Positions 1-64,000 of a stretch of 64,000 nucleotides of DNA are shown piece by piece; position 1 is the first letter of the stretch; every line of letters begins with the position of its first letter. Source of the DNA: Candidatus Rokuibacteriota bacterium (lineage in GTDB: Bacteria > Methylomirabilota > Methylomirabilia > Rokubacteriales > CSP1-6). The position numbers and the translations under genes were made by a program. The notes beneath the pieces were generated by a model. It was not told where the DNA came from. It ran no database searches and was given only the letters and a program-made list of their open reading frames with translations. The DNA is taken from positions 1 to 64,000 of the forward strand of contig JACPCW010000085.1 in NCBI GenBank assembly GCA_016184365.1, read 5' to 3'.

Positions 1-209
1 GGCTCCTTGCCCTCTTCAGGGCGCCACGCCCCTGGCACCGCCTCCGGGCTGCGATAGTAGAGAACGGGCCCAGGACCGCTCAGGGCGCCGAAGGTGCGGA
101 GCAATGCGTCCTGCAGCAGGCGCCACAGCACGGGAGGATGGGGTCTCCGGTCCGAGTCGCGCACCACAGGGATCAGGAAGCTGCAGGCGGGTCTGGGGCC
201 CTCTTCCAC
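1..209 (-). CDS. partial hypothetical protein (truncated by window edge)
   Basis: Open frame on minus strand from GTG at 209: VEEGPRPACSFLIPVVRDSDRRPHPPVLWRLLQDALLRTFGALSGPGPVLYYRSPEAVPGAWRPEEGKEP...; stop upstream in frame; runs off window start. Confidence 0.4.
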   Translation of the reverse strand, partial: MEEGPRPACSFLIPVVRDSDRRPHPPVLWRLLQDALLRTFGALSGPGPVLYYRSPEAVPGAWRPEEGKE

Positions 210-263
210 CGCTCCACGCTCCTCGCCGCATCATCGGCGACCTCCGAACACGAGGATACCCGT

Positions 264-286
264 GTAGTTGACCAGCCGTCAACTAC
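264..286. repeat. perfect 9-bp inverted repeat GTAGTTGAC-CAGCC-GTCAACTAC at 3' end of recombinase cassette (terminator or recombination site)
   Basis: Direct reading; overlaps stop codon of the 201-aa ORF. Confidence 0.6.
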
Positions 287-884
287 CACGAATCGGCTCC
301 CGCACGGCGGCGACGGTCACGCGCCGCCGTCGATGGTCTCTCGCGCTTGTGGGGCCCAACTCGTCCTCACGGATTCGATTCTGAGGCTCTTCGACGTGCC
401 GATCGCATTGGTGTGCGGCCATGATCTTTGAAGCGACGTCTGGCGTCACATGACGGATGAGATCCTGTTGAAGGCTGACGACTATTCCCCGGAGTCGCTC
501 ACTCTGCGTCTCGGCCTCCCGCAGCCGCTCAGCTCGCTGGCGCCACTGGTCCCGCTCCGCTTCCAGCGCGTGCGCTCTCCGGGAGAGCTTCTCGACGGCG
601 AGTTCGAGGTCCTTGACGCGCTCCAGCGCCGCCGCGAGCTGAAGTCGTTCGGCGGGCGGGCGGGCCGCGAGAGACCACCTCGTCGACGACCTCGCTTGAT
701 CACGAAGGGCCCGGACACGCTGCGCGACGTCTCGATAGCGGTGGGTCACGGTCACGTACGCGAGGCCCACGCGGCGGGCGAACGCCGCGACGCTCAGAGG
801 CTCGCCGGAAGCTTCGAGGCGCGCGATCTCGTTCTCGAGACGCGCGCGCGTGGCTCCCACATCCGTGGCCCGAGGCTTAGCCAT
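279..884 (-). CDS. TnpC/DUF6262-like coiled-coil accessory protein
   Basis: MAKPRATDVGATRARLENEIARLEASGEPLSVAAFARRVGLAYVTVTHRYRDVAQRVRALRDQ...; HTH-like N-term followed by coiled coil; last gene of recombinase operon. Confidence 0.65.
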   Translation of the reverse strand: MAKPRATDVGATRARLENEIARLEASGEPLSVAAFARRVGLAYVTVTHRYRDVAQRVRALRDQARSSTRWSLAARPPAERLQLAAALERVKDLELAVEKLSRRAHALEAERDQWRQRAERLREAETQSERLRGIVVSLQQDLIRHVTPDVASKIMAAHQCDRHVEEPQNRIREDELGPTSARDHRRRRVTVAAVREPIRGS

Positions 885-3264
885 CCCGCCATACCCTCGG
901 TCGCTGGGCGTCGAGGCGACGCGGCCGATGCGCCCCGCGAAGGCCGAGCCGCCGATTGTGGGCGACGAGCCGTCGGGTAATGTCGCGATGGCGCGATCGC
1001 AGCCGAGTCACGTCGGTGTGGATCGCGACGGCGAAGCGCCGGAGGGGCTCAGGTCGCTCTGAAGCGAGCACGCGTTGAAGCCGGCGCTCGGCGGCGACCC
1101 GAATGGCCCGCTGTCGGACCGAGCGGTTGTGCGCCTTCAGGCGCCGGCACCACGCTGGTTCACGCAGGAAGAAGTTGCGCAGTGAGCGACCGCAGAGTGC
1201 GGCGAACTCCTTGTACGTAGCGCGTTCCCCTCGCAACCAGAGGGCCTTGAGGCGAGCGGCCATCTCCTCGTCGGCGTCGAGGGGCTGGCTGTGTCGGACC
1301 ACGCGACGGAAGACGGTTGGGGTGTTCTGGAGAGCCAGCGTCGAGACGCCGAGGCTGCGTGCCAGCGTTCGGATCCACAGAGGTCGCCGCTCCGCCTCGA
1401 CAGCGTCGAGAAACGCCTCGGCGCGGCTCATCTCCTCTGGAGTGAGAGACCGAGGGCTGGCAGCTGGAAGCCGGCGCCGGCGGGCGAACGGGCTCGACCG
1501 AAGCGCGTTCTGCCGACGGCGCTCACGCATGGCGGATCTGAACGGCTTCGACGCATCGAAGTGCCTTCCGCCCGTGGGGTCCCCGGTCGTCGGCGGTCGG
1601 TGCTCCTCGAGTCCCGGGGACAGCTTGCTTGCGGCCTGCGGGAGGAGTTGGTCCAGTTGAGCGAGCCGGGCGCGGAAGGCGTCCAGTTGCGGGAGGTCCG
1701 GATAGCGATTGTCGAGATAGGCGATGCCCGCGGCGAGCAGGCGTCGATCGACGGCAAGCGCAGCACGCGCTTCCGATGACTCGAGCCGGTAGTCAGAGGC
1801 GCGGCCGTCAGGGCCGATCAGCCGCGGGTCAGAGGCACTGCAAGGCCCCGTGGCAGGCGGCAAGAGGCAATGGCCGTAGTACGACGGCAGGAGAAACCAA
1901 CCCCGCGCACCCCACCGGGTGACCGCATCCTCATCTGGATCCCTGGTGACGACGACCCGGTGCTCAGTCAGGGGCGCCGTCGTACCGTGATGCCGCCGAC
2001 GCTCGTGCATCTCGCGGACCTGCAAGACCTCACGCTGACGCCCGTGGATGTAGACCGCTGTCATCGGGCTGAGACCGGCTGCGGTGCGACGGTGGCCGAG
2101 ATGATCTCCGACGTCGAGGTAGGACGCACCACCGAGGTAGGCTTTGTGGGCGAGGGTGTGGCGCGTTTGGTGCGGCTCGATCGGATAGTACGCGCCCTGG
2201 TAGACGATCGCCTCGCGGTGGACGAAGCCCGGGCGGATGATCTGCCAGTCATCCGTCATGCGACCGTTGAGCCAGAGCCGAAACGCGCTGGCGCTGACGG
2301 TCCGCGCCTGACCGCCGCCATTGGCGCCGCCTCGCCGCTCAGTGAGGAACAGACGGTTCAACCCGCTGCGGGCCGCGAGGTCCTCGGTCAGTGCCTGCGC
2401 GTGGCCGACGGCGCCACGGACGATCGCGGCTCCAGGCTCGGGGACGAAGACCCGGAACGCTCCCTGCCGAGACTTCGTGTCGTTGTAGGCGAACCAGACT
2501 CCTGGTCCCGTGTGGGCGCGCTCTTCGTCCGTCGGTTCCTGGAGTGGTTGCCGGACGACCAGGAGGAGCTCGGAGATCCGCCGGCCGGTGAACACCAGGA
2601 GTTTGCAGATCTGCAGGTAGAGGCGAACGGACAGCACGGACTTCGGCCGGGCCGTCAGCGCGATGCGTTCGATCATGGCCTCGTGGCGCGCAACCGCTGC
2701 CATGAACGCGCGGCTGACCTCATCGGGGATGACGCGCTCGAGCCCTTCGGTGAACGGGGCACGGCCCCGCCGGTCCGGTGGCGCCGCCCGGCGACTTGGG
2801 CGGAAGTGCGCTGGGTTCCCGCGATGCTGGCGCCGGAGGAAGGCGGCGAACTCGGCGATCGCCGTCAGTTCCGCACGTGCCTGCTCGCGTCCCGAGGTCG
2901 CGAACCATTCTTCGACCGCCCGGGCATCGTCCGCGGTCAGCATCGCGGGCGGACGGGACGCGGCCGAGCGGTCTTGCAGGATCCGGAGCAACCACCGGAG
3001 AACGCCGAGCGTTGACAGAATCCAGGAATTCGAACGAGCGTCCAGCAGTGCCTGCGTGATGAACGCCTTGACGTCGTCCCTCCATGGCTCCGGGAACTCG
3101 GTGAAGCTGATCTTGTGACTCGACGGCGACCCGGCGATCGTGGAGCGGAACGCGAGATTCCAGACATCCTCCTCGAAGCGCAGGGACGCCGGGAGGCGCG
3201 CGCCCCAGGCCTCAGCGTTGGCGACGACGCGGGCGGCGGCGCCTGAGAGGGCCGGGGTGCCCAT
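877..3264 (-). CDS. tyrosine recombinase/integrase (large, TnpB-like)
   Basis: 795 aa; C-terminal catalytic block IEPHQTRHTLAHKAYLGGASYLDVGDHLGHRR...YIHGRQ (R/HxxR/H/Y pattern). Confidence 0.8.
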   Translation of the reverse strand: MGTPALSGAAARVVANAEAWGARLPASLRFEEDVWNLAFRSTIAGSPSSHKISFTEFPEPWRDDVKAFITQALLDARSNSWILSTLGVLRWLLRILQDRSAASRPPAMLTADDARAVEEWFATSGREQARAELTAIAEFAAFLRRQHRGNPAHFRPSRRAAPPDRRGRAPFTEGLERVIPDEVSRAFMAAVARHEAMIERIALTARPKSVLSVRLYLQICKLLVFTGRRISELLLVVRQPLQEPTDEERAHTGPGVWFAYNDTKSRQGAFRVFVPEPGAAIVRGAVGHAQALTEDLAARSGLNRLFLTERRGGANGGGQARTVSASAFRLWLNGRMTDDWQIIRPGFVHREAIVYQGAYYPIEPHQTRHTLAHKAYLGGASYLDVGDHLGHRRTAAGLSPMTAVYIHGRQREVLQVREMHERRRHHGTTAPLTEHRVVVTRDPDEDAVTRWGARGWFLLPSYYGHCLLPPATGPCSASDPRLIGPDGRASDYRLESSEARAALAVDRRLLAAGIAYLDNRYPDLPQLDAFRARLAQLDQLLPQAASKLSPGLEEHRPPTTGDPTGGRHFDASKPFRSAMRERRRQNALRSSPFARRRRLPAASPRSLTPEEMSRAEAFLDAVEAERRPLWIRTLARSLGVSTLALQNTPTVFRRVVRHSQPLDADEEMAARLKALWLRGERATYKEFAALCGRSLRNFFLREPAWCRRLKAHNRSVRQRAIRVAAERRLQRVLASERPEPLRRFAVAIHTDVTRLRSRHRDITRRLVAHNRRLGLRGAHRPRRLDAQRPRVWRDG

Positions 3265-4672
3265 CGGTGCTCCTGGCCTGGGAGAGGCGGCGGTCGATGA
3301 GGGTCACGTAGGTATCGGTCAGCGCCGCGTGCTCGAAATCGCGTTCTCCTTCGGCTTCTCCTGCCCGAACCGCTCGCCGCTGGAACTCGTCACGCTCGTA
3401 GACGAAGTTGTGGCGCTTGCTCGCCCAGACCGCGAGGAGCGGGCAGTCGAAGCAATGGGCGGCCAGCCGAACGTCACGGTCCGGATGGCGTTGAACCTGT
3501 TCGAGCGCGTCTGCGCGCTCGCCCGTGCCTTGCCCTGGATAGCGGTACGCGCTGGATAGACGCGACACCTCGCCGGCTATGGCCTTGGCGATGCCGCTGG
3601 CGGCCTCGAGCTCCTGCCGCCCGCGATAGTACAGTTCGGTCGTCGACGCCCAGGCGTGTCGCATGATCGTGCGCACCCGCTCGCGGTTGCCTACGCCCCG
3701 GGCGAGATGGGTCCCGAGGCTCTTCCGGCCGTCACGCAGCTGCAAGTCGGCCGGTAGGTGATGACCGTCGTGCCGCTGAAGCATCTGGCGAACGGCACGG
3801 TTGAGGCTCTCGGTCGTCAGGATGGCCGGCCGCGGGCATGACCGGACGAAGAGGAGTCTCGTGTCGAGAGCGTCTCGCCCGTCACGGCCGACGTCCACGA
3901 TCGCGTTGAGGATCGTGAGGCTCTCGCGGTCGATCGGGACCATGTCGGGGTCTTTGTTCGGGGCGTGCACGTGGAGCTTGTGCTTTTCATGGATCGGGTC
4001 AGCCCGAACATCGTCGATCGTGAGGACGTTCAACTCCTCGGGTCGGAGTCCGTCGTGAAAGGCCAGCCAGCAGGCGCCCAGCGCGTGGAGGTCGCCCCGA
4101 CAGGTCGGCGATCGCTCGCCCTCCTGGACCCGCCGCCACTCCTCCGCGAGGACTGCGTACAGTTCGTCGTACTGCTCCCGGCTGAGGGCGCGCTGCTGGA
4201 CGCGCCGCTGAGCGATCAGGTTGCCTCCGCGAAACACCCGCTGCGACACCGCGTGGAGGGCGTCGAGCGTCCGGTTGGTCGATCCGGGAAGCGACAGCAA
4301 TTGCGCGTGCCGGACCGCCGCGGCGATCCATCCGAATTGGCAGCGCCGATAGTCATGGCTCAGCGGCTTCCCGTGGTCGCCACGCTGCCGGCCGAGCCAG
4401 GCCGCGTGATCCGCCCAGTCCGCCTCCTCGAGTTGATCGAATTCGGTCGACAGCCGACCACGTTCAGCGAGGAACCGATTGAGCCAGCGGGCCGTCGCCC
4501 AGATGTTGTACGCCTGGGCCAAGGAATCGCTTGCGTACGACGCGGCGAGCACCGCTCGCCACCAACCGCGCACGCTCCCGGGGACCTCGGTGAAATCGAG
4601 AGCGACACGGTACCGTAGCGGGCCTCGATGGCCCGGAACGCGCCAGTGATCTTCGTCCAGGACCTCGACCAC
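3212..4672 (-). CDS. tyrosine recombinase/integrase (middle gene; N-terminus probably truncated)
   Basis: 486 aa; DGRKSLGTHLARGVGNRERVRTIMRHAWASTTELYYRGRQ catalytic-like block; overlaps downstream recombinase. Confidence 0.75.
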   Translation of the reverse strand: MVEVLDEDHWRVPGHRGPLRYRVALDFTEVPGSVRGWWRAVLAASYASDSLAQAYNIWATARWLNRFLAERGRLSTEFDQLEEADWADHAAWLGRQRGDHGKPLSHDYRRCQFGWIAAAVRHAQLLSLPGSTNRTLDALHAVSQRVFRGGNLIAQRRVQQRALSREQYDELYAVLAEEWRRVQEGERSPTCRGDLHALGACWLAFHDGLRPEELNVLTIDDVRADPIHEKHKLHVHAPNKDPDMVPIDRESLTILNAIVDVGRDGRDALDTRLLFVRSCPRPAILTTESLNRAVRQMLQRHDGHHLPADLQLRDGRKSLGTHLARGVGNRERVRTIMRHAWASTTELYYRGRQELEAASGIAKAIAGEVSRLSSAYRYPGQGTGERADALEQVQRHPDRDVRLAAHCFDCPLLAVWASKRHNFVYERDEFQRRAVRAGEAEGERDFEHAALTDTYVTLIDRRLSQARSTDGHPGPLRRRRPRRRQR

Positions 4673-5756
4673 CTCGCCGTTCCGGCACGACAGCGCTCTG
4701 GCGGACTTCGAGATCGAGTCCGTCCTCTTCCGCCATGACGGCCCACGTGTGGCGGAGCATGTGGGGCGTGACGCGCAGCCCGAGGCCTCCCCGCCTCTCT
4801 GGCGCTGACATCGCCATGAACAGGTACCTCAGCGTCGTGTTGTCCAGCGGCCGACCGTCATCAGCGCCGCCTGGCGCGTGCTCGCAGAAGAACAGGCCGT
4901 GGTCGAGCACGTCCGCCTGATGCGGGCGGGCCTCCTGGCGATAGCGGTCGAGCCATTGGATCGTTTCGTCCGACACCGTCACGACATACTCGCCCGTCTT
5001 CACCGCGCGGTGATTGCGGCCCTTCCGAAACCACGTGGCGCGGTAGTCTGCGACGCCGAACGAGACGGTGAGCGTGCGGGCGAGCCAGTCGATGCCGTTC
5101 GTGCGGAGCGCGAGCAGCGCGCCTTTCCGCAGGGCACCGTCCCAGAGGGTCTCGAACATGGCACGGTTTCGGATCTGGAGCACCGCGTCGAACGCGAAGG
5201 TCTGCATGATCCAGCGGCGGCACCGATCGAGTTGCTCCTGGGTCAGAGTCCTCGGGAGAGTCCGCTTGAGGCGTGGGAGAAGATCCTTGCTGAGCCGTGC
5301 GATCTCATCGGCGTTGAGCCGGGAGAGGCGGAGGCGAGAGCGGCGACCGCGGCGCTCCTGCGGCGGTCCGAGGATCGGATAGGTGTCATCGGGCTCCATC
5401 GCCCATGCGAAGAACCGGATCGTCGCGGCGAGCGTCGCGTGAATCGTCTTCGGCGACGACTTCGGCCCCTTCTTCAACAGGGGCTCGACGGTGGTGGCTT
5501 GGAGGACGAGGTCCCGTCGAAAGCGCTCGAGATCGAGCCGAGTGACGGCCGTGAGCTCGAGCCCTCCACGATCGAGCCACTTCCAGAACGGGAGCAGGCG
5601 TTCCGCGTAGTTCAGAACCGTGTGTCGTGACGTGGCGCCCGGATGGACGTAGCTGAAGAGGTACCGGGTAGGCTCCGCAACAGGAACTCCGTCCCGACAG
5701 ATCGTCCGGAAGCACGTGCCCTCGGGCATCCGAACCCAGTCGAGCGCGATGCCCAC
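4464..5756 (-). pseudogene. tyrosine recombinase/integrase (TnpA-like), C-terminus aberrant
   Basis: N-terminal SAM-like domain and TPHMLRHTWAVMAEEDGLDLEV present, but the expected LGH...Y segment is replaced by unrelated RQSAVVPERRGGRGPG... Confidence 0.65.
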
Positions 5757-5839
5757 CGCCAGCCTCCACAGTTCCTGCCTGGGGTGTGACTCGCGTCCTT
5801 GGTAGCATCTCGGCCCAGCGTTCCCATTGAAAAATCGAC

Positions 5840-5877
5840 GGGCCGGAGCATGTACCTGGGTACATCATCTCCGGCCC
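5840..5877 (-). terminator. nested-stem hairpin, probable intrinsic terminator of nrdJ
   Basis: GGGCCGGAG (5840-5848)/CTCCGGCCC (5869-5877) enclosing ATGTACC/GGTACAT; on minus strand followed by GTCGATTTTTC, on plus strand by ATCTTTTT; 50 nt after nrdJ stop. Confidence 0.7.
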
Positions 5878-5926
5878 ATCTTTTTAGGGCGTTGCTAGTC
5901 CTGAGTCCCTATCCCGTAGACAGCTC

Positions 5927-8900
5927 CTAACACTCATTGAAGCCGCAGCTCAGGCACTTCTTGCAGCCTTCCTCGTACACGAACGTCGCCTGCCCGCACT
6001 CACGGCAGAGATCGCCGACGCGCTTGGGCTTGTCGACCGCCGGGAGCGAGCCGCCGTTCGCCGGCGCCTTCACCTGCCCGATGTGCTCGGCCAGCGTGCG
6101 CGCGAGCGCGTCCGGCAGCGACAGCACCTTCTGCGGCCCGAAGCCGATCGGGCCACCGCCGCCGATGCGGGACAGCTGGCTGATGACTTCCTCGAGGCGC
6201 CGGCCCGCGGAGAGCGGCGACGGCAGGCGCAGCGTGAGCGAGATCAGTCGACCGAGCGCCTCGGCCACCGCCATCGTGTCCGACCCGCCCTTGCCGACCT
6301 GCACGAAGACCTCGAACGGCTCGCCGTCGATCGTCTCGTTGACCGTGATGAACGCCGTCCCGATCGGCGTCTCCATCCGATAGGTCGAGCCCGTCAGGCT
6401 GTGCGGGCGGGGCTTGATGACGGTGCCGCCGATCGCCGGCGCCGGCGCGGCGTCCTTCTTGCCGACACCGATGTTCAGCACCTGCTCGCCCTTGCAGCCG
6501 TCGCGGAACACCGTGATGCCGAGGCACCCGAGGTCCCACGCCGTCCGGTATGCGTCCGCAACGTCTTCTTCGCTCGCCTCGTTCGGCAGGTTGATCGTCT
6601 TCGACACGCCGTTGTCCGTGTACTTCTGGAACGCGGCCTGGTGCCGGACGTGCCACTGGAAGCTGACCTCGTGCGCCGTCTTGAACACGCGCTGCGCCGA
6701 TTCGGGCACGCCGGGGATGCCGTGCACGGTGCCGCGCCGCGCGATCTCTTCCTTGAGCGCGTCGGAGTAGAAGCCGAGCTCGCGCGCGATCTCCTCGAAC
6801 GTGTCGTTGACGAACGTCAGCACGCGCTCGCCGTCCGGCTGCTTGACGCGGTGCTGGAACGCGAGCGCGAAGATGGGCTCGATGCCGGACGAGCAGCCCG
6901 CGATCATCGAGATCGTGCCGGTCGGCGCGATCGTCGTGACGGTCGAGTTCCGCATCGGCCGGACCTTGCCGTAGATCGACTCGCTCCAGTTCGGGAAGGG
7001 CCCGCGCTCTTCCGCGAGCTTCGCGGACTGGTCGTGGCCTTTCTCCTTCACGAAGGCCATGATCTGCCCGGCGAGATCGAGCGCCTCCTGGCTGTCGTAC
7101 GGCACGCCGATCCGGAAGAGCAGATCCGCCCAGCCCATGATCCCGAGCCCGATGCGACGGTTGTCCTTCACCATCCTGTCGATCTCGGGCAGCGGGTAGG
7201 GGTTCATCTCGATGACGTCGTCGAGGAAGCGCACGGCCAGCCGCACCACGCGCTCCATCTCGTCCCAGTCGATCGACCACTCGCCGTTCTCGCCGCGACG
7301 CGCGAACTTCGACACGTTGAGCGAGCCGAGGTTGCACGCCTCGTTCGGCAAAAGCGGTTGCTCACCACAAGGATTTGTCGCCTCGACCTGCCCGATCGCA
7401 GGCGTCGGGTTCGCAGGGCTCGCGTTGATGCGGTCGATGAACACCATGCCGGGGTCGCCAGTCCGCCATGCCGCACGCACGATGCGTTCGAAGACTTCCC
7501 GGGCGGAGAGCTGGCCGACCGCCTGGTTGGTGCGCGGGTTGATGAGCTCGTATTCCTCGCCCTTCGCGAGGGCGTCCATGAACCGGTCCGTTGCCGCGAC
7601 CGAGATGTTGAAGTTCGTGATCCCGCCGTCGAGCTTGCAGTCGATGAACTCGAGGATGTCGGGGTGATCGATTTTCAGGATGCCCATGTTGGCGCCGCGA
7701 CGGGTGTTGTGGCTGACGAACCCGTTGGCGATGTACGTGTGGTTCGCCGGCACGGATAGGTCGAGTGTCAGCGACTCGCCCTCCTCGATCTTGGCGACCT
7801 GGTCGTAGAACTGGCTGTTCCCCAGGAACCACTGGACGGTCGCATCGTGATCGACCGACTCGTGCGCGTCGGCGAGCCTCCGCAGGCGCGAGCGGCTGAG
7901 GTGTCGCGGAGCGGACAGTCCCGGCAGGTAGTGTTGGAGTGCCCGATAGAGCGCTCGATCGGCGCCCCGAGAACTGCGGCCTGGGCCGCTGCCGCGCCCT
8001 GGACCACCGTAGAGCTTCGCGAGCAGCGCACCCTGGAACGGGATGATGTCGTTGAGTTCCCAGGCCTTCGTGAGCCCGGCCTCGAGCCGCGACTGCTTGC
8101 TGGCCGAGAAGAAGCCGATCGTCTCCGCGAAGGCCCGAAGCCCGTCGAGCGTGATGATCCGGAGGCGATAGAGCGGGTTCCGGCCGAAGGCCCCCGTACG
8201 CTTCGCCACCTCGCCGATCGTCGAGGGCATGCCGAGCGCCAGGAGAAGCTGCTGAACCCCCTCAAGCAGACCGCGAGACGTACTGGAGAGCGAGGGATAG
8301 CCGTCCTTGCTGATCGTGCCGTCAGCGGTGAACAGCCCGCGAACCAGACCGCGCGCGACCTCGGGACCCGCCGTGAAGGCGATTTCCGGCAGCCGGACCT
8401 CCAGCGCCGACGGCTTGTCGACGCCGATCGTCTTGAGCCATGCCACGAGGGTCGTCGAATTGAAGAAGTAGTTCTCGGATCCGTCGCCGTCCTTCGCCTG
8501 CTTCACCGGCCGAAGGCCGAACAGCTGCTCGGCGATCGAGGACAGGCGCGCCGCGACGTCCGGTTCCGCACGGCAGACCGTGAGGATGAGGCGACCCGTT
8601 CCACGCGCGTTAACTGAGACGGCGCCGTCACCCAGGAAGTAACCGATGAACTCACCGAGCTCTGCGGTCGGCGCGTCCGGAATCCGGATCGGCGTGGCGT
8701 TCGGATGAGGCTTGGCGTCGAAGCACGGAAACCTGAAGTCCTCGGTCGGGAGATACGTGTTCTTCTGGAGCGCGACCCAATCGCCGACCTTGATGTCCTC
8801 CAGCGTCTTCCAGACGTAGTTTCCCTGCTCGTCGATGACGCGGAGGCGATGCTCGAGCGTCGCGCACACGGAGTAACCGTGTGCCGTCCGAATCCGGCGG

Positions 8901-9586
8901 ACGAGCGCGATGCCGTTGTTGTAGAACTCGTCGGACTCGCGCGGTCCTTCGTCGGTCGCGACGAACAGAGGCCGCGACGGCTCGTGCCACGTCTTCGCGT
9001 CGGCAGCCGATGGCCCGAGCTCGCGGATCGCGATGACGCCGCGATTCGTGGACACGCGGGTGTCCGGCACGACGCAGCCACCCTGTTTCACCGCTTCGGT
9101 GGCGCCGTTGAAGACGCGGAGGAACGAGACGGGACCAGAGGCGCGTCCACCGGTCGAGGCGACGATGTCGTCCTTGGGGCGCAGGCGGGAGAATGCAAAA
9201 CCGGTTCCGCCGCCTGATTGATGGATGATTGCCGCCGCCTTCACTGAGTCGAAGATCTCGGGCATCGAGTCGCCGACGGGCAGCACGTAGCAGGCCGAGT
9301 ACTGCAGGCCATTGCCCTTGCCCGCGTTCATCAGCGTCGGCGAGTTCGGGACGAAGGAGCCCTCGATGATGACGTCGTAGAACGCCGTCGCCACTTCCCG
9401 CACGGCCGCCGGGCTGCGGCCGTACCGCGCCTCGCCTTCGGCAATCGACGTCGCGACCCTCCAGCACATCTCCTCGGGCGTTTCGATCACCTCGCCGCCC
9501 TGGCGGGTCAGGTACCGCTCACGGAGTACGCGGAGTGCCGCATCCGTCCACTTGCCGACTTTGGCTGGGCGTGTCTCGGACTGCAT
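5927..9586 (-). CDS. nrdJ: vitamin B12-dependent (class II) ribonucleoside-diphosphate reductase, intein-containing
   Basis: MQSETRPAKVGKWTDAALRVLRERYL...; NSPTLMNAG, ATNPCGEQPLLPNEACNLGSLNV, APTGTIS motifs; C-terminal CRECGQATFVYEEGCKKCLSCGFNEC zinc-like tail; strong SD TAAGGAGGA upstream of ATG at 9586. Confidence 0.93.
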   Translation of the reverse strand: MQSETRPAKVGKWTDAALRVLRERYLTRQGGEVIETPEEMCWRVATSIAEGEARYGRSPAAVREVATAFYDVIIEGSFVPNSPTLMNAGKGNGLQYSACYVLPVGDSMPEIFDSVKAAAIIHQSGGGTGFAFSRLRPKDDIVASTGGRASGPVSFLRVFNGATEAVKQGGCVVPDTRVSTNRGVIAIRELGPSAADAKTWHEPSRPLFVATDEGPRESDEFYNNGIALVRRIRTAHGYSVCATLEHRLRVIDEQGNYVWKTLEDIKVGDWVALQKNTYLPTEDFRFPCFDAKPHPNATPIRIPDAPTAELGEFIGYFLGDGAVSVNARGTGRLILTVCRAEPDVAARLSSIAEQLFGLRPVKQAKDGDGSENYFFNSTTLVAWLKTIGVDKPSALEVRLPEIAFTAGPEVARGLVRGLFTADGTISKDGYPSLSSTSRGLLEGVQQLLLALGMPSTIGEVAKRTGAFGRNPLYRLRIITLDGLRAFAETIGFFSASKQSRLEAGLTKAWELNDIIPFQGALLAKLYGGPGRGSGPGRSSRGADRALYRALQHYLPGLSAPRHLSRSRLRRLADAHESVDHDATVQWFLGNSQFYDQVAKIEEGESLTLDLSVPANHTYIANGFVSHNTRRGANMGILKIDHPDILEFIDCKLDGGITNFNISVAATDRFMDALAKGEEYELINPRTNQAVGQLSAREVFERIVRAAWRTGDPGMVFIDRINASPANPTPAIGQVEATNPCGEQPLLPNEACNLGSLNVSKFARRGENGEWSIDWDEMERVVRLAVRFLDDVIEMNPYPLPEIDRMVKDNRRIGLGIMGWADLLFRIGVPYDSQEALDLAGQIMAFVKEKGHDQSAKLAEERGPFPNWSESIYGKVRPMRNSTVTTIAPTGTISMIAGCSSGIEPIFALAFQHRVKQPDGERVLTFVNDTFEEIARELGFYSDALKEEIARRGTVHGIPGVPESAQRVFKTAHEVSFQWHVRHQAAFQKYTDNGVSKTINLPNEASEEDVADAYRTAWDLGCLGITVFRDGCKGEQVLNIGVGKKDAAPAPAIGGTVIKPRPHSLTGSTYRMETPIGTAFITVNETIDGEPFEVFVQVGKGGSDTMAVAEALGRLISLTLRLPSPLSAGRRLEEVISQLSRIGGGGPIGFGPQKVLSLPDALARTLAEHIGQVKAPANGGSLPAVDKPKRVGDLCRECGQATFVYEEGCKKCLSCGFNEC
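7706..9076 (-). other. intein with LAGLIDADG-type homing endonuclease inside NrdJ (457 aa)
   Basis: N-splice junction QGG|CVVPDTRVSTNRGVI; C-splice FVSHN|TRRGANM; LAGLIDADG-like LGEFIGYFLGDGAVS and LVRGLFTADGTIS. Confidence 0.93.
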
Positions 9587-9980
9587 GAGGTATTCCTCCT
9601 TAGTGAGCGCGCTCCCGGCGCCCGACCGGGAAGTCGCAGTACCACCGAGAGAGTCGCCGCGGGCCCACCCACCCGCCCTCGGTCTGCACTCTACATGTTG
9701 TGGCGGGCGGAATCTATCACGCATGATGTAGCGTCCGTCAAGAAAAAAGCTGTCCACAGCCATCCACCTCGCATCCCACGGATCGTCCACCGCCGGCGCG
9801 TGCGCGAACCACCGCGCCACGACGACGGTTTTCGCCGGTCGCGGGCGATCCATCCACAGCCGGCTGTGCATCGAATGGCAGGGCGCGGGCCACGCGCCGG
9901 ACCGGCCGGAGCGTCGTGATATCTTCGGAGCGCTGCCACCTCTTGAGCGCCTGCGGTTCGGGGCGAAGGAGAACTCACGC

Positions 9981-11309
9981 ATGAGATCGGGCATCGCGAC
10001 GGCGGCGTTCGTCTGGGTGACGACGTCTTCCGCGCTCGTGCAGGCGCAGGCTCCACCGCCGCCACCGCCGCCACCGGTCCAGGACATCGCCGCCGGACGG
10101 CAGATCACCGTCGACGAAGCGCTCGCGGTCGCCCTCGACGGCCAGCCGAACATCGTCGCCCGCATCGCGGACTACGACGCGGCCCGGCTGCGTGTCGACC
10201 AGGCGCTCTCGCCGCTCCTCCCGCAGCTCACCGGCACCTGGACCGCCGCGCGCGCGCAGAACGTGTCGACCACCGAGGCGTCGCTGACGACGCGCGAGCG
10301 CACGATCACCGCATGGAGTACGTCCACCATCGCGCGCGTCTCCCTGTCGCAGGTGCTCTTCGACTTCGGCAAGACGTTCGCCAGCGTGAACGCGGCGCGG
10401 GCCCTCGCCGACGTGTCGCTCGAAGAGCTCGAGCTCCAGCGCCAGCTCATCGCGCTCGCGGTGAAGGAGTCGTACACCAACATCCTCTTCGGACAGCGCG
10501 TGATCCGGGTGAACCAGCAGGCGCAGGAGCGCGCCGAGCTGAACCTCCGGTCCGCGCGCGGCTTCTTCGACGTCGGCACGCGGCCGAAGTCGGACGTGAC
10601 GCGCGCCGAAGTCGACGTCGCCAACGCGCGCGTCGACGTGATCCGGGCCCGGAACTTCGAGCGCAGCGCGCGCGTCGCCCTGAACGTCGCGATGGGCATC
10701 GCCGCCGACACGCCGACGCAGGTCGTCGACAACCTCGCGTACCAGCCGCTGGCGCTCGACCGCGCCCGGCTGCAGACCGACGCGCTCCGCCATCGGCCGG
10801 AGCTGCGGCAGGCCAAGCTCCGCGCCGACAGCGCCGAGGCGCTCGCGAAGCGCGCGTTCCTCGACTTCCTCCCGGACATCACGGGCACCGGCTTCTACGG
10901 CGCGAGCCGCGCGGACATGAACGAGATCTGGGAGCTCGGCCTGAACCTCAACTGGCCGCTGTTCGACGGCGGCAACCGGATCGCGCGGTACCGCGAGGCG
11001 CGCGCCAACTTCGACGCCGCCCGAGCGCGCGTCAAGGCGCAGGAGCTCGACATCTCGCGCGAGGTCGACCAGGCGATCATCGCCGTCGAGGAAGCCCAGG
11101 AGCGGATCCAGGCGGCCCAGAAGGCCGTCGAGTCCGCGCAGGAGAACTTCCGGCTCGCGCAGGGCCGGTTCGACGCGGGGGTCGGCACCATCCTGGAACT
11201 GACGGACGCCCAGCTCGAGCTCACGCGCGCCCAGAACCTCGAGGCCCAGGCCCTCGCCGACAATCGGATCGCGCTCGCGCGTCTCGAACGGTTCGTCGGC
11301 CGACGCTGA
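9981..11309 (+). CDS. TolC family outer membrane efflux protein
   Basis: signal peptide, ITVDEALAVALDGQPNIVARIADYDAARLRVDQALSPLLPQLTGT..., long coiled coils; start of efflux operon. Confidence 0.88.
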   Translation: MRSGIATAAFVWVTTSSALVQAQAPPPPPPPPVQDIAAGRQITVDEALAVALDGQPNIVARIADYDAARLRVDQALSPLLPQLTGTWTAARAQNVSTTEASLTTRERTITAWSTSTIARVSLSQVLFDFGKTFASVNAARALADVSLEELELQRQLIALAVKESYTNILFGQRVIRVNQQAQERAELNLRSARGFFDVGTRPKSDVTRAEVDVANARVDVIRARNFERSARVALNVAMGIAADTPTQVVDNLAYQPLALDRARLQTDALRHRPELRQAKLRADSAEALAKRAFLDFLPDITGTGFYGASRADMNEIWELGLNLNWPLFDGGNRIARYREARANFDAARARVKAQELDISREVDQAIIAVEEAQERIQAAQKAVESAQENFRLAQGRFDAGVGTILELTDAQLELTRAQNLEAQALADNRIALARLERFVGRR

Positions 11310-11364
11310 CCCCGGCCCGCGCCGGGACTTAGAATAAGGGTGGGGTTTCCCACCGTCTAACGCC

Positions 11365-13062
11365 ATGAAGCTCATGAAACGTCTCCTGTCCGTCCTCCTC
11401 GTCGCCCTCGCCGTCGGCGCCGGCGTCTGGGGCTACCTGGCCACCCAGAGCCGCGGCAACGCGCCGAAATACCGGCTGGGCCGGGTCGAGCGGGGCCCGC
11501 TGACCGCCGCCGTCTCGGCGAGCGGCAACCTCGCCGCCGTGACCACCGTCCAGGTCGGCAGCCAGATCTCGGGACAGATCAAGGAGCTGCGGGCGGACTT
11601 CAACTCCGCGGTCAAGCGCGGTCAGGTGATCGCGCGCATCGATCCGGAGATCTTCGTCGCCAAGGTCAACCAGGCGCGGGCCGAGGTCGAGTCGGCGCGC
11701 GCGTCGGTCCTCAACCAGCAGGCGCAGGTCGAGCGGGCGAAGGCCGACGTCGAGAACGCCCGGTCGACCGCCGTGGAGGCGCGCGCCCAGACGGCGAAGG
11801 CGCAGGTCGCGGTGCTCGACGTGCGGCGCGACCTCGAGCGCAAGGGGCAGCTCTTCCGGCGCGATCTCATCGCGAAGAGCGAGCTCGACAGCGCGCAGGC
11901 CGCGTACGACTCCGCGCAGGCCCAGCACGATTCGACGAAGGCGAAAGAGCAGTCGCTCGCCGCCGCCATCGGCTCCGCCCAGGCGCAGCTGCGCGTGGCG
12001 GAGGCCCAACTCCAGGCGGCGCGCGCGCAGGTGCAGCAGCGGCAGGCCGCGCTCCAGCAGTCGCAGGTCGATCTCGACCACACGACGATCCGGGCGCCCG
12101 TGGACGGCGTGGTCGTCTCGCGCCAGGTCGACGTCGGCCAGACCGTCGCCGCGAGCCTCCAGGCGCCGACGCTCTTCACGATCGCCCAGGACCTCACCAA
12201 GATGCAGGTGGACACGAGCGTCGATGAAGCCGACATCGGCCGCATCAAGCTGAACGACGCGGCCACGTTCACGGTCGACGCGTTTCCCGGAACTACGTTC
12301 CGCGGCACGGTCACCCAGATCCGCAAGGCCGCGCAGATCGTCCAGAACGTCGTCACCTATACGGTCGTCGTCGGAGTCGAGAATCCGGGCGGCCGGCTGC
12401 TGCCCGGCATGACGGCGAACGTGAAGCTCATCGTCGCGGAGAAGCCGAGCGTCGTGAAGGTCCCGAACGCGGCGCTCCGCTTCCGGCCGAGCGGCCAGGA
12501 CGGCGGCCCCGCCGGTCAGCCGGCGGCCCGGGGCACCGGCGAAGGCCGCGGCGCCGGCGGCGGCGAAGCGCGCGGCGGCGGCGAAAGCGGCGGCCCGCGC
12601 CCCACGCCCGAACAGATCCGCGAACGGCTCGTGCAAGGTCTGAACCTCACGGCCGAGCAGCAGCGAAAACTCGATCCGATTCTGGAGGACAGCCGGCAGC
12701 AGATCATGGCGTTGCGCGGCGGTGACCTGTCCGAGGCGGATCGCCGCTCGCGCGGGACTCGGATCCGCGAGGCGAGCCGCGCCCGTATCCGCGAATTCCT
12801 CACGCCGGAGCAGCAGGCCAAGTACGACCAGATGACCGGCAGCGCGGATGCCGCGCGCAGCGGCGTCCCCGGGCGCGTGTTCGTGCTCGGTCCGGACGGC
12901 AAGCCGGCGCCCGTCCAGATCACGCTGGGGATCACCGACGGCGCCGTGACCGAGGTCCTTCGCGGCGACCTGAAGGAAGGCCAGGAAGTGGTCGTCGGCG
13001 CGAGCGGCCCGGCCGGCCGGCCGGCCGGCGGAGGCGGGAGCGCACCGCGCCTGAGGCTCTAG
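11365..13062 (+). CDS. MacA/HlyD-type periplasmic adaptor with inserted LTxxQ segment
   Basis: [65 protein letters not shown]; insert [13 protein letters not shown]...[12 protein letters not shown]. Confidence 0.88.
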
Positions 13063-13064
13063 CC

Positions 13065-13799
13065 GTGTCGCTGATCGTCACCCGCGACCTGGTGAAGGAT
13101 TACCGGCTCGGTCCCCACACCGTCCACGCGCTGCGCGGGGTGTCCAGCACGATCGAGCGCGGCGACTTCGTCGCCGTCATGGGCCCGTCGGGATCCGGCA
13201 AGTCGACGTTCATGAACATCCTCGGCTGCCTCGACACCCCGACATCCGGCGAGTACGTGCTCGACGGCGAGAACGTCGCGACGCTCTCGCGGGACCAGCT
13301 CGCGCGCATCCGGAACTCGAAGATCGGGTTCGTCTTCCAGCAGTTCAACCTGCTCCCGCGCACGTCGGCGCTCGACAACGTCGAGCTCCCCCTGCTCTAC
13401 GCGGGCGCCGCAGCGCGCGACCGCCGCACGCGCGCGCACGACTGCCTGAACGCCGTCGGCCTGGCCGATCGCGCGGATCATCATCCGAGCCAGCTGTCCG
13501 GCGGCCAGCAGCAGCGGGTCGCCATCGCGCGGTCGCTGGTCAACGACCCGGCCGTGATCCTCGCCGACGAGCCGACCGGGAACCTCGACTCGCGGACGAG
13601 CTACGAGATCCTGGCGCTCATGCAGCGGCTGAACCGCGACGGGCTCACGATCGTGGTCGTGACGCACGAGCGCGACATCGCGCTGTGCGCGGGCCGGACG
13701 ATCACGTTCCGCGACGGGCGCGTGCAGACCGACGAGCGCAACCGGTCGCCGGTCGACGCCGCGGCCGTGCTCCCGACGCTCGAGGAAGTGCCGGCATGA
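13065..13799 (+). CDS. ABC transporter ATP-binding protein (MacB/LolD type)
   Basis: Walker [25 protein letters not shown] signature, [12 protein letters not shown] Walker B. Confidence 0.92.
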
Positions 13800-15028
13800 A
13801 CCTCCTCCAGACGATGCGCATCGCGCTCGGCGCGCTCCGCGTCAACAAGCTGCGCAGCGCGCTCACCATGCTCGGCATCATCATCGGCGTCGGCGCCGTC
13901 ATCGCGATGGTCTCCGTCGGCTCGGGCGCGCAGGCGCGCGTGGCGGAGCAGATCCAGAGCCTCGGCTCGAACCTCATCATCATCCTGTCCGGCAGCGTGA
14001 CCTCCGGCGGCCTCCGCATGGGCCACGGCAGCCAGCTGACGATCACCGAGGACGACGCGTACGCGGTCCAGCGCGAGATCGGCATCGTCCAGGTCGCGGC
14101 GCCGTCAACGCGGGGCACCGCCCAGGTCGTCTACGGCAACCTCAACTGGTCCACCGTGATCCAGGGCGTGACGCCGGAGTACTTCGAGGCGCGTGACTGG
14201 GCGATCGACGCGGGCCGCGCGTTCACGAGCGAAGAGAACGACGGTGCGATGAAGGTCGCCGTCGTCGGTCAGACGACCGCGATGAACCTCTTCGGCGACA
14301 CCGATCCGCTCGGTCAGATCATCCGCGTGAAGAAGGTGCCGTTCACCGTCGTCGGGATGCTGGCGCGCAAGGGTCAGAGCAGCTGGGGCCAGGACCAGGA
14401 CGACATCATCATGATGCCGATCTCGACGGCGAAGAAGAAGGTGATCGGGCGCCCCAACGCAAACCCGCGCGCCGTGAACGCGATCTCCGTGAAGGTCCGT
14501 GCCGGCGAGGACATGTCGGACGCCGAAGAGCAGATTCGCGGACTGCTCCGCCAGCGCCACAGGCTCCAGGCCTACCAGGACGACGACTTCTGGCTCCGCA
14601 ACCTCTCGGAGGTGCTCCAGACGCAGGAGGAGTCGTCGAAGGTGATGACGTACCTGCTCGCCGCCATCGCGTCGATCTCGCTGCTGATCGGCGGCATCGG
14701 CATCATGAACATCATGCTCGTGTCGGTCACGGAGCGGACGCGCGAGATCGGACTGCGCATGGCGGTCGGCGCGCGCGGCCGCGACATCCTCACGCAGTTC
14801 CTCGTCGAGGCCGTGACGCTGTCGCTGATCGGCGGCGCCATCGGCATCGGGCTCGGGCTCGGCGGGTCGGAAGCGCTCAGCTACTACTTCGGCTGGCGCA
14901 CGCTCGTGTCACCGGAAGCGATCGCGATGGCGTTCGGCTTCGCGGCGACGATCGGAGTGTTCTTCGGCTTCTATCCGGCGCGCAAGGCCGCGCGCCTCGA
15001 TCCGATCGAAGCGCTGCGGTACGAGTAG
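13796..15028 (+). CDS. ABC transporter permease (MacB/FtsX family)
   Basis: [46 protein letters not shown]...; FtsX C-terminal domain [24 protein letters not shown] overlap with ATPase gene. Confidence 0.92.
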
Positions 15029-15038
15029 CGACCATTGA

Positions 15039-15106
15039 GCTGGGGGCCCCGAAATGGCCCCCAGACCCCCAGCGCTCGGAGCGCCCCGGGTTCCCCGGGG
15101 CGCTCC
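15039..15106 (+). repeat. dispersed G/C-tract double-hairpin repeat, family R1 copy A
   Basis: GCTGGGGGCCCCGAAATGGCCCCCAGACCCCCAGCGCTCGGAGCGCCCCGGGTTCCCCGGGGCGCTCC; near-identical to 23521-23589 (reverse) and related to ~50505-50575. Confidence 0.85.
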
Positions 15107-15115
15107 GCGATCCAG

Positions 15116-16054
15116 TCAGTTTCCGCTCGGCCGGTCCTGTTCCTTCTGCTGCAGCCCCGCCTCCGGCACGAGCGCCGGACTGGCCGCGGGCTCGCTGACG
15201 ACCGCCATGGTCGTCCCGTCCTGGTAAATCACGACGCGCGTCCCGGGCCGCACGGTCGTGACCGACACCGGCCGGCGATCGACGTAGACGACCGTCTCCG
15301 GCGTCGTGCGGTACGCGCGGCCGTCGTTCAGCACGATGACACCGGGCTGATCGACGCGCACGACCGTGCCGCGCGCGACCTCGTTCATCGGCACCCACTC
15401 GCCGCGCGAGCCGCTGAACGGACGCACGGACCGGATCACCACGTGCGTGCCCGGCTTGAGCGTCGACAGCAGGACCGGGTCGACGCCATTCCGCAGCACC
15501 TGGGTGTCGTCGGTGAGCCGGACCTTCCGCCCGTCGTCGAAGATGATCGAGCGGCCGACGTCGTCAGCGCGTACGACGTAGCCGCTCGTCTCGAACGCCG
15601 GGCCGACCGCCACCGTCGACGGCGGCGTCACCACGGTCGTCCCCGGCGACATCACCACCGTGCCCGGCGGCGTCACGACGGCGCCCACCGGCGGCGGGGG
15701 CGGCGGCACGACGGCGATCGTCGGGCCCGACGGCGGCATCGTCGTGACGTGCCCCATCGCCGCGCGCGAGCCGGCGTCCGAGAGCAGGACGTAACGGCCG
15801 TCACGCAGCGCCACCGGCTGCGCGGAATACAGCGCCACGGTCGTACCCTGGTTCAGCGAGCTCAGAAGCATGCGCTGGTTGTTGCTGATGATGACCGTGT
15901 CCGCCGTCGTCTGGAACATCCGGCCGTCCTGGAACACGACCACGCCCGCCGACGGGTCGATCCGCAGCACGCTGCCGGTGTAGACCTGCTGAGCCGCCAC
16001 GCCCGTCACGACGACGAGGACGAGGGCGACGGCCATCGTCGCGATCCTCCGCAT
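15116..16054 (-). CDS. exported protein with three degenerate ~60-aa DGR-type repeats
   Basis: signal peptide MRRIATMAVALVLVVVTGVAAQ; repeated (V)LRIDPSAGVVVFQDGR.../VVRADDVGRSIIFDDGR.../VVRVDQPGVIVLNDGR... Confidence 0.6.
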   Translation of the reverse strand: MRRIATMAVALVLVVVTGVAAQQVYTGSVLRIDPSAGVVVFQDGRMFQTTADTVIISNNQRMLLSSLNQGTTVALYSAQPVALRDGRYVLLSDAGSRAAMGHVTTMPPSGPTIAVVPPPPPPVGAVVTPPGTVVMSPGTTVVTPPSTVAVGPAFETSGYVVRADDVGRSIIFDDGRKVRLTDDTQVLRNGVDPVLLSTLKPGTHVVIRSVRPFSGSRGEWVPMNEVARGTVVRVDQPGVIVLNDGRAYRTTPETVVYVDRRPVSVTTVRPGTRVVIYQDGTTMAVVSEPAASPALVPEAGLQQKEQDRPSGN

Positions 16055-16164
16055 GATGTGCCCCCTTCTTGTAAACCTGTCGCTCGCGGCCCGTCGGGTC
16101 CAGACCGATGCATGACGCCAGGTGCAATGCCACGGCCAGCAGTGGCGTCTGTTATCGTCGGCCC

Positions 16165-16659
16165 ATGGCCCGGGCACGGAAACCCGCGAAGCGCGTACCG
16201 TCGAGCGCGCCGCGCCGGAAGGCGCCCCGCCGCACGACGGAAGCGCCGTCGGTGCTTCCCATGTACGAGATGGCGCTGCTCGAGCTCGCGCAGCGGTTGT
16301 CGGCCATCGCGGCCGAAGACGAGCCGCCCGGGACGTCGTTGCGGGGCGCGCTCGAGAGGGTCGTTGCGAGCTACGCCCGCGGGGGCGCGCTCGCGAAGCT
16401 CGTCGCCGACGCGTGGCGTGCCGCCACGACGGACAAGCGTGCGGCGCTGTCGCTCGCGTGGGCGCGCGAGCAGCTGCGGCTGGCCGTCGCCGACGTGCTC
16501 GCGCGCGAAGCGAAGGGCGGCCGTCTGCGCGCCGACCTGCCGCTCGACGCCGTCGCGTGGGTCGTCCTCGCGGGCGCCGAAGCGGTCATGCACGAGCTGC
16601 CGGAACGCGCGGTCGATCGCATCGACACGCTGCTCGCGCTCGTCGAGCCGCCGCGCTAG
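16165..16659 (+). CDS. TetR C-terminal-domain-like protein lacking an obvious HTH
   Basis: MARARKPAKRVPSSAPRRKAPRRTTEAPSVLPMYEMALLELAQRLSAIAAEDEPPGTSLRGALERVVASYA...; helical ligand-domain-like sequence. Confidence 0.45.
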   Translation: MARARKPAKRVPSSAPRRKAPRRTTEAPSVLPMYEMALLELAQRLSAIAAEDEPPGTSLRGALERVVASYARGGALAKLVADAWRAATTDKRAALSLAWAREQLRLAVADVLAREAKGGRLRADLPLDAVAWVVLAGAEAVMHELPERAVDRIDTLLALVEPPR

Positions 16660-16670
16660 AGTTGGTCGCG

Positions 16671-17405
16671 ATGCGGCGCCTCCTCCTCGCGATGCTCGTG
16701 CTCCTCGGCGGTCCGCTCGTCGCGCTGGCCCAGAGTCCCGCCGACGAGGCGCTCCGGCTGATCACGGCGTACCACGAAGATCCCACGCGGATCGACCGGG
16801 CGCGCGACCTGCTCGAGCAGGCGCTCACGCGCGAACGTCGCCTCGAGACGCTCGTCACGCTGTCGCGCGTCCATCTCCTCGTCGGCGACATTCGCGCGAC
16901 GTCGACGGATGACAAGCTCGCCGCGTACGAGCGCGGCCGGGACCTCGGCAAGCGCGCGATCGAGCTCGCGCCGAAGAACGAGGACGCGCATTTCTGGTAC
17001 GTCGCGAACACCGGCCGGTGGGGGCAGACGAAAGGCGTGGTGCGCTCGCTGTTCCTGCTGCCGACCGTCCGCGAAGAGCTCGACATCCTGTTCCAGCTCA
17101 ACCCGAGCTCCCCGCGGACGCTCAACGTCTCCGCCAACGTGCTGTTCGAGGTGCCCGGCCTGCTCGGCGGCGATCGCGCCAAGGCCGAGGAACAGTGGAA
17201 GAAGGCGCTCCAGCTCGACCCCCACTACACGATCGTCCGCGTCGACTACGCGAAGCTCCTGATCAAGACGGGCCGCTACGACGACGCGCGCCGCGAGCTC
17301 ACGCACGTGATCGACGAGAAGGCGCCGACGAACCGCGCCGACTGGGTCATGCGCGACGTGCCGCGGGCGAAGACCCTGCTGGAGTCCATCAAGGGCAAGA
17401 AGTGA
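16671..17405 (+). CDS. exported TPR-repeat protein
   Basis: signal peptide, YERGRDLGKRAIELAPKNEDAHFWYVANTGRW, AEEQWKKALQLDPHYTIVRVDYAKLLIKTGRYDDARRELTHV. Confidence 0.7.
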   Translation: MRRLLLAMLVLLGGPLVALAQSPADEALRLITAYHEDPTRIDRARDLLEQALTRERRLETLVTLSRVHLLVGDIRATSTDDKLAAYERGRDLGKRAIELAPKNEDAHFWYVANTGRWGQTKGVVRSLFLLPTVREELDILFQLNPSSPRTLNVSANVLFEVPGLLGGDRAKAEEQWKKALQLDPHYTIVRVDYAKLLIKTGRYDDARRELTHVIDEKAPTNRADWVMRDVPRAKTLLESIKGKK

Positions 17406-18061
17406 AGGCGCCCGTCAGGATCGGCGAGATCATCCGCCGGCTGACGAAGAGCGCGCCGGCGTGGAACGCCACGGCGATCACGCGCATCAAGGCCGCACAG
17501 GACGATCCGTTTCGCGTCCTGATCGCCTGCATCCTGTCGCTGCGCACGCAGGACACGACGACCGGGCCCGCGGCCGAGCGGCTCTTCGCCCTCGCCGGCA
17601 CGCCCGAGACGATGCGGCGCGTGCCGGCGACGCGGATCGAGCGTGCGATCTATCCGGTCGGCTTCTACCGCACGAAGGCGCGCGTGATCCGCGAGATCTG
17701 CCGCGAGCTGATCGAGCGCTTCGGCCGCCGCGTGCCCGACACGATCGACGAGCTCCTGACGTTACCGGGCGTGGGCCGCAAGACCGCGAACCTCGTCGTG
17801 ACGATCGGCTACGGCAAGCCCGGGATCTGCGTCGACACGCACGTGCATCGCATCTCGAACCGCTTCGGCTATGTCCGGACGCGCGCGCCGGAGGACACGG
17901 AGATGGCGCTGCGCGCGGCCCTGCCCCGCCGGTACTGGATCGGCTACAACGACCTGCTGGTCACGTTCGGCCAGAACGTGTGCACGCCGATCTCGCCGAA
18001 GTGCTCGCTCTGCCCGGTGCGCCCGCTGTGCCGGCGCGTCGGCGTGACGTCGGCGCGCTGA
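17402..18061 (+). CDS. nth: endonuclease III
   Basis: DPFRVLIACILSLRTQDTTT; HhH LTLPGVGRKTANLVV; DTHVHRISNRFGYV; CxxxxxxCxxC FeS motif CTPISPKCSLCPVRPLC. Confidence 0.9.
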   Translation: MKAPVRIGEIIRRLTKSAPAWNATAITRIKAAQDDPFRVLIACILSLRTQDTTTGPAAERLFALAGTPETMRRVPATRIERAIYPVGFYRTKARVIREICRELIERFGRRVPDTIDELLTLPGVGRKTANLVVTIGYGKPGICVDTHVHRISNRFGYVRTRAPEDTEMALRAALPRRYWIGYNDLLVTFGQNVCTPISPKCSLCPVRPLCRRVGVTSAR

Positions 18062-18917
18062 CCGGACGGAGCCGCCGGAGCGCCGCGAGGTTGCGCCGAT
18101 CGGCGAGCGGCTCCGGCTCTTTCGGCGTCTCCAGCACCTTCGGCACGCGTCGAAATCGTGAATCGTTGAGCAGCCATCCGAACGGCCGGAGGCCGAGAAA
18201 CCCGCGGCCGATGTGCTCGTGCCGGTCGAGACCGGAGCCCAGGCCGGCCTTCGCGTCGTTCAGGTGGAACGCGAGCACACGTCCGAGACCGACCTCGCGC
18301 GCGCATTCGGCCGTCGCACGGCGCCAGCCCTCGTCCGTGCGGATGTCGTAACCCGCCGCGAACAGATGACAGGTGTCGATGCACACGCCGAGACGCTCGG
18401 GCCGGCGCGCCCGGCGGATCATCGCGCCGAGCTCGGCGAAGCTCTTGCCGAGACAGCCGCCCGCGCCCGCCGTGTTCTCGAGCGCGATCTTCACGCGATA
18501 GCCGGCCGTCCGCGCCGTCACCTCGTCCAGCGCCGCGACGACGCGGTCGAGTCCCGCCTCGACGCCGAGGCCCATGTGCGAGCCGGGATGGATCACGACG
18601 GAGGCGAGGCCGAGCGCCTCGGCGCGCTCGAGCTCGTCGGTGAACGCGTCGACCGCCTGGCGCCACGGCGCGGGCCCGGGCGTCGCGAGGTTCACGAGGT
18701 AGCTGGCGTGCGCGAACACGTGGCGAATCCCGGTCGCGCGCCGGGTCGCGCGAAACAGCCGCACGTCGTCGTCGGCCATCGGCCTGGCCGCCCACTGCCG
18801 GTGGTTTTTCAGGAAGACCTGCACGGCGCCGCAGGCGAGCGCCTGTCCGCGCTCGAGGGCCAGCGCGAGGCCGCCGGCGATGGACATGTGGGCCCCGATC
18901 TCGTCGTAAGTCCTCAT
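17961..18917 (-). CDS. nfo: deoxyribonuclease IV (AP endonuclease)
   Basis: MRTYDEIGAHMSIAGGLALALERG; QVFLKNHRQW; FAHASYLVNLA; VIHPGSHMG; CIDTCHLFAAGYDIRT; HLNDAKAGLGSGLDRHEHIGRG. Confidence 0.88.
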   Translation of the reverse strand: MRTYDEIGAHMSIAGGLALALERGQALACGAVQVFLKNHRQWAARPMADDDVRLFRATRRATGIRHVFAHASYLVNLATPGPAPWRQAVDAFTDELERAEALGLASVVIHPGSHMGLGVEAGLDRVVAALDEVTARTAGYRVKIALENTAGAGGCLGKSFAELGAMIRRARRPERLGVCIDTCHLFAAGYDIRTDEGWRRATAECAREVGLGRVLAFHLNDAKAGLGSGLDRHEHIGRGFLGLRPFGWLLNDSRFRRVPKVLETPKEPEPLADRRNLAALRRLRPVSAPTSRRRAGTAGAPGRASTSARSACTRSGRT

Positions 18918-18973
18918 TCCGTCGAGTATACTTGCGCCATCCGAACCACTCCGCCATCGAACCGGGAGCCTCA

Positions 18974-19948
18974 ATGACAGCGCCGCGGACCATCGATTCG
19001 TCGTTCACGACCACGTTCGAGTACGACTACGCCGCCGCCGAGCCGGATCTTCGCCGGCTGTACGAGAACGCCAAGCGCGACCAGTGGAACGCGTCGCGCG
19101 ACATCCCGTGGGCGACCGCGCAGACGTCCGACGGCCGGGTCCTGGCCGACGAGCTCATCGACATCTACGGCTCGCCGCTCTGGGAGAAGCTGTCCGAGCA
19201 GGACCGCGTGTTCCTGAACCGGCGCATCGCCTCGTGGCGGCTGTCGGTGCTCATGTACGGCGAGCAGGGCGCGATGCTCGCGTGCAGCCAGATGGTCGAC
19301 ATCGTGAGCGGCACCGACCAGAAGTTCTTCCAGGCGACGCAGGTCATGGACGAGGCGCGGCACAACGAGGTCCTCGACCGCTACATCGCCGAGCGGCTCG
19401 ACGGCGTGACGTACCCGATGCCGGTCAACGAGCGCGACCTCTTCGACTCGATCCTGTCCGAGAGCCGCTGGTACCTGAAGACGATCGCGCTCCAGCTCGT
19501 GGCCGAAACGTTCGCGGTGTCGCTCTTCCGCATGATGGCCGAGGCCTCGCGCGATCCGGTCCTCGGCGAGGTGTGCCGTCGCGTGCTCGGCGACGAAGCC
19601 CGTCACATGGGGTTCGGCATGCTCTCGCTGCCGGACGTGCTGAAGAACGCCTCCGAGCAGGAGCGCCGCGAGATGGAGGACTACACGGTCTTCTCGCTCG
19701 AGAAGACGCTGCTCGGCTTCTTCCCGCTCGAGGCCTACCAGGACCTCGGGCTCAGCCCCGCGCAGATCGACGAGGTCAAGGCGTACCGCCGCCAGACGGC
19801 CGCCAGCAACGACTACGCGCCCTTCAGAAAGTACTTCAAGCGCGACATGCACGGCTCGATGGTGCAGAACCTCGCGCGCATCGGCCTGCTGACCGAGCGC
19901 GTGCGTCCGCGCCTCGAGCGCCTCGGCATCAACCTGCCTCAGGTTTGA
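18974..19948 (+). CDS. ferritin-like/AurF-like diiron protein
   Basis: two E...DEARH motifs: YGEQGAM...VMDEARHNEV and LVAETFAV...LGDEARHMGF. Confidence 0.65.
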   Translation: MTAPRTIDSSFTTTFEYDYAAAEPDLRRLYENAKRDQWNASRDIPWATAQTSDGRVLADELIDIYGSPLWEKLSEQDRVFLNRRIASWRLSVLMYGEQGAMLACSQMVDIVSGTDQKFFQATQVMDEARHNEVLDRYIAERLDGVTYPMPVNERDLFDSILSESRWYLKTIALQLVAETFAVSLFRMMAEASRDPVLGEVCRRVLGDEARHMGFGMLSLPDVLKNASEQERREMEDYTVFSLEKTLLGFFPLEAYQDLGLSPAQIDEVKAYRRQTAASNDYAPFRKYFKRDMHGSMVQNLARIGLLTERVRPRLERLGINLPQV

Positions 19949-20399
19949 GCGGCCCGAGCAGCTCGCCGATCCGCTCCGAGCGGTAGCGCCAGATCGCGGC
20001 GAGCTGACGGCCGACGAGGGCGGCGTGCACGAGCCGCCCGAGCGGGCCGAACGGCAGCCGGTACGTCACGCGGTCCTCGATCCACGTCCCGTCGCGCTCC
20101 TCCAGAAACATGTGCCGGTGCTCCCACCGCGCGTACGGCCCGCGCACCTGCACGTCGAAGAAGCGCGCCGGCGGATCCCACTCGCGGATGAACGTGCGCC
20201 AGCGCACCGGCAGGCCGAGCCAGCGGAGGCGGTAGTCGATGATCGCGCCGGCCGCCATCGTGGCGGGCTCGCCCACGAGCTGGAACCCGAGCCAGGGCGG
20301 CGTGATGCGCGCGAGGTTGCGCGGCTCGGCGAAGAACGCAAACACCTCGGGACGCGCGCGGCCGATCCACGCGCGCCACTCGAAGATGTAGTCGGCCAT
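19929..20399 (-). CDS. SRPBCC family protein (START/ligand-binding fold)
   Basis: YIFEWRAWIGRARPEVFAFFAEPRNLARITPPWLGFQLVGEP...WIEDRVTYRLPFGPLGRLVHAALVGRQLAAIWRYRSERI. Confidence 0.75.
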   Translation of the reverse strand: MADYIFEWRAWIGRARPEVFAFFAEPRNLARITPPWLGFQLVGEPATMAAGAIIDYRLRWLGLPVRWRTFIREWDPPARFFDVQVRGPYARWEHRHMFLEERDGTWIEDRVTYRLPFGPLGRLVHAALVGRQLAAIWRYRSERIGELLGPLKPEAG

Positions 20400-20416
20400 G
20401 ACGCTACACTACCCCG

Positions 20417-21313
20417 GTGTCCGCGGGCCGCGCGTACCTGAGTCTCGTCCTCATCGTCGTCATCTGGGCGAGCTACCCGACGCTCGGCAAGGTGGCGCTC
20501 CGCGATCTGCCGCCGTTCCTGCTCGCGACGATCCGCTGCTCGCTCGCCTCGATCTTCCTCGTCACGCTCCTCGTGCGCTCGACGGCCACACCGCTCCACG
20601 GGCTCGGCTGGTCGGCGTTCGGCACGTTCCTCTTCCTCGGCGTCGCGGGCTACTGGCTGTCGACCCAGTTCAGCTACCTCGGCTACTACTTCACGACGGC
20701 GGCGAACGCCGTGATTCTTCAAGCCGCCACACCCGTATTGGTCGCCGTCGGTGCGCGCTTCTATCTCGGCGAGCGGCTCACGCGCTTACAGCAGCTCGGC
20801 GTCGCCGTGTCGGTGTTCGGCGTGCTGGTCGTCATCACGAACGGCCGGCTCGCGCTGCTGCGGTTCGAGGAGCTGCGCGCCGGCGACTTCATCACGCTCG
20901 GTGCCCTCACCGGCTGGGCCGCCTACACGGTGTACGGCAAACGGGCGATGCGCGACTACTCGCCGGAGCTCGCGACGACCGCGGCGTACGTGCTGGGCAC
21001 GCTGCTGATGTTCCCGACGGCCGCGGCGACGGCGGCGTACTTCCCCGCGCCGCGGCTCGCGTCGCCGGTCGCCTGGACGATCATCGTCTATCAGGCCGTC
21101 GTCGGCGCGCTCGCACACCTGTGGTGGTATCGCGCGGTGAACGTCGTCGGGCCGAGCATCTCGGCGATCTTCCTCAACCTGCAGCCCATCGTCGGCGTCG
21201 TGCTGGCGTGGCTGATCCTGGGCGAGACGATCGGACCGTGGCAGATCGCGGGCGGGATGTTCGTGATCGCGGGCGTGGTGCTGACGGGATCAGGCCCGCG
21301 TCCGCGGACCTGA
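20417..21313 (+). CDS. DMT/EamA family transporter
   Basis: ten hydrophobic segments; ...SAIFLNLQPIVGVVLAWLILGETIGPWQIAGGMFVIAGVVL. Confidence 0.85.
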   Translation: MSAGRAYLSLVLIVVIWASYPTLGKVALRDLPPFLLATIRCSLASIFLVTLLVRSTATPLHGLGWSAFGTFLFLGVAGYWLSTQFSYLGYYFTTAANAVILQAATPVLVAVGARFYLGERLTRLQQLGVAVSVFGVLVVITNGRLALLRFEELRAGDFITLGALTGWAAYTVYGKRAMRDYSPELATTAAYVLGTLLMFPTAAATAAYFPAPRLASPVAWTIIVYQAVVGALAHLWWYRAVNVVGPSISAIFLNLQPIVGVVLAWLILGETIGPWQIAGGMFVIAGVVLTGSGPRPRT

Positions 21314-21327
21314 TCCCGTCGCGCGGG

Positions 21328-21801
21328 CTACTTCAGCTTCTGTACTTCCGCGAGCATCTTGTCCGGGTCCGGGAGCTCTCCCTTCCCGTACTTCTCGGCA
21401 AACGCGATCTTGCCGTTCCTGTCGATCACGAACGTGGCGCGGCTGTTGATGTTCATCTCCGGCGAGTGGATGCCGTAGTCCTTGGCCACGCTGCGATGCA
21501 TGTCGGAGAGCAGCGGGTAGTTCTGGATGCCGACCGACTTCGCCCAGTTCTCGTGGCTGAAGGGGCTGTCCGTACTGATACCCAGCACCTGGGTACTGGC
21601 CGCCTCGAAGTCGCTCACGCGCTTGTCGAAGGCGGGCATGCACTTGCTTCAGCCCGGCGTCCAGTCGAGCGGATAGAACAGCAGCACGACGTTCTTGCCC
21701 TTGTAGTCGTGCAGGCTGACTTCCTTGAGCCCGACCGTCTTGAGCGTGAAGTCCGGCGCAGTGTCGCCGACCCTGAGCTCTTTCTGCGTCACGGTGCTCA
21801 C
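21328..21801 (-). CDS. peroxiredoxin (AhpC/TSA), probable selenoprotein with in-frame UGA at 21651-21649
   Basis: Reading through [105 protein letters not shown]...; UGA lies where the peroxidatic Cys of (D)WTP-x-C is expected; same frame both sides. Confidence 0.85.
21600..21635 (-). promoter_or_regulatory. bacterial SECIS-like hairpin downstream of UGA
   Basis: CCGCCU(U)CGA(CA)AGCGC-GUGA-GCG(A)CUUCGAGGCGG; begins 13 nt after UGA, apical GUGA loop 30 nt after UGA with G at loop position 1. Confidence 0.7.
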
Positions 21802-22733
21802 TGGGGAGTCCCCCCTTTCGCGGATTTTTTGGTCGAAACGCGCGTCATGGTACCACGCGGTACGACGGCCCTCGCCGGCGGCTTCCGCGTCGCGGCCCAG
21901 TCGCGATGCCGTCGCATCTCGAGCGGTGTCTCGTCGACGCCGAGGAACGTCGCGGCCGTCACGACGCGCTTCGTGTCCCAGAGTCGTGCGAACCGCACTT
22001 CATAGTCGGCGGCGCGCATCGCGTGGTGATCCATGATGACGCGGCAGCCCGTCCGGTCGATCAGTCGCAGCAGATGATCGATGCCGCGATCGATCGCCGC
22101 GGCGCCGACCTCGTGCTCCATGTACGACGGCGGACCGGACAGATAGAGGAGCGTCGGCCGCTCCTGGACGAGATACGCCGCGGCGACGGGCGACAGCGGG
22201 CCCTGCACGTCGGACGCGAAGACGAACTTTTCGCGCTCGGCCGGATCGACGATCGTCAGCGCGATGAGGTAGCCCAGCGGTCCGCCCTCGAGGCCGTGCG
22301 GCAGCGGCGGCGACATCCGCAGCTCGATGCCGTCGTCCTCCTTGTGCCGTCGGCTGTCCGCGCTCTCGAGCCGCGCGACCGGAGCGACCGCGCGCCACAG
22401 CGCGGCGGCGCGCTTGGCCTGCAGGCCGGCCACCATGCGGTTCGGGTCCTTGGCGATCACGCGCCGTCCCGAGTACGTCACGGGATCGGCGCGGAAATGA
22501 TCCTCGTGGTAGTGACTGACGAACACGATCTTCGCGCGGCGCGCGTAGGCGGAGATGCGGTCGTTCGCGCGCCGGAGCGCCTCCCACTCGGCGTCGGTCG
22601 GCGGCAGGTTGTAGCGCGACGGCGCGAGCGTCGCGCCCGGGTCGATGAGCATCGACACCGGGCCCGCCTCGACGTACGTCGCCATCGAGCGCACGCCGAG
22701 AGAGTCGGCGGCGAGGGGGATGATTTTCAGATG
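21798..22733 (-). CDS. MBL-fold metallohydrolase (start approximate)
   Basis: [48 protein letters not shown] overlap with peroxiredoxin start. Confidence 0.7.
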
Positions 22734-23488
22734 CAGCGCCCGCCGTCGACCTCGATCGTCGTGCCGGTGATCATCGCGGCATCGTCCGAGGCGAGGAACA
22801 CCGCGGTGCGCGCGATGTCCTCCGGCTGGTTGAGGCGTCCGAGCGGCACCGTCGCCTCGTAGCGCGCGAGGCCCTCGGCGTCGACCTCTCGCTTGCCCAT
22901 GAAGGTCGGCAGCATCGGCGTGTGCGTGGCGACCGGACAGATCGCGACCACGCGCACGCCGTCGGGCGCGACTTCGAGCGCGAGCGCCTTCGCCAGCGTG
23001 ACCACCGCGCCCTTCGACATCGCGTACGTCTGTCCGCCGGGCCGCGGCCGGATCGCCGCCGTCGACGCGGTGATCAGGAAGACGCCGCGCTTCGCCTTTT
23101 TCATGGCCGGCAGCGCGGCGCGCGCGCCGAGCCACACGCCTTTGACGTTCACGTTCATGATGCGGTCGTAGATCGCTTCCTCGACCTGCTCGACCTCCGT
23201 CTTCCACTGCGGCACGCCGGCGTTCGCATAGAAGACGTCGAGCCGTCCCCACGTCGCGACGGCGCGATCGACGAGCGCCTGGTTGTCCGCCATGCGGGTG
23301 ATGTCCGCGGCCATCCCCAGGGCCTGGCCGCCGGCCCGCTCGATGCGCTCCACGACGCTCTTGGTCCCGGCCTCGTTCACGTCCGCGATGACGATGCGCG
23401 CGCCTTCGGCGGCCATGGCGACCGCCGTCGCGGCGCCGATGCCCGACGCACCGCCCGTGATGATGGCGACCCTGCCGTCCAGTTTCAT
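22727..23488 (-). CDS. SDR family NAD(P)-dependent oxidoreductase
   Basis: VAIITGGASGIGAATAVAMA; NAGV; YAMSKGA; strong SD TTAGGAGG. Confidence 0.9.
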   Translation of the reverse strand: MKLDGRVAIITGGASGIGAATAVAMAAEGARIVIADVNEAGTKSVVERIERAGGQALGMAADITRMADNQALVDRAVATWGRLDVFYANAGVPQWKTEVEQVEEAIYDRIMNVNVKGVWLGARAALPAMKKAKRGVFLITASTAAIRPRPGGQTYAMSKGAVVTLAKALALEVAPDGVRVVAICPVATHTPMLPTFMGKREVDAEGLARYEATVPLGRLNQPEDIARTAVFLASDDAAMITGTTIEVDGGRCI

Positions 23489-23520
23489 GATTCGCCTCCT
23501 AACGGCGCATGGCGATTCGA

Positions 23521-23589
23521 GGAGCGCCACGGGTTTCCCGGGGCGCTCCGAGCGTTGGGGGTCTGGGGGCCATTTCGGGGCCCCCAGCT
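23521..23589 (-). repeat. dispersed G/C-tract double-hairpin repeat, family R1 copy B
   Basis: minus strand: GCTGGGGGCCCCGAAATGGCCCCCAGACCCCCAACGCTCGGAGCGCCCCGGGAAACCCGTGGCGCTCC; starts at stop codon of the LLM gene. Confidence 0.85.
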
Positions 23590-24610
23590 AGATGATCACT
23601 TCGGCGACGGTGCGGAGCGCGTCCGCGTCGCCGGAGAGCAGCAGCGTGGTGACACCGGCGGATGACCAGATCGCCAGGCGCTCGCGGATGCGCTCGCGCG
23701 GGCCGCAGAGCGTCACCTCGTCGATCAGCGCGTCGGGCACCGCGGCCTCGGCTTCCGCCTTCCTGCCGGAGAGATAGAGATCCTGGATCTTCTTCGCGGC
23801 GTCCTCGTAGCCGTAGCGGCACGCGATCTCGTTGTAGAAGTTCTTGCCGCGAGCGCCCATGCCGCCGACGTACAGCGCGAGCCGCGGCCGCATCGCCGCG
23901 CGGCACGCGGCGACGTCGTCACCGACCTTGACGGCCACGCCCGGCATGATGTCGAAGCGACTCCGGTCCTTGCCGGGCGCCGCGCGGAAGCCCTCGTCGA
24001 GCCACGCGCGGAACATCGCCATCCGCTCCGGCGCGAAGAAAATCGGGATCCAGCCGTCGGCGATCTCGGCCGTCAACGCGACGTTCTTCGGCCCGACGGC
24101 GGCGAGATAGATCGGCAGGTCCGCGCGGCCATGCAGGATCGACTTCAGCGGCTTGCCGAGTCCCGTCGCATCGCGGCCGGCGTACGGGATCGCGTAGTAC
24201 TCGCCCTTGAACTCGAGCGGCTTCTCGCGTCTTAGAATTTCGCGCACGACCTCGACGTATTCCCGCGTTCGGCGCAGCGGCTTGCCGAACGCCGTCCCGT
24301 GCCAGCCCTCGGCCACCTGAGGGCCGGACACGCCGAGCCCGAGTCGAAAGCGCCGTCCGGACAGCGCGTCGATCGTCATCGCCGTCATCGCGGTCATCGC
24401 CGGCGTGCGCGCCGGGATCTGCATGATCGCGGTGCCGACGTGGATCCGGCTGGTGATCGCCGCGATCCATGCCGCGGGCGTCACGGCGTCAGAGCCGTAC
24501 GCCTCCGCGGTCCAGATCGAATCGAACCCGAGGCGCTCGACCTCGCGGACACGGTCGGCGTCGATGCGCAGCTCCGCGCCCGAGTAGCTCAGGTGCAGTG
24601 CGAGTCTCAT
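23588..24610 (-). CDS. LLM-class (luciferase-like/F420-dependent type) oxidoreductase
   Basis: [72 protein letters not shown]... Confidence 0.88.
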
Positions 24611-24951
24611 GTCCCTTCTCTCCTTCCGGCTGCGCCCACCGGTATCGCGCCAGCGGCACGCGGCCGCGGCGGACACGCACGCCCTCGTGCTCGAGCCGGA
24701 TTCGCTGCGTCATCATCGACGCGACGCGTGCGCGTGTGCTGATGCCGCCCTGCGCATTCACCACCCGGTGCCACGGGATCGTCTCCGGACACCCCGGCAT
24801 CGCGCGCCCGACCAGCCGCGCGTGTTGCGGCCGGCCCAGCATCGCCGCGAGCTGGCCGTACGTGGCCACGCGGCCGCGAGGGATACGCATGACGAGCGAC
24901 CACACGCTGCGCGCGAACGACGCGAACTCGAGCCGCGCGCGAACAGTCCGA
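24489..24951 (-). CDS. alkyltransferase-like protein (ATL; Ogt/MGMT family with PWHR instead of PCHR)
   Basis: [62 protein letters not shown]; start and extreme C-terminus uncertain. Confidence 0.75.
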
Positions 24952-24967
24952 GACGCATTGTTTGGAG

Positions 24968-24994
24968 AGGGGGGACCAGAGACTGGTCCCCCCT
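24968..24994. repeat. 12-bp perfect hairpin AGGGGGGACCAG-AGA-CTGGTCCCCCCT followed by second C-tract
   Basis: direct reading; same architectural plan as R1/R2 repeats. Confidence 0.7.
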
Positions 24995-25011
24995 TTCCCC
25001 CCCTGACGCCG

Positions 25012-26790
25012 TTACGCACGCGCGTCGATCTCACGCTCGAGCAGACGCGCATAGAGACCGCCGCGGCGGACGAGTTCCGTGTGTGTGCCCTCTTCGTGAA
25101 TGCGGCCGCCATGGAGGACGAGGATGCGATCGGCCGCCTGGACGGTGGACAGCCGGTGCGCGATCGTCAGCGTCGTCCGTCCTGCGAGGAGTCGTCGCAT
25201 GGCCTCCTGCACCAGCCGCTCGGACTCGACGTCGACGCTCGACGTCGCTTCGTCGAGGATCAGGATCGAGGGATTGTACACGAGCGCTCTCGCGATCGCG
25301 AGAAGCTGGCGCTGTCCGTGCGACAGATTCGCGCCGCGCTCGCCGAGCGGCTCGGCGAGACCGGCGGGCAGCGTCTCGACGAGCCGATCGGCGTTGGCGA
25401 GCCGCACGGCGCGCTCGATCTCGTCACGACTCACGACGCCGTCGCCCCCGAGCCGGAGATTCGCCTCCACCGTTCCGGTGAAGAGCACGGTGTCCTGGAA
25501 GATCACGCCGACGCGATGGCGCAGGCGCACGAGATCCCATTCGCGCACGTCGACGCCGTCGACGTGCACCTGGCCGCGCGTGACCTCGTACGTGCGATTC
25601 ACGAGCCGCGCGCACGTCGTCTTCCCTTCACCGGTCGGGCCGACGACGGCGACGTGCTCGCCCGGTACCAGCCGGAACGTGCAGCCCGACAGCACCCACT
25701 CCTCGGCGTCATACGCGAACCACACGTCACGGAACTCGACGGCGGGCGCACCCGCGGCGGGCCGTGGCGCGAGCGGCGCCGGCGGTGACACGATCGCCGG
25801 CGCGCGCTCGAGGAGACCGAAGATGCGCTCGGCCGATGCCATCGCCGACTGCATCACCGTGTACTTCGCGCCGAGATCGCGGATCGGCAGGAAGAAGCGG
25901 TTCGTGTACTGGATGAACGCGACGAGCGCGCCGAACGTCAGCGTGCCCTCGGCGATGCCCGCACCGCCGTACCAGATGAGCAGCGCGAGGGCGAACGATC
26001 CGAGCCCTTCGACCGACGCGTACAGCGCCGCTTCGTAGATCGTCGAGCCGAACTGGGCGCGGCGGTATTCGCGCACCAGGCCGTGGAAGGCACGGCGCTC
26101 GTGTCGCTCCCGGGCGAAGAGCTGGATCACCGTCATCCCCGACAACGACTCCTGCAGGAAGCCGTTGAGTCGCGACAGGCACTGCCGGACGTAGCGATAC
26201 GCGTCGCGGGCCCGCACGCGAAAGAACGCCGCCGCGGCCGTGAGCACCGGCACGATCGCGAAGGTGACGAGCGCCACGCGCCAGTCCATCCAGAGCATGA
26301 TCGCGACGACGCCCGCGAGGGTGATGACGTCCGCGACGATCGTGAAGAGACCCGACGTGAACGCCTCGTTCACGGCCTCGACGTCGTTCAGCACGCGCGT
26401 CATCAGCCGCCCGACCGGATTCCGGTCGAAGAACCGTGCCTCGAGCCGCATCAGATGCGAAAAGAGCGCCGCGCGCAGGTCGAACATCACGCGCTGTCCG
26501 GTGAGGTGCATCAGGTACGACTCGACGCCGCGCAGGGCGTACAGCCCGACGAGCGTGCCGAAGTACATCGCCGCCACGCGCGCCAGCCCGGCCCAGTCGG
26601 ATTGGAGAATATGGTCGTCGATCGCGATCTTCAGGAGATACGGCTGCGCGAGCTCGACGGCCGACACGAGCGGAAACAGCAGGATCGAGGACACGATGAG
26701 CCGGCGGTGCGGGCGCGCCGCCTCCCACAGACGACGGAGCAGCCGGCGGTCGAACGCGCGGCCGAGGACGTCGTCGTCGTCACGACGCAC
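25012..26790 (-). CDS. ABC transporter ATP-binding/permease half-transporter
   Basis: GPTGEGKTT Walker A; LSHGQRQLLAIARAL; SILILDEATSSVD; GTG start at 26790. Confidence 0.9.
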   Translation of the reverse strand: MRRDDDDVLGRAFDRRLLRRLWEAARPHRRLIVSSILLFPLVSAVELAQPYLLKIAIDDHILQSDWAGLARVAAMYFGTLVGLYALRGVESYLMHLTGQRVMFDLRAALFSHLMRLEARFFDRNPVGRLMTRVLNDVEAVNEAFTSGLFTIVADVITLAGVVAIMLWMDWRVALVTFAIVPVLTAAAAFFRVRARDAYRYVRQCLSRLNGFLQESLSGMTVIQLFARERHERRAFHGLVREYRRAQFGSTIYEAALYASVEGLGSFALALLIWYGGAGIAEGTLTFGALVAFIQYTNRFFLPIRDLGAKYTVMQSAMASAERIFGLLERAPAIVSPPAPLAPRPAAGAPAVEFRDVWFAYDAEEWVLSGCTFRLVPGEHVAVVGPTGEGKTTCARLVNRTYEVTRGQVHVDGVDVREWDLVRLRHRVGVIFQDTVLFTGTVEANLRLGGDGVVSRDEIERAVRLANADRLVETLPAGLAEPLGERGANLSHGQRQLLAIARALVYNPSILILDEATSSVDVESERLVQEAMRRLLAGRTTLTIAHRLSTVQAADRILVLHGGRIHEEGTHTELVRRGGLYARLLEREIDARA

Positions 26791-28530
26791 GCGTGATCTC
26801 CTCCTCGAGCTGCTGGATGCGCCAGAGACGCGCGTACAGACCGCCGCGCGCGACCAGCTCGTCGTGCGTGCCCGACTCGGTGACGCGCCCGCCGTCGAGC
26901 ACGACGATCCGATCGGCCGCACGCGCCGCGCGGAGGCGATGCGTCATGAGCACCACCGTGCGATCGGCGAGCGCCCGGCGGAGCTGCCCGACGATCTCTT
27001 CCTCCTTCGCGAAGTCGACGTTCGCGAACACGTCGTCGAGCACGAGCGCCGGCGGCTGACCCGCGACCGCGCGCGCGAGCGCCACCCGTTGTCGTTGCCC
27101 GCCCGACACGGTGAGGCCGCGCTCGCCGACGACCGCATCGAACCCCTCGGAGAACGCCGCGATCTCCGTCGCAACGCCGGCCGTCCGCGCCGCCGTCTCG
27201 GCTTCTCCCCGCCCGAGGCCTTCGCGGCCGAGCGTGATGTTGTCGAGGATCGAGCGCGAGAACAGAAACGACTCTTGCGGCACGTACCCCACCGCCCGGC
27301 GGAGCGCCCCGAGCGGCAGCGTGGTGACGTCGCGGCCGCCGAGGAAGATGGTGCCGGCACGCGGCTCCCAGAGACGCGTGAGCAGCACGCCGAGGGTCGA
27401 TTTGCCGCTGCCCGTCGGTCCGACGACCGCGAGCGTTTCACCCGGCCGGACCTCGAACGTGACGTCGACGAGCGCCGGTTCACGTCCGGGATAGCTGAAC
27501 GAGACGTGCCGGAACTCGATCGACGGCGGCGTCGCGGCCGCGAGCTCCGTGTCCGCCGCGGCCTCCGGCCCGTCCGGCGGCGCGGCAACGAGGACTTCAT
27601 GGACGCGCCCCATCGACGTCAGCCCGCGCCGCACGACCGCGAGCGTCCACCCGAGCGCGAGCGTCGGCCACGCGAGATACGCGAGGTAGCCGTTGAACGC
27701 GACGAGCGAGCCGAGGCTGATCCGTCCCTCCGCGACGGCGCCGCCGCCGAGCCACAGGACGACGAGCGTGCCGATGCCGCCGATCAGCGTCATGAGCGGA
27801 CCGAACTGTGCCTGCAGCCGGGCGAGCCCGAGACTGCGCTCGCGATACTCCACGTTCGTTTCGTCGAACGCGCGCACCGCCGCGGGCTCCATGGCGTACG
27901 CGCGCACCACCGCCATGCCGACGAGATGCTCCTGCACGCGCGCGGACAGGCGCCCGAGCTCCGCCTGCACCGCCTCGGTGCGCTCGTGCATCGTCGCGTT
28001 GAAGCGCCGCGCGAGCAGGATGAGCACGGGATACGGAGCGATCGCGTAGAGCGTCAGCCACGGATCGACGGCCAGCATGGCGGCGATGGCGCCGAGGAAC
28101 GCGACGATCGTGCTGACCAGGCTCACGCCGCCGAAGCCGACGATGCCGCGCACCGCGGTCAGGTCGCCCGACGCGCGGGCCATGAGATCGCCGGTCGAGT
28201 GCTGCGCGAAGTATGCGGGCGGGAACCGCTGCAGCGCCGCGTAGAGGTCCATGCGGATGTCGGCCTCGACCCGCTGGGCGCCGCCGATGATCGCGAAGCG
28301 CGATCCGAGGCGCGCCGCGCCGTTCACGAGCGCGAGCATGACGATGACGGCGACGAAGCCGCCGAGCGGTGCGGACGCCGCGTCGGTCTCGAGCGCTTCG
28401 ATCGCGCGCTTGACCGTCCACGGGATGCCGAGCGCGGCCAGCGTCGCGACGATGAGGGCGACGAACCCGCCGGCGTAGCGAACGCGGTACCGCGCGACGT
28501 AGCGCGCGATCGCCCGCGCGGGAGCGGTCA
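26780..28530 (-). CDS. ABC transporter ATP-binding/permease half-transporter (start approximate)
   Basis: GPTGSGKST; VSGGQRQRVALARAV; ALVLDDVFANVD; overlaps partner gene. Confidence 0.9.
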
Positions 28531-29478
28531 GCCGCGCCTCCCCGTGTCGCCGTCGGCCGGCCCGTTCAGCCAGGGCTTGAGCGCGGCGTAGACCGCGAAC
28601 ACCGTCGGCGTCGGCACGCCGAGCCGTGCGCCGAGACGGACGGCGTGGCCGTGGAGCGTTTCGAGCTCGAGGCGGCGGCCGGACACGAGGTCGTGGTGGA
28701 GCGACGAGGTCGTCTCCGCCGAGAGCGCTTCCGCGCCCTTCATGATGCGATCGACGACGTCGGCGGGGAGCCCGGCGCCGGCACGCGCGCCGACGGCGGC
28801 GAGCTCTTCGAGGATCGTGCGGTACATCCGCCACGTCTCCGGAAGGCCACGCATCACACCGGTGTTCGCGCGCGTGAGCGCGGTCATCCCGGCCTGCGCA
28901 CAGATCAGGAGGTATTTCTCCCACATCACGCGGCGGATGTCGGTCGAGAGCTCGACGGGAGTGCCCGCGTGCGCAAGCGCGTCGCGCAGCCGCTCGGCGC
29001 GCGGCGTGGCGCGTCCGTCCAGCTCGCCGAGCGCGATGCGTCCGGCGAACCGATGCACGATGACGCCGGGTGTGTCGATCGCCGCGAAGACGTACGCGGC
29101 GCCACCGAGCGCGTGGCCGGCGCCGAGCGCCGCCTCGATGCGCTCGGGCCCCTCGATGCCGTTCTGCAGCGTGAGGACCGGCGTGTCGCGACCGACGACG
29201 GGACGCACGCGGGCGAGCGCGTCCTCGGTGTCGAACGACTTCACGCAGAGGAGCACCGCATCGGCGGACGCCAATCCGGCGACGTCGTCGACGGCGGTCG
29301 GCTTCGCGACGAACTCGCCTTCGATCACGGAGCGCACGCGCAGCCCGTCCCGCTGGATCGCCGCGAGATGCGCGCCGCGCGCGACGAACGTGACGTCTTC
29401 ACCGGCGCGCGAGAGCTTCGCGCCGAAATATCCGCCCACACCTCCGGCGCCGACGACGACGATGCGCATGTCGGCCAT
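28528..29478 (-). CDS. 2-dehydropantoate 2-reductase
   Basis: MRIVVVGAGGVGGYFGAKLSRAGEDVTFVARG; LTLQNGIEGPE; WEKYLLICAQAGMTALTR. Confidence 0.88.
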   Translation of the reverse strand: MADMRIVVVGAGGVGGYFGAKLSRAGEDVTFVARGAHLAAIQRDGLRVRSVIEGEFVAKPTAVDDVAGLASADAVLLCVKSFDTEDALARVRPVVGRDTPVLTLQNGIEGPERIEAALGAGHALGGAAYVFAAIDTPGVIVHRFAGRIALGELDGRATPRAERLRDALAHAGTPVELSTDIRRVMWEKYLLICAQAGMTALTRANTGVMRGLPETWRMYRTILEELAAVGARAGAGLPADVVDRIMKGAEALSAETTSSLHHDLVSGRRLELETLHGHAVRLGARLGVPTPTVFAVYAALKPWLNGPADGDTGRRG

Positions 29479-29495
29479 GATACATTGCTCGAACG

Positions 29496-30287
29496 ATGTC
29501 TTCCGACGAGCGGCGCGTGGCGATCGACGCGGCCCGCGCCGCCGGCCTCCTGCTCCGCGACGCGCTGTCCGGTCCCCGCCACATCGAGTTCAAGGGCACG
29601 CCGACGAATCTCGTGACGGAGATGGATGCGCGCGCCGAGCGCCTCGTCTTCGAGCGTCTGCGCGCCGCGTTTCCGCACGACGCGCTGCTCGGCGAGGAAG
29701 CCGGCGCGGTCGCGGGCACGTCGGGGCGCCGGTGGATCGTCGATCCGCTCGACGGCACGACGAACTACGCGCACGGGATGCCAGTCTTCGCGGTCTCGAT
29801 CGGCCTCGAGGTCGGCGGCCGTCCGATGGTCGGCGTCGTGTACGACCCGAATCGCGACGAGCTCTTCGTCGCCGAGCGCGGGGCCGGCGCGTGGCTCGGC
29901 GATCAGCGGCTGCAGGTGTCGTCGGTCGCGACGCTGGACGAGGCGCTGCTCGCGACGGGCTTTCCCTACAACGTGCGCGAGGTCGCCGACAACAACGTGC
30001 GCGAGTTCACGACGTTCAGCGTGCGCGCGCAGGGCGTGCGCCGCATGGGCTCGGCGGTCATCTATCTGGCGTATGTCGCGGCGGGACGCATCGACGGCTA
30101 CTGGGAGCTTCGGCTCGGCGCGTGGGATGTCGCGGCCGGGCTGCTGCTGGTCGAAGAGGCCGGCGGCCGGGTGACGAATCTGACGGGCAGCCCCGTCGAC
30201 CTGGACAATCCCGCGATCGTGGTGTCGAACGGGCGCATCCACGACGCGATGCTCGACGTGTTGAAGGAGATCCGAGGAGGACGATGA
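29496..30287 (+). CDS. inositol monophosphatase family protein
   Basis: LLGEEAGAVAGTSGRRWIVDPLDGTTNYAHGMPVFAVSIGLE; LGAWDVAAGLLLVEEAGG. Confidence 0.92.
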   Translation: MSSDERRVAIDAARAAGLLLRDALSGPRHIEFKGTPTNLVTEMDARAERLVFERLRAAFPHDALLGEEAGAVAGTSGRRWIVDPLDGTTNYAHGMPVFAVSIGLEVGGRPMVGVVYDPNRDELFVAERGAGAWLGDQRLQVSSVATLDEALLATGFPYNVREVADNNVREFTTFSVRAQGVRRMGSAVIYLAYVAAGRIDGYWELRLGAWDVAAGLLLVEEAGGRVTNLTGSPVDLDNPAIVVSNGRIHDAMLDVLKEIRGGR

Positions 30288-30844
30288 GCGAGAGACAGGT
30301 CATCCACGTCCGCACGATCCAGGCCGACGTGGTGAAGCTCGGCGACGACGAGATCGAGGTGACCGGCCGGCTGGTCGATCAGCGGCCCGGCGATCAGCCG
30401 ACGTGGTTCGGCGTCCAGAAGGACGCGACGGTGCACGACATGGCGCTCACGCTGCGCGTCCGCCACCCGGATCTCGTGATCACCGCCGCCTCCGCGTCGA
30501 TGGCCACGCATCCCTACACGATCTGTCCCGGCGCGGTGCCTCGCGTCCAGCAGCTCGTCGGCATCTCGGTCCGTCACGGCTTCACCCGCGCGGTGAACGA
30601 GCGGCTCGGCCGCCGGAACGGCTGCTCGCATCTCACGGCGCTCGTCCAAGCCATGGGACCGGTCGTCCGTCAGGGCGCCGGCGCGGCATTCGGCAACGAG
30701 GCCGAGATGCCGCGGCCCGGCGACGGCGTGTGGTGGGTCGACACGTGCCACGCGTGGCGCGAGGACGGGCCGCTGATGGACCTCGTCCGCGCGAACGACG
30801 GGGACGGGCTGCGGTCGCTCTCAGCGCCCGGGACGGCGACCTAG
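30284..30844 (+). CDS. DUF2889-like protein
   Basis: IQADVVKLGDDEIEVTGRLVDQRPG...VHDMALTLRVRHPDLVITAASASMATHPYTICPGAVPRVQQLVG; ATGA overlap. Confidence 0.7.
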   Translation: MSERQVIHVRTIQADVVKLGDDEIEVTGRLVDQRPGDQPTWFGVQKDATVHDMALTLRVRHPDLVITAASASMATHPYTICPGAVPRVQQLVGISVRHGFTRAVNERLGRRNGCSHLTALVQAMGPVVRQGAGAAFGNEAEMPRPGDGVWWVDTCHAWREDGPLMDLVRANDGDGLRSLSAPGTAT

Positions 30845-31335
30845 CGCTTGAAGAGGCCCATCAACGACGCCTTGGCGAGCGTGTTGAAGTTCAGATAGAA
30901 GCCGACGACCGCCGCCGATGTGTCGGCGGTGACCGGCAGCGTGTCCATCCCGACGGCGTGCACGGTGAACAGGTAGCGATGCGGGTGGTCGCCCTCGGGG
31001 GGACACGGCCCGCCGTATCCCGGCTTCCCGAAGTCGGTCCTCACCTGCAGCGCACCGGCCGGCAGCTTCCCCGACGCCGGGTTGCCGGCGTCGAGCGGCA
31101 GCTCCATCACGTTCGGCGGAATGTTCACGACCACCCAGTGCCAGAACCCGCTGCCGGTGGGCGCATCCGGGTCGAAGCACAGCGCGGCGAAGCTCCTGGT
31201 TCCCGCCGGCACGTCTTCCCACCGGAGATGCGGCGACCGGTTGCCGCCGCCACAGCCGAAGCCGTAGTCGGCGGAGAGAACGTGGTCGGCTCGCAGGTAG
31301 TCGCCGTCCTTGAAGCTGTCACTGAAGAGCTTCAT
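30841..31335 (-). CDS. YbhB/YbcL (Raf kinase inhibitor-like/PEBP) protein
   Basis: SPHLRWEDVPAGTRSFAALCFDPDAPTGSGFWHWVVVNIPPNV; GYGGPCPPEGDHPHRYLFTVHAVG. Confidence 0.9.
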   Translation of the reverse strand: MKLFSDSFKDGDYLRADHVLSADYGFGCGGGNRSPHLRWEDVPAGTRSFAALCFDPDAPTGSGFWHWVVVNIPPNVMELPLDAGNPASGKLPAGALQVRTDFGKPGYGGPCPPEGDHPHRYLFTVHAVGMDTLPVTADTSAAVVGFYLNFNTLAKASLMGLFKR

Positions 31336-32410
31336 CGTGTCGCTCCTGTCGCCCCGCGCGCGAGATCGTGTCCACCAGGCGCTCGAGGCGGGCGAGGCTC
31401 ACTTCCCAGCGCTCGGACGCCGTCCGCAGCGCCGCGCCCGACGGCTCCGGCGGCCGGGTCGGCTCCCAGCCGTCTTCGCGGATGACGAGCTGGAGCAGAT
31501 CCCAGCGCGCGTAGTGCCCGACCGAGTCGAAGTATGCCTTGGCGAGCCGCCGCTCGCTCTGATCGATGTCGGCCCACACGATCGTCTCTTCCCCGAAGAC
31601 CGGATCGCGTGTGAACAAGCCCGAGGGGTTGACGACACACGAGCCGCCGGTCGCGAGGTTGTACCGCATGACGTCGGCGAGCCCGGGGGGAACCGCCGCG
31701 GGCGGCAGGTACCACGACGACGAGACGACGAACACGGAATTCTCGATGGCGTGCGCGCGAATCGCCGGCTCGATGTCGCACGTGCGGGAACCCGGCTCCG
31801 GGCGCTTGGCGCCGAGGTGGCCGTCCATCGCCCACCAGCCGGGCCACACCGCCACGTGAATCTCCTCGCCCTTGAGCGCGAGCGCCGCGCGCAGCAGCGT
31901 GACGTGGTGCTCGTAGCAGATGAGCGCGCCGAGCGTGCCGAGATCCGTGTCGAACACGCGGATGTCGCGCGCGTCCCCCATGCCCCAGTAGACGCGCTCG
32001 GAGTGCGTCGGTATCAGCTTGCGGTGCCGCCCGAGGAGCCGGCCGTCGCGGGCGACGACGAGGAGCGTGTTGTACATGGTGAGACTGCCCGGCCGGTCGT
32101 CGAGCTCGTTCAGGCCGATGACGCAGTTGACGTTCGCGCGGCGGACCATCTCGGCGATCTCGTCGGTGTCCGCGGACGGGATCCTCACCGCCTCGCGCTG
32201 CATCGCGACCGTGAGCTCGGTCTCCCGGCGAACGGACACGGCGCCGCGCCAGAACGGATACGCGGCGAGGAACGTCTCCGGAAAGACGAGCAGGTCGAGA
32301 CCGAGGCGGCTCGCGTCCGCGAGCGTGCGCGCGATCATCTCGATGGTCGCGCGCTTGTCGAGAAACGCCGGCGCCACCTGCGCCGCTCCGACGCGCATGC
32401 GTTCACGCAT
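31319..32410 (-). CDS. carbon-nitrogen hydrolase (nitrilase family)
   Basis: VGAAQVAPAFLDKRATIEMIARTL; LVFPETFLAAYPFW; RKLIPTHSERVYW; GALICYEHH. Confidence 0.9.
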   Translation of the reverse strand: MRERMRVGAAQVAPAFLDKRATIEMIARTLADASRLGLDLLVFPETFLAAYPFWRGAVSVRRETELTVAMQREAVRIPSADTDEIAEMVRRANVNCVIGLNELDDRPGSLTMYNTLLVVARDGRLLGRHRKLIPTHSERVYWGMGDARDIRVFDTDLGTLGALICYEHHVTLLRAALALKGEEIHVAVWPGWWAMDGHLGAKRPEPGSRTCDIEPAIRAHAIENSVFVVSSSWYLPPAAVPPGLADVMRYNLATGGSCVVNPSGLFTRDPVFGEETIVWADIDQSERRLAKAYFDSVGHYARWDLLQLVIREDGWEPTRPPEPSGAALRTASERWEVSLARLERLVDTISRAGRQERHDEALQ

Positions 32411-32625
32411 CCGGCTCGTCAGTATGCAGGCGCGAGCGAGCCCGACGAAGAGGGCAGACGCACCGGATCGCTAGGACGTCTGGCGGGTCAGAATCTCAGC
32501 GACGACGACCGGTCGTCGGTACTACGAAGTTCCATGCCAGCTCTCTGACCATGACCTTGGCCAGGAACAAATACTGACGGAACCGGCCAGGAGCGCAGCG
32601 ATGAGCAAGCGAAAGGCGCGGTGGC

Positions 32626-32694
32626 GCAGAACGCACGGATCAGCCGCCGCGGCGCGCGAAGCGCGCCGCGGTCGGCTGCATTCGGAAGTTCGAC
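32626..32694 (-). repeat. attC-like recombination site 1
   Basis: minus strand: GTCGAAC TTCCGAATG CAGCCGACCGCGGCGCGC-TTC-GCGCGCCGCGGCGGCTG ATCCGTGC GTTCTGC; AAC...GTT ends, imperfect palindrome with L''/L' arms. Confidence 0.6.
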
Positions 32695-32710
32695 GCCCTT
32701 GAGTCCAGCT

Positions 32711-33045
32711 TCAATCTCGACTCCGACCCCGGATAATCGCGACAACCGCGTCGACGACCTCCTGGAGCGCTGCGGTCGTGAGCGCGACGACCTCAGCGAC
32801 CATCAGATCGCGGCTTGCCGTGAAGAGCTTGCCCGGTCGAGCGTAGCTCTCGGCACGCAGTGAGCCGGAAGCGAAGCTAAGGTCGCTCAGGTGCACGGCG
32901 CGCGGATCACCGTACGGATTGCTCGTGACCTGACAGAGGATCCAATCGCCGCGGCCGGCGTCGGCGAGGACGATCGCCGGCCGGAGTTTTGATCCGAGAA
33001 CGGGAAGGGAACGAGAACTACCCTGCCGGCTGCAGGTGCGACCAC
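32711..33045 (-). pseudogene. MazF/PemK-like toxin, single-nucleotide frameshift
   Basis: VVAPAAGRVVLVPFPFSDQ..., then in the -1 frame LRPAIVLADAGRGDWILCQVTSNPYGDPRAVHLSDLSFASGSLRAESYARPGKLFTASRDLMVAEVVALTTAALQEVVDAVVAIIRG; restored by one base inserted at ~32986/32987 (GATCAAAA[G]CTCCGGCCG). Confidence 0.75.
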
Positions 33046-33230
33046 GCCGCGTCTTCCTCGGGGCGGCTCCAATCGGCGAGGGCCTGTTCGCTCAGAAGCG
33101 CGGTTTCCCCGCTTCGAGGCGCATCGTCCAGAATCGTCACGAGCGCCCGACGCGGTCCAGGTAGCTCGACATCCTCCAGCAAGCGCACATTGCCGCTCGG
33201 GTCGACCACAGCTTCAATCGTCCGGATCAT
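33018..33230 (-). CDS. antitoxin partner of the MazF-like toxin
   Basis: MIRTIEAVVDPSGNVRLLEDVELPGPRRALVTILDDAPRSGETALLSEQALADWSRPEEDAAWSHLQPAG; stop overlaps toxin start region. Confidence 0.7.
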   Translation of the reverse strand: MIRTIEAVVDPSGNVRLLEDVELPGPRRALVTILDDAPRSGETALLSEQALADWSRPEEDAAWSHLQPAG

Positions 33231-33281
33231 CGTGCCCTCCCGGCCTGAATGGTACCGCAGACGCCGTCTGCGGCTTGGTGC

Positions 33282-33338
33282 GGCGAACGCCGCGGTGAGC
33301 GGCCGGCGAAGCCGGTCCACTCAAAGCGGAAGTTCGTC
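33282..33338 (-). repeat. attC-like recombination site 2
   Basis: minus strand: GACGAAC TT CCGC TT TGAG TGGACCGGC-TTC-GCCGGCCG CTCA CC GCGG C GTTCGCC; AAC/GTT, CCGC/GCGG and TGAG/CTCA arms pair around a TTC loop. Confidence 0.6.
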
Positions 33339-33347
33339 GGCACGTAG

Positions 33348-33551
33348 CTATCCACTTGCTCGTTTGCCAAAGACATCGTCGCGGAGAGATGCGTACACAG
33401 CGCTTCCAGGTCGGATCAGAGGGGCGCAGATGCCTTTCATGAAGGCGCGCTTGTCGCTTCCGAGTTTACGGGTTGGGAACAATCGCTTGGCTGCGATGTA
33501 GATATCGCCAGCGGGCCTCTTCAGATCGTCCACGGGCCCACCGGCGGCCAC
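33348..33551 (-). CDS. small hypothetical ORF, possible cassette gene upstream of attC-like site 2
   Basis: MAAGGPVDDLKRPAGDIYIAAKRLFPTRKLGSDKRAFMKGICAPLIRPGSAVYASLRDDVFGKRASG; SD-like TAAGGAGG lies upstream. Confidence 0.3.
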   Translation of the reverse strand: MAAGGPVDDLKRPAGDIYIAAKRLFPTRKLGSDKRAFMKGICAPLIRPGSAVYASLRDDVFGKRASG

Positions 33552-33614
33552 GCTCTCCCTGATGGCGTCCTCCTTACGCGCCGGCAGAGCTGAGCAGCGT
33601 CGTTTGCGTGACGA

Positions 33615-35234
33615 TCAGAGGTCCCAGGGCGGCTCGACCGTCAGCGAGAACTCCAGCAGCGTCGGGCCGTCGGCGCGAAACGCCTTCGCCATCGCGTCGG
33701 GCAGCGCTGCAAGCGACGGCACCCGCTCCCCGTACGCGCCGAACGCGCGCGCGAGCGCCGGGAAGTCCGGGTTTGCCAGCTCCGTCTCCCCCCACCGCCC
33801 CGTGAACATCTTCTCCTGCAGCCACTTGATCGCGCCGTAGCGCTCGTCGTTCATCACGAGGAAGACGATCGGCAGCCGGTACTTCACCGCGGTGGCCAGC
33901 TCGTTCACGCTGAACATGAAGCCACCGTCCCCGACGACCGCGACCACCGGACGATCCGGCCTCGCGAACTTCGCGCCGATCGCCGCCGGCACCGCATAGC
34001 CGAGCGTCGCCGAGCCGACCGGATAGAGGAACGTCCGCGGCGCCAGCACCGGGAAGAACCACTCCATCCAGTAATTCACGCCGGTCTGATCGTTCACGAC
34101 GATGCCGTCCGGCGGCACCGCGGCGCGCAGCGTGCGCATGAACTCGGCGACGGCGGGCGTGTAGCGCGCGCTCGCCGCCGTGCGGAGCGCATCGAGGTGC
34201 GCGTGACCCCACGCGGTGCGCGGCGGCTCCGTGCCGAGCGCCGTCGAGAGATGCGCGAGCCCGTCCTTCGCGTCGCCCACGATGCCGACCGTCGGCTTGA
34301 ACAGCCTCCCGAACACCGTCGGATCGATGTCGATGTGAATCAGGCGCTGGTGCGGCGCGAACTCGAGATTCAGCAGGAGCCCTTTCGTGGACCGATGCGC
34401 GAAGCGACAGCCGACCGCGAGCACGACGTCCGCCTCGCCGAGCGGCGTCTCCGTCGCGCGCTTGTTCGGCAGCACGCCGAGCCAGAGCGGATCGGTTTCG
34501 GCGATGCTGCCCCGCCCCATGACGGTCGTGATGATGGGCGCGTCGAGGCGACGCGCGACGCTCACGAGCTCTGCCGACGCGTCCGCGCTCACGACGCCGC
34601 CACCCGCGATCACGAGCGGACGCTCGGCGCGCGCGAGGAGCCGCGCCGCCTCGGCGATCTCGTTCGGATGACATGGCGGCCGGCGCCCGGCGCGCGACGA
34701 CGGCAGCGACGCCTCGAACTTCGCGAAGAGCAGATCGTTCGGGATCGACAGCGCGACCGGCCCGGGACGTCCGGCGCGCAACAGATCGAACGCGCCGGCC
34801 ACCGCCGTCGGCACGGCGCGCGCGTCCATCACCGTCTCGGCCAGCCGCGTGACCGGCTTGAAGCAGTCGATCTGGTTCGGCACCTCGTGGAGCGCGCCGA
34901 GGTCGCGGCCGACCAGATCCGTCGCGACGTCGGACATCAGCAGCACGACGGGAATCGAGCCCGCGTACGACTCGACGAGCGGCGTCAGCGCATTCGTCGC
35001 GCCGGAACCTGTCGTCACGAGCACCACGCCCGGCTCACCGGAGGCGCGCGCGTAGCCGTCGGCCATGAACGCCGCGCCCTGCTCGTGGCGCGCCAGCACG
35101 TGCGTCATGCGGCCGTCGCCGATCAGCGCGTCGTACACCGCCAGGTTGTGCACGCCGGGAATGCCGAACACGTGGCGCACGCCTTCCGCCGCCAGCGCCT
35201 CGACCACCCACGCCCCGCCCGTCCGCGTCGCCAT
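33615..35234 (-). CDS. thiamine-diphosphate-binding protein (acetolactate synthase-like)
   Basis: GVRHVFGIPGVHNLAVYDALIG...RHEQGAAFMADGYARASGEPGVVLVTTGSGATN; GDGGFMFSVNELATAVKYRLPIVFLVMND. Confidence 0.9.
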   Translation of the reverse strand: MATRTGGAWVVEALAAEGVRHVFGIPGVHNLAVYDALIGDGRMTHVLARHEQGAAFMADGYARASGEPGVVLVTTGSGATNALTPLVESYAGSIPVVLLMSDVATDLVGRDLGALHEVPNQIDCFKPVTRLAETVMDARAVPTAVAGAFDLLRAGRPGPVALSIPNDLLFAKFEASLPSSRAGRRPPCHPNEIAEAARLLARAERPLVIAGGGVVSADASAELVSVARRLDAPIITTVMGRGSIAETDPLWLGVLPNKRATETPLGEADVVLAVGCRFAHRSTKGLLLNLEFAPHQRLIHIDIDPTVFGRLFKPTVGIVGDAKDGLAHLSTALGTEPPRTAWGHAHLDALRTAASARYTPAVAEFMRTLRAAVPPDGIVVNDQTGVNYWMEWFFPVLAPRTFLYPVGSATLGYAVPAAIGAKFARPDRPVVAVVGDGGFMFSVNELATAVKYRLPIVFLVMNDERYGAIKWLQEKMFTGRWGETELANPDFPALARAFGAYGERVPSLAALPDAMAKAFRADGPTLLEFSLTVEPPWDL

Positions 35235-35242
35235 GCGATCTC

Positions 35243-36910
35243 CTATCCGAGCGCCTTGAATCCGCGATCGATCGTGACGTCGACCAGGGCCGGTCCATCG
35301 TGCGCGAGCGACGCCGCGAGCACGTCGCGCAGCTCGCCCGGCTTGTCGACGCGCTCGGCGCGCACGCCGAGCGACTTCGCGAGGCCGAGATAGTCGATCT
35401 CCGGGTCGACCAGGTCCATGCCCGGATACCGGCCGGTTTTCGCGGAATCGAGTCCCATGCCGAGCATGCCGGCCTTGAGAATCGCGTACGACGTGTTGTT
35501 CGGCACGACGTACGTGATCGGCAACCGGTACTTCGCCGCGGTCCACAGCGCCTGCGGGCTGTACATCACCGAGCCGTCGCCCACCGTCGCGACGACCTTC
35601 CGGCCTGGTCGCGCGAGCTGCACCCCGAGCGCCGCGCCCATCGCCCACCCGAGCGTTCCCGTCTTCGACGCGAAGAACGAATCCGCCGCCCTGAACGGCA
35701 GGTACCGGAGCACGTGGCCGAGCGAGCTCGCCGACTCGTCGACGACGGTCGCGTCGTCCGGCAGTAGATCGCCGAGCGTCGCCATGAGCCAGGGGACCGT
35801 GATCGGCGTGCGATCGCGATCGGCGTCCGCGGCGGTGCGGGCGCGGCGGACGTGCTCGGCGCGCGTGCGACCGATGCGCTCGATGCGCTCGCGCGCGGCC
35901 GCGCGGTCGGCCTCCGACATCCTCGCGGCCACCGCTGCCGTCAGCGCGGCGAGCCCGGCACGACAGTCGGCGACGATGCCGAGCCCCACGCGGTAGCTCC
36001 GTCCGATCTCGCGCGGGTCGCTGTCGAGCTGGATCACCGGCGTCTCCCGCGGGAACGGCTCGCCCGGCGCGTAGAGGAACCACGTGAAGACGTTGGCGCC
36101 GACGATCAGCACCGCGTCCGATTCCTCGACCGCCTTGCGAACGCCGGCCGGCGACGGATAGAGACCGCCGCGCCACAGCGGATGCGTGCCCGGAAAGCTC
36201 TGCCGTCGATGGATCGGCTCGCCCTGTACGCGCGCACCGATCAGCTCCGCGAGCGCGACGAGCTCACCGACCGCGCCGCCCCGCGCGACGCCGTCGCCCG
36301 CGATGATCAGCGGCGAACGCGCGGCCTGGAGCGTCGCGGCCGCGCGCCCGATCGCCGCCGGGTCCGGGGCGCTGGCGCGCGCGATCTCTCCGGGAGGATC
36401 ACCGGCGTCGTCGGTGAGTTCCGTCATCAGCTCCATGGGCATCGACAGGAACACCGGACCGGTCGGGGGCGAGAGCGCCAGCGTCAGCGCGCGGCGCAGG
36501 ATCGCGGGCGCTTCCGCGGCGGTTCGCAGCTCGTACGACCACTTCGTGAACTGCTCCGTCATCCGGACCAGGTCGCCGGAGAGGATCGGATCGTCGGCGA
36601 GGAACCGCGAATCCTGCTGCCCGGCCGTCAGCACGACCGGCGATCGTGAACGCGACGCGTTGTGCAGCGCCGACAGCGCGTTGGCCACGCCCGGCGCGAC
36701 GTGGACGTTCGCGAGGCCGACCGTGCCCGACGCCTGCGCGAAGCCGTCCGCCGCGGACACCGCCGTCGCTTCCTGCAGCGCCACGATGTACTCGAGCGTC
36801 GAGTCCGGCAGCGCGTCGAGGAACGTGAGCTCCGTCGTACCGGGGTTGCCGAACAGGTAGCGAACCCCGGCGCGCGAGAGGATCTCCATCAGGACCGCCG
36901 CCGTCTTCAT
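35243..36910 (-). CDS. thiamine-diphosphate-binding protein (benzoylformate decarboxylase-like)
   Basis: MKTAAVLMEILSRAGVRYLFGNPGTTELTFLDALPDS...ALQEATAVSAADGFAQASGTVGLANVHVAPGVANAL; GDGSVMYSPQALWTAAKYRLPITYVVPNN. Confidence 0.88.
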   Translation of the reverse strand: MKTAAVLMEILSRAGVRYLFGNPGTTELTFLDALPDSTLEYIVALQEATAVSAADGFAQASGTVGLANVHVAPGVANALSALHNASRSRSPVVLTAGQQDSRFLADDPILSGDLVRMTEQFTKWSYELRTAAEAPAILRRALTLALSPPTGPVFLSMPMELMTELTDDAGDPPGEIARASAPDPAAIGRAAATLQAARSPLIIAGDGVARGGAVGELVALAELIGARVQGEPIHRRQSFPGTHPLWRGGLYPSPAGVRKAVEESDAVLIVGANVFTWFLYAPGEPFPRETPVIQLDSDPREIGRSYRVGLGIVADCRAGLAALTAAVAARMSEADRAAARERIERIGRTRAEHVRRARTAADADRDRTPITVPWLMATLGDLLPDDATVVDESASSLGHVLRYLPFRAADSFFASKTGTLGWAMGAALGVQLARPGRKVVATVGDGSVMYSPQALWTAAKYRLPITYVVPNNTSYAILKAGMLGMGLDSAKTGRYPGMDLVDPEIDYLGLAKSLGVRAERVDKPGELRDVLAASLAHDGPALVDVTIDRGFKALG

Positions 36911-37027
36911 CGCCTCACCCCACGGGACTGATCGTTCATGCCACGGCCACCGCGACGGCATCCGCGAGCGCAGGGTCCGCGCGGAAGAAGTTGAGGCCGG
37001 TGGTGTCCGGCGCGACGCGCGACGTCG

Positions 37028-37567
37028 TCATGCGGACCGGCGCAGCGGATATGTCCGCCCGCCGATGCGGACGACGTCGCCGCCTTCGGGCTCCGAGAGC
37101 GCCAGGAGCTGGAATGCGGCGGCGCGCGACAGGCGCGCCTCGAACTGGCCGGCCTTCACGGTGCAGTACGGCACGTTGTCGCGTCCGATCCTGAGCGTCG
37201 CGGGATCGATCGGCTCGTCGGTGCCGTCGTTCAGCAGAACATGCAGCGCATCGCCACGGCGCTCGATCCGCACGACCGCCCACGGCGCGTCCTCGACGTC
37301 GACCGGTATCCGGACGCGCGTCTGCATGAAATAACCCTCGGCGTCATGGCGGAGATTGCCGCGCAAGTTGGCGAGGATGCCCGCATGCGTGATCTGGACG
37401 TCGTCGTCGTACCAGTCGCCGTTGACGTCGATCCGAAGCTTGGGAAGCGACCATTCACGTTGGGGGGGAGCGGCGCCGCTTCTCCCCCAGGCCCCCCCAC
37501 CGCCCTGATCGTCGCTCGGCGGCGGCATCTCACCGGGGGTGCGCCCGGCTTCCGGCGGCGTGCTCAT
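37028..37567 (-). CDS. DUF1285-like protein
   Basis: PKLRIDVNGDWYDDDVQITHAGILANLRGNLRHDAEGYFMQTRVRIPVDVEDAPW. Confidence 0.75.
   Translation of the reverse strand: MSTPPEAGRTPGEMPPPSDDQGGGGAWGRSGAAPPQREWSLPKLRIDVNGDWYDDDVQITHAGILANLRGNLRHDAEGYFMQTRVRIPVDVEDAPWAVVRIERRGDALHVLLNDGTDEPIDPATLRIGRDNVPYCTVKAGQFEARLSRAAAFQLLALSEPEGGDVVRIGGRTYPLRRSA
37459..37506 (+). repeat. G/C-tract hairpin repeat, family R2 copy A (inside DUF1285 N-terminus)
   Basis: GTTGGGGGGGAGCGGCGCCGCTTCTCCCCCAGGCCCCCCCACCGCC; matches reverse complement of 55035-55085. Confidence 0.7.
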
Positions 37568-38793
37568 CAGAAGACCACGCTCGCGAAGCTCACCACGCAG
37601 TCCGGGTCCGGCGTGTGGCCGTAGTGCCGGAGCTCGCCCGGCCGGCCGCCGAGCACGTGCAGCAGGCTCCAGATCGGCGAGAGACCGCAGATGCGGCGGC
37701 GATCGCGGTCCGCCGCGACGGAGGCGAAGAATCCCGCCGCGTCGCCGGCCACCACCGGGTCCAGCATCGCGCGGTCCTCGGCGGCGAGCTTGTCCATCGC
37801 CGTCGGAGTCAGCGGCTGCGGATCACCGAAGCGCGGTCCGACATGCGCGAGATCCGCTCCCGCGATCCACGCGATACGCCGGCCACTCGCCTGCGCCGTG
37901 TCGACGAGCGCGTCGAGAAACCCCGTGACGCAGGCGTCGGCCTCCGGCGTCCGTCCCGCGGCGAGCGCTTCCTGCGCGAAGCTCGTCAGGATCGGCACGA
38001 TCGTGAAGTCGCGACGGCCCGCGAAGAGATAGCGGAGAAACACCGCCTGGAACTCGATCGAGTGCTCGTTGCGGTGCGCGATCTCGGAGCTGAAGCAGTC
38101 GAGCGGCGCGCGGCGGACGAGCGCCTCGACGAAGTCCTGATCGACGTCGGCCGGCCCGAATGGCGTGTCGTAGGCCTTGCGCGTCACCGCAAACGCGTCG
38201 GGCATTCCGACGTGACAGGTGCCGAAGATGACGAACAGGTCGGCGTCCGCGCGCTCGCCGAGATCGCGGTATGCCCACGCGTACGCGGGGCCGCCACGGT
38301 GAAAGTCGATGTGCGGCGCGATGAGACCGACGACGGGCTCGCCGCCCTGCCCGACGCCGGCGATCACGCCGGGACCGGCCGGCGGCGCGAAGAACGCGTC
38401 CATCGTGCGCCGAAGCCCGTCGGCGTCGCCGGGATACGCGCCGCCGGCGTGCGTCGCGGCGCGCACGCTGGCCGCGTGAAAGACCTCGTCGATCCGGCGG
38501 CGCCGCTCGGCGAACTTCGGACCGTCGAGAAAGCCCTGCTCGTCGAGGGCGCGGGCCAGGCCGTCGATGGTCTCGCGCGGAACGATCTCGCCGTGTGTCT
38601 TCACGAGCGCCGCCTGGATGTCGTCGATCGAGTGCCGGCCGTCGAATCGCGCGAGGATCTCCCGGGCGGCCCACGGAACGAGGATCACCGCGGACGTGTA
38701 GCCGCTCGGATCCCGCAGACCGATGCACGGGCGGCTTTCGTGCTCGATCGGAAAGGCCTCGACATGACGAAGCCGCGGCCTCGGCTGGCTCAC
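37567..38793 (-). CDS. MEMO-family protein (AmmeMemoRadiSam system protein B) with N-terminal PqqD/winged-helix-like extension
   Basis: VVGLIAPHIDFHRGGPAYAWAYRDLGERADADLFVIFGTCHVG; NEHSIEFQAVFLRYLF; IAGADLAHVGPRFG; N-term REILARFDGRHSIDDIQAALVKTHGEIVPRETIDGLARALDEQGFLD. Confidence 0.8.
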   Translation of the reverse strand: MSQPRPRLRHVEAFPIEHESRPCIGLRDPSGYTSAVILVPWAAREILARFDGRHSIDDIQAALVKTHGEIVPRETIDGLARALDEQGFLDGPKFAERRRRIDEVFHAASVRAATHAGGAYPGDADGLRRTMDAFFAPPAGPGVIAGVGQGGEPVVGLIAPHIDFHRGGPAYAWAYRDLGERADADLFVIFGTCHVGMPDAFAVTRKAYDTPFGPADVDQDFVEALVRRAPLDCFSSEIAHRNEHSIEFQAVFLRYLFAGRRDFTIVPILTSFAQEALAAGRTPEADACVTGFLDALVDTAQASGRRIAWIAGADLAHVGPRFGDPQPLTPTAMDKLAAEDRAMLDPVVAGDAAGFFASVAADRDRRRICGLSPIWSLLHVLGGRPGELRHYGHTPDPDCVVSFASVVF

Positions 38794-40004
38794 TTCAAAT
38801 ATTCGAGCGCGCTCGCCGCAAAGACGCGCGCCGCCTCGACCATCTCGCGCACTTCGACGTACTCGTCGACCTGGTGCGGGATCAGCCGGTTGCCGGGGCC
38901 GCACGTCACGATCGGAATGCCGAGCGCGCTGCGGAGGATGGTGCCGTCGGTCGAGCCGGGCACCCCGCCGAACTTCGGCGTGCGCCCCGCCGCCTTGCGA
39001 AACGCCTTCCTCATCGCCGTCACGAGCGGCTCCGCGCGTTCCACCTTGGTCGCCAGCCGGAAGCCGTTCACGGGGCGCCATTCGATCGTGATGCCAGGCA
39101 CGGCTTTCGCGGCCGCGGCGACCGCGTCGTCCACGGCCGCCCGAATGGCCGCTTCGTCGGGTCCCGGTGTCAGACGAATGTCGAGCGTCGCTTCGGCCGC
39201 CGATGGAATCACGTTCGACTGCGGCACGCCGTGTGACGGCGCGCGCATGATCGTCGGGGTGACCGTCGGCGGTTTCAGATAGCGGCTGCGCTCACAGATC
39301 GCGCGCAGCCGGCGCTCCAGCGGCTTCGCGCCGCGCACGACTTCGGCGAGCGCCGTGATCGGATTCACGCCGGCTTCGGGCATCGCGCCGTGCGCCATGC
39401 GACCCCGCGCCGTCACACGCGCCCAGACGACGCCGCGCTGCTCGAGGCAGAGCTCGTTTTCCTCCGGCTCGCAGATGATCGCGGCCGTCAGCTCGCGGCC
39501 GATCGGCGTGGTCACGAGGTGCTTCGCGCCGATCATGTCGCCTTCCTCGTCGACGAGCGCGCCGACGACGAGGCGTCCGGCCAGCGACACGCCCGCGCGC
39601 TTGATCGCCGCCGCCGCGACCATCGCGGCCGCGAGGCCGGACTTCATGTCGGCCGAGCCGCGACCATAGATGCGTCCGTCGACGAGGTCGGCATCGAACG
39701 GCGGATGCGACCACTCGGCAGGGTTCCCTTCGGTGACGACGTCGGTGTGCCCTTCGAGCAGGAGACTCTTGCCGTTGCTCCGGTCACCGAGCGATGCCAG
39801 GACGTTCGGCCGCCCCGGCGCCACGTCCTGCACTTCGATGTCGAAGCCTTCCTTCGTGAGCCAGGCACGGACGTGCCCGGCGACGGCCGCTTCGGTGGCC
39901 GATGGATCGCCGGGACGCACGACGCTCGGGATGCGAATCAGCTCGCGCGTGAGTGTCACGAGCTCCGACTCGTCGATCGATGCGAGGACCTTCGCGAGAG
40001 ACAC
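38790..40004 (-). CDS. M20 family metallopeptidase (ArgE/DapE type)
   Basis: LLLEGHTDVVTEG; GRGSADMKSGLAA; DEEGDMIGAKHL; GPGNRLIPHQVDEYVEVREMVEAARVF; GTGA overlap with MEMO gene. Confidence 0.9.
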   Translation of the reverse strand: MSLAKVLASIDESELVTLTRELIRIPSVVRPGDPSATEAAVAGHVRAWLTKEGFDIEVQDVAPGRPNVLASLGDRSNGKSLLLEGHTDVVTEGNPAEWSHPPFDADLVDGRIYGRGSADMKSGLAAAMVAAAAIKRAGVSLAGRLVVGALVDEEGDMIGAKHLVTTPIGRELTAAIICEPEENELCLEQRGVVWARVTARGRMAHGAMPEAGVNPITALAEVVRGAKPLERRLRAICERSRYLKPPTVTPTIMRAPSHGVPQSNVIPSAAEATLDIRLTPGPDEAAIRAAVDDAVAAAAKAVPGITIEWRPVNGFRLATKVERAEPLVTAMRKAFRKAAGRTPKFGGVPGSTDGTILRSALGIPIVTCGPGNRLIPHQVDEYVEVREMVEAARVFAASALEYLK

Positions 40005-40029
40005 GGTCGAACGCCGGCGCGCGCGCCGG

Positions 40030-40332
40030 TTACTCGTGCGGGAAAGACAGGATGACGGCGTCGAGCCGGATGACGCGGTACTCTTCGCCGGCGACGCGGA
40101 AGTAATGCCCTTCGACTTCTTCCGCGCCTTCTTCGAATGCGACGACCGTGTTGATCGCCGGCATCTCACGAAACGCGTTGGCGCCTTCGTCGAACCCGTC
40201 GCCGCGCGCGACCACCTGCCCGTAGAGAATGGGCGAGCCCTTCGGACAGTGCACGCGAACGTCCGCCGGACCTTCGGGCATCAGCTTGATCAGCAGGTTG
40301 ATGCCGTAGACCTGGATCGGGATATTGGTCAT
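40030..40332 (-). CDS. small GroES/chaperonin-10-like protein (divergent)
   Basis: PIQVYGINLLIKLMPE...SPILYGQVVARGDGFDE...EMPAINTVVAFEEGAEEVEGHYFRVAGEEYRVIRLDAVILSF resembles the GroES G-E-V-V-A-V-G-x-G ... DGEEYLIVRE-DIL layout. Confidence 0.4.
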   Translation of the reverse strand: MTNIPIQVYGINLLIKLMPEGPADVRVHCPKGSPILYGQVVARGDGFDEGANAFREMPAINTVVAFEEGAEEVEGHYFRVAGEEYRVIRLDAVILSFPHE

Positions 40333-40365
40333 CGTCCTCCTCGACGCCATGAAAAAATTCACCGC

Positions 40366-42105
40366 TCATAATACCACGCGACTTCGCGCGTCTTCCCCGC
40401 CCGTGGCGCGCACGAGCCATGCCGTGAGCGCCATCGCGACCGCGATGGCGACGATTCCACGGCCGACGCGTCCGAGCACGAGATCGCCGATGCCGAAGAG
40501 CCCGAGGTAGACGATCGAACAGCCGAGCGCCCACTGAGCAACTCCGCGCCCGATCGCGCGATCCGCCCGCGCGCCGGGCACGATCGCCGACCAGCCGGGT
40601 CCGCCCGGCCGCGCGCGCTCGTAAAACGCGAGCAGTCGCTCGCGCGGCTCCGGCGCCGTCGCGTACGTGACGACGAGCCAGACGATCGTGGTGATCGTGG
40701 TGGTCACGAGGAGCAGCCACGCGAAGCCGCGCGGGTCGTCGGCCGACAGCCCGAACGCCTGCGCGCCGAGCGACACGACCAGCGCCGCCACCATCGCGCT
40801 CACTTCCGACCACGCGTTGATGCGCCACCAGTACCAGCGCAGCAGATACACGAGGCCCGTCCCCGCGCCGATCGCGAGGAGAAACTTCCACGCGCCCTCG
40901 ACGGTCGCGATGTTCGCGGCGACGATGCCGGACACGATCATCATCACGACGGTCGCGACGCGGCCCGCGCCGGCGTAGTGCCGCTCGCTGCGCCCGGGCG
41001 CGGCGAAGCGCCGGTACACGTCGTTGACGAGATACGACGCGCCCCAGTTGAGCTGCGTCGAGATCGTCGACATGTACGCGGCGAAGAATGCCGCGAGCAT
41101 CAGCCCGCGCCAGAACGGCGGCAGATGATCGACCATCACCTTCACGTAGCCGATCTCGGGATCCGGCAAACCCGGATAGAGGACCATGGAGACGAGCGCG
41201 ACGATGATCCACGGCCACGGTCGCAGCGCGTAGTGCGCGATGTTGAACCAGAGCGCCGCGAGCAGCGCGTGGCGCTCGTTCTTGGTCGACATGATCCGCT
41301 GCGCGACGTAGCCGCCGCCGCCCGGCTCGGCGCCCGGATACCACGACGCCCACCAGTTGACGCCGAGATACACGAAGAACGCGATCGCCGGCATGGCTGC
41401 CGAGTCGAGCGGCGGCACGAGCGCCAGCGGCGCGCCGTCGGGATACTTCGCGTTCAGCGCCGCGAGCAGGCCGGACATGCCGCCGACGGCGCCGAGCGCG
41501 AAGTACGCGAGCGCGATGCATCCGATCATCGCGAGGATGAACTGGAAGAAGTCGGTCACGATCACGCCCCAGAGCCCGGCGATCGCCGCATAGGCGCCGG
41601 TGATCACGAAGAGACCGACCGTCGCCTCGATCCGGCCGACCCCGAGCGTCACGCCGACGATCTTCACCATCGCCGAGGTGACCCAGCCGATGATCACGGA
41701 GTTGATCGCGAGCGCCAGGTAACACGCGCGGAAGCCGCGCAGGAATGCGGCCGGCCGGCCCGAGTAGCGGATCTCGGCGAACTCGGCGTCCGTCATCACG
41801 CCCGCGCGCCGCCAGAGGCGCGCGTAGAAGACGACGGTCAGGAGGCCGCTCATCACCATCGACCACCAGATCCAGTTCCCGGCGATGCCGTTCTTCACGG
41901 TGATCCCGGTCACCGCGAGCGGGGTATCCGCCGCGAACGTCGTGGCGACCATCGACGTCCCCGCCAGCCACCACGGCATCGTCCGGCCCGACAGGAAGAA
42001 CTCCTCGGTCGACGCCGAGGCGCGCCGCGCGTACCACAGGCCGACGATCGCGGTGGCGACGAAGTACAGCGCGATGACGACCCAGTCGATCGCGGTCAGC
42101 GTCAC
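40366..42105 (-). CDS. sodium:solute symporter family protein
   Basis: multiple TM helices; STEEFFLSGRTMPWWLAGTSMVATTFAADTPLAVTG; GTG start overlapping rmuC stop. Confidence 0.88.
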   Translation of the reverse strand: MTLTAIDWVVIALYFVATAIVGLWYARRASASTEEFFLSGRTMPWWLAGTSMVATTFAADTPLAVTGITVKNGIAGNWIWWSMVMSGLLTVVFYARLWRRAGVMTDAEFAEIRYSGRPAAFLRGFRACYLALAINSVIIGWVTSAMVKIVGVTLGVGRIEATVGLFVITGAYAAIAGLWGVIVTDFFQFILAMIGCIALAYFALGAVGGMSGLLAALNAKYPDGAPLALVPPLDSAAMPAIAFFVYLGVNWWASWYPGAEPGGGGYVAQRIMSTKNERHALLAALWFNIAHYALRPWPWIIVALVSMVLYPGLPDPEIGYVKVMVDHLPPFWRGLMLAAFFAAYMSTISTQLNWGASYLVNDVYRRFAAPGRSERHYAGAGRVATVVMMIVSGIVAANIATVEGAWKFLLAIGAGTGLVYLLRWYWWRINAWSEVSAMVAALVVSLGAQAFGLSADDPRGFAWLLLVTTTITTIVWLVVTYATAPEPRERLLAFYERARPGGPGWSAIVPGARADRAIGRGVAQWALGCSIVYLGLFGIGDLVLGRVGRGIVAIAVAMALTAWLVRATGGEDARSRVVL

Positions 42106-43493
42106 GGGTTCAGCTCGGGCAGCGGGTCCTGAACGAGCAACTCCGGCGCGGTGACGGCGCGCGGCTGCTGGTCGATCGGCTCGACGACGGCGATCGCGTC
42201 GCCGGACGCCGCGCCGAGCTCTTCGAACTTGCGCGCGGCCGGCAGCACGCGGCGCTCGAGCGACCCGGCGGCGTCGTTGTACGCCTCCGTCGCCTGGACG
42301 AGCCCCTTGCGCATCTTCTCGAAGTGCCGTCCGAGCGTGCGGACGCGGTCGTAGAGGTCCTTGCCGAGATCCGAGATCTTCTTCGCGCTCTCCGCCATCT
42401 GCGCCTGCCGCCATCCATGGTGCACCGCGAGCAGGAGCGCGATCAGCGTCGTGGGCGTCGCGAGCACGATCCGGCGCGCCATCGCGTCCTCGATGAGCGC
42501 GGCGTCGGCTTCGATGGCGGCGCCGAAGAACGACTCGCCGGGAATGAACATGACGACGAAATCGCACGCCGCCGGAAAGTCGGCCCAGTACGTTTTGCCC
42601 GCGAGCTGCGTCATGTGCAGCCGGAGCTGCTGGGCGTGGCGCGCGATCGCGGCCTGACGATCCTCGGGCCGCGTGGCGGCGAGCGCCTCGAAGTACGCGC
42701 TGAGCGGCGCCTTCGCGTCGATGACGATCTCGCGCTTGTCGGGCAGATGCACGACCACGTCGGGGCGGACGCGGCCCGCCTCGGTGTCGGCCGTGACCTG
42801 CTCGCTGAAATCGCAGCGCGCGGTCATGCCGGAGAGCTCGATCACCCGGCGCAGCGTGATCTCCCCCCACCGCCCGCGCGCCTGCGACGACCGGCTGAGG
42901 GCGGTCACGAGCGTGCCGGTCTCCCGCTGCAGCTGCTCGCTCGCGACGCTGAGCGAGCGGAGCTGTTCGCGCAGCGACCCGTACGCGTCCTGCCGCGCCG
43001 CTTCGACCTCGCGGATCTGCTTCTCGTACCGCGTGAGCGAGTCGGCGAGCGGCTGCACGAGATCCTTGAGCGCGGCCTCGCGTGGTCCGAACTGCGCCTC
43101 GAGCGTCTTCTGGGCGAGCTCGAGGAACTGCGTGTTGCTCTGCCGGAGGGCGTCGGCGCTGAGCGCCTTGAACGTGTCGCCCAGCCGCTCGCGCGCCCCC
43201 TCCAGCAGGCGTCGCTCGGCCTCGAGGCTCTCGCGTGCGGCCTCCGAACGCGTCTCCGCCTGCGCGCGCTCCACGCGCTCGCGCTCGAGCGCGGCGCGCA
43301 GATCGCCGATCTCGAGCTGGCGCTCGGTCAGCTGCTTCTGCAGCTCCTTCTCCATCGTCTCCGCCACCGCGAGACGACTGTCGAGCGCGGCGCGCTCGCG
43401 CGACGCCGATGCGGTGACCTGCCCGCGCACCACGAACGCGGCGACGGCGGCGCCCACGACGACACCGGCCACGACGAGCGTCAGCTCCAGCAC
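42102..43493 (-). CDS. rmuC: DNA recombination protein RmuC
   Basis: long coiled coil then RGRWGEITLRRVIELSGM; RPDVVVHLPDKREIVIDAKAPLSAYFEA; FIPGESFF. Confidence 0.92.
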   Translation of the reverse strand: MLELTLVVAGVVVGAAVAAFVVRGQVTASASRERAALDSRLAVAETMEKELQKQLTERQLEIGDLRAALERERVERAQAETRSEAARESLEAERRLLEGARERLGDTFKALSADALRQSNTQFLELAQKTLEAQFGPREAALKDLVQPLADSLTRYEKQIREVEAARQDAYGSLREQLRSLSVASEQLQRETGTLVTALSRSSQARGRWGEITLRRVIELSGMTARCDFSEQVTADTEAGRVRPDVVVHLPDKREIVIDAKAPLSAYFEALAATRPEDRQAAIARHAQQLRLHMTQLAGKTYWADFPAACDFVVMFIPGESFFGAAIEADAALIEDAMARRIVLATPTTLIALLLAVHHGWRQAQMAESAKKISDLGKDLYDRVRTLGRHFEKMRKGLVQATEAYNDAAGSLERRVLPAARKFEELGAASGDAIAVVEPIDQQPRAVTAPELLVQDPLPELNP

Positions 43494-43518
43494 CGGCTCA
43501 CCTCCTCCGCGCCCGCGG

Positions 43519-44430
43519 TCATCCGCGGCGCCCTTTCCAGTGACGGCAGACGGCCCGCAGCCCGCACGGCCCGCACACGACGAGGTCGCGGCGATCGCGA
43601 CAGTCGCCTGACATGCGCTTGTGACAGAGGGCGAAGTCGTACTTCACCGGATCGTCCGGATCGATCGCCGCGAGGCGCGACGTCACCTCCTCGGCCATCC
43701 GCCAGGTGCGCGAGCGACGGCGGGTCAGTCCGATGGCGCGGCTCATGTTCTCGACGTGCGTGTCGAGCGGGATGAGCAGACGCGCCGGCGAGACGGACGT
43801 CCAGAGCCCGAAGTCGGGCGGCTCGCGTCGCACCATCCATCGCAGGAACAGATGCAGGCGCTTGCACGGTCCGCCGGCGGACGGCAGCGGAAACAGGTGC
43901 CGATACCCGCGCGAGCGCTGCCCGCCCGGGAACACGCCGCGGAGGTCGGCCTCGAGAAACGCGCGCGCGAAGCGCTCGAGGGCCGGACCGATCGGCCCGG
44001 CGGGATCCGGGTCGCCCGCGATGAAGCATTTCTCGAGACTGCCGTGCCGCGCGAGCACGTCGCGCGCCGCGACACAGAACGCGACGACGTCGCGCGGACG
44101 GTTGAACCGGTAGATGAAGTCGCGGAAGCGCTCGGCGTCCCGGTCGGGATCGAAGTCGCGGATGAACGCCCACGGTGATCCCATCGCGGCGAGCACGCCT
44201 TCGAGCGCGTGACCGAAGAGATCCACGCGCCCGTACGCGAGACACGCGGTCAGGAGCGCGACGACCTCGCGGTCGCGCGGATCGGGATACCGGAGCGGGA
44301 AGCGAATGGCGTCGCGTTCGACGCGGCCGGCGTAATCGAAGTCGCGGTAGAGGCGTTCGAGCGGAGCGCGGAGCGCGAGGCTCGCCGCCGTCGTTCGCGA
44401 CCGGACGCGCTTGGGTCCGAGGCTCTCCAC
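43519..44430 (-). CDS. TIGR02757/DUF2400 family protein
   Basis: DPRDREVVALLTACLAYGRVDLFGHALEGVLAAMG; KRLHLFLRWMVR; LIPLDTHVENMSRAIGLTRR; C-terminal Cys cluster CHKRMSGDCRDRRDLVVCGPCGLRAVC. Confidence 0.8.
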   Translation of the reverse strand: MESLGPKRVRSRTTAASLALRAPLERLYRDFDYAGRVERDAIRFPLRYPDPRDREVVALLTACLAYGRVDLFGHALEGVLAAMGSPWAFIRDFDPDRDAERFRDFIYRFNRPRDVVAFCVAARDVLARHGSLEKCFIAGDPDPAGPIGPALERFARAFLEADLRGVFPGGQRSRGYRHLFPLPSAGGPCKRLHLFLRWMVRREPPDFGLWTSVSPARLLIPLDTHVENMSRAIGLTRRRSRTWRMAEEVTSRLAAIDPDDPVKYDFALCHKRMSGDCRDRRDLVVCGPCGLRAVCRHWKGRRG

Positions 44431-44461
44431 GGCTCAACCGCGATTATGCGATAGTCGAACC

Positions 44462-45274
44462 GTGAACGTACATCTCCGACGCGTCGGGGTCATCGGGCTG
44501 GGCGCCATCGGCCGCCGGGTCGCCGAGGCGCTCGACGACGGCATTCCGGGTCTCGCGCTCGCCGGCGCGACCGCGCGCAACCGCGAGAGGGCCGAGGGCT
44601 TTTTGAAGACGCTCGGCACGAAGCCGCCGTTCCACACGCTCGACGAGTTGATCGAGGCCTCCGATCTGCTCGTCGAGGCGTCCACCCAGGCGCATCTCGA
44701 AGAGATCGCGCCGAAGGCGCTCGGCCGGGGCCGCGACCTCGTCGTGCTGTCGTGCGGCGGCCTGCTCGGCCGCGACGACTGGGTGAAGCTGGCGCAGTCG
44801 AGCGGCTGCCGGATCCACGTGCCGTCCGGCGCGATCGCCGGCCTCGACGGCGTGAAGGGCGCCCGCGTGGGTGACGTCCGGAGCGTCACGATGGAGACGC
44901 GGAAGCCGCCGCGCGGCCTGGCCGGCGCGCCGTGGATCGTCGAGCAGAAGATCGACCTCGACGCGATCCGCGAGGACACCGTCATCTTCGAAGGCCCGGC
45001 GACCGACGCGTGCCGCGCCTTCCCCGCCAACGTGAACGTCCTCGCGGCGCTGTCGCTGGCCGGCATCGGTCCGGAGCGCACGCGCATCCGGATCTGGGCG
45101 GTGCCGGGCCTGACGCGCAATCAGCACCGGATCAGCGTCGAGGGCGAATTCGGCGCGCTGCGGATCGACGTCGAGAACGTGCCGTCGGAGAACCCGCGCA
45201 CCGGCAAGCTCTCGTACCTGTCGACGATCGCGCTGCTCCGCGACCTCGGCGCGACGCTCCGCGTCGGCAGCTGA
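44462..45274 (+). CDS. aspartate dehydrogenase
   Basis: VGVIGLGAIGRRVAEALDDG; VEASTQAHLEEIAPKALGRGRDLVVLSCGGLLG; PSGAIAGLDGVKGA; FPANVNVLAALSLAGIGPERTRIRI. Confidence 0.82.
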   Translation: MNVHLRRVGVIGLGAIGRRVAEALDDGIPGLALAGATARNRERAEGFLKTLGTKPPFHTLDELIEASDLLVEASTQAHLEEIAPKALGRGRDLVVLSCGGLLGRDDWVKLAQSSGCRIHVPSGAIAGLDGVKGARVGDVRSVTMETRKPPRGLAGAPWIVEQKIDLDAIREDTVIFEGPATDACRAFPANVNVLAALSLAGIGPERTRIRIWAVPGLTRNQHRISVEGEFGALRIDVENVPSENPRTGKLSYLSTIALLRDLGATLRVGS

Positions 45275-45440
45275 CGACCACGCGCGAGCCGCGCGCTCTT
45301 CTCGGCGCCGCGCTCCTGCTGCTCGGTCTCTCCGGCCTCGCGCCCCACGACCGTCTCACCTGGCTGCTCGAGGTCGGTCCCGTCCTCCTCGGCGCGCCGA
45401 TCCTCGTCGTGATGTGGCGTCGCGGGCTCCGGCCCGCTCG
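45275..45440 (+). pseudogene. remnant of DUF2238/YjdF-like membrane protein N-terminus
   Basis: REPRALLGAALLLLGLSGLAPHDRLTWLLEVGPVLLGAPILVVMWRR, then runs into antisense of trxB 3' end. Confidence 0.4.
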
Positions 45441-45485
45441 GAACCGGCCCGGCGGAGCCGTGGCGGTCCTCGTCAACCCGATCGA

Positions 45486-46424
45486 TTACCCCGGGTACGT
45501 CGCTTCGAGGTAACGCTCGGCCTCCAGCGCGGCCATGCAGCCCGTGCCCGCCGCCGTGACCGCCTGCCGCCACATCGAGTCCTGCACGTCGCCCGCCGCG
45601 AACACGCCCGGCACCGACGTCTGCGTCGTGCCCGGCGTGACACGGGCGTAGCCATTCGGCAACAGATCGATCTGGCCGCGGAAGATGCCGGTGTTCGGCT
45701 GGTGGCCGATCGCGACGAACAGTCCGTCGACGGGGCGCTCCGTCACCTCGCCCGTGTCGACGTCGCGCAGCTTCACCGCCGTCACCTTGCCGGCCGAGGC
45801 GTCGAGGATGTCGTCCACGACGCTGTTCCAGACGAAGCTGATCTTCGGGTTCTTGAGCGCGCGCTCCTGCATGATCTTCGAGGCGCGGAGCCGATCGCGG
45901 CGGTGCACGACCTCGACCTTGCGCCCGAGGCGCGCGAGATAGAGCGCTTCTTCCATCGCGCTGTCGCCGCCGCCGACGACCATGATGTTCTGGTCACGGA
46001 AGAAGAACCCGTCGCACGTCGCGCACGTCGACACGCCGCGGCCCATGAGCAGCTTCTCGCTCGGCACGCCGAGCATCTTCGAGGACGCGCCCGTCGCGAT
46101 GATCACGGTCAGCGCGTCGTACTCGCGGTCGCCCGTGCGCACGTGGAACGGGCGGCGGGAGAAATCGACGGCGGTCACGTCCTCGGCGATGATCTCGGTG
46201 CCGAAGCGCTCGGCCTGCTGGCGCATCGCTTCCATCAGATCCGGGCCCATCAGGCCGTCGACGAACCCGGGGTAGTTCTCGACGAGCGTCGTCAGCATGA
46301 GCTGCCCGCCCGCCTGGATGCCCGAGATCATGAGCGGCGCCAGGTTCGCGCGTGCGGCGTAGATCGCCGCCGTATACCCCGCGGGACCCGACCCGATGAT
46401 GACGATTCTGCGCGTCACGGCCAT
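45486..46424 (-). CDS. trxB: thioredoxin-disulfide reductase
   Basis: RRIVIIGSGPAGYTAAIYAARANL; GVSTCATCDGFFFRDQNIMVVGGGDSAMEEALYL; GVFAAGDVQDSMWRQAVTAAGTGCMAALEAERYL. Confidence 0.95.
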   Translation of the reverse strand: MAVTRRIVIIGSGPAGYTAAIYAARANLAPLMISGIQAGGQLMLTTLVENYPGFVDGLMGPDLMEAMRQQAERFGTEIIAEDVTAVDFSRRPFHVRTGDREYDALTVIIATGASSKMLGVPSEKLLMGRGVSTCATCDGFFFRDQNIMVVGGGDSAMEEALYLARLGRKVEVVHRRDRLRASKIMQERALKNPKISFVWNSVVDDILDASAGKVTAVKLRDVDTGEVTERPVDGLFVAIGHQPNTGIFRGQIDLLPNGYARVTPGTTQTSVPGVFAAGDVQDSMWRQAVTAAGTGCMAALEAERYLEATYPG

Positions 46425-46498
46425 GCGTTCGGCTCCTTTCCCCGCCGTATTAGATGCAGCCGGAGGGCCAGCCGATGCGTGGCGACGACGCCGTCACT

Positions 46499-47251
46499 CT
46501 AAATCAATCCTTCCAGCTCCGCGAGATCGCGGAGTTCCCACGTGGGCGGCGGAATGTCCGGAGGCAGCGGCTCCGCCTTGCGGTTGATCCACGCGACGCG
46601 CATGCCGACGCGCTGCGCGCCGAGGACGTCGATGTCCGCGCGGTCGCCGACGAACACCGCGTCGGCCGGCGCCACGCCGAGCCGCTCGAGCGCAACGTCG
46701 AAGATCTCGCGTCGCGGCTTGCGCCAGCCCACCTCGTCGGAGACGACGATGGTCGCGAAGAGGTCGACGACGCCCCCGGCCTCGAGAATGCCGAGCGCCG
46801 TCGGCGTGTAGTCGAAGTTCGACACGACGGCGAGCCGGAACCGCTGCGCGAGCCGTTCCAGCAGCGGTCCATGGTGCGCGGGAAACTCCGCCGCCTTGGC
46901 GAGCTCGCGGCGATGCGTGTCGAGCAGCGATTCGACGAACCCGGCGGGACAACCGGCGGGATCGACGTCGAGCCGCGTGAGCCAGAAGCCGAACCGCTCG
47001 GCGGCCGGCACCTCGCGGTGATCCACCGCGCGCAGCCGCTCCGCTTCCTGCCAGCTCCACAGCAGCGCGTCGTAGCACTGGTCGAGCGGGACCGTGTTCG
47101 CGTGGCGGCGCAGCACCTCGTGCAGCTGACCGGCCGTCGACCGCACTTCGCGGCCGTTCACGACCAGGCGCGGCAATCGCTCGCGCTCGAAGAGGACGAG
47201 CGTGTCGAAGAGGTCGAAGAGGATCGCCTGCACCGGCGCCGGACTGGTCAC
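46499..47251 (-). CDS. HAD family hydrolase
   Basis: AILFDLFDTLVLF; LAVVSNFDYTPTALGILE; EVGWRKPRREIFDVALERLGV; VFVGDRADIDVLGAQ. Confidence 0.9.
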   Translation of the reverse strand: MTSPAPVQAILFDLFDTLVLFERERLPRLVVNGREVRSTAGQLHEVLRRHANTVPLDQCYDALLWSWQEAERLRAVDHREVPAAERFGFWLTRLDVDPAGCPAGFVESLLDTHRRELAKAAEFPAHHGPLLERLAQRFRLAVVSNFDYTPTALGILEAGGVVDLFATIVVSDEVGWRKPRREIFDVALERLGVAPADAVFVGDRADIDVLGAQRVGMRVAWINRKAEPLPPDIPPPTWELRDLAELEGLI

Positions 47252-47646
47252 AGCGGCTGCCGCCCCGCGAAACCTTCGTCGAGGCCGTGCCAGAACCGGA
47301 TCGCGGTCTCGCCGTACTTCCAGCAGAGATTCACCTCGCGGCCTTCGCGCAGATGCGGAAAGTCGACGAGGCCCTGCCCGAGATCCTTGACGACACCGCC
47401 GAGCGCGCCGATCGCCTTCAGCCGCGCCTGGACTTCCGCCAGCAATCGCTCGAGGCGCGCCGCGTCCTCGCGCCACGACGCCGACGGCATGCCGCCGCCG
47501 GCCATCGTGAGCCGCTGGCGCTCCTCGCGGACGCGTTCGCCGAGCGCCTGCACCGCACCGTGGCGGTCCATGACCTCGCCCATCAGCCGCGTGAGATCGG
47601 GAACGAGCGCCTCGACTTCCTCCGGACTGAAGTAGCGATCAGCCAC
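47248..47646 (-). CDS. DUF2203-like protein
   Basis: [23 protein letters not shown]...[50 protein letters not shown]. Confidence 0.85.
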   Translation of the reverse strand: [132 protein letters not shown]

Positions 47647-48370
47647 GCAGGCCGCCTTCGACGAACACCGCGTGGACTTCCTTCGGTCCGTGCACGCCGC
47701 GCGTCAGCGTCAGCTCGATGTCGGCCGTGCGGCTCGGACCGGTGATGAAGTTGATCATCGCGCCCCAGTCGCCGCCCTCGGCATGCCACGCTTCGAGGAA
47801 CACGCCGGCCTGCTCCAGCGATTCGACGAGCACCGACGGATCGAAGACGGCGACATGGCACGGCGGCAGCAGCGACGTCGACCGGGGCCGGCCGGCTCCG
47901 GACCGCAACACCATCGTGCCCATCTCGGCGATCGCGAGATCCACGCCGGTCAGCCCGAGCGCTGCCGTCGCCGATGCCGCGCGCAGCTCGCGGCGTTCGG
48001 CATCCGTCGCGCCGAGCGATACGGCGCGAACCGCGAGCCCTTCGCTCACCAGGCCGGCCTCGACGTCCGCGCCGATCCCGGCCGCGTGCCACGCGACGAG
48101 ATCACGGGCGTCGCGCTCCCGCGCGATCGCGCCGACGGCGCGGGGGATGTCCGACGCCGTCGCGACGCGGTGGAAGACCCCGCCCACGCGCTCGAATTCC
48201 GTGCGGAATCGCTCCAGCGTGTCCGGCCATCGCTCGGCGAGCTGGCGACGAATGATGTCAGCCGCTTCGACCGGTCGCGCCGGACGCTCGGAGACGCGCG
48301 ACGGGAACGACCCGCGCGTCTTGCCCATCTCGGCGCGGATGCGGTCGAGGAACTGCGCCCGCGTCGTCAT
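47639..48370 (-). CDS. lutC: LutC/YkgG family lactate utilization protein
   Basis: TGVDLAIAEMGTMVLRSGAGRPRSTSLLPPCHVAVF; MINFITGPSRTADIELTLTRGVHGPKEVHAVFVE. Confidence 0.88.
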   Translation of the reverse strand: MTTRAQFLDRIRAEMGKTRGSFPSRVSERPARPVEAADIIRRQLAERWPDTLERFRTEFERVGGVFHRVATASDIPRAVGAIARERDARDLVAWHAAGIGADVEAGLVSEGLAVRAVSLGATDAERRELRAASATAALGLTGVDLAIAEMGTMVLRSGAGRPRSTSLLPPCHVAVFDPSVLVESLEQAGVFLEAWHAEGGDWGAMINFITGPSRTADIELTLTRGVHGPKEVHAVFVEGGLRG

Positions 48371-49791
48371 CGCGCGCGCTCCCGTTCGAGCTCCGCCCAC
48401 TGCTCCTGGAATGTCCGCGGCGCGACGGCGGGGAGATCGCGCGACCGGGTCCACTCACCGAACGCGAGTGGGACGCGGCGAATCGCGCCGTCGCGCGCGA
48501 ACGGCCGCTGCGCGATTCGCCCGAAGGAGCGTGCGAGCCGGTAGAGCGCCGGGCGCGTCAGGACCTTCCCGAGGATCGTGAACGCGACGCGCTCGGTCCA
48601 CGGCGCGATGCGCTGCTCGTTCACTTCCTTCCGGAGCGTCACGAGCATCCTCGGAATGTCGATCCGTACCGGGCACGCGTCGGCGCACGCGCCGCACAGC
48701 GACGACGCGTGCGCGAGGTCCTTCACGGAGGTCGGGCCGTTCAGCATCGCCGTGAGCAGAATGCCGATCGGGCCCGGATACGTGTACCCGTACGCGTGGC
48801 CGCCGATCTGTCGATACACCGGGCAGACGTTCAGGCACGCGCCGCAGCGCAGGCAGGAGAGCGCCTCGCGCAGCGGTCCGGCGATCTGTGGGATGCGGCC
48901 GTTGTCGAGGAGGACGAGGTGAAACTCGTCCGGGCCCTCGAGCTCGGCCGCACGCTTCGGTCCCTGCACCAGCGTCGTGTAGACGCTCAACCGCTGTCCC
49001 GTCGCGCTCCGCGCGAGGATCGCGAGGAACACGACGAGATCCGTCATCGAGGGAATGACCTTTTCGACGCCCATCACCGCGATGTGAACGCGCGGCAGCG
49101 ACGTCGACATCCGGCCGTTCCCCTCGTTGGTCACGAGCACGACCGAGCCGGTCTCGGCCACGGCGAAGTTCGCGCCGGTGATGCCGAGGTCGGCGGCGAG
49201 GAACTTCTCGCGCAGCTCCTCGCGCGCCACGCGCGTCAGGATCTCCGGGTCGTCGGACAGGCCGGGGCGCCGGAGCTCCCTCGCGAAGAGCTCCGCGACC
49301 TGGCCGCGGGTCTTGTGGATCGCGGGCGCGATGATGTGCGAGGGACGCTCGTGCGCGAGCTGGATGATGTACTCACCGAGGTCGGTCTCGATCGGCGCCA
49401 CGCCCGCCGCTTCGAGCGCCTCGTTCAGGTGAATCTCCTCCGTCGCCATCGACTTCGCCTTCACGGCGGTCCGCGCGCCGGTGCGCCGTGCGATGCCGAG
49501 CACGATGGCGCGCGCTTCCTCCGCGGTCGTCGCGAAGTGGACGTGACCGCCGCGCCGCTCGATCTCGTCGATCAGGCGATCGAGATGGCGATCGAGCTGC
49601 TGGAGCGTCGCTTCCTTGATCTCGCGCGCGCGGTCGCGCAGGCGGTCGCCCTCGGGCAGGTTCTCGAAGGCCTCGCGCCGCAGGACGATGAACTTCGTCG
49701 TCGCGATGTCGAGCGCCTGCTGGAGGAAGCGGTCGCCGAGCGCGCGGCCCGTTCGCTCGCGAAACGGTGTGGCGAGCTCGGGCTCACTCAT
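48367..49791 (-). CDS. lutB: LutB/LldF-type iron-sulfur protein
   Basis: KAKSMATEEIHLNEALEAAGVAPIETDLGEYIIQLAHERPSHIIAPAIHKTRGQVAELF; two CxxCxxCxxxC clusters CLRCGACLNVCPVY and CGACADACPVRID. Confidence 0.92.
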   Translation of the reverse strand: MSEPELATPFRERTGRALGDRFLQQALDIATTKFIVLRREAFENLPEGDRLRDRAREIKEATLQQLDRHLDRLIDEIERRGGHVHFATTAEEARAIVLGIARRTGARTAVKAKSMATEEIHLNEALEAAGVAPIETDLGEYIIQLAHERPSHIIAPAIHKTRGQVAELFARELRRPGLSDDPEILTRVAREELREKFLAADLGITGANFAVAETGSVVLVTNEGNGRMSTSLPRVHIAVMGVEKVIPSMTDLVVFLAILARSATGQRLSVYTTLVQGPKRAAELEGPDEFHLVLLDNGRIPQIAGPLREALSCLRCGACLNVCPVYRQIGGHAYGYTYPGPIGILLTAMLNGPTSVKDLAHASSLCGACADACPVRIDIPRMLVTLRKEVNEQRIAPWTERVAFTILGKVLTRPALYRLARSFGRIAQRPFARDGAIRRVPLAFGEWTRSRDLPAVAPRTFQEQWAELERERAR

Positions 49792-50521
49792 TGGGCGCCA
49801 GCACCTCGGCGAGATGGAGCGCGCGCAGGCGGGAGCCCCGTCGTCCGAGCCCGCCGCGCATCTGCATGAGGCACCCCGCGTCGCACGCGACCAGGCAGTC
49901 GGCGCCGCTCGCTTCGAGGTTCTTCAGCTTGCGGTCGAGGATCGCCGTCGACACTTCGGGCAGCCGGACCGAGAACGAGCCGCCGAACCCGCAGCACTCG
50001 TCCGAGGCCGGGAGCTCGACGAACTCCGCGCCTTCGAGAGATCTCAGTATTGCGCGCGGCGATTCGGACTCGTGGAGGCCACGGAGCAGGTGGCAGGAGT
50101 CGTGATAGGCGATGCGGCCGCGGATCTCGCTTCGGAACCGCGTGCGCCCGAGGCCGCGTACGAGAAACTGCGACAGCTCCCACGTCTTCGCCGCCAGCGC
50201 GTCGGCATCACGCCGCTCGGCGGGATCCGTGAACAGGCTCGGGTACTCGTGCTTCACCATGAAGGCGCACGAGCCCGACGGCACGACGACGGCTTCGGCG
50301 TCCTTGAAGAGCGCGATCGTCCGGCGCGCGACGTCGGTGGCGTCCGCATGGTAGCCGCTGTTGAAGAGCGGCATGCCGCAGCACGTCTGACCGGCGGGAA
50401 ACTCGACGGTGACGCCGAGACCGCGCAGCAGGCGCACGATGCGCACGCCGACCTCGGGATAGAACAGATCCCCGAGGCACGTCACCATGAAGGCGACTCT
50501 TGAAACTGGGGGCCCCGACAT
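49784..50521 (-). CDS. lutA: LutA-type (Fe-S)-binding oxidoreductase subunit
   Basis: SRVAFMVTCLGDLFYPEVGVRIVRLLRGLGVTVEFPAGQTCCGMPLFNSGY; YHDSCHLLRGL; ECCGFGGSFSVRLPEVSTAIL; start ATG lies within repeat R1-C. Confidence 0.88.
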   Translation of the reverse strand: MSGPPVSRVAFMVTCLGDLFYPEVGVRIVRLLRGLGVTVEFPAGQTCCGMPLFNSGYHADATDVARRTIALFKDAEAVVVPSGSCAFMVKHEYPSLFTDPAERRDADALAAKTWELSQFLVRGLGRTRFRSEIRGRIAYHDSCHLLRGLHESESPRAILRSLEGAEFVELPASDECCGFGGSFSVRLPEVSTAILDRKLKNLEASGADCLVACDAGCLMQMRGGLGRRGSRLRALHLAEVLAPNE

Positions 50522-50575
50522 GGCCCCCAGACCCCCGGACGCTCGACGGTCCCCGGGGAACCCGGGGCCCGTCTC
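50505..50575 (+). repeat. dispersed G/C-tract double-hairpin repeat, family R1 copy C
   Basis: ACTGGGGGCCCCGACATGGCCCCCAGACCCCCGGACGCTCGACGGTCCCCGGGGAACCCGGGGCCCGTC; second stem keeps pairing with changed sequence. Confidence 0.8.
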
Positions 50576-50589
50576 GGGATCGCCGGCGG

Positions 50590-50913
50590 TCATACGTGAG
50601 GCGGCGGTGGTGTGACGACCACCAGCACGACCAGCGGCGTGTCGCCGGCGTTCTCGATGCCGTGCGACGTGCCCGCGCGCGCGACGATCGCTTCGCCCGG
50701 CTCCAGGATCTCCTGCGCGCCGTCGACACCGAACCGGCCGCGCCCTTCGACGACGTAGCAGATCTTGTCCTGATCGGCGTGGACGTGCGCCTTCTGCGAC
50801 TGGCCGGGGCCGAGGCAGTAGACGTCGAGCTGCGCGCGCGGTGTGGTCGCGAGCGCGGTCTTCGCCATCTTGTCGGGCGAGAGCTTCACGTGGTCCTTGA
50901 CCCTGATCTTCAC
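50590..50913 (-). CDS. cupin domain protein
   Basis: QKAHVHADQDKICYVVEGRGRFGVDGAQEILEPGEAIVARAGTSHGIENAGDTPLVVLVV. Confidence 0.88.
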   Translation of the reverse strand: MKIRVKDHVKLSPDKMAKTALATTPRAQLDVYCLGPGQSQKAHVHADQDKICYVVEGRGRFGVDGAQEILEPGEAIVARAGTSHGIENAGDTPLVVLVVVTPPPPHV

Positions 50914-52187
50914 GACGACACCTCCACGGCGCGATCCGCCGCGCGCGCCAGCAGCTCCACGGGATGCACGACCTCGACGTCGAGCCCGCGCTCGCGACAG
51001 CCCTTCGCGATCTGCATGAGACAGCCCAAATTTCCCGCGGCAATCACCCGGGCGCCCGTCTCGGCGATGCGCGCGACCTTCCGCTCGAGCAGCTGATCGG
51101 CGATCTCGGGATGCTGCAGATTGTAGACGCCGGCGCTTCCGCAGCAGAGGTCGCTCTCGGCGAGGTCGACGAGCTTCAGGCCCGGAATGCGCCGCAGCAG
51201 CGCGCGCGGCTCGACGCGAATCCGCTGGCCGTGCGCGAGATGACAGGCGTCGTGATACGTCACGGTCACGTCGAGCCGTCCGAGCGCCAGCTCCGCATCG
51301 GCGAGGAGCTCGCTCACGTCCTTGGTCATGAGCGCCATCCGACGCGCCGCCGGCGCGTCGAGCCAGTGGTCGTACTCCTTCATCGCCGACCCGCAGCCCG
51401 CGGCATTCGTGACGATCCAGTCGACGTCCGCCGGGAACGCCGCGGCGAGGTCGCGCGCGCGCGCGCGGAACGTGTCGAGCCGGCCGGCGTGCAGCTCGAG
51501 CGCGCCGCAGCACGGCTGCGACGCCGGGATCACGACGTCCCATCCGGCGAGCGACAGCAGGCGCGCCGTGTCGCGATTCACGCCGGGATAGAGATGGCGC
51601 TGGACACATCCGGTGAGAAGCCCCACCCGCCCGCGGCGTTTGCCGGCCGCCGGGATGAACTCGGGCAGCGGCGTCCCGGCGCGCGCATCGCGGCGGTCCG
51701 GCGCCAGCGCCTCGAGGGCGCGCAGTCGCGGAAACCGGTCGAGCACGCGGGACGTGCGCAGGAGCCGCCGCGCGCCCGACCGCTCGTACAGATCATGAAG
51801 ACGCAGGGCGCGTCCGACCCGCGTGGGATCCGGGAACACCGCGTAGATGACACGATCCAGCCAGCCCCGTCGCGGCGTCTCACGCTCGATCCGTCCGCGC
51901 GTCTCTTCGAGCAGCCGCCCGAACGGCACGCCGGACGGACAGGTCGTTTCGCACGCGCGGCAGCCGAGGCAGAGATCGAGGTGATGCGTCAGCGTCTCGG
52001 TCAGGCCGATGCGGCCTTCCGCGGCCGCGCGCATCAGATAGATGCGGCCGCGCGGCGAATCCATCTCCTCGCCGAGCGTCACGTACGTCGGGCATTGCGG
52101 CAGGCAGATGCCGCAGTGGACGCACTTGCGGAGATCCGCGAGCGACGGACCGTTGGTCGGCGGCGCGCCGTGCGTGTGCGTGCTCAC
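50910..52187 (-). CDS. glcF: glycolate oxidase iron-sulfur subunit
   Basis: KCVHCGICLPQCPTYVTLGEEMDSPRGRIYLMRA; CLGCRACETTCPSGVPFG; QPCCGALELHAG; CCGSAGVYNLQHPEIA. Confidence 0.92.
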   Translation of the reverse strand: MSTHTHGAPPTNGPSLADLRKCVHCGICLPQCPTYVTLGEEMDSPRGRIYLMRAAAEGRIGLTETLTHHLDLCLGCRACETTCPSGVPFGRLLEETRGRIERETPRRGWLDRVIYAVFPDPTRVGRALRLHDLYERSGARRLLRTSRVLDRFPRLRALEALAPDRRDARAGTPLPEFIPAAGKRRGRVGLLTGCVQRHLYPGVNRDTARLLSLAGWDVVIPASQPCCGALELHAGRLDTFRARARDLAAAFPADVDWIVTNAAGCGSAMKEYDHWLDAPAARRMALMTKDVSELLADAELALGRLDVTVTYHDACHLAHGQRIRVEPRALLRRIPGLKLVDLAESDLCCGSAGVYNLQHPEIADQLLERKVARIAETGARVIAAGNLGCLMQIAKGCRERGLDVEVVHPVELLARAADRAVEVSS

Positions 52188-53518
52188 AGACCGCCCACGA
52201 AGCGGCCGGCGTTCAGCACGCCGCGCGGATCGAACGTCTGCTTGATCGTGCGCGTGAGGTCCATGACGTGGGGATCGAGCGGGCCCCACGGATCGATCGC
52301 GGCGCGCGCCTCGCGCGGCCCGCCACGCACGACGACACTGCCGTCGTGATCGGCGACGATCGCGCGCAACCGCGTGACGAGCGATGCGACGGCGGCGGGC
52401 GCGGCACCTTTGACGACCGCGGTCAGCGCGCCCACCGTGCCACGGCCCGTCACGATCGACCGCGCGCCGCGGCCGAGCGTCGCCTCTTCGCGTCCGAACG
52501 CGCGCAGCGTCTCCGCGATGCGCGCGGGCAACGTCGCGATGTCGAGCGTGACGTCGCCGGCGGCCGGAGTGGTCACGCGTTCGAGGTCGTGCCAGAGCTC
52601 CATCGGGCGTTCGGTGACCGACGCGCCCGCGCCGCGGCCGATCGCGACGAGGCGCTCGCCCTGCTCGTGCACGGCATCGGCGACGCTGCCGAACGAGACG
52701 GCCAGCGCGGCCTTCGCGTCCCCGGCGCCGAAGCCGGCGAGCGCGAGCGTGTCGAGCACGTCCACGCGCGTGGGCTGCAGCGCCGAATCGATCAGCGCAT
52801 CGAGGCACGCCTGGATCATTTCGAGCGACGGCCCGGTCACGAACCACGTGCGCTCGGTCTCGGGCAGCGGATGGAGCCGCAGCGTGAGCTCCGTCAGCAC
52901 GCCGAGCGTCCCGAGCGCGCCGACCATCAGCTTCGGCACGTCGTAGCCCGTCACCGACTTCACGACTTTCGCGCCGCCCCAGGTCACGACGCCGTCCGCC
53001 TGGACGAATCGGACACCGAGCAGGAGATCCCGCATGGTGCCGTACCGCGCGCGCCACGGACCGCTCGCGTTCGTCGCGGTGACGCCGCCGACGCTCCGGC
53101 GTCGCCAGCCAACCGGGTCGAGCGGCAGCGCCTGCCGCCTGGGCCCGAGCACCGTCTCGTTCAACGTGCCGAGCGTGATGCCGGCCTCGACGCTCGCGGT
53201 GAGGTCGTCGGGGCTCCACTCGAGCACGCGGTCGAGGCCGGTCATGTCCAGCACGAGGTCGACGCGCACCGGCGGGGTGCCGGCGTCGAGCGACGTCCCC
53301 CGCGCTCGCGGCGCGACGACGAGGCGTTCCTCGTGCGCGAGCACGAGCACGTGCGCGACCTGCTCCGTCGACGACGGACGGACGACCGCGCGCGGCACGA
53401 CACCGTCGAGTGCGGCCGCCGAGGTCCGCGCGGCGTCGTCGCTGACCGCATCACGGCCCACGATCGCGGCGAGCGCGGCGCCGAGCGAGCGCACGGACGT
53501 CGCCACCCCTACACCCAC
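52184..53518 (-). CDS. glcE: glycolate oxidase FAD-binding subunit
   Basis: FAD-binding PCMH features VVAPRARGTSLDAGTPPVRVDLVLDMTGLDRVLEWSPDDLTASVEAGITLGTLN; GGVTATNASGPWRARYGTMRDLLLGVRFV. Confidence 0.9.
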   Translation of the reverse strand: MGVGVATSVRSLGAALAAIVGRDAVSDDAARTSAAALDGVVPRAVVRPSSTEQVAHVLVLAHEERLVVAPRARGTSLDAGTPPVRVDLVLDMTGLDRVLEWSPDDLTASVEAGITLGTLNETVLGPRRQALPLDPVGWRRRSVGGVTATNASGPWRARYGTMRDLLLGVRFVQADGVVTWGGAKVVKSVTGYDVPKLMVGALGTLGVLTELTLRLHPLPETERTWFVTGPSLEMIQACLDALIDSALQPTRVDVLDTLALAGFGAGDAKAALAVSFGSVADAVHEQGERLVAIGRGAGASVTERPMELWHDLERVTTPAAGDVTLDIATLPARIAETLRAFGREEATLGRGARSIVTGRGTVGALTAVVKGAAPAAVASLVTRLRAIVADHDGSVVVRGGPREARAAIDPWGPLDPHVMDLTRTIKQTFDPRGVLNAGRFVGGL

Positions 53519-54954
53519 GTGCCTTCGGGCAGCGCCGGCCGGTGCGGACGGAATCCTTCACCGCACGCGGGATGCGACGGGAGCAGCTTGCGCGGATTCA
53601 TGAGGCCGTCGGGATCGAACGCCCGGCGCAGGCGGTACATGAAGTTCAGGTCGGCTTCGGCGTACTGCAACGTCAGGTGCCTCGCCTTGTCGAAGCCGAT
53701 GCCGTGCTCGCCGGTGACGCTGCCGCCGAGCGCGATGCACGCGAGGAGCAGCTCCTCGTTGGCGGCCTTGGCGCGCTCGAGCTCGTCGCCGTTGCTCTCG
53801 TCGTAGCAGATGAGCGGGTGGAGATTGCCGTCGCCGGCGTGAAAGACGTTCGCGAAGAGCACGCGGTGCCGCTCGCTGATGGCCCGCATCTCGCGCATGA
53901 TCTGCGGCAGCTTGGACCGCGGCACGACGGCGTCCTGCAGCAGGAAGCTCGGCGCGATGCGGCCGATGGCGCCCGCCGCCTCCTTCCGTCCCTTCCAGAG
54001 CAGCGCCCGCTCCGCGTCGTCGCGCGCGACGCGCACGTCGAGCGAGTCGCGCGCGCGGCAGATCGCGGCGACGTGATCCGCCTGCACCGTGACTTCCGCC
54101 GCGGGCCCGTCGAGCTCGATCAGGAGCACGGCCCCGGCGTCTTTGGGGTATCCGGCGCCGATCCCTTCTTCGATCGCGCGGATCATGACGTCGTCGAGCA
54201 TCTCGAGCGCGGCCGGGATGATGCCGGCGGCGATGATCGCCGACACGGCTTCCGACGCCGTCTCGATGTCGGAGAACGTCGCGAGGATCGTCTTCACCGC
54301 CTCGGGGACGTGGAGCAGCCGGACGGTCACGGCGGTGACGACACCGAACGTGCCTTCCGCGCCGATCGCCGCGCCGGTCAGGTCGTAGCCCGGCCGGTCG
54401 GCGACCTTGCCGCCGAGACGAAGCACGTCGCCGCGACTCGTCACGATCTCGAGGCCGAGGACGTGATTGGTCGTGATGCCGTACTTCAGGCAGTGCGGGC
54501 CGCCGGCGTTCGTCGACACGTTGCCGCCGATCGACGACACCATCTGGCTGGAGGGATCGGGCGCGAAGAACCATCCGCGCGCCGCGACGGCCTTCGTCAG
54601 CATCAGGTTGATGAGCCCGGGCTCCACGACGGCGCAGCGGTTGCGCACGTCGATGTCGAGGATCCGAGTCATGCGGTTGAGGCCGATCATCACGCCACCG
54701 ATCGGCGCCATCGCCCCGCCGATGAGCCCGGTGCCGGAGCCGCGCGGAATGATCGGGACGGCGGCGGCGCGACACGCGCGGACGACGGCCTGCACCTGCT
54801 CGCGATCGGCGGGGAGCACGACGACGTCGGGCTCGCCCTTGTAGAAGACGTGCATGTCACATTCGTAGGTCATGCGACCTTCGTGCGACGTGACGATTCC
54901 GGATGCGCCGACGATCCGTTCGAGCTCGGTGACGAGCGACGAGGATACTGTCAT
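53509..54954 (-). CDS. glcD: glycolate oxidase FAD-linked subunit
   Basis: PIIPRGSGTGLIGGAMAPIGGVMIGLNRMTRILDID; SSIGGNVSTNAGGPHCLKYGITTNHVLGLEIVTSRG; FHAGDGNLHPLICYD; GSVTGEHGIGFDKARHL. Confidence 0.95.
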   Translation of the reverse strand: MTVSSSLVTELERIVGASGIVTSHEGRMTYECDMHVFYKGEPDVVVLPADREQVQAVVRACRAAAVPIIPRGSGTGLIGGAMAPIGGVMIGLNRMTRILDIDVRNRCAVVEPGLINLMLTKAVAARGWFFAPDPSSQMVSSIGGNVSTNAGGPHCLKYGITTNHVLGLEIVTSRGDVLRLGGKVADRPGYDLTGAAIGAEGTFGVVTAVTVRLLHVPEAVKTILATFSDIETASEAVSAIIAAGIIPAALEMLDDVMIRAIEEGIGAGYPKDAGAVLLIELDGPAAEVTVQADHVAAICRARDSLDVRVARDDAERALLWKGRKEAAGAIGRIAPSFLLQDAVVPRSKLPQIMREMRAISERHRVLFANVFHAGDGNLHPLICYDESNGDELERAKAANEELLLACIALGGSVTGEHGIGFDKARHLTLQYAEADLNFMYRLRRAFDPDGLMNPRKLLPSHPACGEGFRPHRPALPEGTWV

Positions 54955-55034
54955 CGCGTGTTCGAGCGCCGGCTTCGCCGGCGCAACCCTCTCAGGCAGG
55001 CTGGAGCGGCGCGACCGATCAACCCCCCGCCCGC

Positions 55035-55085
55035 CGAGCGGTGGGGGGGGTTGGGGGAGGAGCGGCGCTCGCTCCCCCCCAACTC
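55035..55085 (-). repeat. G/C-tract hairpin repeat, family R2 copy B
   Basis: minus strand: GAGTTGGGGGGGAGCGAGCGCCGCTCCTCCCCCAACCCCCCCCACCGC; immediately after korB stop. Confidence 0.75.
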
Positions 55086-55087
55086 AA

Positions 55088-56119
55088 TCAAATCTTCCAG
55101 GTATCGCCGGAGGTCAGGAGCTTCGCGATCTCGCCGGGACCGCGATCGGAGATCGCCCGGCGCTCCTGCTCGAGCAGCACGTCCTCGTAGACCGGCCCCT
55201 CGATCGCCGACAGCACGCCGATCGGCACGGGGAAGTCCGGCGCGAAGAGATCCGCGATGAGCTTCGCCGCGTTGACGTTCTTCTCGTCGTGGACCCAGAG
55301 CGCGCTTTCCGGCACGTCCTTCGCCTTCACGACCGTCGGCACCACGCCGTCCATGATGACCGCGCGGCGATCGTCCGGCGGGCCGAAGAGCAGCGGCTTG
55401 CCGTGCTCGAGCCGCAGCTCGAACTGGAGCTTCGACTCCTTCTCGTAGACGACGTTCCAGGCGCCCTCGTTGTAGACGGGGCAGTTCTGGAGGATCTCGA
55501 GGAACGCCGTGCCCTTGTGCAGGGCGGCGCGCTTGAGCATCGCGTCCATGTGCGGGATGTTCCGGTCGACCGTGCGGGCAACGAAGGTGGCGCCGCAGCC
55601 GAGCGCGAACGCGAGCGGGTTGATCGGGCGGTCGGCCGAGCCCATCGGCGTCGACTTCGTGACCTTCCCGAGCTCGCTCGTCGGCGAGTACTGGCCCTTC
55701 GTCAGCCCGTAGATCCGGTTGTTGAAGAGGAGGATCGTCACGTCCACGTTGCGGCGGAGGATGTGCAGCATGTGGTTGCCGCCGATCGACAGCCCGTCGC
55801 CGTCACCCGTGACGAGGAACACCTTCACGTCCGGGCGCGCGAGCCGGAGACCGGTGGCGATCGCGGGCGCGCGGCCATGGATCGTGTGGAACCCGTACGT
55901 GTTCATGTAGTACGGGAACCGGCTCGAGCAGCCGATGCCCGAGATGAACACGATGTTCTCTCTCGGCACGCCGAGGTCGGGCATCGACTTCTGGATCGCC
56001 GACAGGATCGCGTAGTCCCCGCAGCCGGGGCACCACCGCACGTCCTGGTCGGACTCGAAGTCCTTCTTGGTGTACTTCGGCGCCGCTGCGGCCCCCGCCC
56101 CGGTGCCCAACGAGCTCAT
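55088..56119 (-). CDS. korB: 2-oxoacid:ferredoxin oxidoreductase subunit beta
   Basis: VRWCPGCGDYAILSAIQKSMPDLGVPRENIVFISGIGCSSRFPYYMNTYGFHTIHGRAPAIATGLRLARPDVKVFLVTGDGDGLSIGGNHMLHILRRN. Confidence 0.93.
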   Translation of the reverse strand: MSSLGTGAGAAAAPKYTKKDFESDQDVRWCPGCGDYAILSAIQKSMPDLGVPRENIVFISGIGCSSRFPYYMNTYGFHTIHGRAPAIATGLRLARPDVKVFLVTGDGDGLSIGGNHMLHILRRNVDVTILLFNNRIYGLTKGQYSPTSELGKVTKSTPMGSADRPINPLAFALGCGATFVARTVDRNIPHMDAMLKRAALHKGTAFLEILQNCPVYNEGAWNVVYEKESKLQFELRLEHGKPLLFGPPDDRRAVIMDGVVPTVVKAKDVPESALWVHDEKNVNAAKLIADLFAPDFPVPIGVLSAIEGPVYEDVLLEQERRAISDRGPGEIAKLLTSGDTWKI

Positions 56120-57984
56120 TGGCGCTCCCCGATGAGTTGGTTGATGGCCTCGTAAATCTCGTCGCTCATCAGCGGCAGACCGCGGACGCGGTTGAAACCG
56201 ACGGCATCGACCAGATACTCCGCCCGCAGCATGCGTACGAGCTGGCCCGAGTTGATCTCCGGCACCAGGACCTTGCGGTACTCGCGGAGGATGTGACCGA
56301 GGTCCGGCGGCAGCGGGTTGAGATGCCGGAGGTGGATCGACGCCACCGACTTGCCGTCCGCCTGCGCCCGTTCGACGGCGGCGGTGATGGAGCCGTACGT
56401 GCTGCCCCACCCGACGACGAGGAGGTCGCCCGTGGCCGCCCCGTTGATCGAGGTCGGCGGGATCTCCTGCGCGACACGGCGCACTTTCTCCGCGCGCGTC
56501 CGCACCATGTGGTCGTGGTTCTCGGGATCGTAGGAGATGTTGCCGGTCACGTCCTGCTTCTCGATCCCGCCGATGCGGTGTTCGAGCCCCGGCGTGCCCG
56601 GCCGCACCCACGGCCGCGCCAGCGTCGCGGGGTCGCGCAGGTACGGAAAGAATCCTTCCTGCTCGCTCCGGAACTCGACGTTCGTCGCCGGCAGCGTCGA
56701 CGGATCCGGAATCAGCCACGGCTCCGAGCCGTTCGCGAGGAACCCGTCCGACAGCACCATGACGGGCACCATGTACTTGGCGGCGATGCGGACCGCTTCG
56801 TACGCGATGTAGAAGCAGTCGCCCGGCGTCGCCGGCGCGATCACGACGATCGGCGACTCGCTGTTGCGGCCGTAGAGCGCCTGCATCAGGTCGGCCTGTT
56901 CGGTCTTCGTCGGCAGGCCCGTCGACGGTCCGCCCCGCTGGATGTTGAAGATCACCAGCGGCAGCTCGGCCATCACCGCGAGCCCGATGCCCTCGCCCTT
57001 GAGCGCGATGCCGGGTCCGCTCGAGCCGGTGACACCGATCGCGCCACCGAACGACGCACCGATCGCGGCCGTGACCGCGGCGATCTCGTCCTCCGCCTGG
57101 ATCGTCCGGATGCGGAAGCGCTTGTGCATCGCGAGCTCTTCGAGAATCGACGACGCCGGCGTGATCGGATACGCGCCGTAGACGATCGGCAGCTGCGAGC
57201 GCTCGGCCGCGGCGAGCAGGCCCCACGCGAGCGCGCGGTTGCCGGTCATCGCGCGGTAGAGGCCCGGCGGCATCTCGGCGGCCTCGATCGTGTAGTGCTC
57301 GCTGAAGATCTCCGCGGTCTCGCCGAACGCGTGGCCGGCCTTGAGCACGCGCGTGTTCGCCTCGGCCACGTCCTTGCTCTTCGCGAACTTCTTGCCGATC
57401 CAGTCGAGCGTCGGCTCGAGCGGACGCGTGTAGATCCAGGACACGAGACCGAGCGCGAAGAAGTTCTTGGTGCGGTCCTTCTCCTTCGCGTTCAGCGGCA
57501 GGTCCTTCTGCGCCTCGAGCGTGAGCCCGGTCATGTCGACCTTGTGCAGGCGATAGCGCTCGGCGAGCGCGGCGTCGTCGAGCGGGTTCGCCGCGTAGCC
57601 GGCCTTGTCGAGGTTGCGCTTGTCGTACGCCGCGGTGTTGACGATGAGCAGCCCACCGGGCTTGAGGTCCGCGAGGTGAACCTTGAGCGCCGCGGGATTC
57701 ATCGCGACGAGGCAGTCGAGACGGTCGCCCGGCGTGTACACGCGCTGGCTGCCGAACTGCAACTGGAACGACGACACGCCGAACAGCGTGCCGGCAGGGG
57801 CGCGAATCTCGGCCGGGAAGTTCGGGAGCGTGGCGATGTCGTTGCCCGCCCACGCCGACTCCGTCGTGAACTGCTCGCCGGTGAGCTGCATGCCGTCACC
57901 GGAGTCGCCGGCGAACCGGACGACCGCCCGTTCCAGTTCCCGCCGCGCCTTCGTCGCCGTCGCGGGAGCCACCATCTTAGCCAT
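56116..57984 (-). CDS. korA: 2-oxoacid:ferredoxin oxidoreductase subunit alpha
   Basis: VVRFAGDSGDGMQLTGEQF; YPITPASSILEELA; QAEDEIAAVTAAIGASFGGAIGVTGSSGPGIALKGE; RGGPSTGLPTKTEQADLMQALYGR. Confidence 0.93.
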   Translation of the reverse strand: MAKMVAPATATKARRELERAVVRFAGDSGDGMQLTGEQFTTESAWAGNDIATLPNFPAEIRAPAGTLFGVSSFQLQFGSQRVYTPGDRLDCLVAMNPAALKVHLADLKPGGLLIVNTAAYDKRNLDKAGYAANPLDDAALAERYRLHKVDMTGLTLEAQKDLPLNAKEKDRTKNFFALGLVSWIYTRPLEPTLDWIGKKFAKSKDVAEANTRVLKAGHAFGETAEIFSEHYTIEAAEMPPGLYRAMTGNRALAWGLLAAAERSQLPIVYGAYPITPASSILEELAMHKRFRIRTIQAEDEIAAVTAAIGASFGGAIGVTGSSGPGIALKGEGIGLAVMAELPLVIFNIQRGGPSTGLPTKTEQADLMQALYGRNSESPIVVIAPATPGDCFYIAYEAVRIAAKYMVPVMVLSDGFLANGSEPWLIPDPSTLPATNVEFRSEQEGFFPYLRDPATLARPWVRPGTPGLEHRIGGIEKQDVTGNISYDPENHDHMVRTRAEKVRRVAQEIPPTSINGAATGDLLVVGWGSTYGSITAAVERAQADGKSVASIHLRHLNPLPPDLGHILREYRKVLVPEINSGQLVRMLRAEYLVDAVGFNRVRGLPLMSDEIYEAINQLIGERQ

Positions 57985-58186
57985 CGATCGTCTCTCCTCG
58001 ATTCCTGGTCCGCGTCGTGGTCCGCGCGCCGGCAGAGGCCGGCCCCCGTTCACCGCGCGCACGCTGACCTTCGATCTCGACGCTCAGGGGAAACCGCAAG
58101 GCGCCGCTCCCGGCCTGGGCGCGGCGGTCTTTGCAGACCCAAACCATATTATCGGAGGCGCCCGGGACGGGCAACGTTTTCCTGCC

Positions 58187-58705
58187 CTAGCCTGCGTCGA
58201 TCTGCCCGGGATGTTTGATCTGATCGCCGGGTGGGAGGTTCAGCACCGCCTCCGGAAACAGCCCGGCGAGCCATCGGTTGATGTCGCTCGCGGTGACGAC
58301 GCCGATCGGCCGGCCGGTGGCGTCCACGATGGGCACCGTGCGATAACCGGCGACCGCCATGGAATGGAGGGCGTTCGCGACCCGATCCCGCAGCTGAAGC
58401 GCCTCCGGATTCCGCGTCATGACCTGGCTGAGCGGCGTCCGCGCCGCGTCGAGCCCCTGCCCGACGACCCGCATCAGCACGTCGCGCTCGGTGAAGATGC
58501 CGATCAGCCGGGCGTCGTCGTCGACGACCAGCACGCCGGCCTGCCGCTTCGCGAGCATCGCGCGCACCGCGTCCTGCACGGACACCGACTCGCGTACCAC
58601 GACGGGCTCGGGTGGAGTCAGCACGGCGAGCGTGTCATCGAAGAGCGCGCCCCCGACTTGTCGCAGGTCCCGTTCGACCGTCTCGGAGTATTCATCACCC
58701 GTCAT
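58187..58705 (-). CDS. CBS domain protein (tandem CBS)
   Basis: VVVRESVSVQDAVRAMLAKRQAGVLVVDDDARLIGIFTERDVLMRVVGQGLDAARTPLSQVMTRNPEALQLRDRVANALHSMAVAGYRTVPIVDATGRPIGVVTASDINRWL. Confidence 0.92.
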   Translation of the reverse strand: MTGDEYSETVERDLRQVGGALFDDTLAVLTPPEPVVVRESVSVQDAVRAMLAKRQAGVLVVDDDARLIGIFTERDVLMRVVGQGLDAARTPLSQVMTRNPEALQLRDRVANALHSMAVAGYRTVPIVDATGRPIGVVTASDINRWLAGLFPEAVLNLPPGDQIKHPGQIDAG

Positions 58706-59676
58706 GAAGCATTCCCCCCGTCCGATCGTACTCGTTCGGGACGAGCGCCGCCAACGCGGACCAGACGCCGGCGCGGCGCGTCGTCGACGGGCTCGTCACT
58801 GGCATCCTTCAGAAGCTGGATGAAGCGCGAGACGGCGGGCGACAGCGGCTTTTGCCGGCGGTGGATGATACCGACCGGGCGGACGAGCTCGGGAATGGCG
58901 AGCGGGACCACCGAGAGCGCGCCGACGCCGACCTCGTTCTGCACCGTATGACGCGGCAGGATCGTGACGCCGGCGGCGATGATCACGGCCTGCTTGATGG
59001 TCTCGATGTTGTCGAACGCCATGACGATGTTGACCTTCACGTTCGCCTGTCGCAGCGCGCGATCGATCGCGCGGCGAATCGTCAGCTCGGGATCGAACGC
59101 GACGAACGCCTCGCCGTTCAGGTCCGCGGGACGCACGGTTCTCCGGCGCGCCAGGCGATGCCGCGGGTGACACACGAACGCCATCGGCTCGTCACGGAGC
59201 GGCACGGTCGACAGCGATCGCATGGCCGGCGGGTACGACATGATCCCGACGTCGGCCGCGCCGCTCGTGACGGCGTCGACGACCTTGTGCGGGTGGAGGC
59301 AGTCGAGCTGCACGCGCGCGTCCGGATACAGCGCATGGAACCGCTGCATGTGGCGGCTGACGTCGTGCAAGCCGAGCGAGTAGATCGCCGCCACGCGCAC
59401 CGTGCCGTCGACGCGCGCCTTCACCGCGCCGACGTCGGCGCGCGCCTTGTCCCACGCGCCGAGGATTTCGCGGCACGCTTCGAAGAACGTCGTGCCTTCG
59501 GGCGTGACGACGAGCGGCCGCTTCGTCCGGTCGATCAGCGGAACGCCGAGCTGGCCTTCGAGCTGTGCGACCGCCTGGCTGGCGGCGGACTGCGTGACGA
59601 AGTGTTCCTCGGCGCCGCGGGAGAAGCTGCGGTGACGCACGATGTCGCAGTAGAGCCGGAGCGTTTCGAGGTGCAT
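58702..59676 (-). CDS. LysR family transcriptional regulator
   Basis: MHLETLRLYCDIVRHRSFSRGAEEHFVTQSAASQAVAQLEGQLGVPLIDRTKRPLVVTPEGTTFFEACREIL. Confidence 0.93.
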   Translation of the reverse strand: MHLETLRLYCDIVRHRSFSRGAEEHFVTQSAASQAVAQLEGQLGVPLIDRTKRPLVVTPEGTTFFEACREILGAWDKARADVGAVKARVDGTVRVAAIYSLGLHDVSRHMQRFHALYPDARVQLDCLHPHKVVDAVTSGAADVGIMSYPPAMRSLSTVPLRDEPMAFVCHPRHRLARRRTVRPADLNGEAFVAFDPELTIRRAIDRALRQANVKVNIVMAFDNIETIKQAVIIAAGVTILPRHTVQNEVGVGALSVVPLAIPELVRPVGIIHRRQKPLSPAVSRFIQLLKDASDEPVDDAPRRRLVRVGGARPERVRSDGGNAS

Positions 59677-59694
59677 GGGGGTCAGTCTATAGCA

Positions 59695-59707
59695 TTAGTG
59701 ATACTCA
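59695..59707. promoter_or_regulatory. candidate LysR-type TNA-N7-TNA operator (TTA-GTGATAC-TCA) between lysR and gltB
   Basis: AT-richer divergent intergenic; spacing matches TNA-N7-TNA pattern. Confidence 0.4.
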
Positions 59708-59798
59708 TACCTACCATTCGTCTTTTCGGGGATGACTTATACTTCGCCGACGAGTAATATCGTGCAACTGTTCACAAGCGATCGGTCCGGAAAAGGCG

Positions 59799-64000
<4,202 letters not shown>

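Follow-up and report, generated by a model that had tools for sequence, protein, structure and literature searches.

A candidate two-arm SECIS element in a predicted selenocysteine peroxiredoxin gene of Rokubacteria

A gene on the minus strand of the 64,000-nucleotide stretch of DNA analysed here (the window) almost certainly encodes a selenocysteine (Sec)-containing peroxiredoxin, as predicted from its reading frame and its homologs. The protein is an additional member of an already known group. The novelty lies in the signal for Sec insertion: compared across related genes, the SECIS element seems likely, on balance, to consist of two consecutive hairpins, a spacer arm followed by the arm to which SelB would bind. 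As far as the open-licence literature searched goes, this two-arm SECIS is new; a bacterial SECIS that is distal or made up of two arms was not described there. The gene is also a case of a Sec peroxiredoxin that gained a candidate resolving cysteine at position +3 relative to Sec.

The frame (21328..21801, minus strand) starts with GTG at 21801, ends with TAG at 21330-21328 and comprises 157 residues, with codon 51 (21649..21651) as its sole TGA. A Shine-Dalgarno-like sequence, AAAGGGGGGA (21809..21818, minus strand), lies upstream of the GTG, and like purine runs precede most of the orthologs. A plain ORF call returned a 103-aa open frame from the internal ATG at 21639, the same start that the earlier note had criticized in the supplied ORF track. 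Its proposal that one AhpC/TSA gene is read through the TGA was borne out: the Pfam AhpC-TSA domain (PF00578) extends over the TGA, from residue 11 to residue 134 (E 2.4e-41; 141 bits, cut-off 26), and tblastn against the genome of origin recovered the peroxiredoxin gene with one TGA inside. The read-through protein matched many NCBIfam peroxiredoxin models, none of them above its cut-off. With 80.5 bits versus a cut-off of 270 for the PrxU equivalog NF040737, the protein is placed by its sequence in the PrxU superfamily, outside that equivalog. The AlphaFold2 model (with Cys put for Sec; pLDDT 94.2) resembled peroxiredoxins throughout, and the best two-way match was AhpE of Mycobacterium tuberculosis (1xvw/4x1u; TM-score 0.92/0.92, 37% identity), which has the same length. 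AhpE is a 1-Cys peroxiredoxin with Cys at the peroxidatic site, whereas the window protein has Sec plus a nearby cysteine, Cys54. In the model, helix 49-60 has residue 51 near its beginning and residue 54 one turn further along. The residues expected around a peroxidatic site were conserved in the 57 sequences compared: position 48 of the P-x3-T-x2-C/U motif (Thr48 in the window gene; 21658..21660, minus strand) is Thr in 53 and Ser in 4, Pro44 is present in 45, including the window gene, and Arg121 (21439..21441, minus strand), the invariant catalytic arginine of peroxiredoxins, is present in all 57. Because the frame is intact, the fold and the catalytic Pro, Thr and Arg are those of peroxiredoxins, the TGA is conserved and the Sec machinery is encoded in the genome, the gene is considered a selenoprotein peroxiredoxin.

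Folding the window gene by itself was uninformative (whole segment versus dinucleotide shuffles, z between −0.5 and −1.0 [−0.95], which is not unusual); therefore, a synonymous-codon null across relatives was used. The set was later widened with genomes of Acidobacteriota and of the Sulfobacillus type and freed of near-duplicates, which left 112 Sec and 96 Cys genes from several phyla. Before this widening, folding of the alignment had yielded two arms, arm 1 at +11..+49 and arm 2 at +52..+70 after the UGA. Arm 2 (21578..21596, minus strand), the proposed SelB-binding part, is an 8-bp hairpin with the sequence GUACCCAG-GUG-CUGGGUAU; in the window clade, the 43 Rokubacteria orthologs sharing Cys54, it takes the form AUACCCAG-GUG-CUGGGUAU, with the loop 59–60 nt past the UGA. 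When one pair is opened, the loop reads GGUGC at +59, which fits the bSECIS loop pattern. Two non-preferred codons complete this hairpin, AAT for Asn69 (41 of 41) and GGT for Gly74 (41 of 43); elsewhere in the clade, Asn is encoded by AAC and Gly mostly by GGC or GGG, rarely by GGT. In sliding folds against the synonymous-codon null, the region +48..+90 gave a mean z of −2.43 for the clade versus −0.88 for Cys homologs. Across the 112 Sec genes, the distal hairpin was seen 49 times versus 1.8 expected under a null that preserves codon usage, and outside Rokubacteria 29 times versus about 1.5 expected; only 2 of the 96 Cys genes contained the 59-nt hairpin. When loop letters were ignored, a distal stem was present in 54 Sec genes, 49 of which had the GGU loop, and the loops of Cys genes with a distal stem were mixed. 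A search of the element against Rfam gave no match at E 10.

Covariation within arm 2 was assessed in 58 Sec genes selected solely for the GGU loop and the four innermost pairs, so that the pairs under scrutiny were not used for selection; an earlier count on genes picked for pairing had been circular and was replaced by this one. The outer pairs were standard in 93% and 90% of the 58 genes. The third base of codon 74 tracks the first base of codon 70 (38 A-U and 14 G-C pairs versus 1 and 2 other combinations), and the third, synonymous base of codon 69 tracks the first base of codon 75. Contrasts on the tree provided 2–6 supported independent cases; for codons 70 and 74, 5–6 agreed and none disagreed (median p 0.06), which is consistent with covariation but not conclusive.

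The distal hairpin is one of two types found in these genes. Hairpins with a G[G/U] loop were in excess at two loop-centre positions only, namely at +20..+27 (40 seen versus 5.4 expected in the 112 Sec genes; 0 versus 0.3 in Cys genes) and at +60..+63 (54 versus 5.0 in Sec genes; 4 versus 1.9 in Cys genes). The former corresponds to the proximal, canonical hairpin, whose loop lies about 20–25 nt past the UGA (+21 and +23). Distal and proximal types are mutually exclusive: 48 Sec genes had the distal hairpin only, 42 the proximal one only, 1 had both and 21 had neither. At least 8 changes between the types were counted on the peroxiredoxin tree, and a distal clade of 13 rows (100% support) is nested among proximal-type Acidobacteria. 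Both types occur in the genome of origin, where paralog L012 is distal, and L010 and L013 are proximal. Bacterial selenoprotein genes probably have two SECIS architectures between which lineages switch, the known proximal hairpin and the two-arm element; if so, the 16–37-nt rule of search programs would miss one whole class. Some of the 21 Sec genes of neither type (including L170, L171, L125, L138, L158, L248 and L259) have a weakened distal stem.

Arm 1 (21599..21637, minus strand), the proposed spacer arm, has its minimum-energy fold in the window gene at +13..+48, with the loop GUGA at +30 (MFE −16.7). For 42 Sec orthologs, the fold of +12..+54 had a mean z of −2.25 against the synonymous null, 98% of them below −1.5, compared with 0.05 for Cys homologs. 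An arm spanning from +11–15 to +47–50 was found in 42 of the 49 distal-type genes (19.5 expected), in 2 of the 42 proximal-type genes (2.4 expected) and in 4 of the 96 Cys genes (9.8 expected). The hairpin around +60 as the only structure was rejected since arm 1 is also under selection. The mean unpaired path from the UGA to arm 2 was no different from the null, whereas the position of arm 1 did differ. An outer helix between the UGA region and +80..+85 was dropped; it is paired in 93% of the clade, in 67% elsewhere and in 66% of Cys genes.

According to the bSECIS model, the loop comprises 3–9 nt, contains a G in its first two positions and is located 16–37 nt after the UGA (PMC13188914, legend to Fig. 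2). Arm 2 resembles the canonical element in its N1-G-U-N-N2 loop and its stem of 7–8 bp within the coding region, and differs from it in that the loop is at +59 (in 49 Sec genes) and is preceded by a separately folded arm. Thus, the loop pattern is found in arm 2 outside the allowed distance, and the allowed distance is found in arm 1, the loop of which fits G[G/U] in 14 of the 49 distal-type genes, the window gene among them. For the window gene alone, both arms are formal SECIS candidates, and arm 1 on its own roughly fits the model; a plain bSECIS search, as the earlier note had recommended, would be ambiguous, the loop consistent with the family lying at +59 and thus outside 16–37 nt. In the mechanism proposed here, SelB with Sec-tRNA would be recruited by both arms together. 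Arm 1 would fold the spacer away; because it is folded, the GGU loop of arm 2 would come to lie at an effective path of ∼20–25 nt from the UGA, similar to the distance in proximal-type genes (+21 and +23). SelB would then bind arm 2, and the ribosome would tolerate, or even use, arm 1.

Alternatively, Sec could be inserted with arm 1 as the working SECIS, its loop at +30 being within 16–37 nt, and arm 2 could be an auxiliary or unrelated hairpin, for example, a pause site. The strong excess of structure in arm 1 of Sec genes, lacking in Cys genes, and the GUGA loop of the window gene at an allowed distance would agree with this. Nevertheless, it is considered unlikely: besides the low proportion of fitting loops in the distal type, several Acidobacteria have open arm-1 loops of 11–15 nt, and arm 2 is missing from precisely those genes that possess a canonical proximal hairpin. 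It is still less probable, to the point of being improbable, that arm 2 has no function as RNA and results from codon bias and the conserved peptide T/A-Q-V-L-G. This peptide does favour a short hairpin by itself (CAG-GTN-CTG is self-complementary), part of the distal pairing therefore comes free, and Cys genes pair the arm-2 columns in 72% of cells, some Cys homologs pairing well by chance. However, the synonymous null accounts for fewer than 2 of the 49 hairpins seen, non-preferred codons are frozen, and amino-acid changes on one side of the stem are accompanied by changes at synonymous sites on the other. Moreover, 8 Cys genes share this peptide motif, and of these, L033, probably a recent Sec-to-Cys change, is the only one with the distal hairpin.

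If the two-arm SECIS is real, gene finders that require a loop 16–37 nt past the UGA can overlook the element or assign it to the wrong place, which would partly explain the existence of bSECIS elements that do not conform to the model. It would also raise the question of whether SelB gauges the distance to the UGA along the sequence or along the folded RNA.

The TGA itself was found to be conserved. With a threshold of E 1e-15, 100 of the 119 genomes near that of the window contained a homolog, and nearly all Rokubacteria orthologs (57–81% identity) contained exactly one internal TGA. Within the window clade, codon 51 is TGA in 42 genes and TGC in the remaining one (L033), which substantiates the assignment of U51 in the earlier note to the peroxidatic site (T48-P-G-U51); its suggestion to look for Sec or Cys at this position of the nearest homologs led to the same result. 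The TGA is not due to chance because, among the homologs fetched, 86 have TGA at exactly that codon and 55 have TGC or TGT. Misreading of TGC or TGT as TGA, which the earlier note had named as a possible refutation, is practically excluded by the same TGA in independent metagenome-assembled genomes (MAGs). It is very improbable that the real gene is the 103-aa ORF beginning at Met 21639 and that the TGA is a true stop, a sequencing error or the mark of a pseudogene. The internal ATG and the open frame behind it would permit this, but TGA occupies this codon in dozens of MAGs of independent origin, the proteins being about 75% identical both before and after it; the 103-aa form would lack its active-site residue and the initial strands, and selA, selB, selC and selD are present, so that conservation and machinery together refute it. 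A genome-wide reassignment of UGA, for example, to Trp or Gly, would likewise open the frame, yet can be dismissed since several orthologs of the same gene terminate at a TGA stop, the UGA-reading tRNA is a long tRNA-Sec accompanied by its own selA and selB, and Cys rather than Trp or Gly occupies this position in homologs.

As the earlier note had observed, none of selA, selB, selC and selD is visible in the window, which has no tRNA gene; the Sec machinery it had advised to search for was found in full on other contigs of the genome. This genome is a Rokubacteria MAG of 5.58 Mb in 146 contigs (90% complete), the named close relatives of which are Candidatus Rokuibacteriota; the host is a soil or groundwater bacterium. 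The tRNA-Sec with a UCA anticodon (70 bits, cut-off 47) is on contig 55, where it is adjoined by selA (591 bits) and selB (368 bits). On contig 2, selD was found (349 bits), with an in-frame TGA of its own in SYASCAG-U-ASK. Further frames of a peroxiredoxin or thioredoxin fold, each with one in-frame TGA, are present at C6:29865-30248, C91:33321-33710, C131:3204-3611, C142:4466-4885, C76:3217-3546, C82:1565-1888 and C131:3737-4078, and the selenoproteome of this genome is probably large. That this lineage is rich in selenoproteins has already been reported, with 63 predicted in a Methylomirabilota MAG (cited in PMC13188914). A search for selA alone found it in most, though not in every one, of the genomes that carry the TGA gene; the exceptions, for example, the Rokubacteria genomes G032, G033, G041, G045 and G050, are draft MAGs, and incomplete assembly is the likely cause.

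The single Cys version in the window clade, L033 (G025:C1:2918-3370), is identical in sequence to L062 (contig JACQFL010000037). Its arm-2 hairpin is identical letter by letter, nearly all letters of arm 1 are kept, and its genome is still selA-positive; for these reasons, L033 is most simply explained as a recent change from Sec to Cys that left a relict SECIS behind. Relict SECIS elements are known from other families (PMC1794560). The peroxiredoxin family offers a natural series of proximal elements, distal elements and a Sec-to-Cys change with a relict element.

The second Cys pointed out in the earlier note as part of a UxxC motif is present (Cys54, TGC at 21640..21642, minus strand) and is conserved in all 43 genes of the window clade. 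The motif is not ancestral to PrxU: related Rokubacteriales genes read U-T-K-E, and, more generally, 14 related Sec genes without Cys54 have Glu, Gln or Ala in its place (UTKE, UTKQ, UTKA and UATE). The listed Sec peroxiredoxin genes of other phyla likewise are without Cys54. Because of this distribution, UxxC was probably gained late and within this lineage, on a 1-Sec ancestor of AhpE-like fold. In the catalytic cycle envisaged, the selenol of Sec51 would attack peroxides, the oxidized Sec51 would be resolved as a U-S bond by Cys54, one helical turn away, and a thioredoxin-type partner would then reduce this bond. Close Cys homologs, mostly of Nitrospira (L073-L118), have C-x5-C (CQGENKC), an alternative place for a possible resolving Cys.

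The window protein shares with known Sec-containing peroxiredoxins (PF00578, TxxU; PMC13188914, PMC1794560 and PMC1088965) the AhpC/TSA domain, the peroxidatic T-x-x-U, the common occurrence of Cys homologs and the Sec machinery; unlike them, its clade adds a Cys at U+3 (TxxUxxC). A UxxC active site on an AhpC/TSA-type fold is also a trait of the peroxiredoxin-like thiol:disulfide oxidoreductase selenoproteins (UxxC or UxxU; PMC13188914 and PMC1088965). These have been described as having UXXC in place of TXXU and as only distantly related to peroxiredoxins (PMC1088965), and the window gene, in which both motifs are present and T48 is kept, is set apart from them by this description. Because both motifs are present and the nearest relatives have no Cys at +3, the UxxC of the window clade looks convergent with that of the oxidoreductase selenoproteins, as compared by description.

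No relative of the gene was found on viral contigs, and all plasmid matches were less than 60% identical. Upstream of the gene, at 21798-22685 on the minus strand, lies a PRK04286-like metallo-hydrolase gene with an HYHEDH motif, the longer ORF being without a Pfam match; its stop overlaps the GTG start of the peroxiredoxin gene (GTGA). A homolog of it is situated beside the peroxiredoxin gene at 40 Rokubacteria loci, and a homolog of the convergent EamA gene (20417-21313) at 26, both counts including duplicates from two collections.
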